From positions 62,001 to 126,000 of the forward strand of contig NZ_FOOK01000003.1 in the NCBI RefSeq assembly GCF_900113175.1: DNA of 64,000 bases, written 5' to 3'. The notes beneath the pieces were generated by a model, which saw only the letters and a program-made list of their open reading frames with translations, ran no database searches and was not told where the DNA came from. This document shows, in pieces, positions 1-64,000 of this stretch. Position numbers and translations under genes: made by a program. Origin of the DNA: Planifilum fulgidum (GTDB lineage: Bacteria; Bacillota; Bacilli; Thermoactinomycetales; DSM-44946). How positions within the stretch are numbered: the first letter of the stretch is position 1; every line of letters starts with the position of its first letter.

Positions 1-623
1 AGCATCCCAAATACTTGATCACCGCCGTTTTGGACGAATGCAGGAAGGCGATTTTGGCCGAGGCGGAGAGGCTGGCATCCGAGGGAGTGCTGGGGCGGCC
101 CGAAGACGCGTTTTTCCTGACCCTGGACGAGTTGATCCGTCTGGCCAAAGGGGAGCCGTTCCGGGATGTTTCCGCGCTGATCGAGGAGCGGAAAGGGCGG
201 CACGAATGGCAACAAACCCTGAAACCTCCCAAGGTGATGACCAGTGAAGGGGAGATCGTGACCGGCACCCCCCGCCGGGGCGAATATCCCGAGGGGGCGC
301 TGGTGGGGATGCCCGCTTCCGCCGGCGTGGCGGAAGGGAAGGCCCGGGTCATCCTGAGCCCGGAGCGGGCGTCGCTTTCGGAAGGGGAGATCCTGGTCGC
401 CCCCCACACCGATCCCGGCTGGACCCCCTTGTTTCAATCGGCCAGGGCCTTGGTGACCGAAGTGGGCGGGCTGATGACCCACGGCTCCGTGGTGGCGCGG
501 GAATACGGAATTCCCGCCGTGGTGGGGGTGGACGATGCCACCCGGAAAATCCGGGACGGACAGCGCATCCGGGTGGACGGAAACCGGGGATATGTGGAGA
601 TTGTGGAGGACGCAGGTGAATAA
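1..623 (+). CDS. C-terminal part of a PEP-utilising phosphotransferase (PEP synthase or rifampicin phosphotransferase-like)
   Basis: The reading frame is open at the left edge, so only about the last 207 residues are present. The C-terminal half is the mobile phosphohistidine domain of the PEP synthase / pyruvate phosphate dikinase superfamily. It carries the catalytic-histidine motif GGLMTHGSVVAREYGIPAVV, followed by the usual short strand-rich tail (RVDGNRGYVEIV). In this family the histidine relays phosphate between PEP and an N-terminal ATP-grasp site. The missing N-terminus would decide between PEP synthase (gluconeogenesis) and rifamycin phosphotransferase; the spacer before the His domain resembles the Rph group, but I cannot separate them here. 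Family assignment is firm and substrate is open. Confidence 0.85.
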   Translation, partial: HPKYLITAVLDECRKAILAEAERLASEGVLGRPEDAFFLTLDELIRLAKGEPFRDVSALIEERKGRHEWQQTLKPPKVMTSEGEIVTGTPRRGEYPEGALVGMPASAGVAEGKARVILSPERASLSEGEILVAPHTDPGWTPLFQSARALVTEVGGLMTHGSVVAREYGIPAVVGVDDATRKIRDGQRIRVDGNRGYVEIVEDAGE

Positions 624-675
624 ACAGGCCCGCCCGGGTGCTCACGAGGATCTTGCCGGGGGCGGCGGCGAACCG

Positions 676-1330
676 ATGATGAAAGACGTCCGCGGCCGCC
701 ATTTTGCCGCAGATCGTGGACCTGTTGGGAAGCTTCCAGCTGTTCGGATGGGTCTTGAGGGCGGAGTGGATCCCGCTCTTCGCCCGGATGGCGGATCTGT
801 ATGGTTATCGGCGGTTTTGCATTCAGGGGACGGCCCGGGATTTTGGAGCCGTCCCTTTCGTTTTTCCTCCTTGCCCGGCTGATCCAGGGCGCCGGCGTTC
901 TCGGCCCTACATCGCTGGCTCGGCGTCTTGTTCCCCTGCGCCGTCCGGGGCAGTGCCCTGAGCGCCTTTGCCGCCGTCCAGATGCTCTCCCATCTATTGG
1001 AATCCGTCGCCGGCGGACTTGTCACCGCCTCCTTCGGCTGGCCCTTTGCCGATTCACTAACCCCCTTGGAGGAGCTTGTCTCCGTCTTTCGCACAGTTTT
1101 CCCGGTTCCGGAAGCGGCGCCTCGGACCCCCGAGCTGAAAAAAATGTCCTTTTGGGCGCACTGCTCTTCCGACGCGGCTTTTCGGCCGGCAGCGGACGAT
1201 GGGCTGGGTCCCCTTCGGCAAAAGTCCGTCACGATCGGGACGAACCGGCCGCTTTTTCGCTGGACCTTAAGCGGCGTCTGGTCGATCGGCGGCTCCATTC
1301 CGACCCCGTCATATTCCCTGCATGAAGAAG
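676..1330 (+). pseudogene. Decayed MFS multidrug transporter (DHA2/EmrB-QacA type), N-terminal part
   Basis: Three successive frames carry recognisable pieces of a 14-TM drug:H+ antiporter. Near 690-790 there is LPQIVDLLGSFQLFGWV, then LFARMADLYGYRRF, a degraded form of the loop 2-3 motif GKLADLYGRRR. Around 865-920 another frame gives LLARLIQGAGVLGPTSL. From about 930 a third frame gives an RGSALSAFAAVQ segment followed by GGLVTASFGWPFADSL, matching the family's RG..MGLF....GP.LGG...D..GWRWIF block. At least two frameshifts and lost transmembrane segments make a working protein impossible. Past about 1100 the similarity fades. The remnant follows the phosphotransferase fragment without a visible terminator. 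Confidence 0.7.
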
Positions 1331-1929
1331 ATCCGGAACGGGCCAAGGAGGCTTTGTTCTGCTTTCCAAGAAAGCCAAACGACCGCCCGTCTCGGATTTC
1401 CGTACGCGAAGCGGTCACGTCAGGCGTGCCCCCAGGCGGCCGGCCGATGACGGCAATTATGGCGAGGGCTGCATCCCTCCAGCCGGCCTCGATGATTCCC
1501 CGGTCGGGAGGTTGGCTGGGCAGCTTCAGCGCCGCACCTCTGGCGAAACGATTTCGCCGGGGATTTTATGCGGGTGTTGCCCTTTGCCGGCATGGCGGGG
1601 TTTCGCTTGGTGTCGTGAAGGGCTCCGGTAAGCTGGAAGATGGTTATTTTGCGACGGCCTGCAGTGGGGCGTGAAACGCCATCCTCCACGCGGTGCGTCG
1701 GAAGACCGCTCCCCCGGATATGCCGGGGAGCGTATAAACCCCGGATGATGACTCGCCCGGGCATGCCCTCGGGTGCGATGAGGGCGGGCTGAATTCGTTT
1801 TGATCCGGCGGCGGTTTTCGAGTTTTGAGAGGATGGTATCCATGCTGTGTTTGACGGATGTAACAACATCAAAAACCCTTGCGTTTTTCAAGGATAAACC
1901 ATCTGCTCTACAAGGTGATTCTGATGGAT
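1331..1929. other. Decayed stretch without recognisable genes
   Basis: About 600 bases lie between the MFS remnant and the amidase remnant. Open frames exist on both strands, but none shows a credible domain, start with ribosome site, or consistent codon pattern. It is most likely further eroded coding sequence from the flanking pseudogenes. Confidence 0.5.
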
Positions 1930-2330
1930 TATTTGCGGCTCGTTGCAATTTCCAGAGTAATTCCGGCCTTTTATTTATTGCTCCCAACAATGCTTTTTCT
2001 GATGGGTCGCCATGGGATACGTCATCTACAACCGTTCAGCGGCGGACACCGTCCACAACCGGCTGGCCAAGTATGCAGGCGGGTATGGGGCGTGGGACCG
2101 CGGGAAAAAACGAGCGAATTTCGCCGTTCTCAGGGAAACGACTATGCCGCCCGTGTTGATCGGGATGGCGTTTATCTCCAATCCTCGGGAACTGTCACGG
2201 TTGAAGAACAATGCATTCCTGAAAGGATTCGCCCGGAAGCCGGCGGCCCCGGCAGAAATCTTCGGACTGAAAAAGAAGCCGGATCCGCCCCCGGAGCCAT
2301 CCGACCGTCAATACGCTTCTACGTCGACGG
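1930..2330 (+). pseudogene. Decayed N-acetylmuramoyl-L-alanine amidase (Amidase_3, CwlC/CwlD type)
   Basis: One frame (about 1970-2015) gives LLFIAPNNAFSDGSP, matching the zinc-site segment LFISLHxNAFSDP. From 2012 a second frame gives YNRSAADTVHNRLAKYAGGY, then DRGKKRANFAVLRET and MAFISNPRELSRLKNNAFL. These are the diagnostic blocks of Amidase_3 peptidoglycan hydrolases, in order. The conserved H of the first block is lost, the catalytic E of LVExGFISN is changed (LIGMAFISN), and a frameshift separates the blocks. No N-terminal DPGHGG motif was found. A strand-rich remnant continues to about 2433 in another frame. It is a dead cell-wall hydrolase gene. Confidence 0.8.
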
Positions 2331-2472
2331 AAAAAAGTTCGGTTTCTCAACCGATAAAGGGGTTGTGGCGGATCGGGTCAAGGAAAACATCGGATGCAAG
2401 GACAAGATCGTGACGGAGCGGTACAGCATGTAGCAGTAAAATTGGGTCGAAGCCAAGATCCAATGGCACAAT

Positions 2473-2508
2473 AAAGCCGGGCGGGGACATTCCTGCCCGG
2501 CTTTCTTT
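2473..2508 (+). terminator. Rho-independent terminator
   Basis: The ten-base arms AAAGCCGGGC and GCCCGGCTTT pair around a short loop and are followed by a T-rich run. It lies just past the amidase remnant. The A-rich left arm means it could also work for the minus-strand sodium channel gene, which ends at 2599. Confidence 0.8.
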
Positions 2509-2598
2509 ATGGGCATGAGGGGGGCAAGTGTAACAGGAACAAACGTACATAATATGCAGGATCAGCCTCACACCTTTGCTTTTACTTTGGTCTGTTTG

Positions 2599-3417
2599 TC
2601 ATTCTTTGGCCTGGTGAATCAGTTTTTTTAACTCAGCGATCTCCAAACGCAATCGATGAACTTCTCGATACAGATCATCCACCTTCGTATCTTCTATGTT
2701 TTCCACTTTATTGACAATGATCCCCACAAACAAATTTAAAATGACAAAGGTGCCCATCATGATAAACAACACAAAATAGATCCAAGCCCATGGGACCTTC
2801 TCCAGTAAGGGCCGCATAATGTCACTCGCCCAAGACTCCAGCGTAACCATTTGAAAGAGAGTGAGGAAAGATTGATGGAGCGAACCAAAATACTCCGGAG
2901 AAGCCTTGGCAAATAAAGTTGTACCAGTTACAGCAAATATGTAAAAGAATAATCCGAGCAATAACGAAATATTGCCTAAGGTTGGGATCGTCAAAATGAG
3001 CGCTTCTACTAAGCGGCGCAACGAAGGAATGGCAGAGATTGCTCTTAGAACACGTAAAATGCGTAAGACTCGAAACACAGTCATAAAGTGAGCGCCGACA
3101 AAGACATATCCACTAACCACTAGAAGGAAGTCAAAGACGTTCCAAGGGTCCTGAAAGAACCGATAAAACGGCTTTTCCGACAAGAGGCGGAGTCCTAATT
3201 CGATGGTAAATACAGCGAGTATACATCGGTCCATGATATAAAACAACGTATGATGTTGATTTGCTATTTGAGGATAGGTCTCTAAGCCAACAAGAATGGC
3301 GTTCAGCAAAATCACCACGATGACGGTATTGGAGAAGAGAGGATGCTCAACAATTTTTTTAATCCAGTATCCACTCCACCATCTCACACGTTGTTTTTCC
3401 GCTTGCAGTTCTGACAT
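2599..3417 (-). CDS. NaChBac-type voltage-gated sodium channel
   Basis: The 272-residue protein has the single-domain plan of bacterial voltage-gated sodium channels: S1-S4 voltage sensor (about residues 28-140), S5, pore and S6 (about 145-237), then a cytoplasmic tail. S4 carries arginines every third position (R116, R119, R122, R125). The pore loop holds TLESWAS at residues 192-198, the sodium-selectivity filter known from NaChBac of alkaliphilic Bacillus. The tail (about 245-268) is heptad-like and should form the four-helix coiled coil that sets tetramer assembly. The gene is visibly AT-richer than its neighbours and lies alone between pseudogenes, which suggests acquisition or independent retention. 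The start ATG follows AAAGGA at 9-nt spacing. Likely role: sodium entry linked to pH homeostasis or motility. Confidence 0.93.
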   Translation of the reverse strand: MSELQAEKQRVRWWSGYWIKKIVEHPLFSNTVIVVILLNAILVGLETYPQIANQHHTLFYIMDRCILAVFTIELGLRLLSEKPFYRFFQDPWNVFDFLLVVSGYVFVGAHFMTVFRVLRILRVLRAISAIPSLRRLVEALILTIPTLGNISLLLGLFFYIFAVTGTTLFAKASPEYFGSLHQSFLTLFQMVTLESWASDIMRPLLEKVPWAWIYFVLFIMMGTFVILNLFVGIIVNKVENIEDTKVDDLYREVHRLRLEIAELKKLIHQAKE

Positions 3418-3519
3418 CCCACAGTTTCCTTTCTTACTGAAATTCTGGGTATATAGGTTCCTTCGTATTTTTCTTCGGCTTGTTGGGTGAAGGGAAGTGC
3501 CTAAGAATTTTCGGCGCTT

Positions 3520-4775
3520 TTTACCATTAGCCCCGGGGATTCCAAAGATCTTTGGGGCACACGCTGTTTTCCTTTTTCACCAACAGACGGGTGATTCTCC
3601 GCCGGTCGGTTTCCTGCACAGTGAAGCAATTCATCGTGACGGACCGGATTCCCCGCCGCCGGTACCTGGGGGAATGCCCATCCACCGATGGCGTCGTTGT
3701 CGGATCTTCAATATTCATGCCGGCCGTTCATTTTTTTCACCAGAGGGCGTCGGTGGAGGTTTCCTCCCCGACGGCCTGGAAGAAGGGGCGGTTGTCGTCA
3801 AATTCGACCTGGATTTCACCCGCGACCTTCTCGATGATGTCCTCGGTGGTCACAAGACCGGACGTTCTCTCCGTACTCGTCGATCACGATGGCCATTCCG
3901 GCCCGGTTTTTCTGCAGGACGCATGGGACGCCCTTGATCGCCATTGTTTCCGGGACCAGGAGGCGGGTCGGGCCGAACGGTTCAAGTCCGGCGTCTCCCC
4001 TGCCGCAAAATCATCCGCTTCACGGATATGGATGATGTCCCGGATGTCGCCTTTGTCCCTCCCGCACAGGGGGAAGCGGGTATATGGGCTTTCCCGGAGG
4101 GCGGCCCGGTGTTGCTCCAGGCTTTGATCAGTGCAAAGGCAGACCATGTCCACCCGCGGGACTGCTTTTCGGTCCACCCGGTGGATGAACCCGAAGATGT
4201 TGTCGAAGAGGAAAAGTTCCGTTTGGTTGATGATGCCGCTTTTGCGCGCTGGGGGACCAGCATGCGGATCTCCTCTTCGTCGCGGACCTGCCGATGTTCC
4301 GGGCCCATTTCCACCTCCATCCGGCGGAGGAAGCGGTTGGACGCGCGTTCAAAATGAATGGATAAAACCCCTTGTAAAACCAGTGAAGGAAGGCGGCCGC
4401 CGCGACATCACCGGTTCCGCCTGCTGGATTTCTCCGAGAACGATGTGCAGAAGGTTGATGAAGGAAAAGGCGATGACAAAGCAGTGTGGACCAGCCATTC
4501 CGGGATACCCAAGGGAACCAGCGCCGGCTCGATTAGCCGGACAGCGTCCGATTCCCCGATCCACCCCGCCATTGAAGCCAGCGGGATTCTCAACTGGGTC
4601 GCCGAGAAATGGGCATCCAGGTTGGCGAGCGCCCTATTCCGCCACCCTGGCCCGCCGGTTTTCCTGTTCCGTTAACCGGTGATTCGGGTGGAACGCACTT
4701 TGACGATGGCAAACTCGGCGGCGACGTAGAAACCGTTCAACAGGACAAGGTCAGGTCCAGAAACAGGTTGAAAGA
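3520..4775 (-). pseudogene. Decayed CNNM/CBS/CorC-HlyC family transporter (hemolysin-like)
   Basis: Read on the minus strand, ordered fragments of the family appear in shifting frames. They are LLNGFYVAAEFAIVKVRST near 4680-4745, then ATQLRIPLASMAGWIGE, LIEPALVPLGIPEWLVHT and LLHIVLGE (4440-4660). EMGPEHRQVRDEEEIRML follows at about 4250-4310, and VPRVDMVCLCTDQSLEQHR with ESPYTRFPLC (CBS1) at 4080-4180. KTGPEWPS follows near 3890 and TVQETDRRRITRLLVKKE, the CorC C-terminal strand set, ends near 3560. Together these span the DUF21 membrane domain, CBS pair and CorC_HlyC domain of a magnesium or metal efflux protein of about 430 residues. Several frameshifts and small deletions break it. Confidence 0.85.
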
Positions 4776-5001
4776 GGTTATAAGGGACTTCGCCCGCCCC
4801 GGCAAGCTGATCCGGGTGAAAGTCGATACACAGGGGGCGGCAGGGGATCAGTCAACTGGAAGGTGATCCGAAACGCGATGGGTTCGGGCCGTGTGCAAAC
4901 GGGATTTTAATAAATATTCCCCGTTTGTTTTAATATTACCACACCTTCGCCGTTCAGGGGGATATTTTTGGCGAGCAACCACTGCCGTATATCCGATGTA
5001 A

Positions 5002-5045
5002 AATCCCGACATTCAGCCGCGAGGGGCTGACCGTCGGGATTTGTT
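5002..5045 (-). terminator. Terminator downstream of the FetB-like gene
   Basis: A nested hairpin has ATCCCGAC/GTCGGGAT outer arms and TCAGCC/GGCTGA inner arms. It has T-rich flanks on both sides and lies 27 bases past the stop of the minus-strand permease gene. It could act in both directions. Confidence 0.75.
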
Positions 5046-5071
5046 ATTACGTTGATATTTTTTCTAAGGGA

Positions 5072-5815
5072 TTAGAACATCGATGTTTTAAACAGGCGCC
5101 TGTAGCTGAGAAAGCTTACGGTCAGGGCAGAGGTCACCGAAGAGGCCATCAAGCTGAGCAGGATCACGATCTGATACTTGACGGCGATGACCGGAGAGGT
5201 GCCGGCGATGATCATTCCCGTCATCATTCCGGGCAGATGGACCACGCCGATCGTTTTGAAGGAGTCGATGCTGGGAATCAGGGCGGCTTTCACCGTCGTT
5301 TCGATCAGGTCTTGGCTGGCCTGGCGGATCGTGGCGCCCAGGGCCAGCTTTCCCATGACCTGATCTTTGGTTTGCTGGAATTCGCGGAAAAGCCGCTCGA
5401 AGGAAAGCCCGGTGATGACCATCACGTTTCCGATGATCATTCCGCTCATCGGCAGGATGTACCGCGCCTGGAAGGGGACGACGCCGAAGAGCAGCCAGAC
5501 GGAGAGGGAGACGACCTCGCCCAGAAAGATGGAAACGAAGGCGATCCCGAAGGGGTTGCGGAGCCACTTGCCCCGCTTCGCTGCGTCCCGGGAGGCGATG
5601 GTGATGATCAACAGCAGCAGTCCCGCCAAAAGCCAGCCCGTCTCGATGGAAAAGATCCAGGTGATCAGATAGCCCATGACGAGCAGTTGTGCCGATCCCC
5701 GAAGGGTGGACCACAGGATCTCTCTTTCCAGCCCGAGGTGCTGCCGGTATGAGATGAACAGCGGAATGGTCACGACGGTGGCCGTCAGCATGAGCACAGT
5801 CAGATCGATATCCAT
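5072..5815 (-). CDS. fetB: FetB/YbbM family ABC permease (UPF0014)
   Basis: The 247-residue protein has about seven hydrophobic segments and the family signature through its centre: PFGIAFVSIFLGEVVSLSV, LPMSGMIIGNVM, then ALGATIRQA and LPGMMTGMIIAG near the C-terminus. FetB pairs with the ATPase FetA in an exporter reported to lower intracellular iron and oxidative stress in E. coli. No fetA lies beside it here; the upstream neighbour is the divergent cox operon. The start ATG follows GGAAGGA at good spacing. Full length and apparently intact. The metal substrate is inferred from the family. Confidence 0.85.
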   Translation of the reverse strand: MDIDLTVLMLTATVVTIPLFISYRQHLGLEREILWSTLRGSAQLLVMGYLITWIFSIETGWLLAGLLLLIITIASRDAAKRGKWLRNPFGIAFVSIFLGEVVSLSVWLLFGVVPFQARYILPMSGMIIGNVMVITGLSFERLFREFQQTKDQVMGKLALGATIRQASQDLIETTVKAALIPSIDSFKTIGVVHLPGMMTGMIIAGTSPVIAVKYQIVILLSLMASSVTSALTVSFLSYRRLFKTSMF

Positions 5816-6048
5816 GACAATCCTTCCGTTTAATGGAGTGGATGCATGTGGACACGGAGATGTTCATCGTCATTTTTCATGATCCCCCTTTTTTTGACGG
5901 GCAGTCAAGGGGCGGCGGATGTGGGCAGGACCGTCGCGCCTTTCATGTGTCCGCTTCATTTGAAGCTTCGATGGCAGGGGCGATGGGTCCAAGGCGCCGG
6001 ATCCGCCGGACTTGGCAAAGGACGGGGGGATCTCAGTGTTCAAGAGGT

Positions 6049-6065
6049 TGTTTCAAAATGAAACA
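6049..6065. promoter_or_regulatory. 17-bp palindrome, candidate activator site for the cox operon
   Basis: TGTTTCAAAATGAAACA is a perfect inverted repeat centred on 6057. Further GAAACA half-sites occur at 6068-6073 and 6092-6097. It sits about 85-100 bases upstream of the -24/-12 promoter, the usual place for an enhancer-type site bound by a sigma-54 activator. No such activator is encoded in the window. Confidence 0.55.
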
Positions 6066-6140
6066 CCGAAACAATCTTCGGAACAGTTTGTGAAACAGCC
6101 GCGAGGGGCGGTTTCCCGTCAGGATGGCGGGAAGGCGGAT

Positions 6141-6156
6141 TGGTACACATTTTGCA
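6141..6156 (+). promoter_or_regulatory. Sigma-54 (-24/-12) promoter of the cox operon
   Basis: TGGTACACATTTTGCA fits the sigma-54 consensus TGGYAC-N5-TTGCW, with GG (6142-6143) and GC (6154-6155) separated by exactly ten bases. Transcription would start near 6167. That excludes the upstream in-frame ATG codons of coxG and leaves a leader of about 60 nt before the TTG at 6228. Confidence 0.65.
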
Positions 6157-6227
6157 TGGATAACCGGGTGCAGCAGGATGAGACTTCCGTGATGCGTTTT
6201 CACCCGTTGGCGCGAGGGGGGGATGAC

Positions 6228-6683
6228 TTGAGGCTGGAGTTTCGGCACACCTTTTCGGCTCCGCGGGAAGTGGTCTGGTCGTCGCTGCAGGATGAACAGG
6301 TGTTGCGTCGCTCCCTGCCGGGTTGCCGGAAGCTCGTGGGAGTGGCGGAGGGCGCATACGATGCGGAACTCGGGCTGAACGTGGGGCCCGTCAAGGGCGT
6401 GTTTACAGGGGAGGTGAAGCTGTCCGAGCTGAGGGAGCCGGAATCCTACCGCCTCACCATGAGCGGAAAGGGAAAACCCGGCGAGATCCGGGGAGACGCC
6501 CGGATTCGCCTCGAAGAGGCGGAGCGGGGGACGCTCCTCGTCTGCGATGCGGAGGCTCAGGTGACGGGCGTGTTGGCGTCCGTCGGACAGCGGGTCATGG
6601 CCAGTGTGGCCAAGCTGATCCTCGGACAGTTCTTCAAAGCGGTGGAAAGGGAGATCCAGGGCCGACACCCGGTGGACGGGTAG
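6228..6683 (+). CDS. coxG: CoxG-like SRPBCC protein (CO dehydrogenase subunit G family)
   Basis: I take TTG 6228 as the start. It follows a strong G-rich ribosome site at about 6-nt spacing, lies downstream of the sigma-54 promoter, and gives the normal N-terminus LEFRHTFSAPREVVWSSLQD. The 151-residue product has the CoxG pattern: PGC near residue 30, LNVGPVKGVFTGEV, and a GxA(Q)VTG...SVGQRVM block at the C-terminal helix. Family members are lipid-binding-fold proteins that help anchor or recruit the CoxSML enzyme to the membrane. A longer frame reaching 6012 exists, but its extension is poor coding sequence. It is the first gene of the operon, 26 bases before coxS. Confidence 0.85.
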   Translation: MRLEFRHTFSAPREVVWSSLQDEQVLRRSLPGCRKLVGVAEGAYDAELGLNVGPVKGVFTGEVKLSELREPESYRLTMSGKGKPGEIRGDARIRLEEAERGTLLVCDAEAQVTGVLASVGQRVMASVAKLILGQFFKAVEREIQGRHPVDG

Positions 6684-6709
6684 CCAAAGTCTTTAGGGAG
6701 GTGGGCTTT

Positions 6710-7246
6710 TTGGAAACCGGCAAGGTGAACGTGACCATCACGGTCAACGGGACCCGGAGGAGCGCGGAAGTGGAGCCCCGGATGCTGTTGGTCCACTTTC
6801 TCAGGGATCAGCTGGGCCTCGTCGGCACCCACATCGGCTGTGACACCAGCCAGTGCGGGGCCTGCACGGTCCTGTTGAACGGGGAGGCGGTCAAATCCTG
6901 CACCGTTCTCGCGGTTCAGGCCGACGGCTCGGAGGTGACCACGGTGGAGGGGCTGGGCGATCTGGAGAACCTGCATCCCGTCCAGGAGGGTTTCTGGGAA
7001 AAGCATGGCTTGCAGTGCGGATTCTGCACGCCGGGAGTCATGATGACGGCGGTGGAGCTCCTGAAGCAAAACCCCAACCCGACGGAGCGGGAGATCCGGG
7101 AAGGATTGGAAGGGGTGATCTGCCGCTGCACCGGTTACCAGAATATCGTCCGCGCCGTGCAGTATGCGGCCGCGCGCCTGGCCGAGGAGGAAGGGCGGCG
7201 GGAAGCGGCCGCCGCCGGCAGTGACGGAACGGAGGGGGGACGCTGA
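6710..7246 (+). CDS. coxS: Molybdenum hydroxylase small subunit, two [2Fe-2S] clusters
   Basis: The 178-residue protein has an N-terminal plant-type ferredoxin domain with the C-x4-C-x2-C pattern (CDTSQCGAC) and a fourth Cys in VKSC. The helical second domain follows, with CGFCTPG and CRCTG ligating the cluster next to the molybdenum. It passes electrons from the large subunit to the FAD subunit. The start chosen is TTG 6710, seven bases after GGGAGGTG; the open frame continues upstream through coxG but without family similarity. The C-terminus has a Glu/Ala/Gly-rich tail beyond the usual end. The next gene starts three bases after the stop. Confidence 0.93.
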   Translation: METGKVNVTITVNGTRRSAEVEPRMLLVHFLRDQLGLVGTHIGCDTSQCGACTVLLNGEAVKSCTVLAVQADGSEVTTVEGLGDLENLHPVQEGFWEKHGLQCGFCTPGVMMTAVELLKQNPNPTEREIREGLEGVICRCTGYQNIVRAVQYAAARLAEEEGRREAAAAGSDGTEGGR

Positions 7247-7248
7247 CG

Positions 7249-9597
7249 ATGCCGAACGTGTTTGGCTCACCGCTCAAGCGGCGGGAGGATCCCCGCCTGA
7301 TCACCGGACAGGGGAACTTCACCGACGACATCCAACTGCCGGGCATGGTGTACATGGCGGTTCTGCGCAGTCCCCACGCCCACGCCCGAATCAAGCGGAT
7401 CGACGTTTCCGCGGCCCGTCGGGCGCCGGGGGTGGTGGCCGTCTATACGGGCAAGGATCTGGAAGGGAAGATGGGCACCATCCCCACGGCATGGCTGGTG
7501 CCGGACTCCGACATCAAAACGCCTCCCCACCACGCTCTGGCCGTGGACAAGGTGCGCTACGTGGGAGACGGCGTCGCCCTGGTGGTGGCGGAGGACCGCT
7601 ACACCGCCCGGGACGCCCTGGAGTTGATCGAGGTGGAATACGAGGAGCTCCCGGCGGTGGTCGACCAGGAGGAGGCGATGAAGGAGGGGGCGCCGCAGCT
7701 GCATGAGGAGGTGCCGAACAACATCGCCTTCCGCTGGAAGGCGGGGGAGGTGCCCAACGAGGTTTTCGACCAGGCGGAGGTGGTGATCCGCAGGCGCTTC
7801 CGCCAGCAGCGCCTGATCCCCAACCCGATGGAGCCCCGGTCGGCGGTGGCCAAGTATAACCCCTCCACCGGGGAGATGACCATCTGGTGCACCACCCAGA
7901 ATCCGCACATCCACCGGTTCATCCTCTCCGGGGTGTTGGGAATTCCCGAGTCGAAGCTGCAGGTGGTGGCGCCCGACGTGGGGGGAGGATTCGGCTGCAA
8001 GATCCCCGTCTACCCCGATGAGGCCCTGGCCGGTTACGTGGCCCGGGATCTGCGCCGCCCGGTGAAGTGGACGGAGGAGCGGCGGGAGAATTTCGTGGCC
8101 ACCACCCACGGCCGGGACATGATCCTCGATGTGGAGCTGGCCGGCAGGCGGGACGGCACCCTGACCGCGCTCCGGGTGAGGAACACGGCGAACATGGGGG
8201 CTTATTTGTCGACGGCGGCGCCCGGCGTGCCGACGATTTTGCACGGACTGATCGTCCAGGGACCCTACAAGATTCCCCAGGTGGCGGTGGAAGTGATCGG
8301 GGTGATGACCAACACCACCCCGACGGACGCCTACCGGGGGGCCGGCCGGCCGGAAGCCACCTATCAGATCGAGCGGATGGTCGATCTGTTCGCCGACGAG
8401 ATCGGCATGGATCCGGTGGAAGTGCGCCGGAAAAACCTGATCCGGGCGGAGGAGTTTCCCTATGACAACGCTCTGGGACTCCAGTACGACTCCGGAAACT
8501 ACCACCGGGCGCTGGAGAAGGCGCTGGAGATGATCGACTATGACGCCTTCCGCAAGGAACAGGAGGAAGCGCGCAAACAGGGGCGTTATCTGGGGATCGG
8601 CTTTTCCACCTATGTGGAGATCTGCGGACTGGGCCCCTCGAAGGTGGCCGGCGCCGTCGGCTTCCAGGGGGGACTGTGGGAAAGCGCCACCGTCCGCGTC
8701 CATCCCTCGGGCAAGGTATCCGTCTTCACCGGCGCTTCCCCCCACGGACAAGGGGAGGAGACCACCTTCGCCCAGATCGTATCCCAGAAGCTCGGCGTTC
8801 CCTTTGAAGACGTGGAGATCATCCACGGGGACACCAACCGGATTTCCATGGGCTGGGGCACCTACGGCTCCCGGACCACGCCGGTGGCCGGCAGCGCCAT
8901 CGCCATCGCCTGTGACCGGATCCTGGAAAAGGCGAAGAAAATTGCCTCCCACGCCCTGGAGGCCTCCGAGGCGGATCTGGAATTCGAAGGCGGTGCGTTC
9001 CGAGTGAAAGGGGTCCCGGACAAAAAGATCAGCTTCCAGGACATCACCCTTAAGGCCTATCTCGCCTGGGACCTGCCGGAGGGCGTGGAGCCCGCCCTGG
9101 AAGCTCAGGCCTTCTACGATCCCAGCAACTTCGTCTATCCCTTCGGCACCCACATCTGCGTGGTGGAAGTGGACGGAGAGACCGGCCAGGTGGAGCTGAA
9201 GCGGTATGTGGCCGTCGACGATCCCGGGCCGGTGATCAACCCGGTCGTCGCCGAAGGGCAGGTCCACGGCGGGATCGTGCAGGGGATCGGACAGGCCCTC
9301 TGGGAAGGGGCGGTTTATGACGAGCGGGGGCAGTTGATCTCCGGAACCTTCATGGATTACGCCATGCCGAAGGCCCGTTTCTTCCCCAACTTCGAGACGG
9401 CGTTCACCGAGACGCCCTCTCCCGTCAACCCCCTCGGGGTGAAGGGAATCGGGGAAACGGGAACCATCGCCTCCACCCCCGCCGTGGTGAACGCGGTGGT
9501 GGACGCCCTGAAACCCTTCGGTGTGAAGGATTTGGAGATGCCCCTGACGCCGGAGAAGGTGTGGAAAGCGATGCAGCAGGGGAGGGGAGACGCGTGA
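7249..9597 (+). CDS. coxL: Molybdenum hydroxylase large subunit, form II CoxL-like
   Basis: The 782-residue protein has the aldehyde oxidase / xanthine dehydrogenase Mo-binding architecture: N-terminal a/b hammerhead (VFGSPLKRREDPRLITGQG), central GGGFG(C)K cofactor segment, and C-terminal GIGETGTI with the catalytic glutamate. The active-site loop reads AYRGAGR. That is the form II (BMS) signature; form I CO dehydrogenases have AYxCSFR with the Cys that bridges copper. CO as substrate is therefore unproven, and another aldehyde or N-heterocycle is possible. Its last four bases (GTGA) overlap the coxM start. No truncation or frameshift was seen. Confidence 0.93.
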   Translation: MPNVFGSPLKRREDPRLITGQGNFTDDIQLPGMVYMAVLRSPHAHARIKRIDVSAARRAPGVVAVYTGKDLEGKMGTIPTAWLVPDSDIKTPPHHALAVDKVRYVGDGVALVVAEDRYTARDALELIEVEYEELPAVVDQEEAMKEGAPQLHEEVPNNIAFRWKAGEVPNEVFDQAEVVIRRRFRQQRLIPNPMEPRSAVAKYNPSTGEMTIWCTTQNPHIHRFILSGVLGIPESKLQVVAPDVGGGFGCKIPVYPDEALAGYVARDLRRPVKWTEERRENFVATTHGRDMILDVELAGRRDGTLTALRVRNTANMGAYLSTAAPGVPTILHGLIVQGPYKIPQVAVEVIGVMTNTTPTDAYRGAGRPEATYQIERMVDLFADEIGMDPVEVRRKNLIRAEEFPYDNALGLQYDSGNYHRALEKALEMIDYDAFRKEQEEARKQGRYLGIGFSTYVEICGLGPSKVAGAVGFQGGLWESATVRVHPSGKVSVFTGASPHGQGEETTFAQIVSQKLGVPFEDVEIIHGDTNRISMGWGTYGSRTTPVAGSAIAIACDRILEKAKKIASHALEASEADLEFEGGAFRVKGVPDKKISFQDITLKAYLAWDLPEGVEPALEAQAFYDPSNFVYPFGTHICVVEVDGETGQVELKRYVAVDDPGPVINPVVAEGQVHGGIVQGIGQALWEGAVYDERGQLISGTFMDYAMPKARFFPNFETAFTETPSPVNPLGVKGIGETGTIASTPAVVNAVVDALKPFGVKDLEMPLTPEKVWKAMQQGRGDA

Positions 9598-10451
9598 TTC
9601 CCGACACCTTTGAATACGCGCGGGCCGGTTCGGTGGAAGAAGCCCTCAGGATGCTGAAGGAGGCGGGCGGGGAGGCGAAGCTCCTGGCCGGGGGGCACAG
9701 CCTCCTGCCCATGATGAAGATGCGGCTGACATCCCCCGGAAAGCTGATCGACATCAGCCGAATCCGGGAACTCCGGGGGGTTCGCAGGGAGGAGGACCGC
9801 CTGGTGGTGGGAGCCCTCACCACCCACCGCCAAGTGGCAGGCGATCCCCTCGTCCGGGAGCACCTCCCCGCCTTGGCCGAGGCGGCGTCCCAGATCGGGG
9901 ATCTCCAGGTGCGCAACCGGGGAACCGTGGGAGGAAACCTGGCCCACGCCGATCCGGCCTCCGACCTGCCGGCGGTCGCCGTCGCCCTGGAGGCGGAGCT
10001 TGAGGTGCAAGGTCCGGACGGGAAGCAAACCTTCGGCGCCGACGGGTTTTTCCTCGGCCCGCTGATCACCGCCCTTCCCGAAGACGGCCTTCTGACGTCG
10101 GTCTCCTTCGCCATCCCGCCGGAAGGGGCGAAAAGCACCTATGTGAAATTTCCGCATCCGGCTTCGGGATACGCCGTGGTGGGTGTGGCGGCGGCCCTGG
10201 GAACCGGGGCGGACGGGACGGTGAATTATGTCCGGATCGGCATCACCGGCGCGTCCGACACGGCCTACCGGGCGGAGGCGGCGGAGCAGGCGCTTCTGGG
10301 GAAAAAGCCGACGGAGGAGACGATCCGGGAGGCGGCCGCCCGGGCGGCGGAGGGAAGGGAAATGAACGGGGACCTGTTCGCCTCGAGCGGCTACCGGCGC
10401 CATCTGGTTCAGGTGTATACCGCGCGGGCGCTGCGAAAGCTGCTGGGTTAG
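9594..10451 (+). CDS. coxM: Molybdenum hydroxylase FAD-binding medium subunit
   Basis: GTG 9594 overlaps the coxL stop as GTGA and follows a GGGGAGGGGA site. The 285-residue product begins IPDTFEYARAGSVEEAL as in CoxM. It shows the two FAD-binding glycine motifs of the vanillyl-alcohol-oxidase fold: AGGHSLLPMMKMR near residue 32 and a TVGGNLAHADPASD block near residue 105. The CO dehydrogenase FAD C-terminal domain follows. It takes electrons from CoxS and passes them to the respiratory chain or another acceptor. Together with coxS and coxL it completes the three-subunit enzyme. Confidence 0.93.
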   Translation: MIPDTFEYARAGSVEEALRMLKEAGGEAKLLAGGHSLLPMMKMRLTSPGKLIDISRIRELRGVRREEDRLVVGALTTHRQVAGDPLVREHLPALAEAASQIGDLQVRNRGTVGGNLAHADPASDLPAVAVALEAELEVQGPDGKQTFGADGFFLGPLITALPEDGLLTSVSFAIPPEGAKSTYVKFPHPASGYAVVGVAAALGTGADGTVNYVRIGITGASDTAYRAEAAEQALLGKKPTEETIREAAARAAEGREMNGDLFASSGYRRHLVQVYTARALRKLLG

Positions 10452-10505
10452 CCGTTCGGTTTTGACCGCGACGCAAAGGGTGGAAAGGTCGGGTGCGGGC
10501 ACGTC

Positions 10506-11450
10506 GTGCCGGTCCCGGCCTTTTCTTTCCCCGGATTGTCCCAAAGGGGGTGCCGGAACATACTGGATCGCATCGAGTCCATCGAGAAGGCTTTTCGCGA
10601 GCAGGGATACATCGCCGACCGTCCCCTGGTGACCGCCCTTCACCTGGTGAGCACCCTCGAAAAGCCCCTGCTGGTGGAAGGTCCGGCCGGGGTGGGGAAG
10701 ACGGAGATCGCCAAGGTGTTGGCCGCGGTGCTCGACACCCGGCTGGTGAGACTGCAGTGTTACGAGGGACTGGATGTGCATACGGCCTTGTACGAGTGGA
10801 ACTATCCGAAGCAGATGCTGCACATCCGCCTCACGGAAAACAGCGGCGCGACGGTCGAAGAGCGGGAAAGGGAAATTTTCAGCCCTTCCTTTTTGCTCCG
10901 CAGGCCCCTCCTGGAGGCCATCTCCGCCGAGGAGAAATCCCCGGTCCTTCTGATCGACGAGGTGGACCGGGCGGACGAGGAATTTGAAGCGTTTCTGCTG
11001 GAGATTCTCGGGGAGTTTCAGGTGACCATACCGGAGCTGGGGACGATTCGGGCCAGGCACAAACCTTACGTGGTCCTCACCTCCAACCGGACCCGCGAAC
11101 TGAGTGATGCCCTGCGCCGCCGCTGTCTCTACCTGTGGATTCCCTATCCCGACCCGGAGAAGGAAATCCGGATCCTGGAGGCGAGACTTCCGGGAATCCG
11201 GAGGCGGCTGGCGGAACAAATCGCCCGCGTGATGGCCCGGATCCGGACGATGGCCCTCCACAAGGTACCCGGCGTCGCCGAAAGCCTGGACTGGGCCCGG
11301 GCGCTGATGGCCTTGCACCGGGGGGAGCTGGACAGGGACTCCGTTCGGGAGACCCTCGGGTGTCTCGTGAAGGATCAGGAAGATTGGGAGGCTCTCGAGG
11401 GGGAGCTGGAAAAGGGGAGCCTGCTTCGGGACGCCGGAACCGGGACATGA
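10506..11450 (+). CDS. coxD: MoxR/CoxD-type AAA+ ATPase
   Basis: The protein is an AAA+ ATPase with Walker A GPAGVGKTE, Walker B LLIDEVDRA and the sensor region SNRTRELSDALRRRC, typical of the MoxR family. In Oligotropha, CoxD is a membrane-bound chaperone needed to mature the [CuSMoO2] site, and it works with the VWA protein CoxE. The start is uncertain: the listed first codon begins 55 bases after coxM, while a G-rich ribosome site at 10543-10550 would fit a start near 10560 just before LDRIESIEKAF. Position between coxM and coxE supports a maturation role. With a form II enzyme the substrate of maturation is unclear. Confidence 0.9.
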   Translation: MPVPAFSFPGLSQRGCRNILDRIESIEKAFREQGYIADRPLVTALHLVSTLEKPLLVEGPAGVGKTEIAKVLAAVLDTRLVRLQCYEGLDVHTALYEWNYPKQMLHIRLTENSGATVEEREREIFSPSFLLRRPLLEAISAEEKSPVLLIDEVDRADEEFEAFLLEILGEFQVTIPELGTIRARHKPYVVLTSNRTRELSDALRRRCLYLWIPYPDPEKEIRILEARLPGIRRRLAEQIARVMARIRTMALHKVPGVAESLDWARALMALHRGELDRDSVRETLGCLVKDQEDWEALEGELEKGSLLRDAGTGT

Positions 11451-11499
11451 GGAGGGCGTCGCCGGTTTCGTGAAAGTCTGTCGAAGGGAGCGTCCCTCC

Positions 11500-12783
11500 A
11501 TGGTCCGATTCTCTTCTTCTGCAACTCCCAACCTTGTCGATCATCTGCTCCGTCTGTGCCGGGCTCTCCGCTCCCGGGGCTTTTCCATCGGTCCCGGGGA
11601 GGAGGTCGACATGTTTCGCGCCCTCGAGGCGGTCGACATCGGGGACCGGGAGGAGTTTGCTTCGGCCCTGCGCCTCGTGCTGTGCTCCAGCCGGGAGGAA
11701 CAGGCCCTGTTCGACACCCTTTTTGAGCGGTTTCTCCTGGCGGCGGAATCGGATGCGGGCGGACGTTTCATCCAGCTCATCCCGGAAGCGGGGGCGGCGG
11801 AAGAAGAAGGGGAAAGGAAGGTTCCGCCGGACGGGTCGCCTTCCCGCCGGGAAGGGGAAAAAGCCATCCGGGCGGAAGGGAAATTCGCGGGATCGGAGCG
11901 GCCCGGGACGGAAGGGGACTCGCTTTCCGGAAGGGCGGAGGAGGGTTCCCGGAGAGGAGGCGGTCAGGCGCATCCGGCGGGCGGGGAGGAGAAGTGGGAT
12001 GTTCCCCTTGCGCGGGTGGCCCGCTTCAGTGCTGACTTTCTGGCTGGCCGATCGGCCGCCGAAATCCCCGCGGACGGTCTGGAGGAGATGATGGAGGCGG
12101 CGGCCGCCCTGGTTTCCCGGATCCGGATCCGGCGAAGCCGCCGGCTGAAACCGCTGCGGCAGGGAAGTCGCCTCCATTTCCGCCGGGTGTTTCGCCGAAG
12201 CGCCAGCTCGGGCGGGGAGATGGTCCTTCCGGCCTGGTCGGGCCCAAGCCGCCGCCAGGCCCGGTTTCTCCTTTTCTGCGACGGCAGCCGGTCGATGTCC
12301 CCCTATGCCGGGCGTTTTCTCCAATTTGCCTATGCCCTCATCCGAAAGGCCCGCCGCGTCGAGGTTTTTCTCTTTTCGACGGATATCCGCCGCATCACCG
12401 ACGAGCTCCGCAGGGACGCGAGGGGACGGCTGCCTCCGCTGACGGGTCTGGGCGCCGAGTGGGACGGAGGCACACGGATCGGGGAGTCACTGGAGCGCTT
12501 TTTGAGGGAACACGGGCAGCGCATGCTGGACGGGGACAGCCTGGTCATCATCGCCAGCGACGGCCTGGACGCCGGGGAGACGGACCGGCTGTCCCGCTCG
12601 ATGGCCGAACTGCACCGCCGGTCCGCCGGAGTGATCTGGCTCAACCCGCTCCTTTCCCTCCGGGGATACCTGCCGGAGGCGGAAGGGATGAAGGCGGCGC
12701 TCCCTTACATCGACATCTTTTCGGAGGCCTGCGATCCCCTTTCCTTCCGAAAACTGGCCAAACGCATTTCCTTCCGGAGGTGA
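11500..12783 (+). CDS. coxE: CoxE-type von Willebrand factor A domain protein
   Basis: The start chosen is ATG 11500, nine bases after GAAGGGAG. The N-terminal part (about 1-85) is the CoxE helical region (LVDHLLRLCRALRSRGFSIG). A highly charged linker of about 80 residues, rich in Glu, Gly, Arg and Ser, is probably disordered. The C-terminal VWA domain holds the MIDAS motif CDGSRSMSPY and later SDGLDAGE. CoxE partners with the MoxR ATPase CoxD in enzyme maturation. The product is 427 residues. The coxI start follows six bases after the stop. Confidence 0.9.
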   Translation: MVRFSSSATPNLVDHLLRLCRALRSRGFSIGPGEEVDMFRALEAVDIGDREEFASALRLVLCSSREEQALFDTLFERFLLAAESDAGGRFIQLIPEAGAAEEEGERKVPPDGSPSRREGEKAIRAEGKFAGSERPGTEGDSLSGRAEEGSRRGGGQAHPAGGEEKWDVPLARVARFSADFLAGRSAAEIPADGLEEMMEAAAALVSRIRIRRSRRLKPLRQGSRLHFRRVFRRSASSGGEMVLPAWSGPSRRQARFLLFCDGSRSMSPYAGRFLQFAYALIRKARRVEVFLFSTDIRRITDELRRDARGRLPPLTGLGAEWDGGTRIGESLERFLREHGQRMLDGDSLVIIASDGLDAGETDRLSRSMAELHRRSAGVIWLNPLLSLRGYLPEAEGMKAALPYIDIFSEACDPLSFRKLAKRISFRR

Positions 12784-12788
12784 CGGAC

Positions 12789-13181
12789 GTGAAGGAGAAT
12801 CGGGAGATTGCCCGGGCGATGGAGGAGGCGAAGCGGGCGGGCCGGAAGATGGCGCTGGCCACCGTCGTCCGCGTGAAGGGGTCCGCTTATCGCCGCGAGG
12901 GCGCCAAACTGCTGATCGATGAGGATGGAAACACCGTCGGCGTGATTTCCGGCGGGTGCCTGGAGCCGGATGTGGCGGAGACGGCGAAAAAGGTGATGGC
13001 CGACGGGCGCCCCGTCCTCAAGAGCTACGAGTTGGACGAGGAGCTGGTCTGGGGGTTGGGATTGGGATGTCCGGGAACCGTCGACATCTGGATCGAGCCG
13101 GTTCCGGACACGGACGTTCCGTCTTCCTTCCGCGAGGCGCGGAAGGCGGAAGGGGTTGAGGAAAGGAAGGGATCGACGTGA
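12789..13181 (+). CDS. CoxI/XdhC N-terminal-domain protein (short)
   Basis: GTG 12789 follows GGAGGTG with good spacing; the open frame upstream of it lies inside coxE and is not coding. The 130-residue product is one XdhC_CoxI domain with VVRVKGSAYRREGAKLLI and GVISGGCLEPDVAE. XdhC proteins bind molybdenum cofactor, shield it, and help swap in the sulfido ligand before insertion into the hydroxylase. Here the N-terminal module is a separate gene; the Rossmann-type C-terminal module is in the next gene, which overlaps by four bases. Confidence 0.88.
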   Translation: MKENREIARAMEEAKRAGRKMALATVVRVKGSAYRREGAKLLIDEDGNTVGVISGGCLEPDVAETAKKVMADGRPVLKSYELDEELVWGLGLGCPGTVDIWIEPVPDTDVPSSFREARKAEGVEERKGST

Positions 13182-13993
13182 GCGGGGAGAAGGAACGGGA
13201 GCTTTATGCGTCGTGGCTCCGCTGTCTCAGGAAGGGACGGGCCGCGGTGCTCGCCCGGCTATTGGAATCCTCTTCGCCGGATCTTCCGGTGGGCGCCCGC
13301 CTCTTCATTCCCGAGGAGGGGGAGCCCGTGGGGGATCTGGGGGAGCCTTCCCTGAACCGGTCGGTGATCGAACGGGCCCGGGAAAAAATGGACGCCCTGT
13401 ATCCGCGGTCGGAGACCTCTCTTCTTTCCCTGCCGGGAGGGGAACAGGTGCAGGTGTTTTTCGACGTCAACCTTCCTCCCTTCGAGCTGATGATTTTCGG
13501 CGCCGGCCATGATGCCGTTCCTGTGGCCCGGTTTGCCCGGGAACTGGGATTCCGCACGACGGTGGTGGATCCGAGACCGGCGTACGCCACCGGGGAGCGT
13601 TTTCCTGGAAGCCGGATCATCCTGGCCGATCGCCATTCGTGGGAGAAGAAGGTGACGATCGGGCGGCGGACGTTTGTGTTGGTGATGAATCACCACCTGG
13701 AGCGGGATCGGGCCGCCCTCCGCTTCGCCTTGAATTCGCCGGCTCCCTATGTGGGCGTGCTCGGGCCCCGGTCCCGCCGGCAGCGGATGCTGGAGGCCCT
13801 CGAGCAGGAAGGGGTCCGCTTCGACAAGGAGCAGCTGTCCCGGATGTACAGCCCGGTCGGTCTCGACATCGGCGCCGAAACGCCGGAGGAAGTGGCGATC
13901 AGCATCTTGGCCGAGATCTTGGCCTTTCGCAGCGGCCATCAGGGCGGCTTTTTGCGGGAGCAAAGCCGAAGCAGCATCCATCAGCCCCTGTGA
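13178..13993 (+). CDS. XdhC family maturation protein with Rossmann domain
   Basis: The gene starts at a GTG overlapping the preceding stop (GTGA). The 271-residue protein has a divergent XdhC-like N-terminal part (about 1-100). An XdhC_C Rossmann domain follows, with the nucleotide-binding turn MIFGAGHDAVPVARFARELG, VDPRPAYAT, MNHHLERD, and GVLGPRSRRQRML. It likely handles molybdenum cofactor sulfuration or delivery to CoxL. The pair of short and long XdhC-type genes replaces the single XdhC/PucA gene of many bacteria. Confidence 0.88.
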   Translation: MSGEKERELYASWLRCLRKGRAAVLARLLESSSPDLPVGARLFIPEEGEPVGDLGEPSLNRSVIERAREKMDALYPRSETSLLSLPGGEQVQVFFDVNLPPFELMIFGAGHDAVPVARFARELGFRTTVVDPRPAYATGERFPGSRIILADRHSWEKKVTIGRRTFVLVMNHHLERDRAALRFALNSPAPYVGVLGPRSRRQRMLEALEQEGVRFDKEQLSRMYSPVGLDIGAETPEEVAISILAEILAFRSGHQGGFLREQSRSSIHQPL

Positions 13994-14011
13994 GGGGGGA
14001 GGGTGTTGGGT

Positions 14012-14641
14012 ATGGATGCGGGTGTGTTTGCCGTCATCCTGGCGGCGGGGACGTCTTCCCGAATGGGAAGGCCGAAGCAGCTCCTCGACTGGGGAGGTGT
14101 CCCCCTGCTCCAGGCGGTGATTCGCAAGGTGCTGGTTTACCCCTTTTCGGAGGTGATCGCCGTCATCGGTTACCGGGCGGCGGAGATTCAACGGGCGATC
14201 CGGATCGATGACGGCCGCTTCCGCTGGGTCGTCAACGGCCGTTATTCCTCCGGGCAGAGCAGTTCGCTGCTCGCCGGGGTGAGATCCGGAAAGGGCCATT
14301 CGTCGATGATCTTTTTGGGGGATTTGCCCCTGCTTGAGGACGGGACCATCCGCCGCATCGCCGAGGAGGGCTTGTCCAGGCTCCGGCGATGTGGTCCGTC
14401 GCAGCCCGTGGTGGTCCGTCCGACCTTTCGGGGAGTTCCGGGCCACCCGGTTTTTCTCGGAAATTGCCGGAGGATCGATTGGGTTCAACTGAGGGGAGAT
14501 GCCGGGGCCAGGGGATTCCTTTGCCGCGTGCAAAACCGGACGCTTCTCCCCGTGGAGGATCCAGGGGTCGTCATGGATGTGGACACTCCTGAGGCCTACG
14601 AAAGCCTCCGGCATCTCGCCTTTCCCCCGCGGAAGGGGTGA
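14012..14641 (+). CDS. mocA: MocA-type molybdenum cofactor cytidylyltransferase
   Basis: The nucleotidyltransferase hallmark ILAAGTSSRMGRPKQLL is at the N-terminus, with FLGDLPLL (metal-binding DxP region) and GVPGHPVFL further on. These features place it with the MocA/YgfJ group, which joins molybdopterin and CMP to form MCD, the cofactor form of the CO dehydrogenase/xanthine dehydrogenase family, rather than MobA (MGD). ATG 14012 is eight bases after a GGGGGAGGG site; GTG 14003 is an alternative. It closes the cox operon. Confidence 0.9.
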   Translation: MDAGVFAVILAAGTSSRMGRPKQLLDWGGVPLLQAVIRKVLVYPFSEVIAVIGYRAAEIQRAIRIDDGRFRWVVNGRYSSGQSSSLLAGVRSGKGHSSMIFLGDLPLLEDGTIRRIAEEGLSRLRRCGPSQPVVVRPTFRGVPGHPVFLGNCRRIDWVQLRGDAGARGFLCRVQNRTLLPVEDPGVVMDVDTPEAYESLRHLAFPPRKG

Positions 14642-14653
14642 GCGATTCCCCTG

Positions 14654-14662
14654 TGATATACT
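14654..14662 (+). promoter_or_regulatory. Extended -10 promoter of moaA-modAB
   Basis: TGATATACT is a TG-N-TATACT extended -10 element just past the mocA stop. No good -35 was seen, as is common with this promoter type. Transcription would start near 14669 and give a leader of about 180 nt before moaA. Confidence 0.5.
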
Positions 14663-14668
14663 GAAAAG

Positions 14669-14850
14669 TGTGTCGCTTGCGGGCGCCAGATCCGCGTGAC
14701 CCGGTTAAACCATCCGTCAAGTCGCCAAGGGTTTCCTGAGCGGGATTGTTGCCTGTTTCCTTCAAACTTTTCGCCTTTCGACCCTGTCGACGGGCGCTGT
14801 GGTCGGCGGTCATGGCGGGAAATGCGGAAAAAATGGGGGAGCGTGAGAAC
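14669..14850 (+). promoter_or_regulatory. Long leader of moaA, possible structured RNA
   Basis: This 180-nt stretch upstream of moaA has no credible ORF. It is G/C-rich with several short inverted repeats (for example GCGG...CCGC near 14677-14697 and GGTT-AA-ACC near 14703). Moco riboswitches are known upstream of moaA in other bacteria, but I could not align this leader to that consensus. The regulatory role is unproven. Confidence 0.3.
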
Positions 14851-15864
14851 ATGACGGGGATCAAAGACGCCCTGGGCCGTCCGCTTCGGGATTTGCGCAT
14901 TTCCGTGACGGACCGCTGCAATTTTCGCTGCCGGTACTGCATGCCGGAAGAGGTGTTTGGTCCCGGTTATCCCTTTTTGCCCCGGGAAAAGATCCTCCGT
15001 TTCGAGGAGATCACCCGCCTGGTGCGGATCTTCTCCGGCCTGGGCGTGGAGAAGGTCCGGATCACCGGGGGGGAGCCCCTGCTTCGGCGGGATCTGCCCG
15101 AGTTGATCCGGATGATATCCGGGGTGGAGGGGATCCGGGACATCGCCCTGACGACCAACGGCACCCTGCTGGCCCGATTTGCCGAAGCGCTCCGGGAGGC
15201 GGGGCTGAAGCGGGTCAATGTCAGCCTGGATGCGATCGACGATGACATTTTCGCCCGGATGAACGGGGGCCGGTCCGCGGTCCGCCCCGTGCTGGAGGGC
15301 ATCGAGGCGGCGGCGCGGGCCGGTCTCAAGGTGAAGATCAACATGGTGGTCCAAAGGGGAGTCAACGACGGGCAGATTCTGCCCATGGTCCGCCGCTTTC
15401 GCGGGACGGGGCACATTCTGCGCTTCATCGAATTCATGGATGTGGGCAACAACAACGGGTGGAACCTGGAGCAGGTGGTTTCCAAGCGGGAGATCCTCGA
15501 ACGGATCCATCGGGAGATGCCCCTGGAACCGGTGGAGCCGTCCCATTACGGCGAAGTCGCCTCCCGTTACCGCTTTCAGGGCAGCGACGAGGAGATCGGG
15601 GTGATCTCCTCGGTGACCGATTCCTTCTGTTCCACCTGCACCCGGGCGCGGCTGTCCGCGGACGGCCAGTTGTACACCTGCCTGTTCGCCTCCGAGGGAT
15701 ATGACCTGCGGGGGCCGCTGCGGGCCGGGGAGAGCGATGAGGCGATCGCGGAGCGCATTCGGCGGGTGTGGAGTCGCCGGCGGGACCGGTATTCGGAGGA
15801 AAGGCTGCACCATGCGGGGATTCGCAAACGCAGGAAAGTGGAAATGTCCTATATCGGCGGGTGA
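14851..15864 (+). CDS. moaA: GTP 3',8-cyclase (molybdenum cofactor biosynthesis protein A)
   Basis: This radical SAM enzyme makes 3',8-cyclo-GTP, the first step to molybdopterin. The SAM cluster motif CNFRCRYC lies near residue 25. The [12 protein letters not shown] block follows, and the second [4Fe-4S] site is formed by CSTC and a later Cys in GQLYTCLF. The C-terminal glycine pair needed for activity is present (the protein ends in GG). I chose ATG 14851, preceded by a GGGGGAG site, because it gives the normal [18 protein letters not shown] start; in-frame ATGs 14812 and 14833 are alternatives. It sits between mocA and modA, so the region supplies cofactor to the cox enzyme. Confidence 0.96.
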
Positions 15865-16681
15865 AAGAAAGCGGGGGTTGTCCGGATTCCGCCGGATCGC
15901 GGCGCTGATCGGCTCTGTTGCCCTGCTTCTTTCCTCCGCCTGTTCCGTCGGGGAGACGGAGGGGCGCGCTTCGTCCGGAGAGGTCCGGCTTTACGTGCTG
16001 GCGGCGGCCAGTTTGACGGATGCGGTCCGGGAGATCCAAGCCCGGTACGAAGCCGACCATCCGGGCGTCCGGCTCGTTCCGACCTTCGCATCCTCCGGCC
16101 GGCTGAAACAGCAGATCGAAAGGGGGGCGCCCGCCGACCTGTTCCTGTCTGCAGGAACCGGGGAGATGGAGGAACTTTTGGGGAAGGGCCTGATCGATCC
16201 CCGGTTTCATGCCGAACTTCTCGAAAACGAACTGGTGCTGATCGCCCCCGAAGGCGCGTCCTTGAAGGGATTGGCCGATTTGGCCTCGAACCGGGTGAAG
16301 CGGATCGCCGTCGGCCATCCGGAAACGGTCCCGGCGGGAATGTACGCCCGGGAGGCGCTTGTGCACTTCGGTCTATGGGAGAAGTTGCAGCGGAAACTGG
16401 TTTTTGCGGGGGACGTCCGGCAGGTGCTGGCCTATGTGAAGACGGGAAATGCCGACGCGGGCATCGTTTACCGGACGGACATCCGGCACGGCGGAGTGTC
16501 GGTCATCGCGGAGATGCCTCCCGAAAGCCACCGCCGGATCCTCTATCCCCTCGGGCTGGTCAAGGGGACGAAACACCCGTCGGAAGCGCAAGCCCTTTAT
16601 CGCTGGCTGCAGGAGAAAGAGGCCCGGTCCATTTTCGAAAAGTACGGGTTTAAAGGAGTTGCGGCAGAGCCTGCGAAATGA
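15812..16681 (+). CDS. modA: Molybdate ABC transporter substrate-binding lipoprotein
   Basis: This is a ModA-type periplasmic-binding fold protein with [36 protein letters not shown] and [12 protein letters not shown], the oxyanion-binding segments of the family. A signal peptide with the lipobox LLSSAC shows it is membrane-anchored. ATG 15812 overlaps moaA by 53 bases. A TTG at 15878 with GCGGGGG before it would give a shorter, more typical lipoprotein leader and is a real alternative. The modB start overlaps its stop (ATGA). Confidence 0.93.
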
Positions 16682-17334
16682 TTTCCACCGATTTCTGGAG
16701 TCCGATTCTCCTGTCCTTCAAAGTGAATGCGGTCGCCAGCCTGATCGCCTTCGCGGCCGCGACGGCCTTCGCCTGGTGGCTGAAGGACCGGTCGTTCCCG
16801 GGGAAAACGATCCTGGAGACCCTTTTGATGCTCCCCCTCGTTCTTCCGCCCACCGTCGTCGGTTTCGGCCTGCTCGTGCTCCTGGGGCGAAACGGACCCG
16901 TCGGCCGGTTTGTCGAGTGGCTGTGGCATCAACCGGTGATCTTTACCTGGTGGGCGGCGGTGGTCGCCGCGGCGGTGGTTGCCTTTCCCCTGATGTATCA
17001 GACCTTCAAAGCGGGGTTTGAGTCCGTCGATCGGGATCTGGAGGATGCGGCCCGGGCGATGGGGGCGGGGGAAGGGCAAGTCTTCCGGCACATCACCCTT
17101 CCGCTGTCCTGGCGTTTTTTGTTGACGGGAACGGTGCTGGGGTTTGCGAGGGGAATCGGGGAATTCGGCGCCACCTTGATGGTGGCGGGCAACATTCCCG
17201 GTGAGACGCAAACGGTTCCGACGGCCATTTACATCGCCGTGGAGACGGGGCGCATGGACCTGGCCGCCTCCTGGGTGCTGGCTGTCGTCTTCCTCTCTTT
17301 TCTGCTGCTGGGAATTGTGCAAAGGATGAAATGA
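16678..17334 (+). CDS. modB: Molybdate ABC transporter permease
   Basis: The 218-residue protein has five hydrophobic segments and the ABC-permease EAA loop (EDAARAMGAGEGQVFRHITL). LPPTVVGFGLLVLLG and EFGATLMVAGNIPGETQT are typical of ModB. It is translationally coupled to modA. No ModC ATPase follows: the next gene is convergent. The ATPase must be encoded elsewhere or shared, as in Bacillus genomes with only modA-modB. Confidence 0.94.
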   Translation: MISTDFWSPILLSFKVNAVASLIAFAAATAFAWWLKDRSFPGKTILETLLMLPLVLPPTVVGFGLLVLLGRNGPVGRFVEWLWHQPVIFTWWAAVVAAAVVAFPLMYQTFKAGFESVDRDLEDAARAMGAGEGQVFRHITLPLSWRFLLTGTVLGFARGIGEFGATLMVAGNIPGETQTVPTAIYIAVETGRMDLAASWVLAVVFLSFLLLGIVQRMK

Positions 17335-17340
17335 CGGCAT

Positions 17341-17376
17341 GAAGGCACCGCCTCCATGGGCGGTGCCTTCGGTTTC
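17341..17376 (+). terminator. Hairpin after modB
   Basis: The twelve-base arms GAAGGCACCGCC and GGCGGTGCCTTC close a six-base loop. The T-tract is weak (GGTTTC), so termination is likely but not certain. Confidence 0.6.
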
Positions 17377-17436
17377 GGGCTGGAACGCTGCCGCCCCCCT
17401 GCGGGACGCCCGCCGGACTCAAGGTCCGGCCAGCCG

Positions 17437-18375
17437 TCACTTGCCCTTCGACTCCGAAGAGGAGACGAACCAGTTGGAGGGGAGGTTGAGCATGGCGTTT
17501 CCGCCGGTCATCATGGGAAGCTGACCGTTCCAGCGCTTCACGGTTTCGTACTGGACGAGGACCGGGCTGAGGGAGGCGCGGAGGATCCGGTTGGCTTCCG
17601 CCTGGGCCTTCGCTTCGATCACTTTGGCCTCGGCCTTTCCTTGGGCTTCGATCTTCAGCTTTTCCGCCTGAACCTTGGCCTGTTCCCGCTGCACCTTCAG
17701 GGTCTCCAGGCGCTGCTTGGCGTTCACCTTTTCCTGGATCGCTTTCAGGGATTCCTTGTCCGGCCGGATGGCGGAGAAGTTGAAGGTTTCCACGATGATC
17801 CCGTGAGGCGCGAGGGAATCCCGAAACTTTTCAAACACCTTCCGGTTCAGCTCCGAGCGCTTCTCCCCGTAGACTTCCATCACGTCGTATTGCGTGGTGA
17901 CCTCCTGAATCGCTTCCTTCAGCCGGTCCTTCATGAAGCCGGCTTCGATCAGATCGCTTTCCTGTCCCCGAAACTTGGTGAAGATGGCGGGAAGCTTTTC
18001 CGGGTCCATGTGGTACGAGTAGACCACGTCCACATTCACATTTTTTCCGTCCTTGGTGGAGATGTCGAAGCTGTGGTCCCCGTCGTCGCCATCCTTCGAA
18101 AGATAGACGGTCTCCGTCGACACGGGATATTCCGTCACCCGTTTGAAGGGGGCGATGATGTGCCATCCCTGGTTCAGCATGTCCTCCTCCACGCCGCCGC
18201 TGGGGCTGTACACCACCCCGGCGAATCCCGGTTCGATGCGGGCAATCATCAGAAAAGCGAGGATCACAATCAGAACCAGGGCCACTCCCACCACGGCTGC
18301 GCCGACATGGAAGGACCGGTTGGGACGGTTCGGGAGTGCGGGATGTTGAGCGTTTTCGGCGTTGTTCAAGGACAT
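17437..18375 (-). CDS. Band 7/SPFH (prohibitin-like) membrane protein
   Basis: The 312-residue protein has one N-terminal transmembrane helix (about residues 24-45), then a prohibitin-type SPFH domain (RIEPGFAGVVYSPSGGV, GWHIIAPFKRV). A long Ala/Glu/Gln/Lys-rich coiled coil follows (about 225-275, with repeats such as VQAEKLKIEAQGKAEAKVIE). This family forms membrane-associated rings and organises microdomains or proteases. Upstream on the same strand, with an 11-base gap, is a 41-residue membrane peptide that may be co-expressed. The SD AAGGAGCG lies close to the ATG. Confidence 0.9.
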   Translation of the reverse strand: MSLNNAENAQHPALPNRPNRSFHVGAAVVGVALVLIVILAFLMIARIEPGFAGVVYSPSGGVEEDMLNQGWHIIAPFKRVTEYPVSTETVYLSKDGDDGDHSFDISTKDGKNVNVDVVYSYHMDPEKLPAIFTKFRGQESDLIEAGFMKDRLKEAIQEVTTQYDVMEVYGEKRSELNRKVFEKFRDSLAPHGIIVETFNFSAIRPDKESLKAIQEKVNAKQRLETLKVQREQAKVQAEKLKIEAQGKAEAKVIEAKAQAEANRILRASLSPVLVQYETVKRWNGQLPMMTGGNAMLNLPSNWFVSSSESKGK

Positions 18376-18385
18376 CGCTCCTTCG

Positions 18386-18511
18386 TTATTGTTTGAAAGA
18401 ATTGAAGAACCTGATCACAAAATCCCCCACTCTTTGGAAAATGCCTGTTTTGGCCAGCAAAACATAGATAAAGATCAAGCCGAGAAGGACCAACAGGATG
18501 CCGGCGATCAC
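18386..18511 (-). CDS. Small single-pass membrane protein, 41 residues
   Basis: GTG 18511 follows GGAGGG at six-base spacing. The peptide has one strong hydrophobic helix (IAGILLVLLGLIFIYVLLA) and a short amphipathic C-terminal tail with Lys, Arg and Phe. It ends 10 bases before the band-7 gene on the same strand, so the two are probably co-transcribed. I do not recognise a family. It may be a partner or regulator of the SPFH protein (inference). Confidence 0.6.
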   Translation of the reverse strand: MIAGILLVLLGLIFIYVLLAKTGIFQRVGDFVIRFFNSFKQ

Positions 18512-18690
18512 GGGTGACCCTCCCCGTTCGGATTTTTCGGCAGGGGTTTTCCGGGCGCGTTTTTCCGTTCCAACCCGCGGATATCAAAAATTATACCAAT
18601 TTGAAGGGCGGAATTGGATGCTTTAAGAAAATCCCGGGAAAAATGTTCGGCCGCCGAAGAGGCGGAACGGACCGGCAGGAGGTGGCGGTC

Positions 18691-19383
18691 ATGGCTTCTT
18701 TGGATCCCGTGACCCTTTTTGTGGAGAAACTGGCCGGGTTTGCCGCCCCGTTCCGGAACAAACTGCGAAATCCCTACTCGGACCCCCGGCGGCGGGAGAA
18801 TCTGCGCCTCTATCTCACCCTCATGCGGCACCGGCGTCCCCGCGTCCTGCTGGTGGGACGGGATCCCGGCCACAGGGGCTGCGCCCTCACCGGCATCCCC
18901 TTCACCAGCGAAGCGATTGCCGCCCGGGGGACCCTTTCTTCCGGCGAGCGGCTGGCGTGCTCCGGTACCGTCGTGGGGCCGGGGGCGGGTTACCTCATTC
19001 CATCCGACCGCCCTCCCGTGTCGGAAGTCTCCGCTTCCATCGTCTGGGAGGGGATCCACCGCTATTTTCAGGATCCGCCCCTTTTGTGGAACGCGCTTCC
19101 CTTTCACCCGCACCGTCCCGGCAACCCCCGAAGCAACCGCCTTCCGGCGCTGGTCGCGGAGACGTTGGCCTTCGGGCTTCCTTACCTGATGGATCTTTTC
19201 GATCTCTTTCCCTCCGTCGACACGGTCCTGGCCGTCGGCGGGAGGACAGGGGAGGTGTTCCGCCGGCTGGAAAAGGAAAACCGGTTGCGCCAAACGGTTT
19301 ATTACCTTCGCCATCCTTCTTACGGAGGGAAATGCAACTTTTTCGAGCAGTTGCAACGTCTAAAAAGAGAAGGGCGGATATAG
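18691..19383 (+). CDS. Uracil-DNA glycosylase superfamily protein
   Basis: The 230-residue protein has the UDG superfamily motif I in the form VGRDPGHRGCALTGIPFTSE, where most relatives read GEAPGxxGC. It also has WNALPFHPHRP (motif equivalent NAVxxHP) and a C-terminal RHPSYGGKCNFFEQL (motif II region HPS). These suggest a base-excision glycosylase or a divergent relative. The E-to-R/A-to-D changes next to the first catalytic loop make substrate specificity uncertain. ATG 18691 follows CAGGAGGTGG. It is divergent from the membrane peptide gene. Confidence 0.75.
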   Translation: MASLDPVTLFVEKLAGFAAPFRNKLRNPYSDPRRRENLRLYLTLMRHRRPRVLLVGRDPGHRGCALTGIPFTSEAIAARGTLSSGERLACSGTVVGPGAGYLIPSDRPPVSEVSASIVWEGIHRYFQDPPLLWNALPFHPHRPGNPRSNRLPALVAETLAFGLPYLMDLFDLFPSVDTVLAVGGRTGEVFRRLEKENRLRQTVYYLRHPSYGGKCNFFEQLQRLKREGRI

Positions 19384-19477
19384 GAGATGCCATTGCACCG
19401 ACCCGCTGCGCTTTAAAGCGGTTTTATCGGGAGATCCACAGGTCGGAAAAAGGGGATGCATCACCGGATCTGTGGAG

Positions 19478-19630
19478 ATGAACCGTCACGGATGGAAAGG
19501 AGGTGTCGGTGACCCAGGCGTTTTTCGCCCCTTTCTTCCAGCTCTCCTCCGAATCAACGATCTCACGGAGGAGAAGCTGGATGCGCTTTCCTTCTTGATT
19601 TGCGACAAAGAATGGAGTAAGATGGGGTGA
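19478..19630 (+). CDS. Possible 50-residue ORF, function unknown
   Basis: An ATG at 19478 opens a frame ending with TGA 19630. The second half (LTEEKLDALSFLICDKEWSKMG) has a protein-like charge pattern, but the ribosome site (TGGAG) is almost adjacent to the ATG. A strong GGAGGT at 19499-19504 instead points to a GTG in another frame. It may be a small gene, a frameshifted remnant, or chance. Confidence 0.25.
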   Translation: MNRHGWKGGVGDPGVFRPFLPALLRINDLTEEKLDALSFLICDKEWSKMG

Positions 19631-19656
19631 CGCGTTTTGGAAAAGGGGCCGTGACC

Positions 19657-20550
19657 ATGAAGTGGCTGAAAATTTTCCTCGCGCTGTTGATTATTGCCGG
19701 CGGGGCCGTCGGGGGCTATGCGTTATATCTGTACAAATCGATCGAGAGGACGGCCGATCGGATGTATCAACCCGTCACGGGGGAAACGGAAGCTCCCAAG
19801 GAAATCATCGAGAAGGAGAAGCCTTTCTGCATCCTGATCATGGGCGTGGATGAAAGGAAAGGCGATCGCGGCCGTACCGACACCATGATGGTGATGGCCG
19901 TCAATCCCCGGAAGGAGTCCGCCCTGCTCTTCAACATTCCGCGGGATACGCGCACGGAAATCGCGGGTCGGGGGATCCAGGACAAAATCAACCACGCCTA
20001 TGCCTACGGCGGGGTGAAGATGTCCATCGAGACGGTGGAACAGTTCCTCGACGTCCCGATCGATTATTACGCAAAAGTGAACATGCAGGAATTTGCGAAG
20101 ATCGTGGATGCGTTGGGAGGGGTGGAGGTGGATAACCCCTTCGCCTTCCGGTATGACGGGCACACCTTTGAGAAGGGGCGCATCCATCTGGACGGCGACA
20201 CGGCCTTGAAGTACGCGCGCATGCGCTATGAGGATCCGCGCGGGGATTTGGGCAGAAATGAGCGTCAGCGTCGGGTGTTGAAATCGATGATTGAGAAAGC
20301 GGCGTCGCCCGGGATTTTGGCCAATCTGGGCACCGTTTTGGAAAGTCTGGGATCCAGCGTGACCACCAACATCACCTTTGAGGAAATGAAAAAATTGGGC
20401 AATGACTATCGAAATGCGATTCGGCAGGTCGAGACCCTGGAAATCAAGGGGCGCGGCCGAAAGATTGACGGAATCTACTACCTGATCGTCAGCGAGGAGG
20501 AAAAGCGGCGGGTTCGGTCTCTTGTCAAAAAACAACTGGAACGGGACTGA
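19657..20550 (+). CDS. LytR-CpsA-Psr (LCP) family cell-wall polymer ligase
   Basis: The 297-residue protein has an N-terminal membrane anchor (about 4-27) and an extracytoplasmic LCP domain. The conserved polyprenyl-phosphate site residues are present: RTDTMMVMAVNP, NIPRDTR, KINHAYAYGG, and later YARMRYEDPRGDLGRNERQR. LCP proteins attach teichoic acids or other glycopolymers to peptidoglycan N-acetylmuramate. It stands at the edge of the envelope island, in the same direction as the first CDP-alcohol phosphotransferase. ATG 19657 follows AAAGGGG at nine bases; GTG 19651 is too close to it. Confidence 0.92.
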   Translation: MKWLKIFLALLIIAGGAVGGYALYLYKSIERTADRMYQPVTGETEAPKEIIEKEKPFCILIMGVDERKGDRGRTDTMMVMAVNPRKESALLFNIPRDTRTEIAGRGIQDKINHAYAYGGVKMSIETVEQFLDVPIDYYAKVNMQEFAKIVDALGGVEVDNPFAFRYDGHTFEKGRIHLDGDTALKYARMRYEDPRGDLGRNERQRRVLKSMIEKAASPGILANLGTVLESLGSSVTTNITFEEMKKLGNDYRNAIRQVETLEIKGRGRKIDGIYYLIVSEEEKRRVRSLVKKQLERD

Positions 20551-20693
20551 GCGGCCGGGTCCGCCTGTTCTGAAGGGAAGACGGAAGGGCCGCGACCTGC
20601 TGCACCGGATATCCCGAATGGGATGCCGAAACAAAAGCATTTTAATATGACATGACTTGTACGTCAGACGTTTTTGACGGGGGAGAGTAAACC

Positions 20694-21557
20694 ATGTACA
20701 CACTGGATGATGTGCGATCGACCTACAAGAAACGCGACGCCTGGTGGACCGTTTTTCTGGTGGATCCGATTGCTTCCCGGATGATGCTGATCATTGCCAA
20801 CCACACCAATCTCACGCCGAATCATATTACGGTGATTGCGTTCATACTGGGGATTTTGTCGGCTGTTTGCTTTTTTCAGGGAACCCCCGCCTTTTTGATC
20901 GCCGGGGCCCTGCTGTTTCACCTCAGCTTCACTTTCGATTGCATCGACGGGAAGCTTTCCCGGCTCAAAGGCAACGGAACCATGTTCGGCATGTGGCTGG
21001 ATTACATGCTCGATAGGGCGCGGGTCGCTTTGTGCAGTCTGGCACTGATGACGGGCCAGTTTTTAAAGACCGGCGAGCCCTTGTACATCTACCTGGCCTT
21101 TTTGATCGTCCTGCTGGATATGACCCGGTATATGAACGCCCTTCACATATTCAAGATTCGTTCCAAAATGAACAAGGAAGTCAGGAAAACCATAAGGCAG
21201 ATTTACGGCGCCACTCAACAGGAGCATTCCGAGGAGCGGGAGGAGCCTGTCGGGGAAAGAAATTCGAGGGTTGTGGACCTGAATCAGCACTTTAAATCCA
21301 GGTTCGGGTTTTATCTTCGCGTGAGGGACTGGTTGGAGAAGTATCGGATCCGGCCCCACCTGTTCAGCGGGATCGAGTATCAAATGTTCATTTTCATCAT
21401 CGGCCCGCTTGTCGGACAGATCGTGGAGATGGTCGTCGTCAGCTCGGTTCTGCTTCTCCTCTTCGAGCTCGCCATCCTGTATAAGCTTTGGCTCAGCACC
21501 CTGGACTTCAAAAAGATGATGGAAAAACTGAAACACAATCTCCCAAATGTCTCGTGA
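20694..21557 (+). CDS. CDP-alcohol phosphotransferase family protein (paralogue C)
   Basis: This 287-residue integral membrane enzyme carries the full CDP-alcohol phosphotransferase motif, read as DCIDGKLSR...G...D...D (all four Asp present; the usual Ala before Arg is Ser). The N-terminal peptide YTLDDVRSTYKKRDAWW closely matches that of the 346-residue paralogue on the other strand. The C-terminal region RPHLFSGIEYQMFIFII also matches. A cytoplasmic charged segment lies between TM4 and TM5. Such enzymes move an alcohol-phosphate from CDP to an acceptor lipid, polyol or glycan. ATG follows GGGGGAGAG. Confidence 0.9.
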   Translation: MYTLDDVRSTYKKRDAWWTVFLVDPIASRMMLIIANHTNLTPNHITVIAFILGILSAVCFFQGTPAFLIAGALLFHLSFTFDCIDGKLSRLKGNGTMFGMWLDYMLDRARVALCSLALMTGQFLKTGEPLYIYLAFLIVLLDMTRYMNALHIFKIRSKMNKEVRKTIRQIYGATQQEHSEEREEPVGERNSRVVDLNQHFKSRFGFYLRVRDWLEKYRIRPHLFSGIEYQMFIFIIGPLVGQIVEMVVVSSVLLLLFELAILYKLWLSTLDFKKMMEKLKHNLPNVS

Positions 21558-21624
21558 TGGCTCCCGGAGGCAGGTGTCGTCGGCGGGGGACGGTCCCCCG
21601 CGCCCAGGGGGCCGGATGAAAAAA

Positions 21625-21663
21625 TTGCGCCGCTACCTTGGGTTCCAAAAGGCAACGGCGCAA
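21625..21663. terminator. Bidirectional terminator between convergent CDP-alcohol phosphotransferase genes
   Basis: The arms TTGCGCCG and CGGCGCAA enclose a loop with a second CCTT/AAGG pairing. A-rich sequence precedes it and it lies between two convergent genes, so it can serve both. Confidence 0.6.
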
Positions 21664-21747
21664 ATCTCCTTTCGTTGAAGGGATTCGGATGCGGCTCAGT
21701 CCCGCGCTTTATCGGCGGCGATAGTCCGTCGGGTTCAAAACGGCCCG

Positions 21748-22788
21748 TCAACCGGTTTGTTTGGCCGGTTGACCGGATGCCTTTTCCGTTTTCGGATCGT
21801 CAGGCAGCGTCGCCGCGATCGATTCCTTGGCCTTGAGAATTTTGTCGTGTTCCCTTTCGAAATCCTGGGTGCTCAGCCACATCTTATATATGATGGCCGC
21901 CTCAAAGGCGAACAGGAGGAAAGAGCCGACGAGGATGGTTTCCTTGATGATCCCCAGGATCGGTGCCACGATGAAGATGAACATCTGGAATTCGATGCCG
22001 CTGAAGAGGTGCATGCGGATCCGCTTTGCGAGCAAAAACTCCCGGATTTTCATGTAGGTGGTGAATTTGGACTTAAACGCCTGCTGCAGATCGGTTTTGG
22101 AGTTCACCGCGACGTCCAGGGGAGCGAAAGCTTCTTCGGCTTTTGGCGTTCCCTTTTCTTGGAGCCCATCATCAGCGGATTCCTCGTCCTCTTCCTTATC
22201 CTCCGCTTCCTTTTCTTCTTCCATCGGTTTCAGGGCGATTCCGGCGGCTTCCGCCGTTTCATACAGTTCCTTCCGGGCTTTCCGCAGCTTTTTTCGCATC
22301 TCCCGGCGCAGTTTGTACAGATGAAGGGCGTTGATGTGACGCGCAAAGTAGGCGATCAAAAACAGAGACAACAGGTAAAGGTATGCAACGTCACCGGTGA
22401 GACGGAACTGGCCGAAGGTCAAAGCCACGCCGCAAAGGGCCACGCGGACATGGTCCAAACTGATGTCCAAAAGCATCCCGAAGCTGGTTCCGTTCCCCTT
22501 CAGCCGGGCGATTTTTCCATCCATGCAGTCGATGACGAAACTGATGTGATACAAAAGCGCCCCGATGACCAGGGCCCAATAGCTGCCCAGGTAAAAACAG
22601 AGCGCGGCGGTCATCCCTATGATGAAAGACGCGATGGTCAACTGGTTGGGGGTGATCTGGGTCCGATTGGCCACCGGCAGGATCAGGCGCGCGGCGACGG
22701 GGTCCACCAACAGCACGGTCCACCAGGCGTCTTTCTTTTTAAAGGTTTCCTTCACATCCTCCATTGTGTAAGTGCGTTGATTGCTCAA
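21748..22788 (-). CDS. CDP-alcohol phosphotransferase family protein (paralogue B)
   Basis: This 346-residue membrane enzyme has an intact catalytic motif (DCMDGKIAR, then G, LD and LD at the canonical spacing). It is closely related to the convergent gene at 20694 (KKKDAWWTVLLVDPVAAR against KKRDAWWTVFLVDPIASR). It has an extra, strongly acidic linker (about 195-225, EEEKEAEDKEEDEES) in the cytoplasmic loop. It is the last gene of the seven-gene minus-strand operon, directly behind the ABC ATPase. The two near-paralogues face each other tail to tail, which suggests a duplication with inversion. Confidence 0.9.
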   Translation of the reverse strand: MSNQRTYTMEDVKETFKKKDAWWTVLLVDPVAARLILPVANRTQITPNQLTIASFIIGMTAALCFYLGSYWALVIGALLYHISFVIDCMDGKIARLKGNGTSFGMLLDISLDHVRVALCGVALTFGQFRLTGDVAYLYLLSLFLIAYFARHINALHLYKLRREMRKKLRKARKELYETAEAAGIALKPMEEEKEAEDKEEDEESADDGLQEKGTPKAEEAFAPLDVAVNSKTDLQQAFKSKFTTYMKIREFLLAKRIRMHLFSGIEFQMFIFIVAPILGIIKETILVGSFLLFAFEAAIIYKMWLSTQDFEREHDKILKAKESIAATLPDDPKTEKASGQPAKQTG

Positions 22789-22795
22789 TCTGGGA

Positions 22796-23545
22796 TCACG
22801 CCCCTTTCTTCTTTTTCTTCCCCTCTTTCTGGTACTTTTCGAGGATGGTTTCGATGTCTCCGATGTCTTTGATTTGCCCCTTCTCCAAAATCATTCCCCG
22901 GTTGCAGATCTTTTTCAAGGGGGAAAGGCTGTGGGACACGATCACGAGCGTTTTCCCTGAATCCCTCAGCTCCTGCATTTTGGCGTAGCACTTCTTCTTG
23001 AAATCCTTGTCACCCACCGCGAGCACTTCGTCGATCAGAATGATGTCGGCGTCGATGTGGATGGCGATGGAAAAACCGAGGCGGGCCTTCATCCCGGAGG
23101 AGTAGAATTTCACCGGCGTGTTGATGAAATCCTCAAGCTCCGAAAACTCCACGATCTTGGGGAAAACCTCTTGGATTTGCTCCTTTTTCAATCCGAAAAT
23201 GGCACAGTTGAGGCGGATATTTTCGGCTCCGGACAGATCCCGGCTCAAACCCGCCCCGAGCTCGATGAGGGGGGCGACCTTTCCATTGACTTGCACTTCC
23301 CCTTCGTCGGGATAGATGATGCCGCTCAGGATTTTGAACAGCGTGCTTTTTCCCGCGCCGTTATTGCCCACGATGGCAAAGGATTCACCCTGCTTGATGG
23401 TGAAGGAGACGTTTTTCAAGGCGGTGAATTCGGAGTACCGCTTTTCCCCCTTGGTCAGGGAGATGAGGTATCCCTTCAACGTTTTGTCGTAGGCCTTTCG
23501 GAAATGTTTGGTCAGGTTCCTGACGACAATCGCGTCCATTGTCAA
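22796..23545 (-). CDS. Polysaccharide/teichoic acid export ABC ATPase (TagH/Wzt type)
   Basis: The 249-residue protein has Walker A GNNGAGKST, signature YSSGMKARLG, Walker B ILIDEVLAVGD and the switch SHS. The wording after Walker A (LFKILSGIIYPDEGEV, GxVAPLIELGAGL) is typical of polysaccharide and teichoic acid exporters. There is no Wzt C-terminal carbohydrate-binding domain, and no SH3-like domain as in B. subtilis TagH. It overlaps the permease gene by four bases, so the pair is one transporter. The C-terminus is Lys-rich. Confidence 0.93.
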   Translation of the reverse strand: MTMDAIVVRNLTKHFRKAYDKTLKGYLISLTKGEKRYSEFTALKNVSFTIKQGESFAIVGNNGAGKSTLFKILSGIIYPDEGEVQVNGKVAPLIELGAGLSRDLSGAENIRLNCAIFGLKKEQIQEVFPKIVEFSELEDFINTPVKFYSSGMKARLGFSIAIHIDADIILIDEVLAVGDKDFKKKCYAKMQELRDSGKTLVIVSHSLSPLKKICNRGMILEKGQIKDIGDIETILEKYQKEGKKKKKGA

Positions 23546-24354
23546 ATCACTTCCCCTACTCTACGATTGAGCCGCTTGAAAACCCCCCAGGAGATGAAAA
23601 AGATGACGATCGTTATGACAATGGTGTAAATGATCCATCTCGCTTCGACTCCTTGAGTATCCCCGTAGAAGATGGTGTGATACAGGGAAATCATGACAGC
23701 CATGGGGTTCAGCAGATAGAAATCGGCGAACCGTTCGACGACAGGCGAATCGCTGTTCATGACGAAACTGATCGGATAAATGATGGGGCAAAGGTACATC
23801 CAGGCCCGCATCAGGAGGTTGGTGATAAATTCCACATCCCTGTAGAATATGTTGAGCATGGAAACCAGGAACATGCAGGCCAGGGTGAAGACGGATTGCA
23901 GCAACAAAAACGCCGGGAGCAGGGCCAATTTGTCCCAGTGGATCGGATGACCGAAGGCCAGGGCGGCCAGGAGAACCAAAGCGAAGGCCGGAATGAAGTT
24001 GACCAGGTTGGAAAGCAGGATGGTAATCGGAAAGATTTCCCTGGGAAAGTACACTTTTTTAATGAGGGAAGAATTGCTGGACAGCGCTTTGGTTCCCGCC
24101 CTCACCGCGTTGTTGAAAAAGGTCCAGGGTATGAGTCCCGAAAGAATGAACAGGGGGTAGTTTTCAATCTTTTCCCCCCCTCTTCCGTCGATTCCCAATA
24201 TCAGGGAAAACACAATCGTGTAAATCACCATCAATCCCAGGGGTTCCAACAGGGACCAGAAAAAGCCGAAGAACGAGTTGCGATATTTGATGCGCACCTC
24301 TTTGTGCACGAGAAAATAAAGCAATTCCTTGTACTTCATCATCTCTGCAAACAT
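23542..24354 (-). CDS. Polysaccharide/teichoic acid export ABC permease (TagG/Wzm type)
   Basis: The 270-residue ABC-2 permease has about six transmembrane helices. The N-terminal motif ELLYFLVHKEVRIKYRNSFFG followed by WSLLEPLG is diagnostic of TagG/Wzm exporters of lipid-linked glycopolymers. It flips the undecaprenyl-linked polymer out of the cell together with the ATPase gene it overlaps. The polymer would then be a substrate for the LCP ligase nearby. Confidence 0.93.
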   Translation of the reverse strand: MFAEMMKYKELLYFLVHKEVRIKYRNSFFGFFWSLLEPLGLMVIYTIVFSLILGIDGRGGEKIENYPLFILSGLIPWTFFNNAVRAGTKALSSNSSLIKKVYFPREIFPITILLSNLVNFIPAFALVLLAALAFGHPIHWDKLALLPAFLLLQSVFTLACMFLVSMLNIFYRDVEFITNLLMRAWMYLCPIIYPISFVMNSDSPVVERFADFYLLNPMAVMISLYHTIFYGDTQGVEARWIIYTIVITIVIFFISWGVFKRLNRRVGEVI

Positions 24355-24368
24355 TCCCGGTTGACTCC

Positions 24369-25472
24369 TTATTTGGCTGATGAACCGATGGGCCGGTAGC
24401 GGTTTTTCGCTTCCTCGGGGAAGACTTCTTCCAAAATGGCATCGATCTGCTTGTCCGTCAGGCTGAATTCGTCAAGGATGGTGTACCGGTTACGCATCGA
24501 GGGAGCCAGGCGGATGGCCCGGCGCATCTCCTCTTTTGTATAGCCGAGGTCCTCGTAATGGGTCGGCAGTCCCAGCTTTTCATAATAGGGGCGGAGCAGT
24601 TCCACTTCTTGGCGCTTGCTTTGCAGGTACTGGGAGATCAGGACGCCGATGGCCACCTGCTCTCCGTGCAGGGCCTTGGCCCCGCAGTGGAAGTCCAGGG
24701 CATGGCTGATCAAATGTTCCGAACCGCTGCAGGGACGGCTGGATCCGGCCACGGACATGGCGATTCCGCTCATGATCAGCGATTCGGCGGCGGACTTCAA
24801 CAGGCTGGACCGGTCCAGATCTCCCCGGTTCACGGTGTTCATGAAGGATTCAACCGCATTTTTGGCCATCAAGGCGGCAAAGGTGTTCATCTCTTCGATG
24901 CCGGCCTGGTGAGCGAGTTGCCAATCGAACAGGGCGGTCCTGTTGGACAAAAGATCGCCGATCCCGGCGGCCGCCAGCCGGGGAGGACTGGATGCCAGGA
25001 TGTCCAGGTCGATCACCACCGCCAGCGGCATTCGAACCCCGATGCTGGTGCTCCGGTGCATCATTTTAATAACGGCAACCGGCGAGCAGATGGCGTCACT
25101 GGAAGCGGCGGTGGGGAACAGGACCACCGGCACGTTGCAGCGGGTTCCGACCACCTTGGATACGTCCAGGGCTTTTCCTCCGCCGATGCCGAAGATGTAG
25201 TCGGGGGTATCCTCCAACACCTTCCGTTCCAGCCGGTTGATGGTGTCCAGCGTGTTGCTTTCGCAGGACAGGATGTGGATCTCTCGCGCCTGGGGCCGGA
25301 TGGTGTCCCGGATCATTCCGGCCAGGTTGAGGGTGTTGTTGCTCCCGCAGATCAGAAACACCTTTTTGTCCTTCAACCATTCGTACACCGGGGTCTTCGG
25401 GAGGCGGGAGACGGCGCCGTGTTCGATGATCAAATGGATGGGAATGCGAATTTTGTTTGCCAATGGAATCAC
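24369..25472 (-). CDS. sn-Glycerol-1-phosphate dehydrogenase (EgsA/AraM) homologue
   Basis: The 367-residue Fe/Zn-alcohol-dehydrogenase-fold protein has the nucleotide-binding turn FGIGGGKALDVSK and FPTAASSDAICSP. The metal ligands are Asp in AAGIGDLLSN, His in SGSEHLISH and His in KALHGEQV. This set is typical of glycerol-1-phosphate dehydrogenases, which reduce dihydroxyacetone phosphate to sn-glycerol-1-phosphate. It sits between a nucleotidyltransferase and an exporter. It could supply G1P for a CDP-activated unit of a surface polymer, for the PcrB enzyme encoded at 32.1 kb, or both. A related dehydrogenase acting on another polyol-phosphate precursor cannot be ruled out. Confidence 0.82.
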   Translation of the reverse strand: MIPLANKIRIPIHLIIEHGAVSRLPKTPVYEWLKDKKVFLICGSNNTLNLAGMIRDTIRPQAREIHILSCESNTLDTINRLERKVLEDTPDYIFGIGGGKALDVSKVVGTRCNVPVVLFPTAASSDAICSPVAVIKMMHRSTSIGVRMPLAVVIDLDILASSPPRLAAAGIGDLLSNRTALFDWQLAHQAGIEEMNTFAALMAKNAVESFMNTVNRGDLDRSSLLKSAAESLIMSGIAMSVAGSSRPCSGSEHLISHALDFHCGAKALHGEQVAIGVLISQYLQSKRQEVELLRPYYEKLGLPTHYEDLGYTKEEMRRAIRLAPSMRNRYTILDEFSLTDKQIDAILEEVFPEEAKNRYRPIGSSAK

Positions 25473-25478
25473 TCCGTT

Positions 25479-26192
25479 TTAATTCAACACGGTTGCGGCC
25501 ATTTTGCGGGCGGTTTCCAAGTCGTTGAAGTCGTCGATTTCGATCCAGGGATATCCGCAGGTGTCCACGCCGACGATGGTGACGGCGTCGGCACAAGCAT
25601 CGTATACGTTCTCATACCAGGCATTGGTGTCGCCGGCTTCGATCATTTGCCGGGCCGTGCGGTAAAGGATTTCCAAATCGGGCTTGGCCAGTTTCGAAAT
25701 CCCGATGTATTCCCCGTCTGCTTTATCCAACGGGATTTTCTTGCTGATCTCCGTCAACCGGCCGTTTTCAAGCTTGACGCGCATCGCTTCTTCCGTCAGT
25801 TTCTTTTGCCGGTCCACCAGGATTGCCGTCGGGGCGTCGTGGTTCAGGAGCAGGGGAATCATGCGATCGTCGTAAAAATCGTCGGAATTGATCAGGAGCA
25901 GGTCGTCCCCGATCGATTCGGTCAAAAGAAAGGAGTAGATGTTGTTCATCGTGTCAAAATGGGAATTGTAGATGAACCGGACATCCGTGCCCCGGAAATG
26001 TTCCTGGATCCGTTCCATCTTGTAGCCGCCGAGAATGTGAATGTCCTTTTCCTTGAATCCGGCCTTCAGGACGCTCTCCACCTGATATTGCACCAGGGGT
26101 TTGTCCTGAACCCGAATCATTGCCTTCGGTTTGTCATCCGTTTCCGGCCGCAATCGGCTGCCTACACCGGCTGCGAGAATAACCACTTTCAT
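25479..26192 (-). CDS. LicC-like sugar/polyol-phosphate nucleotidyltransferase
   Basis: The 237-residue protein is a single nucleotidyltransferase domain: ILAAGVGSRLRPETDDKPKA at the start, LLINSDDFYDD as metal site, and IEIDDFNDLETAR at the end. The blocks MNNIYSFLL and KPLVQYQVE resemble choline-phosphate cytidylyltransferase LicC and inositol-phosphate cytidylyltransferases. In context it most likely charges a phosphoalcohol with CTP to make the CDP-alcohol used by the phosphotransferases. It lies seven bases upstream of the G1P dehydrogenase gene, so CDP-glycerol of the sn-1 series is the simplest product. That is inference. Confidence 0.85.
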   Translation of the reverse strand: MKVVILAAGVGSRLRPETDDKPKAMIRVQDKPLVQYQVESVLKAGFKEKDIHILGGYKMERIQEHFRGTDVRFIYNSHFDTMNNIYSFLLTESIGDDLLLINSDDFYDDRMIPLLLNHDAPTAILVDRQKKLTEEAMRVKLENGRLTEISKKIPLDKADGEYIGISKLAKPDLEILYRTARQMIEAGDTNAWYENVYDACADAVTIVGVDTCGYPWIEIDDFNDLETARKMAATVLN

Positions 26193-26213
26193 TATTCGAC
26201 ACTCCTTGCATCC

Positions 26214-26978
26214 TCAATTCGAATTCAGTGCCTTCAGCACGTGATATAACCGGAACGCTGTCTTTCCCCCCCACAGGATGAGGAAAGAGGCGATGAACCA
26301 GGCGATCAAAGGCAGGCCCGACAGGGATTCCAGCCAGAGAAACAGGGGAAGCATGGCGAAAAATCCGGGCAGCCCGGTGACAAAGGCGACACATTCCCAA
26401 AAAAAGGATGTGGTCCGCATGTCGCTGACCGGATCGCTTTCCTCCGTCTGCATATGGGTGTAATGGTAGGCGAAGGGAATGGCCAAGCCCATCGTGGCAG
26501 CCAGGGTCGCAAGGTAAACCCCCGAGGCGGACCACAGGTCAAGGGATGTTTCCGCGGCCAAGGCGTGAGCCGAAAGGGCGAAGGCTGCCAGAATGGGGAT
26601 GCTCGTGTAACGGATCAGCGTGTCGAGGAAGACCCCCAGCCTGCCGGTTTTCCCTCTGAGACGGGCCAGTTCGCCGTCGATGCAGTCGCACAGATAGCCG
26701 AGGTTGTAGGCGAGGACCGCCGTCAGCATCGCCCAGGGCTTTGTCCACAGCATGAGCCAGCCCGAAAGGATGAAAAAGAAAAGGCTGAGCCAGGTTACCG
26801 CGTTGGGGGTGATCGGAGTACGTCGAAGCAGCAAGGTGATGTAGATGGAGATCCTCCTGAGCACATACCAGGACCAGAGGTCTTCCTTCCGCCGCGGTTT
26901 CTGACACTGGACTCGGTATTCGAGGATCTTGGCCGAATCAACGGGAAGCGTCGGCAAGTTCTTGCGGAGCTCTTTCAT
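26214..26978 (-). CDS. CDP-alcohol phosphotransferase family protein (paralogue A), altered catalytic site
   Basis: The 254-residue membrane protein has the family motif as DCIDGELAR, eight residues, G, three residues, D, three residues, and then Arg where the fourth, catalytic-base Asp belongs (GVFLDTLIR). It also differs from the other two paralogues by lacking the KRDAWW N-terminus. It may be catalytically changed, act as a binding or partner subunit, or use another base. Its start lies inside the end of the glycosyltransferase gene (41-base overlap), so the two are translationally linked. Confidence 0.85.
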   Translation of the reverse strand: MKELRKNLPTLPVDSAKILEYRVQCQKPRRKEDLWSWYVLRRISIYITLLLRRTPITPNAVTWLSLFFFILSGWLMLWTKPWAMLTAVLAYNLGYLCDCIDGELARLRGKTGRLGVFLDTLIRYTSIPILAAFALSAHALAAETSLDLWSASGVYLATLAATMGLAIPFAYHYTHMQTEESDPVSDMRTTSFFWECVAFVTGLPGFFAMLPLFLWLESLSGLPLIAWFIASFLILWGGKTAFRLYHVLKALNSN

Positions 26979-27966
26979 GATTCCTCCAGTAGTGTTTGCT
27001 AAATAAACTCGCGACGGAACCGAGACCCCGGCTGAAATGGAGCAGGAAAAAACTCAACATGCAGGGGAAGAAGTATTTCCATCCCTTTTTTTTGACGATC
27101 CCCCAGGAAGAATAAATCAGCAGCGCAAAATAGGCGCCGATCAGGCTGAGCAGGGTGTATCCGGCCAAAGGGCTGAAAAAGGCCCCGATGCCCAGAACCA
27201 GTCCCACCAGCACGGTCAAAAAGGGGATGAGATGGCGCCACCTCAGCACGCCGATCCCCCGTTTGCTGGCCACCATGGTCCATTTGCCGTCGCTGAAGGA
27301 CTTCTTGATGAAGGCGGACAGGGTGTTGCGCACAAAATAGGTGGAACGGATGGAAGTGGACAGGAAGAAGGTGCCTCCCTGGTTCCGGATCCGGGCATGC
27401 ATTTCCAGATCTTCATTCCGCTTCAGGGTCTCGTCGAAGTAACCGACCTTGTCGAATATCTCCCGCTTGTATGCCGCATAGGGTACGGTGTCCACATATC
27501 CTTCCCAATCCGATTTGGTCGTGCGGAATTTGGAATTGCCGACCCCGAAGGGATGGGAGTAGACGTACGCGTTGACCTCTCCCCAAAAGCCCTTTCCAAC
27601 GGTTTCCACAATCCCGCCCACGCAGGCGGCGGAGGGCACCCGCTGCACAACCCGGTAGGTGCTGGACAGAAAATCCCGGGGAATTTGACTGTGCCCGTCG
27701 ACGCGTATCACGTATTCCCCGTTGGCATGCTGGATGCCCAGGTTCCATCCCGTCGCCAGCGTTTTCTTCGGATTGTTGTACACGCGGATCCGGTCCCGGT
27801 GACGTTTCCGGAATGACTCGATGATTTCCGGACTGCGGTCCACGGATTCCCCGTCCACCACGATGATTTCGTACTTGTCCTGGGGAAAGTCCTGGTTTAA
27901 AATCGCTTCCAGCAGGTTTTCCAAATATTTTTCCTCGTTTCGGACAACCAGCAGAAACGAAAAAAT
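26938..27966 (-). CDS. GT2 family glycosyltransferase with C-terminal membrane region
   Basis: The GT-A fold is complete only if translation starts upstream of the first ordinary start codon. IFSFLLVVRNEEKYLENLLE is the conserved first strand, with IIVVDGESVDRS, VIRVDGHSQIP (DxD equivalent) and KRNEDLEMHARIRNQGG later. Two or three C-terminal hydrophobic segments (about 245-315) anchor it in the membrane. No ATG, GTG or TTG lies between an in-frame TGA and this strand. An ATT at 27966 follows GAGGAG by exactly six bases and is my preferred start; TTG 27924 would delete the first strand. It is the first gene of the island operon and probably adds the priming or repeating sugar. Confidence 0.85.
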   Translation of the reverse strand: MFSFLLVVRNEEKYLENLLEAILNQDFPQDKYEIIVVDGESVDRSPEIIESFRKRHRDRIRVYNNPKKTLATGWNLGIQHANGEYVIRVDGHSQIPRDFLSSTYRVVQRVPSAACVGGIVETVGKGFWGEVNAYVYSHPFGVGNSKFRTTKSDWEGYVDTVPYAAYKREIFDKVGYFDETLKRNEDLEMHARIRNQGGTFFLSTSIRSTYFVRNTLSAFIKKSFSDGKWTMVASKRGIGVLRWRHLIPFLTVLVGLVLGIGAFFSPLAGYTLLSLIGAYFALLIYSSWGIVKKKGWKYFFPCMLSFFLLHFSRGLGSVASLFSKHYWRNHERAPQELADASR

Positions 27967-28035
27967 CGGTTTCTCCTCGATGGCGGATCACTTCTCTCTT
28001 CTGCACTTGCGGCAGTTAATCCCTCGGTCGTACCT

Positions 28036-28064
28036 ATGATAACACGTACCCGTTGTTACGACAA
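28036..28064 (-). promoter_or_regulatory. Sigma-A promoter of the seven-gene envelope operon
   Basis: On the minus strand TTGTCG (28059-28064) and TATCAT (28036-28041) are separated by exactly 17 bases. Transcription would begin near 28029, about 60 bases before the glycosyltransferase start. Confidence 0.65.
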
Positions 28065-28557
28065 TTCTTTTTCCGCCTGTGAGGACTTGGCGCCAATATA
28101 CAATTGATAAAATTTAATATATTACTAATTATTAGTTAAATTACAACCTCCCCATTCCTCAATTTTTCCCGATCGCTTGATGTGACAGGGGTTGGGAGAG
28201 ATTGCGGAACAGGCGAAAATGATTCTGTTTTACAAACCTGTAACGATGATGAAACACTTGATCCCGGGCCGGGAGGGGATTCGGAGACCCCATTTTTGAT
28301 AAAAATTACCATGAACAATGAAACAAATGGAGACAATGCTCGGCATTGGGCCCGGGATGAAAACGAATGTTCCGAAACGGTTTCTGCCGATCGGCCGATC
28401 GGCACCACCTGGAACCACCTTTTGTGGGTTTCGCAGGTGGTTAAGGCTGTTCGTCGCTCAGGAAGGGGGAGGGCGGATTTCGCTTCTTCCCCGGGGAATC
28501 GGTTGCCGGGGTTGGGGATGCTTCCCCCGGTAAGCCGGAGCGGGAAGTCGGCTCTCC
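28065..28557. other. Intergenic region without a supported gene
   Basis: The left part (28080-28140) is very AT-rich. The rest has no frame with a credible start and no domain. It holds an 18-bp perfect palindrome, GCCGATCGGCCGATCGGC (28386-28403), and an AACCACCT...AGGTGGTT inverted repeat (about 28411-28442). Their roles are unknown. Confidence 0.5.
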
Positions 28558-28559
28558 AA

Positions 28560-28593
28560 AAAAAAAACCGGGACAGTCCGTCCCGGTTTTTTG
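28560..28593 (-). terminator. Terminator after the GAF-protein operon
   Basis: AACCGGGAC and GTCCCGGTT form a tight hairpin flanked by an A-run on the left and a T-run on the right. It can terminate the minus-strand operon ending at 28679 and also plus-strand transcripts. Confidence 0.85.
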
Positions 28594-28678
28594 CGGATAA
28601 TTTAAAAGAGAAAAAGGGGAGGGATTCGCCGTTTTCCCGTGGATGGGATGGATGGCCCGAAGGCAAATCGGCTTTGCG

Positions 28679-28870
28679 TCAAGCCTTGTTGTCCGCTTGG
28701 CTGTCCAGCATTCGCCGATATCGCTCAAACTTTTTGTCGATCGATTGAATCACCTGGTCAAACCGGCCGGCTTTCACCAGCTCCATATACTCTTCTCTGC
28801 TGATCTCGCCGGCCCGGTACTGGTCGTGCAATGCCTTGACCCGTTGATGGAAGGTCGGCTTTTTTCTCAT
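28679..28870 (-). CDS. Small charged protein, 63 residues, unknown function
   Basis: The protein is helical and highly charged (HQRVKALHDQYRAGEISREE, then a Lys/Arg/Asp-rich tail). The segment around YRAGEISREEYMEL resembles short oligomerisation modules of the SHOCT kind, but I cannot assign a family. Its start overlaps the stop of the membrane GAF protein by four bases (ATGA), so it is translationally coupled to it. Confidence 0.75.
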   Translation of the reverse strand: MRKKPTFHQRVKALHDQYRAGEISREEYMELVKAGRFDQVIQSIDKKFERYRRMLDSQADNKA

Positions 28871-29787
28871 CCCGGTTTACCCTCCTCAAAGGATCCTTGC
28901 GAGAATTTCCGATCGATGTACAGCAGGGAAGTCAGCACCTTTGCGAAGGCCGCTACATAGCGGGGATACAGGGGGTGCTCGAAAGCATCGGGCACATCGG
29001 CGTTCACGGTCAGGATGCCCAGTTTCTCTTCGTTGGCAAAGATCGGACTGGCGATCATCGATCGGGTTTGGGGTGGGAGCTCGGCAAAGGGGATTTCGCA
29101 GTCCAGGAGTTTGTCCCAATACTTGGTGGACTCGTTCAGCCAGACCCATCCTTCCGGTGATTTGATGGTCAGGGAGGGGCGGTAATTGCGGAAGCTGGAG
29201 CCGAAGCCGATCACTTGATAGGGCCGGAGTCGTCCGCGGTCCTCCGGATCGACGATGAAAACGGCGACGCCCGGATGAACGGCTTTCTCATTGGCCATGG
29301 CCGACTGGATGCTGTCGATCACGTAGGGGTAGTCAATCTCGAAAGCATCTCCCGATTTATTGTACGAACGGATCAGCGCGGTTGATACCCCGTCCGCCAG
29401 GATTTCCAGCACGGCGATGAAATTGTTGTTCCGATCGGCCTCCCTTTTCATGTCCTGTTCAATATGATGCAATATCCTTTTCAACATGTCGATCTTGCGA
29501 TCCTTTTCGTCCATGTAGTCCTTGAGCGGATACAGTCCGGGGGCCACCTCGGCGGCGGACTCCATCTCGTCCGGCAGGCCGCTGATTTCCACATCGGATC
29601 CCGTCGTTTTGTCCATACCCTTTTTTTCGGGGGTTTGAAACCCGTAGGGGATCCATTTGCCTGTGAAAATTCGGTAACAAATCGCGATTGCTGCGAAGAA
29701 GAGCACCAAGGCGAACCCGAGAATGACATATTTCATCCAGGAAAATTCGTCCAGGTTGCCGATGATGTATTCGTCCCACGACGGCAT
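28867..29787 (-). CDS. Membrane-anchored GAF-domain-like protein
   Basis: The 306-residue protein has one transmembrane helix (about 19-40), a variable linker, a helical segment (about 90-125, DEKDRKIDMLKRILHHIEQD), and a C-terminal GAF-like sensory domain. That domain ends in RSMIASPIFANEEKLGILTV, the typical GAF strand pair. No kinase or cyclase output domain is attached, so it probably signals through a partner, perhaps the coupled 63-residue protein. The start is well supported by GGAGGAG and a promoter just upstream. Confidence 0.8.
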   Translation of the reverse strand: MPSWDEYIIGNLDEFSWMKYVILGFALVLFFAAIAICYRIFTGKWIPYGFQTPEKKGMDKTTGSDVEISGLPDEMESAAEVAPGLYPLKDYMDEKDRKIDMLKRILHHIEQDMKREADRNNNFIAVLEILADGVSTALIRSYNKSGDAFEIDYPYVIDSIQSAMANEKAVHPGVAVFIVDPEDRGRLRPYQVIGFGSSFRNYRPSLTIKSPEGWVWLNESTKYWDKLLDCEIPFAELPPQTRSMIASPIFANEEKLGILTVNADVPDAFEHPLYPRYVAAFAKVLTSLLYIDRKFSQGSFEEGKPG

Positions 29788-29806
29788 GAAATCTCCTCCG
29801 AAGCCA

Positions 29807-29835
29807 GTTGTAGTACAAATTTATTCGATTGTCAA
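29807..29835 (-). promoter_or_regulatory. Sigma-A-type promoter of the GAF-protein operon
   Basis: On the minus strand TTGACA (29830-29835) and TACAAC (29807-29812) are 17 bases apart. The start site would fall near 29800, only about 13 bases before the ATG and overlapping the GGAGGAG ribosome site. Confidence 0.5.
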
Positions 29836-30356
29836 TTTCTCAATTCCTTCCTATTTTATATTATATAATAAAAGTTTAAACTATGCTGCCATTTTCCGCG
29901 AAACGTCATGCTGCATTTATAAGGAAAAATAATGAGGCATTCATTGGGCTGTGGCTGTGTCCCGCGTGATTGCGTCTTGTTCCGAAAAAACCTAATGTTT
30001 TATGAGGTTCGGAGGGATTCTTGAATTAGCGCGGGTGTCGATGGGCCGGACGGCTTTCCGAAAATATGGGGCTCGAAATCCTCCCTTCGCTCCCTTTTCC
30101 TATGCCTATGACATTGGGGGGCATCCCATGCCCCCGGGCCGCCCTTTGCCAAAAAAGGGATGGAGCAGAAGAAAGGAGAAGAAGGTGGTAGGATCTTTTT
30201 TGTCGGCGGAGATCCCGGGGATGGACGCCCCGGGTCGGGCGCTTTTTCGTCTGGTATGTAATTTATTATCATTTAAGGAAAATAAAGTTTCTTACAGGCG
30301 TGTCGGGTGAGGCGAAACGGGTTTTGGGAAATAATGGGTGAATAACTTCGGATTTC
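29836..30356. other. Intergenic region without a supported gene
   Basis: The first 50 bases are strongly AT-rich (TATATTATATAATA). A frame of about 100 codons at 30002-30310 shows no domain and is Pro/Gly/Arg-rich as expected by chance. A CCCGGGG/CCCCGGG hairpin near 30217-30237, followed by a short T-run (CGCTTTTTCG), may be a terminator or attenuator ahead of yerB. Confidence 0.4.
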
Positions 30357-31373
30357 GTGAGGAGCGTGATCGCTTTGCGCGGATGGAGTGCGCTGCTGCT
30401 CGCTGTGACGCTGTTGTTGCTGCCGGTGGGATGTGGGTGGATGCCGTCCAAAACCGAGAGGGAAGCGACGGGGGAGCCCGGGGAAGCGGAGCAGCCGCCT
30501 CCGCCGGATCCGCTCACCGGACTGCCTTCGGAGGGGCCCGCTCACCCCACGCTGATGGTGATGGTGAACAATCACCAAAAGGCGAGGCCCCAATCCGGAT
30601 TGAACCGGGCGGATCTGGTGGTGGAGATCCTGGCGGAGGGGGAGATTACCCGCTTTGCCGCCTTTTATCACAGCCGGACCGAGGGAAAAGTGGGGCCGGT
30701 TCGCAGTTTGCGCCCCTATTATTTGGAGTTGGGCCGGGGGTTGAACGCGGTGGCGGTTCATGCGGGCGGCTCGACGGAGGCCCTTGAGGAGGTCCGCACC
30801 AGCGGATGGCCCAGCCTGGACGGGATCCACCAGGATGCCCGGTATTTCCGCAGGGAATCGGACCGGCGCGCGCCCCACAACCTTTACACGGATCTTGGCC
30901 GGCTGCAGGAAGCCGCGCGGATCAAAGGGTACGGGGACCGGGAGACGAAGCGGGTTTATCGGTTCGACGAGGAGGGAGCGACGTCGGAGGGCGAGCCGGC
31001 CGCTGAGATCGACCTGGTTTATCACCGGCTCTACAAGGCAGGCTACCGTTATGACGAAGAATCCGGGGAATACGTCCGCTACACCCAGGGGGAAAAGCAG
31101 GTGGACCGCGAGACGGGCGAGCCTTTGACGATGGACAATGTGCTTGTGATCAAGGCCAAACACCGGGTGAAGGATGCGGCGGGACGCCGGGAAGTGGACC
31201 TGAAGGGGCCCGGTTCGGGGGTTTTGTTTCAGCGGGGAAAAGCGATACCGATCCAGTGGGAGAGCAGAGGCGGGGTGATCGTCCCCGTCCGGAACGGGGA
31301 AATGCTTCCCCTCCTGCCCGGAAAGACCTGGATCAATGTTCTGCCGGAAGACGGGAAGGTCGCGTACCGCTGA
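30357..31373 (+). CDS. yerB: YerB family lipoprotein (DUF3048)
   Basis: This secreted lipoprotein of about 335 residues has a hydrophobic leader ending in the lipobox LPVGC. A proline-rich linker and the DUF3048 domain follow, with PLTGLPSEGPAHPTLMVMVN, NHQKARPQSGLNRADLVVEI and GKVGPVRSLRPYYLELG, and a C-terminal DUF3048_C region (RVKDAAGRREVDLKGPGSG). It lies just before yerC and pcrB-pcrA-ligA, as in Bacillus. The best-spaced start is TTG 30375 (ten bases after GAGGAG), giving a normal lipoprotein signal; GTG 30357 and 30366 are also in frame. Function is unknown. Confidence 0.9.
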   Translation: MRSVIALRGWSALLLAVTLLLLPVGCGWMPSKTEREATGEPGEAEQPPPPDPLTGLPSEGPAHPTLMVMVNNHQKARPQSGLNRADLVVEILAEGEITRFAAFYHSRTEGKVGPVRSLRPYYLELGRGLNAVAVHAGGSTEALEEVRTSGWPSLDGIHQDARYFRRESDRRAPHNLYTDLGRLQEAARIKGYGDRETKRVYRFDEEGATSEGEPAAEIDLVYHRLYKAGYRYDEESGEYVRYTQGEKQVDRETGEPLTMDNVLVIKAKHRVKDAAGRREVDLKGPGSGVLFQRGKAIPIQWESRGGVIVPVRNGEMLPLLPGKTWINVLPEDGKVAYR

Positions 31374-31562
31374 TCGCGGCTTCGGCACCGAAAGGCGGCG
31401 GTTTCCCGGGGGAAGTCGCGCCAATCCGGCGAGGCGGAAGTTTCCGCCCGGGAACTCGCGGGGAGACGGCCGTTCCCTTTCTGCGGGGAGGAATTTCGAC
31501 GGATCGGGTCGAATCGTTTTTATCGGGCAAACGAGCCTCCCGTCGGGAAGGAGAGAGGATGG

Positions 31563-31871
31563 ATGCCGTTGGATAAAATCAACAAAAGGGAGCTGCACCA
31601 ACTGTTTCGGGCGATCCTGAGCCTGAAGACCATCGACGAGTGCTATCAGTTTTTTGACGACCTGTGCACCGTCGGGGAGATCAAGGCTTTCGCCCAGCGA
31701 TTGGAGGTGGCCCGCATGCTCAGGGAAGGCTACACCTACAATCAGATCGAGATTGAAACGGGTGCCAGCACGGCAACCATTTCCCGGGTGAAACGATGTC
31801 TCCATTACGGAATGAACGGCTATGAACTGGTCCTCGACCGGCTTGAGAAGGAAGCGTCGGAAAGCGAGTGA
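31563..31871 (+). CDS. yerC: YerC/YecD family TrpR-like regulator
   Basis: The 102-residue protein matches the TrpR/YerC/YecD family: LHQLFRAILSLKTIDECYQF at the N-terminus and VARMLREGYTYNQIEIETGA, with STATISRVKRCL as the helix-turn-helix. It is a small DNA-binding protein of unknown target, conserved upstream of pcrB-pcrA in Bacillales. Confidence 0.95.
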   Translation: MPLDKINKRELHQLFRAILSLKTIDECYQFFDDLCTVGEIKAFAQRLEVARMLREGYTYNQIEIETGASTATISRVKRCLHYGMNGYELVLDRLEKEASESE

Positions 31872-32093
31872 GGGGATCGGGCTGGATCGACGGGAGGCCG
31901 AGCGGATGATGCCGAAGGACGGGGAAGGGCGGCGGGCGATCGGTCTAACCATGCAGGCGGGGGCGACTCCGCTTTTTTTGTGCGCAGGGGGCGCCTCAAG
32001 CGGCTTCTTCCGTCCGGCGGGCGGACAGGGCGAGGCATGCCGCATTTGCGTTATAATGAGTTAGAGCGTGCGACGAACAGGGGGGAGCCCGAA

Positions 32094-32819
32094 ATGTTGT
32101 CGGAACGGGTGGCTTCGTGGCGGCACGTGTTTAAACTGGATCCGAACCGGGCCATTTCCGACGGGGCCCTGGACCGGATTTGCCGTTCGGGGACGGATGC
32201 GGTGATCATCGGCGGAACCGACGGGATCACCTTTGAAAACACCTGGGAATTGCTCAAGCGGGTTCGCCGCTATGATGTGCCCTGTTATCAGGAAGTATCG
32301 ACGAAGTCGGCGGTGATTCCCGAATTTGACGGCTTTTTGATCCCCGTCGTCCTCAACGCCGAAGATCCCCGTTGGCTGATCGGCGCCCACCACGAAGCGA
32401 TCCGGTTGTACGGCCGCTATATCCCCTGGGAGCGGGTCGTGCCGGAAGGGTATGTGGTCCTGAATCCGGATTCCAGGGTGGCCCGCCTGACCAAAGCCCG
32501 GTCTTCCCTGTCCGAGGAGGAGGTGACCGCCTATGCCCGCCTGGCGGAACACCTCTTTCGGATGCCGGTCGTCTATGTGGAATACAGCGGGCGTTACGGC
32601 GACCCCCGGTTGATTCGGGCGGCCCGGGCGGGGATCGTCCGGAGCCGGCTTTTTTACGGCGGGGGGATCAGCACCCCGGAGCAGGCCCGGGAAGCCGCCC
32701 GCCTGGCGGATACGGTGGTCGTGGGCAACCTGATCTATTACAATGTGGATGCCGCGGTGCAAACCGTTCGCCACGTGAGGGAGACCCCCCGGGAGGCGGG
32801 GCCTGACGCTCTGCGATGA
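32094..32819 (+). CDS. pcrB: Heptaprenylglyceryl phosphate synthase
   Basis: This TIM-barrel prenyltransferase of 241 residues has FKLDPNRAISD, GTDAVIIGGTDGITFEN, VYVEYSGRYGDP and YGGGISTPEQA, matching PcrB. It joins sn-glycerol-1-phosphate to heptaprenyl diphosphate, the bacterial counterpart of archaeal GGGP synthase. ATG 32094 follows GGGGGAG; the upstream open frame is not conserved. A glycerol-1-phosphate dehydrogenase homologue lies 7 kb away, so both steps of the pathway are in this window. It precedes pcrA, in the classic Bacillus order. Confidence 0.95.
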   Translation: MLSERVASWRHVFKLDPNRAISDGALDRICRSGTDAVIIGGTDGITFENTWELLKRVRRYDVPCYQEVSTKSAVIPEFDGFLIPVVLNAEDPRWLIGAHHEAIRLYGRYIPWERVVPEGYVVLNPDSRVARLTKARSSLSEEEVTAYARLAEHLFRMPVVYVEYSGRYGDPRLIRAARAGIVRSRLFYGGGISTPEQAREAARLADTVVVGNLIYYNVDAAVQTVRHVRETPREAGPDALR

Positions 32820-32894
32820 CGGCCCTCCGCGATTGGGCCGGGGGATGTCTTTTGATCTACCTTATTTGAACCGCGAGGAAAAAGGAGTGCGAAT

Positions 32895-38195
<5,301 letters not shown>

Positions 38196-38231
38196 ACCGT
38201 CCTTTTGATGGATTTTCAGCGGTTGAAGGTT

Positions 38232-39323
38232 CTAATCGGCGGAGGCCTGCTGGCCGGCGGATAATAAAAATTTAGCGTAGCACATGGGGTGGAAATAGGT
38301 ATTTTGGAACATTTGGGGTTCTCCGGCCGAGCGGAAGGAATATCGAAGATCGCGGAAGTTCACCTCGATAAACCAGGGCTTTCCCCTTTGATCAATGCCG
38401 ATATCCAGCCCGGCATCGGCGAAACCGGGATGGGATTTCTCCAAGGTTTGGCAGATCTCCAGAGAGAGATCGTAAATTTTTTCCAAAAGATCCTCGGGAT
38501 TTCTGCCGGGAAACGCATGGGATAAAACGGTTTTCGCCGGGACGGCCCTTCCGTTTTGCGACAGGTTCGTCAATATTCCCTTTCGCGGAGCCACCTTGGC
38601 CACCGCTCCGCTGATTTCCCAACGTCCTTCCGCGCCCTTCTGCACCGATACCCGGAGATCGAAGGGGGATCCGCGGTATTTCGCCAGGGAAATGCCCTGT
38701 TGGAGAAAAAAGTCGCGTTGGGAGGAGAACAATTTGGAAAGGAATCGTTTCAACTGATCCTCGGAAAGGGATTGGTTCTTTCCGCGATGCGATTGAAGAA
38801 GATATCGGCCATCACCCGTCGCCTCGATTTTGAGGATGGAATGCCCGAGGGATCCGACAACGGGTTTGATGAAGATTACGGGATGCCTCTGAAACATTTT
38901 GGGGACCGCATCCCAATGATTCCCGCCCCGGGTTTCGGGCAGATGGGGCTTGAGACGGGCGTTTTGCCGGAGCAACGCGTGAATCCGCAATTTGTTGCGG
39001 TTGATGGGAGGATTAAACAGTCTTTTCCCCAGTTTCCGGAAGAGGGAGGCCAGTTTCGGAGAGGATGATAATATGCGCTTGTGGATCACCCGGGGGAGGG
39101 GCTGAACTGTTCGAAGGTATCGTTTGCTTGTAGGACTCCAAACATATCCCGACACTTGCTCCTTCGTCAGATCCAAACCTTCCAGGTTGAACAAGACCGG
39201 AGTCAAACCGATCCGATGCCCGCATTCAAAATAGAGTTCCGCCCGTTCATAGGTCGGTTTTCCGGAAAGGATTTTGTGAATTACCGGGCTTCCCAATAAA
39301 ATCCCGACCGAGTCATGGGGCAA
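38232..39323 (-). CDS. YheC/YheD family endospore coat-associated ATP-grasp protein
   Basis: The 363-residue protein has the N-terminal YheC/D block (VGILLGSPVIHKIL, GYVWSPTSKRYLRTV, PLPRVIHKRI). An ATP-grasp domain follows, with VIFIKPVVGSLGHSILKIE, FDLRVSVQKG and FIEVNFRDLRYSF near the end. In Bacillus the family is associated with the spore coat; its ligase substrate is unknown. I prefer TTG 39323, nine bases after AAGGAGGGAG, because similarity begins there. An open frame extends to 39491 but adds non-conserved sequence. Confidence 0.88.
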   Translation of the reverse strand: MPHDSVGILLGSPVIHKILSGKPTYERAELYFECGHRIGLTPVLFNLEGLDLTKEQVSGYVWSPTSKRYLRTVQPLPRVIHKRILSSSPKLASLFRKLGKRLFNPPINRNKLRIHALLRQNARLKPHLPETRGGNHWDAVPKMFQRHPVIFIKPVVGSLGHSILKIEATGDGRYLLQSHRGKNQSLSEDQLKRFLSKLFSSQRDFFLQQGISLAKYRGSPFDLRVSVQKGAEGRWEISGAVAKVAPRKGILTNLSQNGRAVPAKTVLSHAFPGRNPEDLLEKIYDLSLEICQTLEKSHPGFADAGLDIGIDQRGKPWFIEVNFRDLRYSFRSAGEPQMFQNTYFHPMCYAKFLLSAGQQASAD

Positions 39324-39513
39324 AGGAGACACCTCCCTCCTTCTATATATCTGCTTATGTTTTCGGAAGATGGCGGTGCGGGCGGGAAAGGAGGAGACCC
39401 AAATTTCCGCTTCCACCCGGCGGGCGCTTTCCTTTCCGGAAAAAACAAAAACCGGCGCGCGCCGGTTTTTGTTTGCGGCGAAAAATCGCATAAACCGGAT
39501 GAAGGAAGGGCTG

Positions 39514-40875
39514 TCACGGGAGGTGTTGGATCGTGCTTGAAGCGTGCCGCTTGTCTTTGCCGACCGGCAATTCGGTGCCGAAGTCGACGGTCGGGACCAG
39601 CTTGTTGTAATGTCTGGCCGCGATCTTCAGATAGCGGACGGCTTGATACGGTTTGTCATTTTTGCTCATGAATTCCCCGAGGGTTTGGGCCGCCCGCGCC
39701 GCTTTTTCATGGATTCCGAGGGAGAGGAAAATGTCGATCGCCCGGCGGTAGCAAAATTCAAAGCGCTTGAGATCCCCTTCGGCGTGGTGGATCATGCCGA
39801 GATACACCAGGCATTCCGCATACAGGTTGAGCCGGTCCTTCAACCGGCGCATCGCCGATTTGATATACCTTCTGGCCTTTTTCAGGTTGCCCGCCTTCAG
39901 GTGGGCATAGGCGAGGGATTGGTGAACGACCCCGATTTCCCATTCCGGCAGTTTGTTCGGTCCCGCCACCCGGATCGATTGGTGAAAAAGGCGGATGGCG
40001 GTGTGATGGTTTCCGCGTTTCATGTGGCAGATGCCCATTCCGTGGTAGGCCCGGGAGGCGAAGAGCCGACACAGGAGAAACTGATTGCACATGCGAATGA
40101 TCCGTTCAAACAGCAGAATCGCCTCGTTGTACTCCCCGATGTGACAGAGGCAGGTTCCTTTCAGGTGCAGGAGATTGCAGACTTCCAGCAACCGGTCGTG
40201 GCGGTTCATGATCTCCAGGGCTTTGTCCGCATACAGAATGCCCATCGACGGGTGGGCCAATAGGACGTAGGTGATTCCCAGATTGCTGTAAACGTACCCC
40301 TTTTCAATATCATCGGTAATTTCGGGAAGGTACCGTTTGGCCGCCAGATAATGGTGGAGCGCCTTTTCAAAATGTCCTTTTCGATATTGGATGTTTCCTT
40401 TGATGCGCAGGTAGGGGACTTTGACGGAGGGGCGGTCCAGGACCGATTTCCAACGCTCTTCAAATTGTTCCAGCAATTTTTCGGACTGTTCGGGGCGGTT
40501 TCGGTGTTCCAAAAGGTTGAGCTCCAACAGTTCGATCTGGACCAGCATATCGGGATCCGCGACGGTGGACGCCAAGGCACGAAGGGATTGGATCGTCTTT
40601 TCGGAAGAGGCGTGTTCCTCGTAATTTAAGGCGGTTCGGGCCTGTTCCACCAGTTCCCGAAACTGTTCCGCCTTCTTGGCGTCCCGGATGCCCATCAGCG
40701 TTTCCGGATCCGTGTTCAGCCGTCGCGCAAGCAGTTTTAAAATGTCTTCGCCGGGCAGCGCTTTTTCGTTTTCGATCAGACTGAGATAAGGGACGGAGAT
40801 GATTCCTTCCGCCAGCTGTCTTTGGGTCATGCCCAGAATTTTCCGCCGGCGGCGTATGTTGTTGCCCAGGCCGAT
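39514..40875 (-). CDS. HTH (XRE)-TPR regulator
   Basis: The protein combines an N-terminal lambda-repressor-type HTH (MTQRQLAEGIISVPYLSLIE) with about eight tetratricopeptide repeats filling residues 90-420. This is the layout of RRNPP-type peptide-responsive regulators such as PlcR and Rap-like proteins. The conserved HTH beginning GLGNNIRRRRKILG lies upstream of the first ordinary start (ATG 40830). An in-frame stop sits just before it, so the only start that keeps helix 1 and is well spaced from AAAGGGGTGA is ATC 40875. From 40830 the first HTH helix would be missing. No small signal-peptide gene was identified next to it. Confidence 0.8.
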   Translation of the reverse strand: MGLGNNIRRRRKILGMTQRQLAEGIISVPYLSLIENEKALPGEDILKLLARRLNTDPETLMGIRDAKKAEQFRELVEQARTALNYEEHASSEKTIQSLRALASTVADPDMLVQIELLELNLLEHRNRPEQSEKLLEQFEERWKSVLDRPSVKVPYLRIKGNIQYRKGHFEKALHHYLAAKRYLPEITDDIEKGYVYSNLGITYVLLAHPSMGILYADKALEIMNRHDRLLEVCNLLHLKGTCLCHIGEYNEAILLFERIIRMCNQFLLCRLFASRAYHGMGICHMKRGNHHTAIRLFHQSIRVAGPNKLPEWEIGVVHQSLAYAHLKAGNLKKARRYIKSAMRRLKDRLNLYAECLVYLGMIHHAEGDLKRFEFCYRRAIDIFLSLGIHEKAARAAQTLGEFMSKNDKPYQAVRYLKIAARHYNKLVPTVDFGTELPVGKDKRHASSTIQHLP

Positions 40876-40931
40876 CGGCTGTCACCCCTTTTTGGACATG
40901 GTTTCGCAGGATGTGGAATGCTGTACAAACA

Positions 40932-40959
40932 ATCATACCCGGAACCGGTCGACTGTCAA
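40932..40959 (-). promoter_or_regulatory. Sigma-A promoter of the HTH-TPR regulator
   Basis: On the minus strand TTGACA (40954-40959) and TATGAT (40932-40937) are 16 bases apart, a near-consensus pair. The start would lie near 40925, leaving about 50 nt before 40875. Confidence 0.75.
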
Positions 40960-41147
40960 GCGAATGAAAGGGATTTCATCGGGAGGTTTTAAAACATGGC
41001 CGGCAGAAGGGTCGATATTGCTTGAAAAATATGTCGTATGTTGTCGAATCGAGTCGAAGTTTTAAAAACAAAGTTGCTCCGATTCATAGTAAAATAAAGA
41101 TAGCCTCAGCGATGGAAACTGAGTCTTTTGATCTTGGTCTCGGCTTC

Positions 41148-41182
41148 GGGGATCGCCTTCTTTCAGGCGGTCCCTCTTTTTT
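41148..41182 (+). terminator. Terminator or attenuator upstream of the transglutaminase-like lipoprotein
   Basis: GGGATCGCCT and AGGCGGTCCC pair (one G-U) around a six-base loop and are followed by CTTTTTTT. It lies 130 bases before the lipoprotein gene and after about 200 bases of AT-rich sequence without a gene. It therefore ends an unknown short plus-strand transcript or acts in the leader. A small CTCAG/CTGAG hairpin precedes it (41105-41124). Confidence 0.65.
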
Positions 41183-41310
41183 TCAAACGGGGAGTTCGCA
41201 CCGGAGAATAATCGATATAATGTTACTGACGGTTTTGTGCATCGTGATACGGGCACCGTGGGAGATTCCCTGAAAGAAGGATGGAAGAAAGAAAAAATGG
41301 GGGAAAAGCA

Positions 41311-42993
41311 GTGAAATACCGGACTCGTTTGTTGGTTTTTTCGCTGGTGGTCGCTTCGCTTGTGCTTGCCTCCTCCTGCAGCGCTTTGGGGATTCTCAGC
41401 GGGCAGCCGAAGGACAAATGGCAGCAGCTGGTGGAGCAGGAGAATGAAAAAATCGGCCTGAAACCGCTGAAATTGGAGCCCTATGCCAAAGAAGTGGGGG
41501 GCGAGCTTCAGGAGCCTCGCTATGAGAAGTTTGCGGTGAACAGTTCCTTCATGGTGGCCGGTTCGGTGAAGAAGACTTCGGGGATGAAATCGAAGCACGT
41601 GTGGATCGAAATCCGAAAATTGGGCGGGGATGAAAGCCCCGGAGAGAAGAAATTTTCGTATTACACGCCCTTGAAGGACGGATCCTTCCGGCAAAGGGTC
41701 CAGCTGTTCGCCGGAAAAGGGGAGTATCAGGTCACCGTTCGGATGCCGAGTGAGGCAACGGAGGGGTATTACCACGACTTTGCCCGGTTCCAGGTGGTCA
41801 ATGTCAATCCCAAGTTGAAGCGGGACATCGGCTGGACGCCCGCGGGCCTGGAGGCGGGGCTGAAACTGACCCGGCCGAAGACGGGATACCTGCGTGCCGA
41901 CGGCATCGTCGTTTTGGAGGGGAGCATTGCCAACTCTTACGGAAGCCCCTATATCATGGTGGTGTTGCAAAAGGGTTCCGAGAAATGGCAGCGGGTGGTC
42001 CGGCTGAAGGACGGCCGCTTTGAGGTGAAAATCCCCCTCTATTACGGAAAGGGAACCCACGAGTTGAAAGTGATGGTTCCCATTCCGGACAGAGAAAATT
42101 ATTACCAGGAAGGGGCCTCCCTTCTGGTGAACAATACCTCCGCCGAACGACGGGAGCCGATCAAATTTTACAAACAGTACGAAGAACGGGGGGTTAACCT
42201 GGAACATCCCGTGGCGGGCGGAGGGAAGGCCAGCATGAAGTACCGGATCGCCGGGTCGATCGATCCGCAGGCGCCCGATGCCTCCCGAACCACTCACCTG
42301 ATCGTTCAGACGAAAAAAGACGGGGAAGAGGCAACCTATTTCATACCGGTCAACAACTACCGTTTTGACGGGGAGTTCTGGCTGCGTTTCGGACCCGGCG
42401 AGTATGAAGTGACGGTCAATGTGCCGGAGATCACCGATGAACGGCGGGATTATTTCCGCTTCTACAGCGTGGCCGAATTTACCGTGATCAACACGGCCCA
42501 GGAGGACATGCGCTATTTGCTGCCGTCCCGGGGGATTCAGTCCGACGCGCCGGAGATCAAGGAGCTCGCCGAGCGGCTGACCGCGGGGAAGAAGAGCGAC
42601 CGGAGCAAAGCCAAGGCGATCTACGATTTCGTCGCCAAGAACATCACCTACGATGTGCAAAAATACCGGAACGACGAATTCGCCCTGGACGACAGCGCCC
42701 TGAAGACCCTGAAACAAAGAAAGGGAGTGTGTCAGGACTACTCCTTCCTCGCCATCGCCCTGCTGCGTTCGATCGGAATGGAGGCCCGTTTCGTCGAGGG
42801 GATTGCCGACGGTGTCCGCCACGCTTGGGTGGAAGTCAAGGTGGACGGCCGGTGGCTGACCATGGATCCCACCTGGGGATCGGGCTACCTGAACGCGAAC
42901 GGATGGTTTGTGAAGAGGTACACTCCCAAATACTTCGATCCCTCTCCCGCCGAATTCCGGAAAACCCACACCCGCACCGGGGTGATGTATTGA
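41311..42993 (+). CDS. Transglutaminase-like lipoprotein
   Basis: The product is 560 residues from GTG 41311, which follows GGGGGAAA and gives a clean signal with lipobox LASSC. The N-terminal two thirds contain three strand-rich repeats, each ending in a pattern like GKGEYQVTVRMP, GKGTHELKVMVP or GPGEYEVTVNVP, probably Ig-like modules. The C-terminal transglutaminase core has the triad Cys (QRKGVCQDYSFL), His (VRHAWVEVKV) and Asp (WLTMDPTWGSG). Such proteins act at the cell surface as peptidases or cross-linkers; the exact reaction is unknown. The rluA-type gene follows within eight bases. Confidence 0.88.
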   Translation: MKYRTRLLVFSLVVASLVLASSCSALGILSGQPKDKWQQLVEQENEKIGLKPLKLEPYAKEVGGELQEPRYEKFAVNSSFMVAGSVKKTSGMKSKHVWIEIRKLGGDESPGEKKFSYYTPLKDGSFRQRVQLFAGKGEYQVTVRMPSEATEGYYHDFARFQVVNVNPKLKRDIGWTPAGLEAGLKLTRPKTGYLRADGIVVLEGSIANSYGSPYIMVVLQKGSEKWQRVVRLKDGRFEVKIPLYYGKGTHELKVMVPIPDRENYYQEGASLLVNNTSAERREPIKFYKQYEERGVNLEHPVAGGGKASMKYRIAGSIDPQAPDASRTTHLIVQTKKDGEEATYFIPVNNYRFDGEFWLRFGPGEYEVTVNVPEITDERRDYFRFYSVAEFTVINTAQEDMRYLLPSRGIQSDAPEIKELAERLTAGKKSDRSKAKAIYDFVAKNITYDVQKYRNDEFALDDSALKTLKQRKGVCQDYSFLAIALLRSIGMEARFVEGIADGVRHAWVEVKVDGRWLTMDPTWGSGYLNANGWFVKRYTPKYFDPSPAEFRKTHTRTGVMY

Positions 42994-43000
42994 AGGGGGG

Positions 43001-43921
43001 GTGCCGGTGAACCGGGACGAGTCCGCCGATTTTTTCCACCGCGTTTTGGAAAAAGAATCCGGAAAGACGGTCCGGGATGTGCTTCGGAACCGATACCGTT
43101 TTTCGCGGCGCCTTTTTCGGAGACTGAAGGAATCCGGCCGGGTGACGTTGAACGGCCGTCCGGTCCTGTTGGCCGACCGGGTGGAAGAAGGGGACCTTAT
43201 CGGGGTGAAACTGCCCGAGGAACGCACCGACATCCCCCCGCAGCCGGTTTCTTTCACCGTTGTCCACGAGGACGCCGATCTGGTCGTCGTCGACAAACCG
43301 CCGGGGCTGGTGGTTCACCCCACCAAGGATTACAGGGAATATACCCTGGCCAACGGGCTGGTGCACCGCTGGACGGAGCGGGGCGAGACCCATGCCGTCC
43401 ATCCCGTCACCCGTTTGGACAAGGACACGTCGGGGCTGTTGGTGATCGCAAAACACGCCTATGCCCACGATTTTTTGGCGGGTCAGATGTCCCGCCGCCG
43501 CTACAGGCGGGGATATTTGGCCGTTGTTCACGGAGAAGTGCCGGAGGAGGAAGGAGTCATTGACGCTCCGATCGCCCGCTGTCCGGAGCGCCCCTCCCGC
43601 CGATGCGTGATGGAAGGGGGAGCCCGGGCGATCACCCGCTTCGCCGTGGTGGAGAGACTGCCCGGCGCGACCCTTTTGCGCCTTTTTCTGGATACGGGAC
43701 GGACGCACCAGATAAGGGTCCACCTGGCCCACAGGGGGCATCCGATCATCGGGGATCCCATGTATGCGGAGGGGTGGGACACCCGGGGAATCGGCCGGCA
43801 GGCCCTCCACTCCGCCTTTCTGCAGCTGATTCACCCCCGTGACGGCCGAAAACGGTCCTGGGAGTCTCCTCTTCCCCCCGACATCCGGGAATTGATCCGC
43901 CGGTTGAAGGGAGGGGGTTAG
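43001..43921 (+). CDS. RluA family pseudouridine synthase
   Basis: The 306-residue protein has an N-terminal S4 RNA-binding domain (FRRLKESGRVTLNGRPVLLAD). The RluA catalytic domain carries the active-site Asp in HPVTRLDKDTSGL, VDKPPGLVVHPTK and GRTHQIRVHLAHRGHPIIGD. It converts uridines to pseudouridine in rRNA or tRNA; the target cannot be told from sequence. The start is GTG 43001 or GTG 43007 after the GGGGGG run. It is convergent with the patatin gene, with stops adjacent. Confidence 0.94.
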   Translation: MPVNRDESADFFHRVLEKESGKTVRDVLRNRYRFSRRLFRRLKESGRVTLNGRPVLLADRVEEGDLIGVKLPEERTDIPPQPVSFTVVHEDADLVVVDKPPGLVVHPTKDYREYTLANGLVHRWTERGETHAVHPVTRLDKDTSGLLVIAKHAYAHDFLAGQMSRRRYRRGYLAVVHGEVPEEEGVIDAPIARCPERPSRRCVMEGGARAITRFAVVERLPGATLLRLFLDTGRTHQIRVHLAHRGHPIIGDPMYAEGWDTRGIGRQALHSAFLQLIHPRDGRKRSWESPLPPDIRELIRRLKGGG

Positions 43922-44788
43922 CTAAAGGGAAACCTTCTCCTCCGCCTGTCCCAGCACGCGCCGGATCTCCCCCATCCGTTCCCGCACGTGGCGATATCCG
44001 CATTTGACACAGGCGATGGTTTGCGTGAAATCCAACAGGGTATCGGGAGCCACCTCCGGTTCAAGAACGATGTCCGCCTCTTTGAGCTGTTGTTTCAACT
44101 GGTTGTTCAGGGTAATGCTCATCACCCGCTTGACGATGGCCAAGAGGGAGTCGAAGGAGCTTTCGACCGGAGCGGCTTCCCTCGTCCGGACGGCGATGGT
44201 TTTCTCCGCCCCCAGCGCCTTGACGGCGCTGATCGGGCAATTGTCGATGACTCCGCCGTCCACCAGGATCCGGTCCCTGTGGCGAATCGGCTGGAACAGC
44301 ACCGGAATGGCACAACTGGCGACCACGGCGTCCGCCACCGGGATGTCGGTGATCACGTCCGCGCCGGGAAGGGGCCGAAGGAAGGGGCGCGAAGTGAAAA
44401 TCACCGGCCGGGCGGTTTTCAGATCGGTGGCGATGAGCGCGACGGGAAACGGCAGGTCGGCCATTCGGGCATTTCGGGTGGTTTCCGCGATCAGATACCG
44501 CAGCCTCTCCCCCTTCGCCAGGCCCTGGACCTGCATTCCCCGCCGGAGGAAGGCGCGCACGAAGGAAGGATAATCATAATCGACCAATTCCTTATTGATC
44601 AAAGGGAGCAGTTTGGTCATGTGTTTCGGTCGGTAACCGTAGGCGTACAGGGCGGCGACGACGGCTCCCGCACTGGTTCCCGCGATGTACCGGACGGGGA
44701 CCTTTTCTTTTTCCAAACCGTACAAAATGCCCAGGTGTGCGCATCCCGCCACACCTCCGCCGCTCAAAGCGATTCCCACGTCGTTCAT
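43922..44788 (-). CDS. Patatin-like phospholipase family protein
   Basis: The 288-residue protein has the oxyanion loop ALSGGGVAGCAHLG, nucleophile elbow AGTSAGAVVA and catalytic Asp in VDGGVIDNCPI, the full patatin Ser-Asp dyad. No transmembrane or signal segment was seen, so it is probably a cytoplasmic lipid acyl hydrolase. The C-terminal part has a Cys pair (IACVKCGYRH). Its stop is adjacent to that of the convergent pseudouridine synthase gene. Confidence 0.92.
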   Translation of the reverse strand: MNDVGIALSGGGVAGCAHLGILYGLEKEKVPVRYIAGTSAGAVVAALYAYGYRPKHMTKLLPLINKELVDYDYPSFVRAFLRRGMQVQGLAKGERLRYLIAETTRNARMADLPFPVALIATDLKTARPVIFTSRPFLRPLPGADVITDIPVADAVVASCAIPVLFQPIRHRDRILVDGGVIDNCPISAVKALGAEKTIAVRTREAAPVESSFDSLLAIVKRVMSITLNNQLKQQLKEADIVLEPEVAPDTLLDFTQTIACVKCGYRHVRERMGEIRRVLGQAEEKVSL

Positions 44789-44960
44789 TTGTGCACCCTC
44801 GCGAAGACTTGAATTCTTTGTTAATTTTTGCGATCCGCCCCTTTGCTATACCAGGGAGAAGGGGAGGCTCAATTTTTGAGGACAAAGTTAGAAAATTTAC
44901 AAAAAAGGGAATCATTTAAAAAGGGGTGGGGAAAAAGTTTTGTGAGCGGGGGGCAAGGGG

Positions 44961-46604
44961 ATGAGAAGAAAAAAACTCATCTCGTTGTTGACGGTGGTCG
45001 TATTGTGCGTGTCGGCATGGGTCGGTCCCGCATCGGCTCAGGAGAAAACGGTTCCTCATCCGGTGCGCGTCGGCGGGGATGCGGGGGCGGAGGCGGTTCC
45101 GGGGACCTGGTATGTGGGAGAGACGCCTCCCAATGTGGACTACGGCAAGCCGCCGATTGTCTTCGTCCAGGGCTTGCGCGGCTCCGCCGAAAGCTGGTGG
45201 GGGGAGACCGCCTACCACGGTCCCAACGACATGTACGCCACGGCCTACAGCAACGGGTACCGGACCGCTTTCGTCGAACTGTATGACTCGGGCGGCGAAG
45301 GGGCGAGCATGTGGGACAACGGCCGTCTCCTGGCCGACCTCCTGGCCCAGATTCGGCAATATTTCGGAGAACCCGTCAACATCGTCTCCCACAGCAAGGG
45401 CGGGATCGACAGTCAAACGGCACTCGTTCACTACGGAGCGTGGCCGCATGTGGGCAGGGTGATCACCTTGGGTTCGCCCCACCGGGGTTCCCCCCTGGCC
45501 GATCTCGCCTACAGCTGGTGGGCGGGATGGCTGGCGGAACTGCTGGGGGCCCGGGATGATGGAACGGAAGTGCTGCAAACCGGGTATATGGAGTATTTCC
45601 GGTCCATCACGGACAGTCACGAAAACGCCGGCAAAAATGCCTATTACACCGCCGCCGGGACCAGCTGGGGACCCTTTCCCTCGGCCCTGTGGATGGGAGG
45701 CGCTTATTTGTCCTCCTACGGACAAAACGACGGTCTGGTCAACGTCTGGAGCACCCCCCTTCCCAACGGACAACATCTGTTTACGGAGAACTTCGATCAT
45801 GACAACATCCGCATGGGGAGCACCGCCTTTCCGCGGATCGAACCCGCGCTCCGCACCGCTTTGAGGGCGGAGAAGGCAGGACCCGGGGGAATTTTGGACA
45901 GGAAGGACCAAAAGGGGAAAAACGAGTCGGTGGTGCGTGGCGGACCCCTTGCCGCCGGGCAGAGGGCGGAGCAGTCCATCGCCGTCGAGGGCGGGCGGGA
46001 AGAAGCGGTCTTTCAAATCATGACCCATCGCTCCGATGTGAAAACGGCGCTCGTTTCGCCCGGGGGACGCATCTACACCCCGCGCAGCGCCGAATATTTC
46101 GCCGCCGAGGAGAAGGAGATCTTCAAGGGCGCGAAGATCCACGCGTACCGGATTTCCCGGCCCGAAGCGGGGGAATGGAAGGTGCGCATGACCAGTCCGG
46201 ACGACGGGGCGTATCTGCTGGTCGTATCCTTTATCGGAGAAAGGGCGCTGGAGGTGCAAATGGATGCTTCCCGGGCCGGGGAGAGCGGGGTGCCCATCCG
46301 GGTCCGCCTGAAAAAACCTCATCTCTGGAATATGAAAAACTTTGATATCCGGGCAAGGGTGGTCGGGCCGGGGGCGACGGGCGCTCCCTTCAGGTCGGCG
46401 GCAAAGCAACCCGAAACGCGCCTTCTTCCCGATGCCAAAGACCCGGGAGCCTTCAACGGAACGATCCCTGCCGTTCAGCGTCCCGGAATTTACAACGTCA
46501 CCATCGATATCCGAGGAAAGGCCCGGGACGGAACCGACTTTGAGCGGACGGTGATCCGGTCCTTCTTCGTGGCGGACGGGAAAGACCCGACACGGATCCG
46601 ATAA
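44961..46604 (+). CDS. Secreted alpha/beta-hydrolase (lipase/esterase) with C-terminal beta domains
   Basis: The 547-residue protein has a Sec signal peptide (positive start, hydrophobic core, ASA-type cleavage near residue 26). The catalytic domain (about 40-300) has FVQGLRGSAESWWGE, the nucleophile elbow VSHSKGGIDSQ, acid GQNDGLVNVW and histidine FDHDNIR. SHSKGG resembles extracellular lipases and PHA-depolymerase-type enzymes. The remaining 240 residues are strand-rich (for example GEWKVRMTSPDDGAYLLVV), like pre-peptidase or Ig-like domains used for substrate or surface binding. It stands alone, with a short AT-rich upstream region. Confidence 0.88.
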   Translation: MRRKKLISLLTVVVLCVSAWVGPASAQEKTVPHPVRVGGDAGAEAVPGTWYVGETPPNVDYGKPPIVFVQGLRGSAESWWGETAYHGPNDMYATAYSNGYRTAFVELYDSGGEGASMWDNGRLLADLLAQIRQYFGEPVNIVSHSKGGIDSQTALVHYGAWPHVGRVITLGSPHRGSPLADLAYSWWAGWLAELLGARDDGTEVLQTGYMEYFRSITDSHENAGKNAYYTAAGTSWGPFPSALWMGGAYLSSYGQNDGLVNVWSTPLPNGQHLFTENFDHDNIRMGSTAFPRIEPALRTALRAEKAGPGGILDRKDQKGKNESVVRGGPLAAGQRAEQSIAVEGGREEAVFQIMTHRSDVKTALVSPGGRIYTPRSAEYFAAEEKEIFKGAKIHAYRISRPEAGEWKVRMTSPDDGAYLLVVSFIGERALEVQMDASRAGESGVPIRVRLKKPHLWNMKNFDIRARVVGPGATGAPFRSAAKQPETRLLPDAKDPGAFNGTIPAVQRPGIYNVTIDIRGKARDGTDFERTVIRSFFVADGKDPTRIR

Positions 46605-46860
46605 AAGAAAAGGATAAGCTGCCCGGGCAGGCAGCCGCGTCGGGGCGGGCCGTCACCGGGAATAGGGATTGGGCGTCAGCTGTGAAAACCCATCAGGCGC
46701 CGAAGGGGCTGTGCCGCCTCGCCTCTTCGATGGAAAGGCCCCGGGCGGCACACCCTTTTCCCCACATCCTTTTTCACGGGGGCTTTCCGGGGGTATCAGC
46801 CGTTTCCGAATGGGTCAAACTGGGGATGAGCGGAAAATGGAGCAAGCGGAGGAAGGACCC
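46605..46860. other. Intergenic region, no gene seen
   Basis: These 256 bases between the lipase and a small membrane-protein gene have no supported coding frame. A GCTGCC...GGCAGC hairpin near 46618-46634 lacks a T-run. Confidence 0.4.
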
Positions 46861-47118
46861 ATGACGGAATGGCCCTTTTTTTCCATCCTGGAGTGGCAAA
46901 TCATGACCGCGCTCACCCTGCTTTCCACTCTGCTCAGCTGGTGGAAGAGGAGACGGTGGATGCAAGTTTTTTCCCTCGCCTGCCTTTCCGTGCTGATCCT
47001 TGCCATCTCCTTCCGGGAACCGATCCGCCCGGGTCTCCTGTTGCCGGGAATTTTTCTGGGATTTTTCACCCTGTTGTATATGGCCAAAAAGATCCTGGAG
47101 CCATCGGAAAAGCGTTGA
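46861..47118 (+). CDS. Small membrane protein, 85 residues
   Basis: ATG 46861 follows GCGGAGGAAGG. The protein has an N-terminal hydrophobic stretch, a short basic loop (WWKRRRW), and two further hydrophobic segments separated by a polar FREPIRPG. It therefore probably spans the membrane two or three times with a Lys/Glu tail. I do not recognise a family. A terminator follows directly after the stop. Confidence 0.7.
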   Translation: MTEWPFFSILEWQIMTALTLLSTLLSWWKRRRWMQVFSLACLSVLILAISFREPIRPGLLLPGIFLGFFTLLYMAKKILEPSEKR

Positions 47119-47141
47119 CCCGCCCGTCCTCGGGCGGGTTT
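47118..47141 (+). terminator. Terminator after the small membrane protein gene
   Basis: CCCGCCCG-TCCT-CGGGCGGG followed by TTTCTG overlaps the end of the stop codon of the 85-residue gene. Confidence 0.8.
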
Positions 47142-47205
47142 CTGCTGCTTCAGGGAATTTGATTCGATAAAATGGAAGACGGAAAAAACGGGGAGGGGTG
47201 GAAGT

Positions 47206-47973
47206 GTGGAAGGATCTGTCGCCTGGGTGACCGGTGGCATCCGCGGTTTGGGTGCCCAGGTGGTGAAGGTGTTGGCCGAGTCGGGATTTCACATCGCCGT
47301 CAATTACCGGAGCAGCCGGGAGGCGGCGGAACGGCTGGCCGGGGAAGTCCGCGCTCTTGGAAGGGAAGTCCTCGCGCTTCAGGGGGATGTGGGCCGTCCG
47401 GAGGATGTCCGGAGGATGGCCGGGGAGATCCGGAAGCGATGGGACCGGGTGGATGTGCTCGTTTGCACGGCGGGGCCCTTTTTGTTCCGGCGCATTCCGG
47501 CGGCGGAACTGACGGACCGGCAGTGGCGGGAGATGATCGACGGGAACCTGTCGGGGGTGTTTTACTGCGTGCGGGAAGTGATTCCCTTGATGCGGCGACG
47601 CGGATTCGGCCGAATCATCACCTTCGGCTTTCCCGAAGCGGAGCACGCTCCTCCGTGGGCGGGTTTCTCCGCCTATGCGGCGGCCAAGGCGGGGTTGGTC
47701 TCCTTCACCCGGACCCTGGCGGAGGAAGAGGCACCGCACGGGATCACCGTCAACATGATCAGTCCGGGGGACATTCGCGATCCCTACAAGGAGGCGCCCA
47801 TCCAAGCCGCCCGCGGAAAAAGGGATGACCGCAATCCCGTCGGCAGACCGGGAACCGGCGGGGACATCGCCCGGGTGGTCCGCTTCCTGGTGGATCCTGA
47901 CGCCGATTTTATCACCGGGGCGGTCATCCCCGTCACCGGCGGTTTCGACAACCGCAACTTTCGGCTGCCTTAA
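47206..47973 (+). CDS. Short-chain dehydrogenase/reductase family protein, atypical active site
   Basis: The 255-residue SDR protein has the N-terminal cofactor motif TGGIRGLGAQV, the NNAG-equivalent VCTAGPFLF, YAAAKAG (catalytic Tyr and Lys) and the C-terminal GAVIPVTGGF. It is close to the FabG-like YmfI group. The catalytic Ser normally 13 residues before the Tyr is not there: the segment reads ITFGFPEAEHAPPWAGFSAY. It may be a weak or specialised reductase. GTG 47206 follows GGAGGGG. Confidence 0.88.
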   Translation: MEGSVAWVTGGIRGLGAQVVKVLAESGFHIAVNYRSSREAAERLAGEVRALGREVLALQGDVGRPEDVRRMAGEIRKRWDRVDVLVCTAGPFLFRRIPAAELTDRQWREMIDGNLSGVFYCVREVIPLMRRRGFGRIITFGFPEAEHAPPWAGFSAYAAAKAGLVSFTRTLAEEEAPHGITVNMISPGDIRDPYKEAPIQAARGKRDDRNPVGRPGTGGDIARVVRFLVDPDADFITGAVIPVTGGFDNRNFRLP

Positions 47974-48004
47974 GGCGCGAAATTCCCCGATTTGGAGGCT
48001 GTGA

Positions 48005-48025
48005 GCGCCCTGCGGCGCGTTTTTC
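48005..48025 (+). terminator. Terminator after the SDR gene
   Basis: GCGCC-CTGC-GGCGC followed by GTTTTTC lies 30 bases past the SDR stop. Confidence 0.6.
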
Positions 48026-48074
48026 TTCGTCCGGCGCCCTTTTCGCCGATATTTCGGCAGAAATCACCCTTTTG

Positions 48075-48105
48075 TTGACAAAACGAAATCCTTTCGGACT
48101 ATAAT
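48075..48105 (+). promoter_or_regulatory. Promoter-like sequence upstream of the class A PBP gene
   Basis: TTGACA (48075-48080) and TATAAT (48100-48105) are both exact consensus hexamers, but 19 bases apart; a second TATAAT starts near 48111. It reads toward the PBP gene through a leader of about 365 nt that is antisense to a small minus-strand gene. Confidence 0.5.
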
Positions 48106-48133
48106 TACGTTATAATAGAATAGCGTCTGTCCG

Positions 48134-48298
48134 TCATTGCGTTTTGCCGAATCGCCATCCCAGTAAAAACCAAACGAGGGAACCGAGCAAGCCGAGAAAC
48201 AATCCGGCCGTTCCTTCCGTCTTCCATAACAGGAGGGAAGCAAACAGACCGGCGATGCCGGCGATCCGGCAGGCAAAGGCGGCAGCGCGGCCGTTCAT
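48134..48298 (-). CDS. Small two-helix membrane protein, 54 residues
   Basis: ATG 48298 follows GGGGTGAT at good spacing. The peptide has two hydrophobic helices (CRIAGIAGLFASLLL and AGLFLGLLGSLVWFLLGW) linked by a short polar turn (WKTEGT) and ends RFGKTQ. Codon use fits the genome. I do not recognise the family. It lies between the promoter-like site at 48075-48105 and the PBP gene, opposite in direction. Confidence 0.6.
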   Translation of the reverse strand: MNGRAAAFACRIAGIAGLFASLLLWKTEGTAGLFLGLLGSLVWFLLGWRFGKTQ

Positions 48299-48470
48299 GG
48301 CTCATCACCCCGTCCCCAACTATATCACATTCGGGGGCGAGGAGGGAAAGGGCCGGCGCTTCTGCGCCCTTGGGCCGGAGAAAAACAACGACGCCTGTTG
48401 AAAAAATAGAGAAAGAAATAAATCGCTTCCGCTTCCAACAGCTCGAATTCGTCTGCAGGGGGTTGTCGAG

Positions 48471-51026
48471 ATGGATGATTACCGCCGGAGAGAGGAACCT
48501 TTTTCCCTGCCTCCCCGCAGGGAAAGGCACGGCTCTCTCCCGTCGCGCAAGGAGCGGTACGGTTCCCGTTCCGCCCGTTCAAACAAGCGCCGCTTGTTCA
48601 CAAAAAAATGGTTTTTCCTTGTCATCATCACATCGCTTCTTTTGATCATCGGTGGCTGTTCCACAGTGGTGTTTACGGCGGGAACGGTCGATCTCAAAAA
48701 AATCGAGAACCTGGAATACGCTTCGGTCATCTATGATCAGGAAGGCAAACTGATCGGCCGGATCGGGGTCAACCGGGAGCGCATCACCATAGAGGAACTG
48801 AAGAAACACAACCCCGATCTCATCCAAGCCTTTGTCAAGGTGGAAGACGCCCGCTTCTACAAGCACAACGGGGTGGACTACTTTGCCCTGATGCGGGCCG
48901 TCGTGAAGAACATCATCAAGATGGGGGCGGCGGAGGGCGGCGGGACCATCACCATGCAGGTGGCCCGCAATGCCATCCTCCGGGACCACGACAAAAATAT
49001 CAAACGAAAGCTGAAGGAAATCGGCGCGGCTTTGAACGTGGAGCGCAGATACAACAAGGATCAAATCCTCGAGGCCTATCTGAACAGCATCTACTTCGGC
49101 AACAACGTCCGGGGCGTCAAGCTGGCGGCCAAGATTTACTTCAACAAGGACATCAGCAAGGAAACGCTGGAGCCCCACGAAGTCGCCCTCCTGGCCGGTT
49201 TGCCGAAAGCGCCCGAGGGATACAATCCCTTCCGCAACCCGGAAGGGGCGAAGAATCGGCGGAACACCGTTCTGGCGATCATGGCCCGGGGCAAGGATGA
49301 AGATGGCCTGGATCCCATCATCTCCAAAGAGGAAGTTCAAAAATATCAAAACATGGATCTCGGGGTGAAGGAGGAATACCTCGAGGCGCATCTGAAAAAC
49401 AACGAGTACGAGGCCTACAAGGCCTATGTCATCGGAGAGGCCAAACGGAACTACGACCTGTCGGAGGAAGAGCTGCGGGACGGGGGCCTGAAGATCTACA
49501 CCGCCATGAACCCGAAGGCCCAGAAGATCCTCGAAAAAGCCTTGACGGATGACGAAACCTACCAGGGGCACGACAACCTGGACGGCGGGGCGACCATCCT
49601 CAAGGCGGACACCGGGGAAATCGTGGCGATCGGCGGCGGACGCAACTACAAGCCCGGCAGCATGATCCGTTCGGCGGAGAAGAAGGGGCACCAACCGGGG
49701 TCGTCCATCAAGCCGTTGACGGTGTACGCCCCGGCGATGGAGCTGAACGAGGACATCAACGAATATTCCAAGATCCCCGACAAAAAGTTCTCGATCGGTG
49801 ACTGGACGCCCCAAAACTACACCCGGCGTTATTACGGGGACGTGGAGCTCTCCTATGTGGTGAAACAATCGCTGAACGCCTCCACCGCATGGCTGCTCCA
49901 TAACAAAGTGAACTTGTCCCGCGCCTTTAACTTCGCCCAAAAGGCCGGACTCAATCTGCATCCCGAGGATCAGGGCTACGCCGCCCTGGCCCTGGGCGGT
50001 CTGACCGAGGGGGCAAGCACGGTGGAAATGGCCCAGGCTTACACCGTGTTTCCCAACAACGGAAAGGCGATGAGGGCCCACGCGATCCGGAAAATTGAGC
50101 AAGCGAACGGCACGGAAGTGGAGCTGACCGAAGAGGCGCAGGAAGCTCTGCAACCCGTCCAGGTGTTCAAGCCCAGAACGGCTTACTACATGACGCGGAT
50201 GCTGATCAAGGTGGTGGAGGAGGGCACCGGGACGAGGGCCCAGCTGCAGGACAAACGTCCGGTGGCCGGGAAGACGGGAACCACCCAGGAATACAAGGAT
50301 TCCTGGTTTGTGGGTTACACTCCCGACTACGTGATGGCGGCGACCATCTACAATCTCTCGACCGAAGAGGGCAAACGGGTGGAGCTGAGCGGGGGGACGA
50401 ACGCGGCTCCCCTCTTCAGCAAGGTGATGTCGGAATTTCTGGCCGGCACACCCGTCCGCAACTTTGAAAAACCGCCGGGAGTGGAAGATCCCGAGCCGCC
50501 CTTTGAACTGAAGCCGGTGGCGGATCTGAAGGGAAGCTTCAACAGGGAAGCCGGCGCCATCCAGCTGCGTTGGACCGATTACGACGACCGGGTGAAATAC
50601 CGGGTGGAGCGCTCCGAAGACGGGGCCAACTGGCGGCCGATCGGAGAAACGACGGAAGGAGCGTTTACCGACAACCAGATCGAAGTGCCGCAGCCCGGTG
50701 ATCCTCTGTCGGGCATCTTCGGAGGCCGAACCTATCATTACCGCGTGATCGCCATCGATACAGAGACCAATGAGGAGGCGAAACCCTCCAATGTCGTGTC
50801 GATTCAAGTGAAGCCGCGTGAGGAACGACCGCCCGAGCAGCCGGGGGATCCGCAGGGAGATCTCCAGGGCGACCAGGGCAATGACCGGGGTCCGGGCGGA
50901 TGGTTCGGTGGCGATCAAGGCCGCGATGACGGCCAGCCAGGCGGCGACCAACAGGGTGACCGCCCGATCCCGCCGCCGGGAGACCGACGCGATGATGGGG
51001 AAGATAACGGATGGCGCCTCTGGTGA
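48471..51026 (+). CDS. Class A penicillin-binding protein (PBP1A type)
   Basis: The 851-residue bifunctional peptidoglycan synthase has a basic cytoplasmic tail and one TM helix (about 47-68). The GT51 domain follows (VKVEDARFYKHNGVDYFALM, EGGGTITMQVARN, RKLKEIGAALNVE), then a transpeptidase domain with SxxK (GSSIKPLTVY), the SxN equivalent (SLNAST) and KTGTTQEYKDSWFVG. After about residue 670 comes a fibronectin-III-like domain (LRWTDYDDRVKYRVERSED). A low-complexity tail rich in Gly, Asp, Gln and Pro ends the protein. Only one membrane anchor is present and there is no clear PASTA domain. A terminator follows. Confidence 0.96.
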   Translation: MDDYRRREEPFSLPPRRERHGSLPSRKERYGSRSARSNKRRLFTKKWFFLVIITSLLLIIGGCSTVVFTAGTVDLKKIENLEYASVIYDQEGKLIGRIGVNRERITIEELKKHNPDLIQAFVKVEDARFYKHNGVDYFALMRAVVKNIIKMGAAEGGGTITMQVARNAILRDHDKNIKRKLKEIGAALNVERRYNKDQILEAYLNSIYFGNNVRGVKLAAKIYFNKDISKETLEPHEVALLAGLPKAPEGYNPFRNPEGAKNRRNTVLAIMARGKDEDGLDPIISKEEVQKYQNMDLGVKEEYLEAHLKNNEYEAYKAYVIGEAKRNYDLSEEELRDGGLKIYTAMNPKAQKILEKALTDDETYQGHDNLDGGATILKADTGEIVAIGGGRNYKPGSMIRSAEKKGHQPGSSIKPLTVYAPAMELNEDINEYSKIPDKKFSIGDWTPQNYTRRYYGDVELSYVVKQSLNASTAWLLHNKVNLSRAFNFAQKAGLNLHPEDQGYAALALGGLTEGASTVEMAQAYTVFPNNGKAMRAHAIRKIEQANGTEVELTEEAQEALQPVQVFKPRTAYYMTRMLIKVVEEGTGTRAQLQDKRPVAGKTGTTQEYKDSWFVGYTPDYVMAATIYNLSTEEGKRVELSGGTNAAPLFSKVMSEFLAGTPVRNFEKPPGVEDPEPPFELKPVADLKGSFNREAGAIQLRWTDYDDRVKYRVERSEDGANWRPIGETTEGAFTDNQIEVPQPGDPLSGIFGGRTYHYRVIAIDTETNEEAKPSNVVSIQVKPREERPPEQPGDPQGDLQGDQGNDRGPGGWFGGDQGRDDGQPGGDQQGDRPIPPPGDRRDDGEDNGWRLW

Positions 51027-51043
51027 TGATGAGGGCGCAAGAG

Positions 51044-51080
51044 GCAAGGGGACCGGAACCAACCGGTCCCCTTGCCCTTT
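51044..51080 (+). terminator. Terminator after the PBP gene
   Basis: GCAAGGGGACCGG and CCGGTCCCCTTGC form a long hairpin followed by CCTTT. Confidence 0.75.
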
Positions 51081-51157
51081 GAGCGGGCTTGGTTCTATTT
51101 GTCCCGCACCTTCCATACATTTATCCTGTGAGGACGAGTTTCCCGGGGAAGAGGTGT

Positions 51158-52210
51158 ATGGAAGTGAAGGAGCGGTGGTTCCCGGCATGTCGGATCGGGT
51201 TCACTTACATCGGGACGGTGGTGGGGGCGGGTTTTGCCTCGGGCCAGGAAATCAAGCAGTTTTTTACCGTTTTCGGACTGGGCGGGGTGTGGGGCATCCT
51301 GCTGGTGACCGTGTTGTTCGCCTGGCTGGGGACGCGGATGATGTTGGTGGGAGCCCGGCTGAAGGCCCGGTCCTACGAAGAGTTTAACAATTATCTGTTC
51401 GGCCCCCGCTGGGGAAGATGGATGAACATTTTTGTCGGAATCGTTCTCTTCGGAGTGACGACGGCGATGATGTCGGGGACCGGCGCCCTTTTCCAGGAAC
51501 AGTTGGGCCTTTCCTTCCATCTGGGAGTGCTGCTTTCCTCGGCGATCGCTTATCTGGTGATCATCCGCGGCATGGAGGGCATTCTGTCGGTCAATTCCTT
51601 CGTGGTCCCCTGCATGTTTTTCTTCACCATGCTGATTGCGGCCGAGGGGTTGCGCAGTGACGGGATCCTTCCCTTTTTGGAAATGGAACCGGTGGCTGAG
51701 GGAAGCTGGCTGGTTTCGGCCGTCACTTATGTGGCCTTCAACTTGGCCATGTCGCAGGCGGTGTTGGTGCCGATCGGCGGCGAAATCCGGGATGAGGCGA
51801 CGCTGCGCCTCGGCGGAGTTCTGGGGGGATTGGGCCTCGGCCTGATGCTGCTCGCCGGCGATTTCGCCCTGACGCTCAAGGTTCCGGAGATTTGGGACAT
51901 GGAGATTCCGATCGCCCTGGTGATCGCCACTCTGGGGGAAGGCATGAAGTACTTTTTCCTCGCCGTGATGTGGGGAGAAATTTTCACCACGCTGATCGGC
52001 AACGTGTACGGGTTGGCCGCCAATCTGGGGCAATGGGTGCCTTTCCGTCCGAAGACGGTGACCGGCCTCATCTTCATCGTCGGCTATTTGTGCTCACTGA
52101 TCGGTTTTCCCGCATTTATCAATTATGTCTATCCCTTCTTCGGCTATTGCGGTCTGCTGGCCCTGCTCCTCCTGGCGGTTCGCCGTTATCCGGCCCCCTT
52201 CTCCGGTTAA
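51158..52210 (+). CDS. YkvI family membrane transporter-like protein
   Basis: The 350-residue protein has about ten transmembrane helices. Its N-terminal signature GFTYIGTVVGAGFASGQEIKQF, with a glycine-rich unwound first helix, is typical of YkvI/APC-fold membrane proteins. A substrate is not known; amino-acid-like compounds are guessed from the fold. ATG 51158 follows GGGGAAGAGG. Confidence 0.85.
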   Translation: MEVKERWFPACRIGFTYIGTVVGAGFASGQEIKQFFTVFGLGGVWGILLVTVLFAWLGTRMMLVGARLKARSYEEFNNYLFGPRWGRWMNIFVGIVLFGVTTAMMSGTGALFQEQLGLSFHLGVLLSSAIAYLVIIRGMEGILSVNSFVVPCMFFFTMLIAAEGLRSDGILPFLEMEPVAEGSWLVSAVTYVAFNLAMSQAVLVPIGGEIRDEATLRLGGVLGGLGLGLMLLAGDFALTLKVPEIWDMEIPIALVIATLGEGMKYFFLAVMWGEIFTTLIGNVYGLAANLGQWVPFRPKTVTGLIFIVGYLCSLIGFPAFINYVYPFFGYCGLLALLLLAVRRYPAPFSG

Positions 52211-52315
52211 GGGATCGGTGAAGAAACCGCCCTGCTCCGGGGGCGGGGCGTTTGTATTCCTCAGCGGCAACAATCACAATTTTTAAAAAATAACGACGAG
52301 GAAATGACCCCGCCG

Positions 52316-52543
52316 TCATCGCGTTTCTCCTTCCGCGAGGGCGATCAGCAAATGATCAAACTCCTCGGGACGGAGAAAATCCTCCCGCCGCCAGTGTTTG
52401 CGAATCCATTCCAGAAGCTCCTGCTGGGACTGGAAAAATTCGCCGGTAGTGTCCGCTTTGCGAACCCAGAACCGGAATTGGTCCTCATCAGCGACCACCT
52501 CACAGGGATAACGCCCGTATTTGCTCATGAGTGAAAATTCCAT
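52316..52543 (-). CDS. Small conserved-looking protein, 75 residues, unknown function
   Basis: The protein is polar, with no membrane segment or known motif, and rich in Trp, Phe, Glu and Arg (for example FRFWVRKADTTGEFFQSQ, then LLEWIRKHWRREDFL). The length, ATG start and purine-rich stretch before it fit a real gene. It stands between two plus-strand genes. Confidence 0.6.
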   Translation of the reverse strand: MEFSLMSKYGRYPCEVVADEDQFRFWVRKADTTGEFFQSQQELLEWIRKHWRREDFLRPEEFDHLLIALAEGETR

Positions 52544-52648
52544 GGAAGCCTTCCCCCTTCACATGTTATTGTTTTATTTTACCCGCCGCAAGTTGTTATG
52601 TAACAGATTTTTCGAAAAAAATCGTGAAGGAGGGAAGGGGGGAGAAGA

Positions 52649-53194
52649 ATGACCTATTTGTTCGCGGTGGTGGCCGCTTATCTTCTCGGTTCGATCCCCG
52701 TACGCCCGTGGTTTGGAAAGGTGCGGAAAGGGTTGATTCGAACCCCGGTGGCTGAGAAGGAACTTTGGATTCTGGCTTTGGAAATGGCCAAAGGGATCCT
52801 TGCCGCCTCGGCCGGGTTTTTACTGGCAGGTTGGACCGGAGCTTCCCTGGCCGCCGTGGCGGTTGTTTTCGGGGAAATCGTTCCCCTCGGTTCGGCGCGC
52901 CGGCGGGGCAACGGGGCGGCCACGGCGGCGGGAGCTCTTTTCGTCCTCAGTCCGCTCTTGATCTTCATCGGCGCGCTCATCTATTTTCTCAGTCTGCTGA
53001 TCACCCGTTATCCCCCATTTTCCATCCTGTGCGCCGCGATCGGCGTCCTGCTGTTCGGACTGATTCTCTCCGTCCATCTGTATGTCTGGCTGGTGATCCT
53101 CTGTTTGGTGGGATTGATCCTTCTCCGGCCGGGGAACGGGAGAAACCGTTATTTTTCCGGCAGAAATCCCTTTAGGTGGAGGCCGTTTCGGTGA
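52649..53194 (+). CDS. Degenerate PlsY-like membrane protein
   Basis: The 181-residue protein has five hydrophobic helices laid out as in the acyl-phosphate:glycerol-3-phosphate acyltransferase PlsY. It keeps YLLGSIPV at the N-terminus and a MAKGILAAS counterpart of motif 2. The GSGNxGATN motif that binds glycerol-3-phosphate is absent. The GHxFPxFLxFxGGKGVAT motif is replaced by GEIVPLGSARRRGNGAAT, with the His lost. It is therefore unlikely to be the essential acyltransferase and may have another role. ATG follows GGGGGGAGAAGA. Confidence 0.7.
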   Translation: MTYLFAVVAAYLLGSIPVRPWFGKVRKGLIRTPVAEKELWILALEMAKGILAASAGFLLAGWTGASLAAVAVVFGEIVPLGSARRRGNGAATAAGALFVLSPLLIFIGALIYFLSLLITRYPPFSILCAAIGVLLFGLILSVHLYVWLVILCLVGLILLRPGNGRNRYFSGRNPFRWRPFR

Positions 53195-53200
53195 AAGGCC

Positions 53201-54010
53201 TCACGCCTTGCCGCCCAGCACCACCCGCACCTTGTATCCGCTGTACTTTCTCATGTTGATGACGCCGTTTTCAAAGATCATGTATTGTCCCTTGACCCCG
53301 ATCAATGTCCCCTCGATGTGGGCTTGCTTGTTCAAATCGAGGGACTTGATTTTTTCGGGAATCTGGAGCTGAGGATACCTAAAATCCATGACTTGCTGGG
53401 AGTCCAAAAAGTATTGCGCGTAGTTTTCGGGGATTTTTTCGCGGAGTTCCGAGCGAACCGCCGTCAGGTCCTTGTCGGCGACCTGGTTTTTCAGCATTCT
53501 TCGCCAATTGGTCTTGTCCTTGATGAATTGAGACAGATGAAATTCCAATTCGCCGGCGGTCTTGCGGTCCGGAACCTCCGCGATGGGAAGGGCGGCGACG
53601 GCCCCTTGGTCGATCCAGCGGTTGACGGCGTTCGATTTTCTGGTGATGCCGACCTTGATGTCATCGCTGAGGGCGATGTATACGAGGTGGGGCTGCATGC
53701 AATGGGCTCGTCCGAAGGCTTCATCCCGGCAGGTGCCCCGGTGAAAGTGGCACAGATGGGGCTTGACGATGCAGAGATCGTTTTCGGCCCGATCCCGGAA
53801 ACACGGGTAGCAGGAACCGCTGTTGAAGGATTTTTTGATTTTTCGGCCGCAATAAATACAGGAAATGGTTCCGAGATAGTCGATTTGAACGGTATTTCCC
53901 AGGAAATCATTCAGCGGGGCTTCCTGATCGTCCAGCCGGAGGCGGTAGGCGATGGGATTTTTGTATTCGTGGCACAGCGGCCGAAGATGTCCTGTCAGAA
54001 TCATGGACAA
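53201..54010 (-). CDS. DUF2797 family protein
   Basis: The 269-residue protein has an N-terminal Cys-rich segment (CIYCGRKIKKSF, SGSCYPC, then HLCHFHRGTCRDE) that probably binds zinc. HLVYIALSDDIKVGITRKS and RWIDQGAVAALPIAEVP are hallmarks of DUF2797 and resemble a GIY-YIG-like strand arrangement. The function is unknown. It is convergent with the PlsY-like gene, with stops six bases apart. Confidence 0.88.
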   Translation of the reverse strand: MSMILTGHLRPLCHEYKNPIAYRLRLDDQEAPLNDFLGNTVQIDYLGTISCIYCGRKIKKSFNSGSCYPCFRDRAENDLCIVKPHLCHFHRGTCRDEAFGRAHCMQPHLVYIALSDDIKVGITRKSNAVNRWIDQGAVAALPIAEVPDRKTAGELEFHLSQFIKDKTNWRRMLKNQVADKDLTAVRSELREKIPENYAQYFLDSQQVMDFRYPQLQIPEKIKSLDLNKQAHIEGTLIGVKGQYMIFENGVINMRKYSGYKVRVVLGGKA

Positions 54011-54269
54011 TACCCCTTTTGTCGGTTCTTTGCCTTTCCGGCAATGGCGGAAGCCGGTAGTCGGCCTTCAAAATCCCGGTTCCATTTCCATGATAACTGA
54101 TAATCAATCAGTGAAAAAGGGAAGAGATAATCCCAAGGGTTTTTGTTGCCAAACAAGGGAGGGATGTGCTGCGGCACTCCCGTGTCAAGGGGATCGCCCT
54201 GCCCTTTGGTTGTTGCGTCCTTCCCGGGATGCGGGCAGCGGACGCGATTCCTTCGAAGGAGGTTTCCCC

Positions 54270-54647
54270 ATGATCCGACTGAAGCGGATCTATGATCCCC
54301 CGGAAGAGACCGACGGTTTTCGCATTCTGGTCGATCGGCTGTGGCCGAGGGGAGTGAAAAAGGAGAAAGCATCCATCGATCACTGGGCGAGGGAGCTGGC
54401 TCCATCGGATGAATTGCGGAAAAGATTTCACCGGGACCGGGATTTTGACCGTTTCAGGGAGGCGTATTTCCGGGAGTTGAATGATCCGGAAAAAACGAAA
54501 GCGTGGCGTCTCATCCTGGAGCGTGCCGCCGGCAGGCCGATCACCTTTCTTTATGCAAGCCGGAACAGGGCGCAAAATAACGCCATGGTGCTGAGGGAGT
54601 GGGCGGAAGCACAAACGGCCCGGGGAACCGGTTCATCCCGGAATTAG
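54270..54647 (+). CDS. DUF488 (YeaO-like) family protein
   Basis: ATG 54270 follows AAGGAGG. The 125-residue product carries the family blocks KRIYDPPEETDGFRILVDRLWP, DHWARELAPSDELRK and ITFLYASRNRAQNNA. DUF488 proteins are small cytoplasmic proteins of unknown function; some are linked to heme or stress. It is complete. Confidence 0.93.
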   Translation: MIRLKRIYDPPEETDGFRILVDRLWPRGVKKEKASIDHWARELAPSDELRKRFHRDRDFDRFREAYFRELNDPEKTKAWRLILERAAGRPITFLYASRNRAQNNAMVLREWAEAQTARGTGSSRN

Positions 54648-54743
54648 GCATTTCTGGATTTTGACGCCGAAGGGGCGGATGCCTTTTCCTCTCCGCCGGC
54701 GAAGCATATGATGCGATTGAAATCAGTGCAAAGGAGGGTTAAC

Positions 54744-54863
54744 ATGAGCGGATACGGCGGAGGATACGGATACGGTTACGGAATCGGTTTTCGTCGGCTC
54801 CTGATCTTCCTGTTGGTCATTGCCACCATCTTTGTTTTTGCGGGAGTCGGATTCGGCTGGTAA
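54744..54863 (+). CDS. YjcZ-type sporulation mini-protein, 39 residues
   Basis: ATG 54744 follows AAAGGAGGG. The peptide has a Gly/Tyr-rich head (SGYGGGYGYGYG), a short Arg-Arg pair, one hydrophobic helix (LLIFLLVIATIFVFAGVGF) and ends GW. This is the pattern of YjcZ family proteins made by spore-forming Bacillales. A small membrane peptide of unknown role, probably under sporulation control. Confidence 0.85.
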   Translation: MSGYGGGYGYGYGIGFRRLLIFLLVIATIFVFAGVGFGW

Positions 54864-54932
54864 GCTGAAGCGGGCAGCTCACACCCCTTACCCTGGGCCT
54901 GACCTTTGCTCGAAAAATTTCATGAAGCGGGT

Positions 54933-54960
54933 GCCGGTTCCGCCAGGAACCGGCCTTTTG
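54933..54960 (+). terminator. Terminator after the YjcZ-type gene
   Basis: GCCGGTTCC-GCCA-GGAACCGGC followed by CTTTTG forms a perfect nine-pair hairpin 70 bases past the stop. Confidence 0.85.
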
Positions 54961-55180
54961 CTTCATTCAAAGGGGTGAAATCTCCAAGGACGTTTTTCCC
55001 CGGGAAAAAGAATGGATCCCGCTGATGCGCTAAAGCGGAAAAGGATGCGAAAAATGTGAAAGGACGAATTGAAAAAGAAAAATATAATGAGATGTGAAAC
55101 CTTTTCCTCCGGGATATCGTTCCCCTTGACAAAGGGCTAGGCTGTGAAACGACAGGGATCCCGGAATGGGGAGCCCGCGT
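54961..55180. other. Intergenic stretch, no gene seen
   Basis: A-rich sequence without a supported ORF. A TTGACA near 55125 lacks a matched -10. Confidence 0.4.
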
Positions 55181-55210
55181 TTGACAAATGCAATTCTAAT
55201 ATTCTATAAA
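55181..55210 (+). promoter_or_regulatory. Sigma-A promoter with no ORF downstream
   Basis: TTGACA (55181-55186) and TATAAA (55205-55210) are 18 bases apart in an AT-rich setting. Only about 70 bases lie between it and a strong terminator. Confidence 0.6.
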
Positions 55211-55216
55211 TATATT

Positions 55217-55312
55217 TAAAGAGATTTGTGCGCTGCGCAATAATCCTCATAATCGATAAATCTTGTTGACCCCCTTGGGCGAAAAGGCCGGTTCATACCG
55301 GCCTTTTCGCTG
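55217..55312 (+). ncRNA. Candidate small RNA of about 95 nt
   Basis: The interval runs from the predicted start site of the promoter at 55181-55210 to the terminator at 55279-55310. It contains a GCGC-rich hairpin (TGCGCTGCGCA near 55229-55239) and no convincing ORF. No known RNA family was recognised. Confidence 0.35.
55279..55310. terminator. Bidirectional terminator
   Basis: GCGAAAAGGCCGGT and ACCGGCCTTTTCGC pair around TCAT. It lies 27 bases past the stop of the minus-strand hydrolase gene and at the end of the candidate small RNA. Confidence 0.85.
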
Positions 55313-55336
55313 TTCGAATGCCCCTGATGGCGTCCG

Positions 55337-56173
55337 TTACAGGACCTTCGCAAAGAAATTCGCCGTTTCTTCCAGCACCCGATCCAGATGGGGAGTGGAC
55401 CCCTGGAAGGGATGGACGGCTCCAAAGGTGTGGTTTGCCCCGGGCAGAATCCGGAGGGTGGATTGGGGGGCGGCTTGGTGAAGCTGATGTGCCCCCTCCA
55501 CCAGTCGGGAAACGTCCTGATCCCCTTGCAGAATCAACAGGGGGCGATTCCACTCCGGAAGCCGTTTCAGGAGGTTCCATCGCTCCCGGTTTGCCTCCAG
55601 GTCCTCCAGCACTTCCCGGTGGATGGGCATTTCCTGACCGGTTCGGGCGTTCAGGACGGTTCCTACGCCCTTTTCCCGGATCTCCCGTTTCAATTCCTCG
55701 GGAAATATATCGACGTCGGCGACGCCGTTCCATGTCACCACGCCCTTGACATTCGGGTCCTCCAGGGCGTACAGCAGGCTGTTCGCCCCTCCCCGGCTGT
55801 GGCCGATCAGTCCCAGCCGGTCCGGATCCAGGGTGCCGTCGGGAGGCAGAAGCCCTGCCTTGATTTCCCCGATGATTTTTGCCACGTCCTCCTGTTCCCG
55901 GCTGTAGGTGTTTCGGGCGAATTTGTCCAGCTCCGTAAATTCAAAGAGGTTTTCCCCCACGCCGTTCATGGAGAAATTGAAGGTGATGACTCCAAAGCCC
56001 CGTTTGGCCAGGGTTTCCGCGGCATAGGGGAAAAATCCCCAATCCTTGAACCCCTTGAATCCGTGCAGGATGACCAGCGTCGGGAGCCGGCGGGCATCCT
56101 CGGCGGCGTACAGGTCGCCGCGGATGATCCGCCCTTCCTTTCCCAAATCGAGAACGAACGATTGTTTCCGCAT
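55337..56173 (-). CDS. Alpha/beta hydrolase (dienelactone hydrolase/S9-like)
   Basis: The 278-residue protein has the lid-proximal strand VILHGFKGFKDWG (oxyanion region), the nucleophile elbow LIGHSRGGANSL, acid ILQGDQDVS and histidine PGANHTFGAVH, a complete catalytic triad. It resembles cytosolic esterases such as B. subtilis YitV-like proteins. Substrate unknown. ATG 56173 is in frame and begins the conserved part; the open frame continues far upstream, but through the divergent btu leader, and is not coding. The ribosome site is weak, so the exact start is uncertain. Confidence 0.85.
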   Translation of the reverse strand: MRKQSFVLDLGKEGRIIRGDLYAAEDARRLPTLVILHGFKGFKDWGFFPYAAETLAKRGFGVITFNFSMNGVGENLFEFTELDKFARNTYSREQEDVAKIIGEIKAGLLPPDGTLDPDRLGLIGHSRGGANSLLYALEDPNVKGVVTWNGVADVDIFPEELKREIREKGVGTVLNARTGQEMPIHREVLEDLEANRERWNLLKRLPEWNRPLLILQGDQDVSRLVEGAHQLHQAAPQSTLRILPGANHTFGAVHPFQGSTPHLDRVLEETANFFAKVL

Positions 56174-56260
56174 CGCCTTCGGCGCAGAGGGACGCGCGCC
56201 TTCTCCTCCTTTCCAAGGGATCGCAACAATTCCTTTCTGGATCGGCCCCTCCAAATCCTC

Positions 56261-56290
56261 TTGCCAGCCGGTCCGCCTTGCCGGTATAAT
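56261..56290 (+). promoter_or_regulatory. Sigma-A promoter of the btu operon
   Basis: TTGCCA (56261-56266) and TATAAT (56285-56290) are 18 bases apart, about 35 bases before the riboswitch. Confidence 0.65.
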
Positions 56291-56321
56291 GAAGCCACAA
56301 GTGAATACGGTGAAAGCGGTC

Positions 56322-56476
56322 TTCCGTGCCATCGGCGCGGAAGTGAAAAGGGAAGTCCGGTGCAAATCCGGCGCGGGCCCGCCACTGTGAGTGGGGAGCG
56401 AAGCCGCAGAATGCCACTGTCCGTCCGGATGGGAAGGCGCGGCGGAGCGAGGATCCACGAGCCAGGAGACCTGCCG
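56322..56476 (+). ncRNA. Cobalamin riboswitch
   Basis: The conserved blocks of the B12 aptamer appear in order. They are GTGCC with the AAAAGGGAAGTCCGGTG block and AAATCCGGCGCGGGCCC near 56335-56380, GCCACTGT (56381-56388), a second GCCACTG near 56413, and the B12 box GAGCCAGGAGACCTGCC (about 56459-56475). The RNA folds around adenosylcobalamin or related cobamides and turns off the downstream transporter. The expression platform is the terminator at 56569-56601. Confidence 0.95.
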
Positions 56477-56568
56477 TTTTCGCCTGACACTTGCGGTTCT
56501 CCTTTCGAGGTAAAAGGGGAGCACGCAGGCTGCGGCGTGTTTTGGTCGCGGCTTTTCGTGGACGTTTC

Positions 56569-56601
56569 CCCGTGCCTCGATGGAGGTGTGGGTTTTTTTT
56601 T
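56569..56601 (+). terminator. Riboswitch-controlled terminator before btuF
   Basis: CCCGTGCCTC pairs with GAGGTGTGGG (three G-U pairs) around GATG, followed by nine T. It lies between the B12 box and the btuF start, so cobalamin most likely controls transcription rather than translation. Confidence 0.8.
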
Positions 56602-56628
56602 GATCTTTTTCCGGGAGGGGACGGAAGG

Positions 56629-57573
56629 ATGAAGCGGAGGTTCCACGGCCTTTTTGCCTGGATGATGGTCTTGGTCCTGGTTTTGGGGCTGATCGGCTGC
56701 GGGAATCCGGATGCGGCAAAGGAGGAAAAAACGCAGGCGGAGCAGAAACCGGGCGCCTCTTTCCCGGTAACGGTCCAGGATGACTCCGGCGCGGAGGTGA
56801 CCGTCGAACGGGAGCCGAAACGGATCGTGTCCCTGATTCCGAGCACCACGGAGATTGCCTTTTCCCTCGGGATCGGGGATCGGATCGTCGGTGTGACGAC
56901 CAATGACAATTATCCCCCGGAAGTGGAGAAAATCGAGAAGGTGGGCGACATCAACATCAATGTCGAAAAGGTGCTGGAGCTGAAGCCGGATCTGGTTCTC
57001 GCCTCGCCCCTCAACGGGGAGACGGTCGAAAAACTGCGCTCCTTGGGCTTGACGGTCTTGTCCGTGGATGCCCAAAGCCTGGAGGGGGTGTACGACTCGA
57101 TTCGCCGCGTGGGGAAGGCGACCGGCGCTTTGAAGCAGGCGGAGCAGCTGATTGACGAGATGGAGAAGGAGAAGGAGCAGGTGGTCCGGAAGGTGGCATC
57201 CATCCCGGAGGAGGAGCGACCGAAGGTCTGGGTCGAGGTGGATCCCACCCCCTACACCGTCGGGGGTGACACCTTTCTGAACGAGCTGATCACCTTGGCG
57301 GGCGGACGGAACGTGGCGGCGGAGATGAAGGGATGGCCCCAGGTGTCTGCGGAACAGGTGATCAAGTGGAATCCGGACGTGATTCTGACCACCTATGAAA
57401 AAGCGGACAAATCCGTCGCTTCCCGCCCCGGTTGGGACCGGATCGCGGCGGTGAAGGCGAAACGGATTCATTCCCTCAACCCGGATTTGACCACCCGGCC
57501 CGGTCCCCGGGTCACGGAGGGATTGAAGCAAATCGCCCAGATTTTGTATCCGGAACGGTTCGATGAGAATTGA
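56629..57573 (+). CDS. btuF: Vitamin B12 ABC transporter substrate-binding lipoprotein
   Basis: The 314-residue lipoprotein has a signal with lipobox GLIGC and a helical-backbone class III binding fold: PKRIVSLIPSTTEIAFSLG, VGVTTNDNYPPEVE, LELKPDLVLAS and PTPYTVGGDTFLNELITLAG. The pattern is that of BtuF/FecB-type proteins. The cobalamin riboswitch directly upstream and the adenosyltransferase downstream fix the substrate as a corrinoid. It overlaps btuC by 11 bases. ATG 56629 follows GGGAGGGG. Confidence 0.93.
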   Translation: MKRRFHGLFAWMMVLVLVLGLIGCGNPDAAKEEKTQAEQKPGASFPVTVQDDSGAEVTVEREPKRIVSLIPSTTEIAFSLGIGDRIVGVTTNDNYPPEVEKIEKVGDININVEKVLELKPDLVLASPLNGETVEKLRSLGLTVLSVDAQSLEGVYDSIRRVGKATGALKQAEQLIDEMEKEKEQVVRKVASIPEEERPKVWVEVDPTPYTVGGDTFLNELITLAGGRNVAAEMKGWPQVSAEQVIKWNPDVILTTYEKADKSVASRPGWDRIAAVKAKRIHSLNPDLTTRPGPRVTEGLKQIAQILYPERFDEN

Positions 57574-58606
57574 CGGATGGCTTCGATTCGTCCTGTGGCC
57601 GGGGATCCTGGGGTTGTCCCTCTTCCTTCTGATCGGTGCCTCGGTGGCGGTGGGGGGAACGGAGATCGATGTCCGGACGGTCTTTGGGATCATCCTGGAG
57701 CGGATGGGCATCGGGGGGTTGTCCTCCGGGGACCCCGCCTCGGAAGCGATCGTCATGGAAATCCGGTTTCCCCGGACGCTGCTGGCGGCGCTGGTGGGCG
57801 CGTCCTTGGCCGTGGCGGGTGCGGTGTATCAGGCGATCCTGCGCAACCCTCTGGCCGATCCGTACATTCTGGGCGTCTCTTCCGGGGCGTCTCTGGGGGC
57901 GGTGCTGGCCATCCTGACAGGATGGGGTGCCTCTTGGTTCGGCCATTGGACCCTTCCGGTATACGCTTTTGTCTTCGCCTGCATCGCCCTTCTTTTCGTC
58001 CTGCGCCTCGCCCGGGCCGGGTCCCGAACGGACACGAAAACGATCGTGCTGTCGGGGGTGGTCGTTCAGGCCTTTTTCGGAGCGCTGCTCACCTTCGCCA
58101 TCTCCTTGTCCCATGAACAGCTGCAGCGCATCCAATTTTGGCTGATGGGCGGCGGCTTTTCCCTGCGGGGGTGGGATCACGTCGAGGCGATCGTCCCTTT
58201 TTTTGCGGTGGGCCTGCTGGTCATCGGCTGGCACTCCCGGGAGTTGAACCTGTTCTTTCTGGGTGAACGCCACGCCGCTCACCTGGGGGTTTCCGTCGGT
58301 CGGATGCGGGTGCTGCTGCTGGTGACCGCTTCCCTGGTCGCCGGAGCGGCGGTTTCCGTCTCGGGCACCATCGGCTTTGTCGGCCTGGTGGTCCCCCATG
58401 TGATGCGAATGTTGTTCGGGCCGGACCATCGGCTTTTGTTGCCGGTTTCCGCTCTGGCGGGGGCCATGTTTCTGGTGGGAAGCGACATGTTGGCCCGGGT
58501 GTTGCTCGCCCCCCGGGAATTGCCCGTCGGCGTGATCACCGCCTTTGTGGGGGCCCCCTTCTTCGGGTGGTTGCTTCGGAAAAGCAGCGCTTCCCAAGGG
58601 ACATGA
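57563..58606 (+). CDS. btuC: Vitamin B12 ABC transporter permease
   Basis: The 347-residue FecCD/BtuC-type permease has about ten TM helices, RFPRTLLAALVGASLAVAGA, the FRNPLADP-type motif (RNPLADPYILGVSSGA) and GTIGFVGLVVPHVMR, the loop that contacts the ATPase. It starts inside the end of btuF, so the two are translationally coupled. Confidence 0.94.
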   Translation: MRIDGWLRFVLWPGILGLSLFLLIGASVAVGGTEIDVRTVFGIILERMGIGGLSSGDPASEAIVMEIRFPRTLLAALVGASLAVAGAVYQAILRNPLADPYILGVSSGASLGAVLAILTGWGASWFGHWTLPVYAFVFACIALLFVLRLARAGSRTDTKTIVLSGVVVQAFFGALLTFAISLSHEQLQRIQFWLMGGGFSLRGWDHVEAIVPFFAVGLLVIGWHSRELNLFFLGERHAAHLGVSVGRMRVLLLVTASLVAGAAVSVSGTIGFVGLVVPHVMRMLFGPDHRLLLPVSALAGAMFLVGSDMLARVLLAPRELPVGVITAFVGAPFFGWLLRKSSASQGT

Positions 58607-58694
58607 AGGAAGAGGACGGGATGGATCAGGGCGGTCGGGCCGAAAGCTTTCCAGGGAGGAGACAGGTTCCAGGAGATGGAAGGAGGAGGTGGGT

Positions 58695-59588
58695 ATGCTC
58701 CGGGCGAAGGGGTTGACAAAGCGTTACGGCGGCCGCTCCGCCCTAAGGGGCGTCGATCTCCAGGTGGAACGGGGCGAGACCGTCGGACTGATCGGGCCCA
58801 ACGGGAGCGGCAAGTCGACGCTGGTCCGCCTTCTCTGCGGGGAAGAAAGGCCCGATGAAGGCCGCATATATCTCGCGGGGCGGGAACTGTCCGCATGGTC
58901 CCCCCGCGAGCGGGCCAGGCAGATGGCGGTTCTTCCCCAGGAGGGGCTGCCGCCGGTTCCTTTCACCGTGGAGGAAGTGGTGAAGATGGGGCGCCACCCG
59001 CACATGCGGCGTCCCTGGATGAGCAGGGAAGATTGGAACGTGGTGGAGGAGATTTTGAAGCGGACGGGTCTTGACCGGGATCGCCACCGGCCCGTCAACC
59101 GGTTGAGCGGAGGAGAGCGGCAACGGGTGGCCATTGCCAAAGCGATGGCCCAGGAGCCCCGGCTGATGATCCTGGACGAGCCGACCACCTATCTGGATGT
59201 CCGGTATCAGCTGGAGGTTCTGGATGCGGTGCGTCGCTGGAAGAAACGGGGGGCGGCCGTCCTCATGGTGCTCCACGATTTGAACTTGGCCGCCCAATAC
59301 TGCGACCGCCTCCTGATGTTGAAAGAGGGGGAGCTGGTCGGTGCGGGGAAACCGTCGGAAGTGATCCGGCCCGATCTGATTCGGGAGGTGTACGGAGTGG
59401 AAGTCCTCGTCACCCTTCACCCCGACAGCGGCGTTCCCCAAGTGCTGCTCAAGACCCGGGAGGAGCGGGGGGCTTCCGCAACGCGGCACGTCCTTCCGAC
59501 GGGCGAAAGCGGCAGTGGGCCCGGGAAAGCGGAAAACGACCAACACAAGGGAGGCGAACGGGATGCGCATATATACGCGAACCGGTGA
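58695..59588 (+). CDS. btuD: Vitamin B12 ABC transporter ATPase
   Basis: The 297-residue ATPase has Walker A GPNGSGKSTLV, signature RLSGGERQRVAIAKA, Walker B LMILDEPTTYLD and switch VLHDLNLAAQYCDR, as in FepC/BtuD. ATG 58695 follows AGGAGGAGGTGGG; the frame open upstream lies in btuC. A C-terminal extension of about 45 polar residues is encoded over the next gene's start: the stop lies 26 bases inside the adenosyltransferase gene. Confidence 0.93.
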   Translation: MLRAKGLTKRYGGRSALRGVDLQVERGETVGLIGPNGSGKSTLVRLLCGEERPDEGRIYLAGRELSAWSPRERARQMAVLPQEGLPPVPFTVEEVVKMGRHPHMRRPWMSREDWNVVEEILKRTGLDRDRHRPVNRLSGGERQRVAIAKAMAQEPRLMILDEPTTYLDVRYQLEVLDAVRRWKKRGAAVLMVLHDLNLAAQYCDRLLMLKEGELVGAGKPSEVIRPDLIREVYGVEVLVTLHPDSGVPQVLLKTREERGASATRHVLPTGESGSGPGKAENDQHKGGERDAHIYANR

Positions 59589-60120
59589 CGGGGGAGAGAC
59601 GGGCGTCATCGGGGGGAGGGTTTTGAAGGACGATATCCGGGTGGAAGCCTACGGTACCATCGATGAGGTGAACGCCTTCATCGGCGAGGCGATCGCCCGG
59701 ATGGATCCCCGGAAATATGAGGACGTCATCCGGGATTTGACGGAAATTCAGCACGAATTGTTTGATGCCGGCGCCGATCTCGCCCAGGCGGGGAAAAAGA
59801 GGACCTATCGGGTGACAGATGAGAGGGTGAAGCGGCTGGAGCAGTGGATCGACCGGTACGATGCGGAAACCCCGGAGATTCGTCACTTCGTGCTGCCCGG
59901 CGGAAGCGCCGTCGCGGCTGCCCTTCACGTCGCCCGCGTGCTGACGCGCCGGGCGGAGCGGCGGGTCGTCACCCTGTGTCGCCAACAGGAGACCAACGAA
60001 GCCGTGCGCCGCTATCTCAACCGTCTGTCCGATTTCTTCTTTGTCCTGGCCCGGGTGGCCAACGCGCGGGAAGGGGTGCCTGATGTCGAATACAAGCGGG
60101 GCGGACAGGTGTTTCGTTGA
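59563..60120 (+). CDS. PduO-type cob(I)alamin adenosyltransferase
   Basis: The 185-residue protein carries the family start RIYTRTGDGGETGVIGG (ATP-binding), VEAYGTIDEVNAFIGEA, and near the end RYLNRLSDFFFVLARVAN. It transfers adenosyl from ATP to cob(I)alamin. As the last gene of the riboswitch operon it converts imported corrinoid to coenzyme B12. ATG 59563 overlaps the end of btuD and follows GGGAGGCG. Confidence 0.95.
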   Translation: MRIYTRTGDGGETGVIGGRVLKDDIRVEAYGTIDEVNAFIGEAIARMDPRKYEDVIRDLTEIQHELFDAGADLAQAGKKRTYRVTDERVKRLEQWIDRYDAETPEIRHFVLPGGSAVAAALHVARVLTRRAERRVVTLCRQQETNEAVRRYLNRLSDFFFVLARVANAREGVPDVEYKRGGQVFR

Positions 60121-60194
60121 TTCCGGCCGAAGGGGTATACTTATGGGGACGGAAAATCGCATCGCGAACAACTTCTTCAACGGGAGGATCCGCC

Positions 60195-60569
60195 ATGTCT
60201 GCTCCGCTTCTGATGTACTGGTATCCGCGCTGCGGCACCTGCCGCAAGGCCAAGAAATATCTGGAGGATCGGGGCGTCCCCTTTGAGGAGCGCCACATCG
60301 TGGATCACCCCCCCAGCCGGGAGGAACTGAAGCGTCTCATTCAGAAGAGCGGCCTGCCGGTGCAAAAGTTCTTCAACACCAGCGGGAAGAAGTACCGGGA
60401 GCTGAACCTGAAGGAAAAGTTGAAAACGATGAGCGAGGAGGAGATGCTGGACCTGCTCTCTTCCGACGGCATGCTGATCAAAAGGCCCATCGTCACCGAC
60501 GGGGAGCGGGTCACCGTCGGTTTCCGGGAGGATCAGTTCGAGGAGGTCTGGGTGCGGGGGAATGCGTGA
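60195..60569 (+). CDS. ArsC/Spx family thioredoxin-fold protein (YusI-like)
   Basis: The 124-residue protein has the CxxC pair in YPRCGTCRKAKKYLED and the ArsC-family blocks FFNTSGKKYRELNLKEK and SSDGMLIKRPIV. It resembles B. subtilis YusI and other Spx/ArsC-like reductases rather than Spx itself. It is probably a thiol-linked reductase. ATG 60195 follows GGGAGGATC, 75 bases after the adenosyltransferase stop. A terminator follows. Confidence 0.92.
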   Translation: MSAPLLMYWYPRCGTCRKAKKYLEDRGVPFEERHIVDHPPSREELKRLIQKSGLPVQKFFNTSGKKYRELNLKEKLKTMSEEEMLDLLSSDGMLIKRPIVTDGERVTVGFREDQFEEVWVRGNA

Positions 60570-60602
60570 CAGCCCGGCACGGGTTTGGTGCCATTTCCGG
60601 TC

Positions 60603-60637
60603 AAAAGCCGTCAACCCTTGTGGTTGACGGCTTTTCC
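60603..60637 (+). terminator. Terminator after the ArsC-like gene
   Basis: AAAAGCCGTCAACC and GGTTGACGGCTTTT pair around a six-base loop (CTTGT region), ending in a T-run. Confidence 0.9.
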
Positions 60638-60711
60638 GCTTTTTGCGGCCCTTCCGGTTTTCCCTCCCCTTTTTGCGCAGACTAGGAGGAAAAAGAAGGG
60701 GAGATGATGAA

Positions 60712-62340
60712 ATGGCCGCGATGATGACGGGGACCCGGACGAAAACGGCGGCCCGGCATCTCGTGGAACAGCTGGCCGCCTGGGGCTGCCGGACGGTGTA
60801 CGGGGTGGCCGGGGATGAGAACCTTTATTTGCTGGACGCCTTGGCAGGGCAGGATGCGATCCAGTATGTCGCCTGCCGGCTGGAGACGACGGCGGCCCTG
60901 ATGGCCTCGGCGGAGGCGAAGCTGACCGGACGGCTGACCGCCTGCACGGCCGGGGCGGGGCCCGGTGCCGCCCTGCTGACGGCGGGGCTGGGGGATGCGG
61001 CGCTGGATCGGGCGCCGGTTCTGGCGATCACCGGACAGGTGGAACGGAAAAAGATCGGGACCGGTGCGAAGCAGGCGGTGGATCAGCAGTTCCTCCTTCA
61101 GCCCTTCGCCCGTTACACCGCGACGACCGCCGATCCCGGGGCGCTGCCGATGCAGCTCAACCGGGCGATGCGCACGGCGCTGGAGGAGGGAGGCGTCGCC
61201 CATCTGTCCGTTCCCAAGGATGTGTGGACGCAGCAGGTGGATTCCCCGATCTTTCCTCCGCCGCCGAAGCGCAAACCGCCTCGTCCGGCCGGGGAGGAAA
61301 TGGAAAGGGCGGTCCGGGCGATGGAAGGGGCGAAGCGGCCGATCATCCTGGCGGGACGGGGAACGGAGGAATCCCGGGAGGCGCTTTTGGCGTTGGCGGA
61401 GCGGCTTACGGCGCCCATCACGGTGACGATGCCGGCCCGCCCGGTCGTCCCCGCGGATCACCCCCTGTTTCTGGGAGGACTGGGCCAGGCGGGAAGCGGG
61501 ATTTCCTCCGAGCTGCTCCGGGAGTCGGATCTCTGTTTGGTTCTGGGCGCCACCTGGTGGCCGGAGGATTTTGTTCCGAAGGAGATCCCCGTGGTCCAGG
61601 CGGATATTTCCCCCGGACAGATCGGGCTGCACGCGCCGGTGGTCGCGGGCATCGTGGGTGAGATGGACGAGGTGCTGAAGGAATGGCTGGAGCGCCTCCG
61701 CCCCCAGGACCGGTCCGAATGGAAAAGACGCATCGAAGGAGCCCGGATTAGGTGGAAGGAGCAGATCGAAAGGGAAGCCCGTCAACGCGCTGTTCCCCTC
61801 GCTCCGCAGCAAGTGATCGCCGCTTTGGCAAAAGTGGTGGATGACGATGCCGTGATCGCGCTGGACACGGGGGACCACACCCTGTGGTTCAACCGGATTT
61901 TCCAGCCCAAAAATCAGGAGATCCTTCTGTCGGGCCGGTGGCGGACCCTGGGATTTGCGCTGCCGGCGGCGATGGCGGCCAAACGGGTGTACGACGGCCG
62001 TCAGGTGGTGGCGCTGGCGGGGGACGGCGGATTTGCCACCACGATGGCCGATCTGATCACCGCCGTCCGGTACGGCTGGCCGATCGCCGTCATCGTGATG
62101 AACAACGGATCCTTTGCCATGGAGAAAAACCGGATGGAGGCCGCCGGGCTTGACGCGTCACCCGCCGGGCTGGTCAATCCCGACTTTGCCGCCTTGGCGG
62201 AGGCCTTCGGCGGCGAGGGCCATTTTGTCGAAGAGGCGGACCAGCTGGAGGAGGTCCTCCGGCGGGCGCTTTCCTCCCGCCGGCTTTCCATCGTCGAAGT
62301 TCGCATCGGTTCGCCCCGGGTGCCCCACACCCGGCTTTAG
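60712..62340 (+). CDS. TPP-dependent enzyme, pyruvate oxidase/acetolactate synthase-like
   Basis: The 542-residue protein has the three-domain plan of the family. The N-terminal Pyr domain carries the proton-relay Glu in CRLETTAALMAS. A central domain begins near RPIILAGRG. The C-terminal PP domain has the TPP motif GDGGFATTMADL ending in VIVMNN. It is closer to YdaP-like pyruvate oxidases than to true acetolactate synthase, and no small regulatory subunit gene is adjacent. Whether it uses FAD cannot be told. ATG 60712 follows GAAGGGG. Confidence 0.88.
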   Translation: MAAMMTGTRTKTAARHLVEQLAAWGCRTVYGVAGDENLYLLDALAGQDAIQYVACRLETTAALMASAEAKLTGRLTACTAGAGPGAALLTAGLGDAALDRAPVLAITGQVERKKIGTGAKQAVDQQFLLQPFARYTATTADPGALPMQLNRAMRTALEEGGVAHLSVPKDVWTQQVDSPIFPPPPKRKPPRPAGEEMERAVRAMEGAKRPIILAGRGTEESREALLALAERLTAPITVTMPARPVVPADHPLFLGGLGQAGSGISSELLRESDLCLVLGATWWPEDFVPKEIPVVQADISPGQIGLHAPVVAGIVGEMDEVLKEWLERLRPQDRSEWKRRIEGARIRWKEQIEREARQRAVPLAPQQVIAALAKVVDDDAVIALDTGDHTLWFNRIFQPKNQEILLSGRWRTLGFALPAAMAAKRVYDGRQVVALAGDGGFATTMADLITAVRYGWPIAVIVMNNGSFAMEKNRMEAAGLDASPAGLVNPDFAALAEAFGGEGHFVEEADQLEEVLRRALSSRRLSIVEVRIGSPRVPHTRL

Positions 62341-62372
62341 GAAATTTGATGAAATATATACGAATTATTCCG

Positions 62373-62387
62373 TTGTAATTGTTACAA
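62373..62387. promoter_or_regulatory. PerR-box-like palindrome upstream of the peroxiredoxin gene
   Basis: TTGTAATTGTTACAA is a 15-bp inverted repeat (TTGTAA-TTG-TTACAA). It matches the PerR consensus TTATAATNATTATAA at 12 of 14 fixed positions. It lies 176 bases before the peroxiredoxin start, ahead of a weak TTGACT-17-TAACCT promoter (62412-62440). Confidence 0.5.
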
Positions 62388-62562
62388 TTTAGTAGTAAAT
62401 CCCATATGAAATTGACTCCAAACAGGCTTAATGCTAACCTTAAGATTGGCCCATGGCATCCGTGACTACCGGCCCGGAAAGATGGGCATAGTAAAAAATG
62501 GATATGCCTTGGGTGAAAGATGGAATGTTTTTTCAAACCATATCAGTAGGAGGGAAACCATC
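62388..62562 (+). other. Leader region of the peroxiredoxin gene
   Basis: AT-rich at its left end, with a possible promoter (TTGACT 62412-62417, TAACCT 62435-62440, spacing 17). The rest is open in the peroxiredoxin frame but shows no conserved sequence, so I treat it as leader. Confidence 0.4.
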
Positions 62563-63126
62563 GTGGCAACCGTGACGGAAGCCCCCAAAACCCTGCGTCT
62601 CGTTGGATTGCCTGCTCCCGATTTTGAAATGGAGAGCACCAAAAACCTGGAAACTCTCGATGAAAAAGTGAGGCTGTCCGATTATCGGGGCAAGTGGCTG
62701 GTGCTCTTCTTCTACCCGCTGGATTTCACCTTCGTCTGCCCGACGGAGATCACGGCTCTGAGCGATCGGTACGAGGAATTCGAAGACCTCAACGCGGACA
62801 TCCTGGGGGTCAGCACCGACAGCAAATACTCCCACCGGGCCTGGATCAACACTCCGCGGGAGGAGAACGGACTGGGTCCCATCAAATTCCCGCTGGCTTC
62901 GGATATCACCCACAAGGTGAGCCGCGACTACGGCGTCCTGGTGGAAGATCAGGGTATTGCCCTGCGCGGTCTGTTTATCATCGATCCGGAGGGGATCGTC
63001 CGCTATCAAGTGGTCCATGACGAAAACATCGGCCGCAGCGTGGATGAGACCCTGCGCGTCCTGCAGGCATTGCAAACGGGAGGTCTCTGCCCCTCCGATT
63101 GGAAGCCGGGTCAAAAAACCCTCTAA
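62563..63126 (+). CDS. Typical 2-Cys peroxiredoxin (AhpC/TSA family)
   Basis: The 187-residue protein starts at GTG 62563 after AGGAGGG. The peroxidatic Cys is at about residue 59 in [15 protein letters not shown] and the resolving Cys at about 176 in [23 protein letters not shown] and [18 protein letters not shown] are also typical. It reduces hydrogen peroxide and organic peroxides. The nearby PerR-like palindrome and the redoxin gene behind it fit a peroxide-response unit. Confidence 0.96.
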
Positions 63127-63163
63127 ACGCGAGCCATCGGATCGACGGAGCCCGGGGCCGGGG

Positions 63164-63195
63164 CACCGCCGTCTGGGCGGTGCCGTCCGGCCTTT
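63164..63195 (+). terminator. Hairpin after the peroxiredoxin gene
   Basis: GGCACCGCC and GGCGGTGCC, extended by CCGG/CCGG outside, are followed by CCTTTTG. A likely partial terminator before the redoxin gene. Confidence 0.6.
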
Positions 63196-63236
63196 TGAAA
63201 AAGAAGTGTCCATCATGACGAGAGGAGGTTTTTTCC

Positions 63237-63689
63237 ATGCCGATGCGCCTGCGCACGGAAATGCCGGAGCTGACCGGCGTGACCGAATGGGTCAACGGTG
63301 AGGTTTCCAAGGCGGACCTCAAGGGGAAACCGGTGTTGGTCCATTTCTGGTCCATCAGTTGCGGCCTGTGCAAGAAAAGTCTTCCCGATGTGAACGCGTT
63401 GCGGGAAAAGTATAAGGAACACGATCTTCAGGTGATCGGTGTGCACATGCCCCGCTCGGAAAAGGATACGGAGATCGGTCCCGTGAAGGAGACGATCGAA
63501 AAATACGAACTGAAGCATCCCCAGGCGATTGACAACGAACACAATGTGGTGGATGCCTTCGAAAACGAATTTGTCCCTTCCTTCTATCTGTTTGACCGCG
63601 ATGGACTGCTTCGCCACCGTTCCGCAGGCGAAAAAGCCCTGAGCCTGTTGCAGAAGCCCCTTGAGAAAGTGTTGGGAATCAAAGAATGA
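63237..63689 (+). CDS. Thiol-disulfide oxidoreductase (TlpA/ResA-like)
   Basis: The 150-residue thioredoxin-fold protein has the redox pair C42-x2-C45 in FWSISCGLCKKSLPDVN and the cis-Pro region FVPSFYLFDRDG. No signal peptide or membrane anchor is seen, so it is probably cytoplasmic. It may regenerate the peroxiredoxin encoded upstream. ATG 63237 follows AGAGGAGG. It lies 19 bases before gcvH. Confidence 0.9.
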   Translation: MPMRLRTEMPELTGVTEWVNGEVSKADLKGKPVLVHFWSISCGLCKKSLPDVNALREKYKEHDLQVIGVHMPRSEKDTEIGPVKETIEKYELKHPQAIDNEHNVVDAFENEFVPSFYLFDRDGLLRHRSAGEKALSLLQKPLEKVLGIKE

Positions 63690-63707
63690 TGCGGAGGGAT
63701 TAGGTCG

Positions 63708-64000
63708 ATGAATCTGCCCAGCGAGCTCAAGTACAGCGAAGAGCACGAATGGCTGAAGGTTGAGGGTGAGGGCCGCGCGCGGATCGGCATCACCGATTTT
63801 GCCCAGTCGGAATTGGGGGACATCGTGTTTGTGGAACTCCCGGAAGTGGGCGACGAGGTGACGGCGGGCGAGCCCTTCGGCAGCGTTGAGTCGGTGAAAA
63901 CCGTCTCCGAGCTGTATGCCCCTGTCAGCGGAAAAGTGGTGGAAGTCAACGAAGCCTTGGCCGACTCTCCGGAAAATGTCAACACCTCTCCGTACGGGGA
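63708..64000 (+). CDS. gcvH: Glycine cleavage system H protein (5' part)
   Basis: The frame runs off the right edge. The 97 residues seen include the family start [34 protein letters not shown] and the lipoylation site [15 protein letters not shown] with its conserved Lys. The protein carries the aminomethyl group between the P and T proteins of glycine cleavage. In Firmicutes a stand-alone gcvH also serves lipoate transfer. ATG 63708 follows GCGGAGGGA. Confidence 0.96.

Follow-up and report, generated by a model that had tools for sequence, protein, structure and literature searches.

A candidate pathway from sn-glycerol-1-phosphate to an exported envelope molecule in a conserved operon of Planifilum fulgidum

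A seven-gene operon in Planifilum fulgidum probably encodes a dedicated route that brings sn-glycerol-1-phosphate (G1P) into an exported envelope molecule, for which we infer both product and acceptor. The window, that is, the whole stretch of 64,000 nucleotides analysed, carries at 19657-28064 all nine genes of an arrangement described in an earlier sequence-only reading, each at its expected place. Seven packed minus-strand genes face an LCP ligase and a CDP-alcohol phosphotransferase (CapC), both on the plus strand. The minus-strand run is ordered GT2, CapA, nucleotidyltransferase, G1P dehydrogenase, ABC permease, ABC ATPase and CapB. Because the intergenic gaps and overlaps within this run are each below 45 bp, we read it as one operon. 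The features are as follows.

28036..28064, minus: sigma-70-like promoter upstream of the operon (TTGTCG-17-TATCAT, extended TG)
26938..~27966, minus: family 2 glycosyltransferase, GT2 (PF00535, E 7e-29)
26214..26978, minus: CapA, CDP-alcohol phosphotransferase (CAPT) fold (PF01066; alignment; AF2 model)
25479..26192, minus: LicC/PntC-type nucleotidyltransferase (NTase), predicted CTP:sn-glycerol-1-phosphate cytidylyltransferase (sequence, model fold)
24369..25472, minus: predicted EgsA-like NAD(P)-dependent sn-glycerol-1-phosphate dehydrogenase, G1PDH (NCBIfam PRK00843.1, E 1e-81; PDB 4rgq/4rfl/5fb3)
23542..24354, minus: ABC-2 exporter permease, Wzm/TagG type (PF01061, E 1e-12; NCBIfam galactan permease, 1e-20, under cut-off)
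22796..23545, minus: ABC exporter ATPase, TagH/Wzt type, without C-terminal extension (PF00005; NCBIfam TagH, 4e-64 to 4e-71, under cut-off)
21748..22788, minus: CapB, CDP-alcohol phosphotransferase with complete motif (PF01066)
20694..21557, plus: CapC, paralogue of CapB, a local addition (PF01066)
19657..20550, plus: TagU-like LytR-CpsA-Psr (LCP) ligase, a local neighbour (PF03816, E 5e-52; NCBIfam TagU, 3e-112, under cut-off)
31980..32819, plus: PcrB heptaprenylglyceryl-phosphate synthase, a neighbour outside the island (NCBIfam NF003197, 303.7 bits, above the cut-off of 260)

The promoter-like site with its extended -10 element (28064-28036, minus strand) is base-for-base identical in a congener. 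No ATG, GTG or TTG start codon is present at the conserved N-terminus of GT2; comparison with homologues and the congener points to ATT at 27966, preceded by GAGGAG, as the probable start.

The association of these genes is more than chance, since they are contiguous in three families of the order and the same set recurs, reordered, in Actinomycetota. A database search for the conserved gene set, proposed in the sequence-only reading, recovered the operon in 14 genomes of the order, two of them altered at CapA, and the rearranged set in 44 actinobacterial loci; all seven genes are present in 34 of these, and nine are without GT2. Both thermoactinomycete-type Bacillota and many Streptomyces retain the cassette, its breadth in Actinomycetota being based on a pattern-seeded scan and on a published study (PMC13118837). 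A reduced NTase-G1PDH-CAPT core occurs in Fictibacillus, Peribacillus and a Microgenomatus MAG. In the first two genera it adjoins a CotS/CotI-type spore-coat kinase and the ABC pair is absent; the products there may therefore differ. In the genus Planifilum, LCP and CapC join the cassette as a local addition and fall outside the widely conserved set.

As had been proposed, the dehydrogenase belongs to the EgsA/G1PDH type. Its best NCBIfam model by far is the G1PDH model PRK00843.1, at 274.6 bits; this score is below the equivalog cut-off of 413 bits, and we therefore name the enzyme G1PDH-like and treat its function as predicted. It carries the archaeal G1PDH signature SSRPCSGSEH and the conserved metal ligands D173, H253 and H269 (one Asp, two His), and its nearest solved structures are the archaeal G1PDHs 4rgq, 4rfl and 5fb3, together with 3ce9. 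These features strongly indicate that it reduces DHAP to sn-glycerol-1-phosphate.

PntC, LicC and IPCT make CMP-phosphonates or CDP-alcohols, and these three are the top enzyme matches of the NTase model (pLDDT 91.5), with Z scores of 27.5, 25.0 and 24.6, respectively. PntC is clearly ahead, and LicC and IPCT are nearly tied (less than 1 Z) with sugar nucleotidyltransferases. By sequence, the best solved structure is 1jyk. The earlier description of a LicC-like cytidylyltransferase thus agrees with the structural comparison. Cassette NTases from different phyla have the common motif EE.MKV..GEY(I/V)GI..(Y/W)YE..E(I/V)D. Although the substrate is not deducible from sequence, the gene partnership, fold and subfamily motif together suggest that the enzyme converts CTP and G1P to CDP-glycerol of the sn-1 series.

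The three CDP-alcohol phosphotransferases of the sequence-only reading are all present as CAPT-fold proteins. CapB and CapC have the full motif D..DG..AR..(7-8)G...D...D (PS00379), with Ser in place of Ala in the AR pair of the CapC in this window. CapA retains D..DG..AR...G...D, and the position of the fourth Asp, the catalytic base, is occupied by Arg here and in Bacillota, by Ala in Streptomyces and by His in Nitriliruptorales. CapA-type phosphotransferases without the catalytic fourth aspartate, found in both phyla, are new in this analysis; the loss had been overlooked in the earlier reading. The AF2 model of CapA has the CAPT fold and is nearest AF2299 (Z 11.8). One island genome (G008) has no CapA in the operon, and in another (G003) the gene looks frameshifted; CapA is therefore not always needed, and its absence in G008 weakens the idea of CapA as an essential primer. 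A tree of the CAPTs, which has long branches, does not settle whether CapA and CapB arose by one ancient duplication.

Of the two exporter proteins, the ATPase scores highest against TagH models and the permease against the model of the galactan exporter Wzm, in every case below the curated NCBIfam cut-offs. The label "TagGH-type" is therefore valid for the kind of transporter, which Pfam supports, and not for a specific TagH or galactan identity.

P. fulgidum appears to be without the usual teichoic-acid genes, which adds to the interest of the operon. In its genome (99.99% complete), per-family searches found no match to TagB/TagF (PF04464), TagD (TIGR01518), TagA (PF03808) or the LtaS-type PF00884 domain, and a search for TagO/WecA returned only MraY and one weak 302-aa relative. 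Ordinary glycerol teichoic acid is disfavoured by the failure to detect TagF, TagD, TagA or LtaS, and the earlier suggestion that TagF-type polymerases are replaced here fits these results. PF00884 domains of the LtaS type are absent from 9 of the 14 island genomes and from 11 of 28 others, a contrast so weak, and so confounded by phylogeny, that it gives no usable link between the island and LtaS loss.

In the pathway that we propose, the dehydrogenase would form G1P from DHAP, and the NTase would activate it with CTP. CapB, and here also CapC, to judge from their full motifs, would transfer glycerol-1-phosphate from CDP-glycerol onto a glycan or lipid bound to the membrane, giving a decoration or a short polymer. 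CapA, which keeps three motif Asps and has lost the base, may act on an acceptor for which deprotonation is unnecessary, or may have a binding or regulatory role. GT2 would add a sugar, the ABC exporter would flip the lipid-linked product, and in this genus the LCP protein may attach it to the wall. The logic would be that of making or decorating teichoic acid, except that glycerol phosphate would come from an archaeal-type source and CAPTs would replace TagF or LtaS. We favour this pathway because the NTase-G1PDH-CAPT-ABC partnership is fixed across the order and the actinobacterial loci, with the reduced core elsewhere; because the G1PDH signature and metal ligands, an NTase fold nearest PntC and the intact CapB/CapC motif all agree with it; because the genome gave no match to TagB/TagF, TagD, TagA, LtaS or inositol-1-phosphate synthase and PcrB is distributed differently from the island; and because a published synteny study independently groups these genes in Streptomyces (PMC13118837). 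It is weakened by the matches to G1PDH, TagH, TagU and CAPT models that fall under NCBIfam cut-offs, by the inconstancy of CapA and GT2, and by the position of LCP and CapC outside the conserved set.

PcrB, a second possible consumer of G1P, was missed in the sequence-only reading, and the genome's sole G1PDH could feed it too. It is unlikely that G1P is made for PcrB only, passing into heptaprenylglyceryl phosphate and then an acetylated carrier lipid, with the NTase and CAPTs as mere neighbours acting on another alcohol phosphate. PcrB lies 6.5 kb off, the genome encodes no other close G1PDH-like protein besides the island enzyme, and the PcrB product has a published role in Bacillus lipoprotein acetylation (PMC12345273). 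However, the distribution of PcrB does not follow the island: PcrB occurs in 38 of 42 relatives and the island in 14, 25 of the 28 island-free relatives have PcrB, and none was detected in one island genome (G015). Moreover, G1PDH stays linked to NTase and CAPT genes in taxa as distant as another phylum, and three island genomes also encode a separate AraM-type protein (L030-L032). A different end product, namely, a modified membrane lipid or glycolipid with an sn-1 glycerophospho head group, flipped by the ABC pair and involving no wall polymer, seems rather improbable. Choline and ethanolamine phosphotransferases act on diacylglycerol, and lipids are the usual CAPT acceptors; choline phosphotransferases are also similar in structure to the CapA model (Z ~9), and the ATPase has no carbohydrate-binding extension. 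Yet GT2 enzymes and ABC-2 exporters of this type usually work in glycan pathways, and LCP adjoins the operon in this genus.

We see a slim chance that the operon instead encodes a pathway to CDP-2-glycerol or another CDP-polyol, with the dehydrogenase acting on dihydroxyacetone and the NTase on glycerol-2-phosphate. The pneumococcal capsule genes gtp1-gtp2-gtp3 reportedly make CDP-2-glycerol (as Wang et al. are said to have described in 2010), and a Lachnospiraceae locus (L123) has the gene order G1PDH-NTase-HAD; but the cassette has no HAD gene, the Lachnospiraceae NTase is without the GEYIGI motif of cassette NTases, and the dehydrogenase bears the archaeal signature. It is very improbable that these enzyme folds serve an inositol-phosphate, phosphonate or phosphocholine pathway here, even though the NTase fold matches PntC, LicC and IPCT and the top NCBIfam models of the CAPTs, under cut-off, are archaetidylinositol-phosphate synthases. 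All of these pathways can do without a G1PDH, the operon has no kinase, and in the P. fulgidum genome PepM (PEP mutase) models gave only isocitrate-lyase-like or weak matches. Inositol-1-phosphate synthase (PF01658) has no match in this genome and is present in just 1 of the 14 island genomes; the inositol-type head group that the earlier reading offered as an alternative is therefore disfavoured, although scavenged inositol could still serve.

Returning to the G1P route, the proposed chain from DHAP through G1P and CDP-glycerol to transfer and export is partly supported, by the dehydrogenase type, the NTase fold, the three CAPTs and the absence of the tag genes tested, and its suggestion of stereochemical novelty does not hold as stated. 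An envelope polymer of opposite glycerol stereochemistry would not by itself be a novelty: lipoteichoic acid (LTA) already consists of sn-glycerol-1-phosphate units (PMC7086022). The enzyme GlpQ breaks down sn-3 wall teichoic acid but does not cut intact sn-1 LTA (PMC7086022). What would be new, if real, is a cytosolic, G1PDH-dependent and CDP-activated route to such polymers. We can also imagine, as a rather doubtful extension, a second, LtaS-free route to sn-glycerol-1-phosphate envelope polymers: G1PDH and the cytidylyltransferase would make CDP-sn-glycerol-1-phosphate in the cytosol, base-less CapA would load the first glycerol phosphate on an already ionised acceptor such as polyprenyl phosphate, CapB would extend or decorate, and the ABC pair would export. 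If true, this would explain poly(glycerol-phosphate) LTA in Actinobacteria and would also account for Bacillota like this one.

G1P is textbook-archaeal, and its established role in bacteria is as a precursor of minor ether lipids, of which the PcrB product is an example. If the pathway is correct, a conserved, phylum-crossing gene set that combines G1PDH with activation by CTP, transfer by CAPTs and export would give G1P a role at the bacterial surface. CapA, a natural CAPT lineage without a general base, poses a mechanistic puzzle. Actinobacteria without clear LtaS orthologues nevertheless have poly(glycerol-phosphate) LTA (PMC3196553), and the cassette is a candidate for these unexplained polymers. 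Our literature search, confined mostly to papers outside subscription, found nothing relevant on CDP-glycerol with G1P and Streptomyces, on DUF5941 or on CDP-2-glycerol.

Several known systems resemble the island in part. It has in common with the wall teichoic acid pathway (TagO/A/D/B/F, TagGH, LCP) the logic of CDP-activated glycerol, the ABC exporter type and the LCP neighbour, whereas TagA, TagD and TagB/F were not found and the dehydrogenase and transferases come from other families. Type I LTA, in which LtaS takes sn-glycerol-1-phosphate from phosphatidylglycerol, would have the same sn-1 stereochemistry (PMC7086022), but no LtaS-type protein was found here and activation would use CTP, in the cytosol. 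Archaeal EgsA and bacterial AraM have the fold, metal ligands and SRP.SG.EH signature of the island dehydrogenase, which is joined instead to an NTase, CAPTs and an exporter, with no ether-lipid pathway. The NTase has the fold of the LicC (phosphocholine), PntC (phosphonate) and IPCT (inositol-1-P) cytidylyltransferases, but only ~20-24% identity to them, its own subfamily motif and a G1PDH as gene partner. AF2299, IPCT-DIPPS and PIP synthase have the membrane CAPT fold and Asp motif of the island CAPTs; CapB differs from them by a charged insert, and CapA lacks the fourth Asp, which in M. tuberculosis PIP synthase probably serves as the base (PMC9385802). Finally, a 2026 synteny study of Streptomyces lists CAPT, GT2, tagG, tagH, araM and nucleotidyltransferase genes together (PMC13118837), evidently the same cassette that we find in Streptomyces; the passage concerned notes the region as teichoic-acid associated and itself gives no pathway, stereochemistry or Bacillota counterpart.

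In the genome holding the window (3.38 Mb, 99.99% complete), the gene content and position given by the sequence-only reading were borne out: all nine genes lie between 19657 and 28064, seven on the minus strand and two on the plus strand. CapA, CapB and CapC are CDP-alcohol phosphotransferases (CAPTs), and G1PDH is an EgsA-like homologue of sn-glycerol-1-phosphate (G1P) dehydrogenase.

Within 19657-28064, minus strand, 5' to 3': GT2, CapA, NTase, G1PDH, ABC permease, ABC ATPase, CapB
Within 19657-28064, plus strand: LCP ligase and CapC
28064-28036, minus strand: sigma-70-like promoter 5' of GT2, conserved in a congener
27961-27990, minus strand: GT2 start region, with a likely ATT start codon at 27966
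31980-32819: PcrB, a neighbour of the island

GT2 has no usual start codon. Several homologues begin with M(V)FSFLLVVRNE, and at the corresponding point both congeners have GAGGAG followed by ATT with an in-frame stop just upstream, an arrangement identical in a congener; the rare ATT codon is therefore the likely start.

The seven-gene minus-strand operon, whose intergenic gaps or overlaps are all below 45 bp, is a unit. Among 60 relatives, G1PDH (59-92% identity) occurs in 13 genomes besides this one, and NTase is adjacent to it in all of these and here. By neighbourhood comparison, the full gene order is kept in three families (f1, f2 and f3), and the flanks vary: one f3 member has purD/purH there, and f2 has sugar and polysaccharide genes. 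The exceptions are an operon without CapA (G008), a CapA split between two frames (G003) and a CapB position taken by a CapC-like gene (G019). LCP and CapC in their present form adjoin the operon in the genus Planifilum only; G003 also has an LCP relative near the operon.

The best NCBIfam model for the dehydrogenase is G1PDH (E 1e-81, yet below the model cut-off). It matches archaeal G1PDH structures, keeps D173, H253 and H269, and contains the stretch SSRPCSGSEHLISHALD, nearly identical to SSRPCSGSEHLFAHAIE of the solved archaeal enzyme 5fb3 and unlike that of the glycerol-dehydrogenase-type relatives seen. The predicted NTase model (pLDDT 91.5) is closest to three cytidylyltransferases for small phosphates or phosphonates; LicC, the comparison proposed earlier, ranks second (Z 25.0), between the nearer PntC (27.5) and IPCT (24.6). 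PntC stands clear of the rest, but LicC and IPCT differ from sugar-phosphate nucleotidyltransferases by no more than one Z; the model therefore leans toward a cytidylyltransferase-type enzyme, short of proof. EE.MKV, GEY(I/V)GI, (Y/W)YE and E(I/V)D are common to cassette NTases from three phyla, a set not fully present in LicC or a non-cassette Lachnospiraceae NTase. A Lachnospiraceae locus (L123, 8727-12439) has the order G1PDH-NTase-HAD, which we take to resemble the pneumococcal CDP-2-glycerol genes, and carries the G1PDH signature.

The complete four-Asp motif is found in CapB, CapC and a DUF5941-fused actinobacterial protein. CapA keeps the first three Asps, and the fourth is replaced by Arg in Bacillota, Ala in Streptomyces and His in Nitriliruptorales. 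The equivalent D93 of Mycobacterium tuberculosis PIP synthase binds metal and probably acts as the base; mutating it abolishes activity (PMC9385802). Known CAPTs fill the top rows of the structure search with the CapA model (nearest AF2299; Z 11.8, 193 residues, rmsd 4.8), and thus, in two phyla, CapA is predicted to keep the fold although the base is gone. CapA may use an acceptor needing no base or may serve as a partner protein.

Ordinary glycerol teichoic acid made elsewhere in this genome, which would have contradicted the sequence-only reading, is unlikely, because TagB/TagF, TagD, TagA and LtaS-type domains have no match in it. Inositol-1-phosphate synthase likewise has no match in the genome. 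The PEP-mutase model picks up an isocitrate-lyase-like frame of 456 aa plus weak matches; PF00953 picks up MraY, which lies between genes resembling murF and murD, and a weak relative of 302 aa. Elsewhere in the genome (L168, contig C4, 1037-4494), SteA-like, MctB-like, small GT2 and weak MraY/WecA-related genes, named by eye, are consecutive and possibly form a separate envelope locus. In a congener (L059, 13226-16127), the island adjoins IspD/TarI-like, SDR and TarF-like genes, which together look like a module for a CDP-ribitol polymer; the TarF-like family has no match in the window genome. PcrB consumes G1P to form heptaprenylglyceryl phosphate and may share its G1P pool with the cassette. 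In Bacillus, this product is channelled into an acetyl carrier used for lipoproteins (PMC12345273). PcrB does not explain the cassette, since it occurs in 38 of 42 relatives whereas the island occurs in 14, and one genome (G015) has the island with PcrB not detected. In most family f6 genomes PcrB is present, but neither G1PDH nor AraM is detected at the chosen threshold.

In the pathway we propose, G1PDH would convert DHAP to G1P, which with CTP would give CDP-glycerol (sn-1); CapB and CapC would transfer to a membrane-bound acceptor, GT2 would glycosylate the product, and after export LCP would ligate it in this genus. A CDP-activated cytosolic source of sn-1 glycerol-phosphate would be the new element. 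The enzyme families, the gene partnership, the missing classical genes and the CapA base loss hold at the level of sequence or model; we infer the remaining steps. Pending biochemistry, the earlier interpretation is supported in part, and the cassette is a putative glycerol-phosphate envelope pathway.

The conserved gene set proposed for a database search is present in relatives and in Actinomycetota. A named-genome scan found the operon in Marinithermofilum, Kroppenstedtia, Melghirimyces, Paludifilum and Marininema, NTase-G1PDH-CAPT only in Fictibacillus and Peribacillus, and further matches in a large Streptomyces set, Microtetraspora and one Nitriliruptorales MAG. A kinase-like gene, in L078 of the CotS/CotI-type spore-coat family, adjoins the Fictibacillus and Peribacillus core (L078, 8230-12002, and L079), hinting at a spore-envelope product. 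The actinobacterial order is CAPT(+DUF5941)-NTase-G1PDH-CAPT-GT2-permease-ATPase, with all seven genes in 34 of 44 loci, no GT2 match in nine and one cut by a contig end. In Streptomyces loci (L099, 7702-9126, and others), the counterpart of CapB carries a fused DUF5941 domain (PF19365), whose function is unknown and which may be part of the pathway.

We found no published function for the cassette in the literature. It is already known as a gene set, since the available text of a 2026 study comparing synteny across 929 Streptomyces genomes names CAPT, GT2, tagG, tagH, araM and a sugar-phosphate nucleotidyltransferase as neighbours, tying them to teichoic acid synthesis with no pathway given there (PMC13118837). 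Streptomyces hygroscopicus has a poly(glycerol-phosphate) LTA, though clear orthologues of LtaS are lacking in Actinobacteria (PMC3196553); the cassette is a candidate source of LTA of this type.
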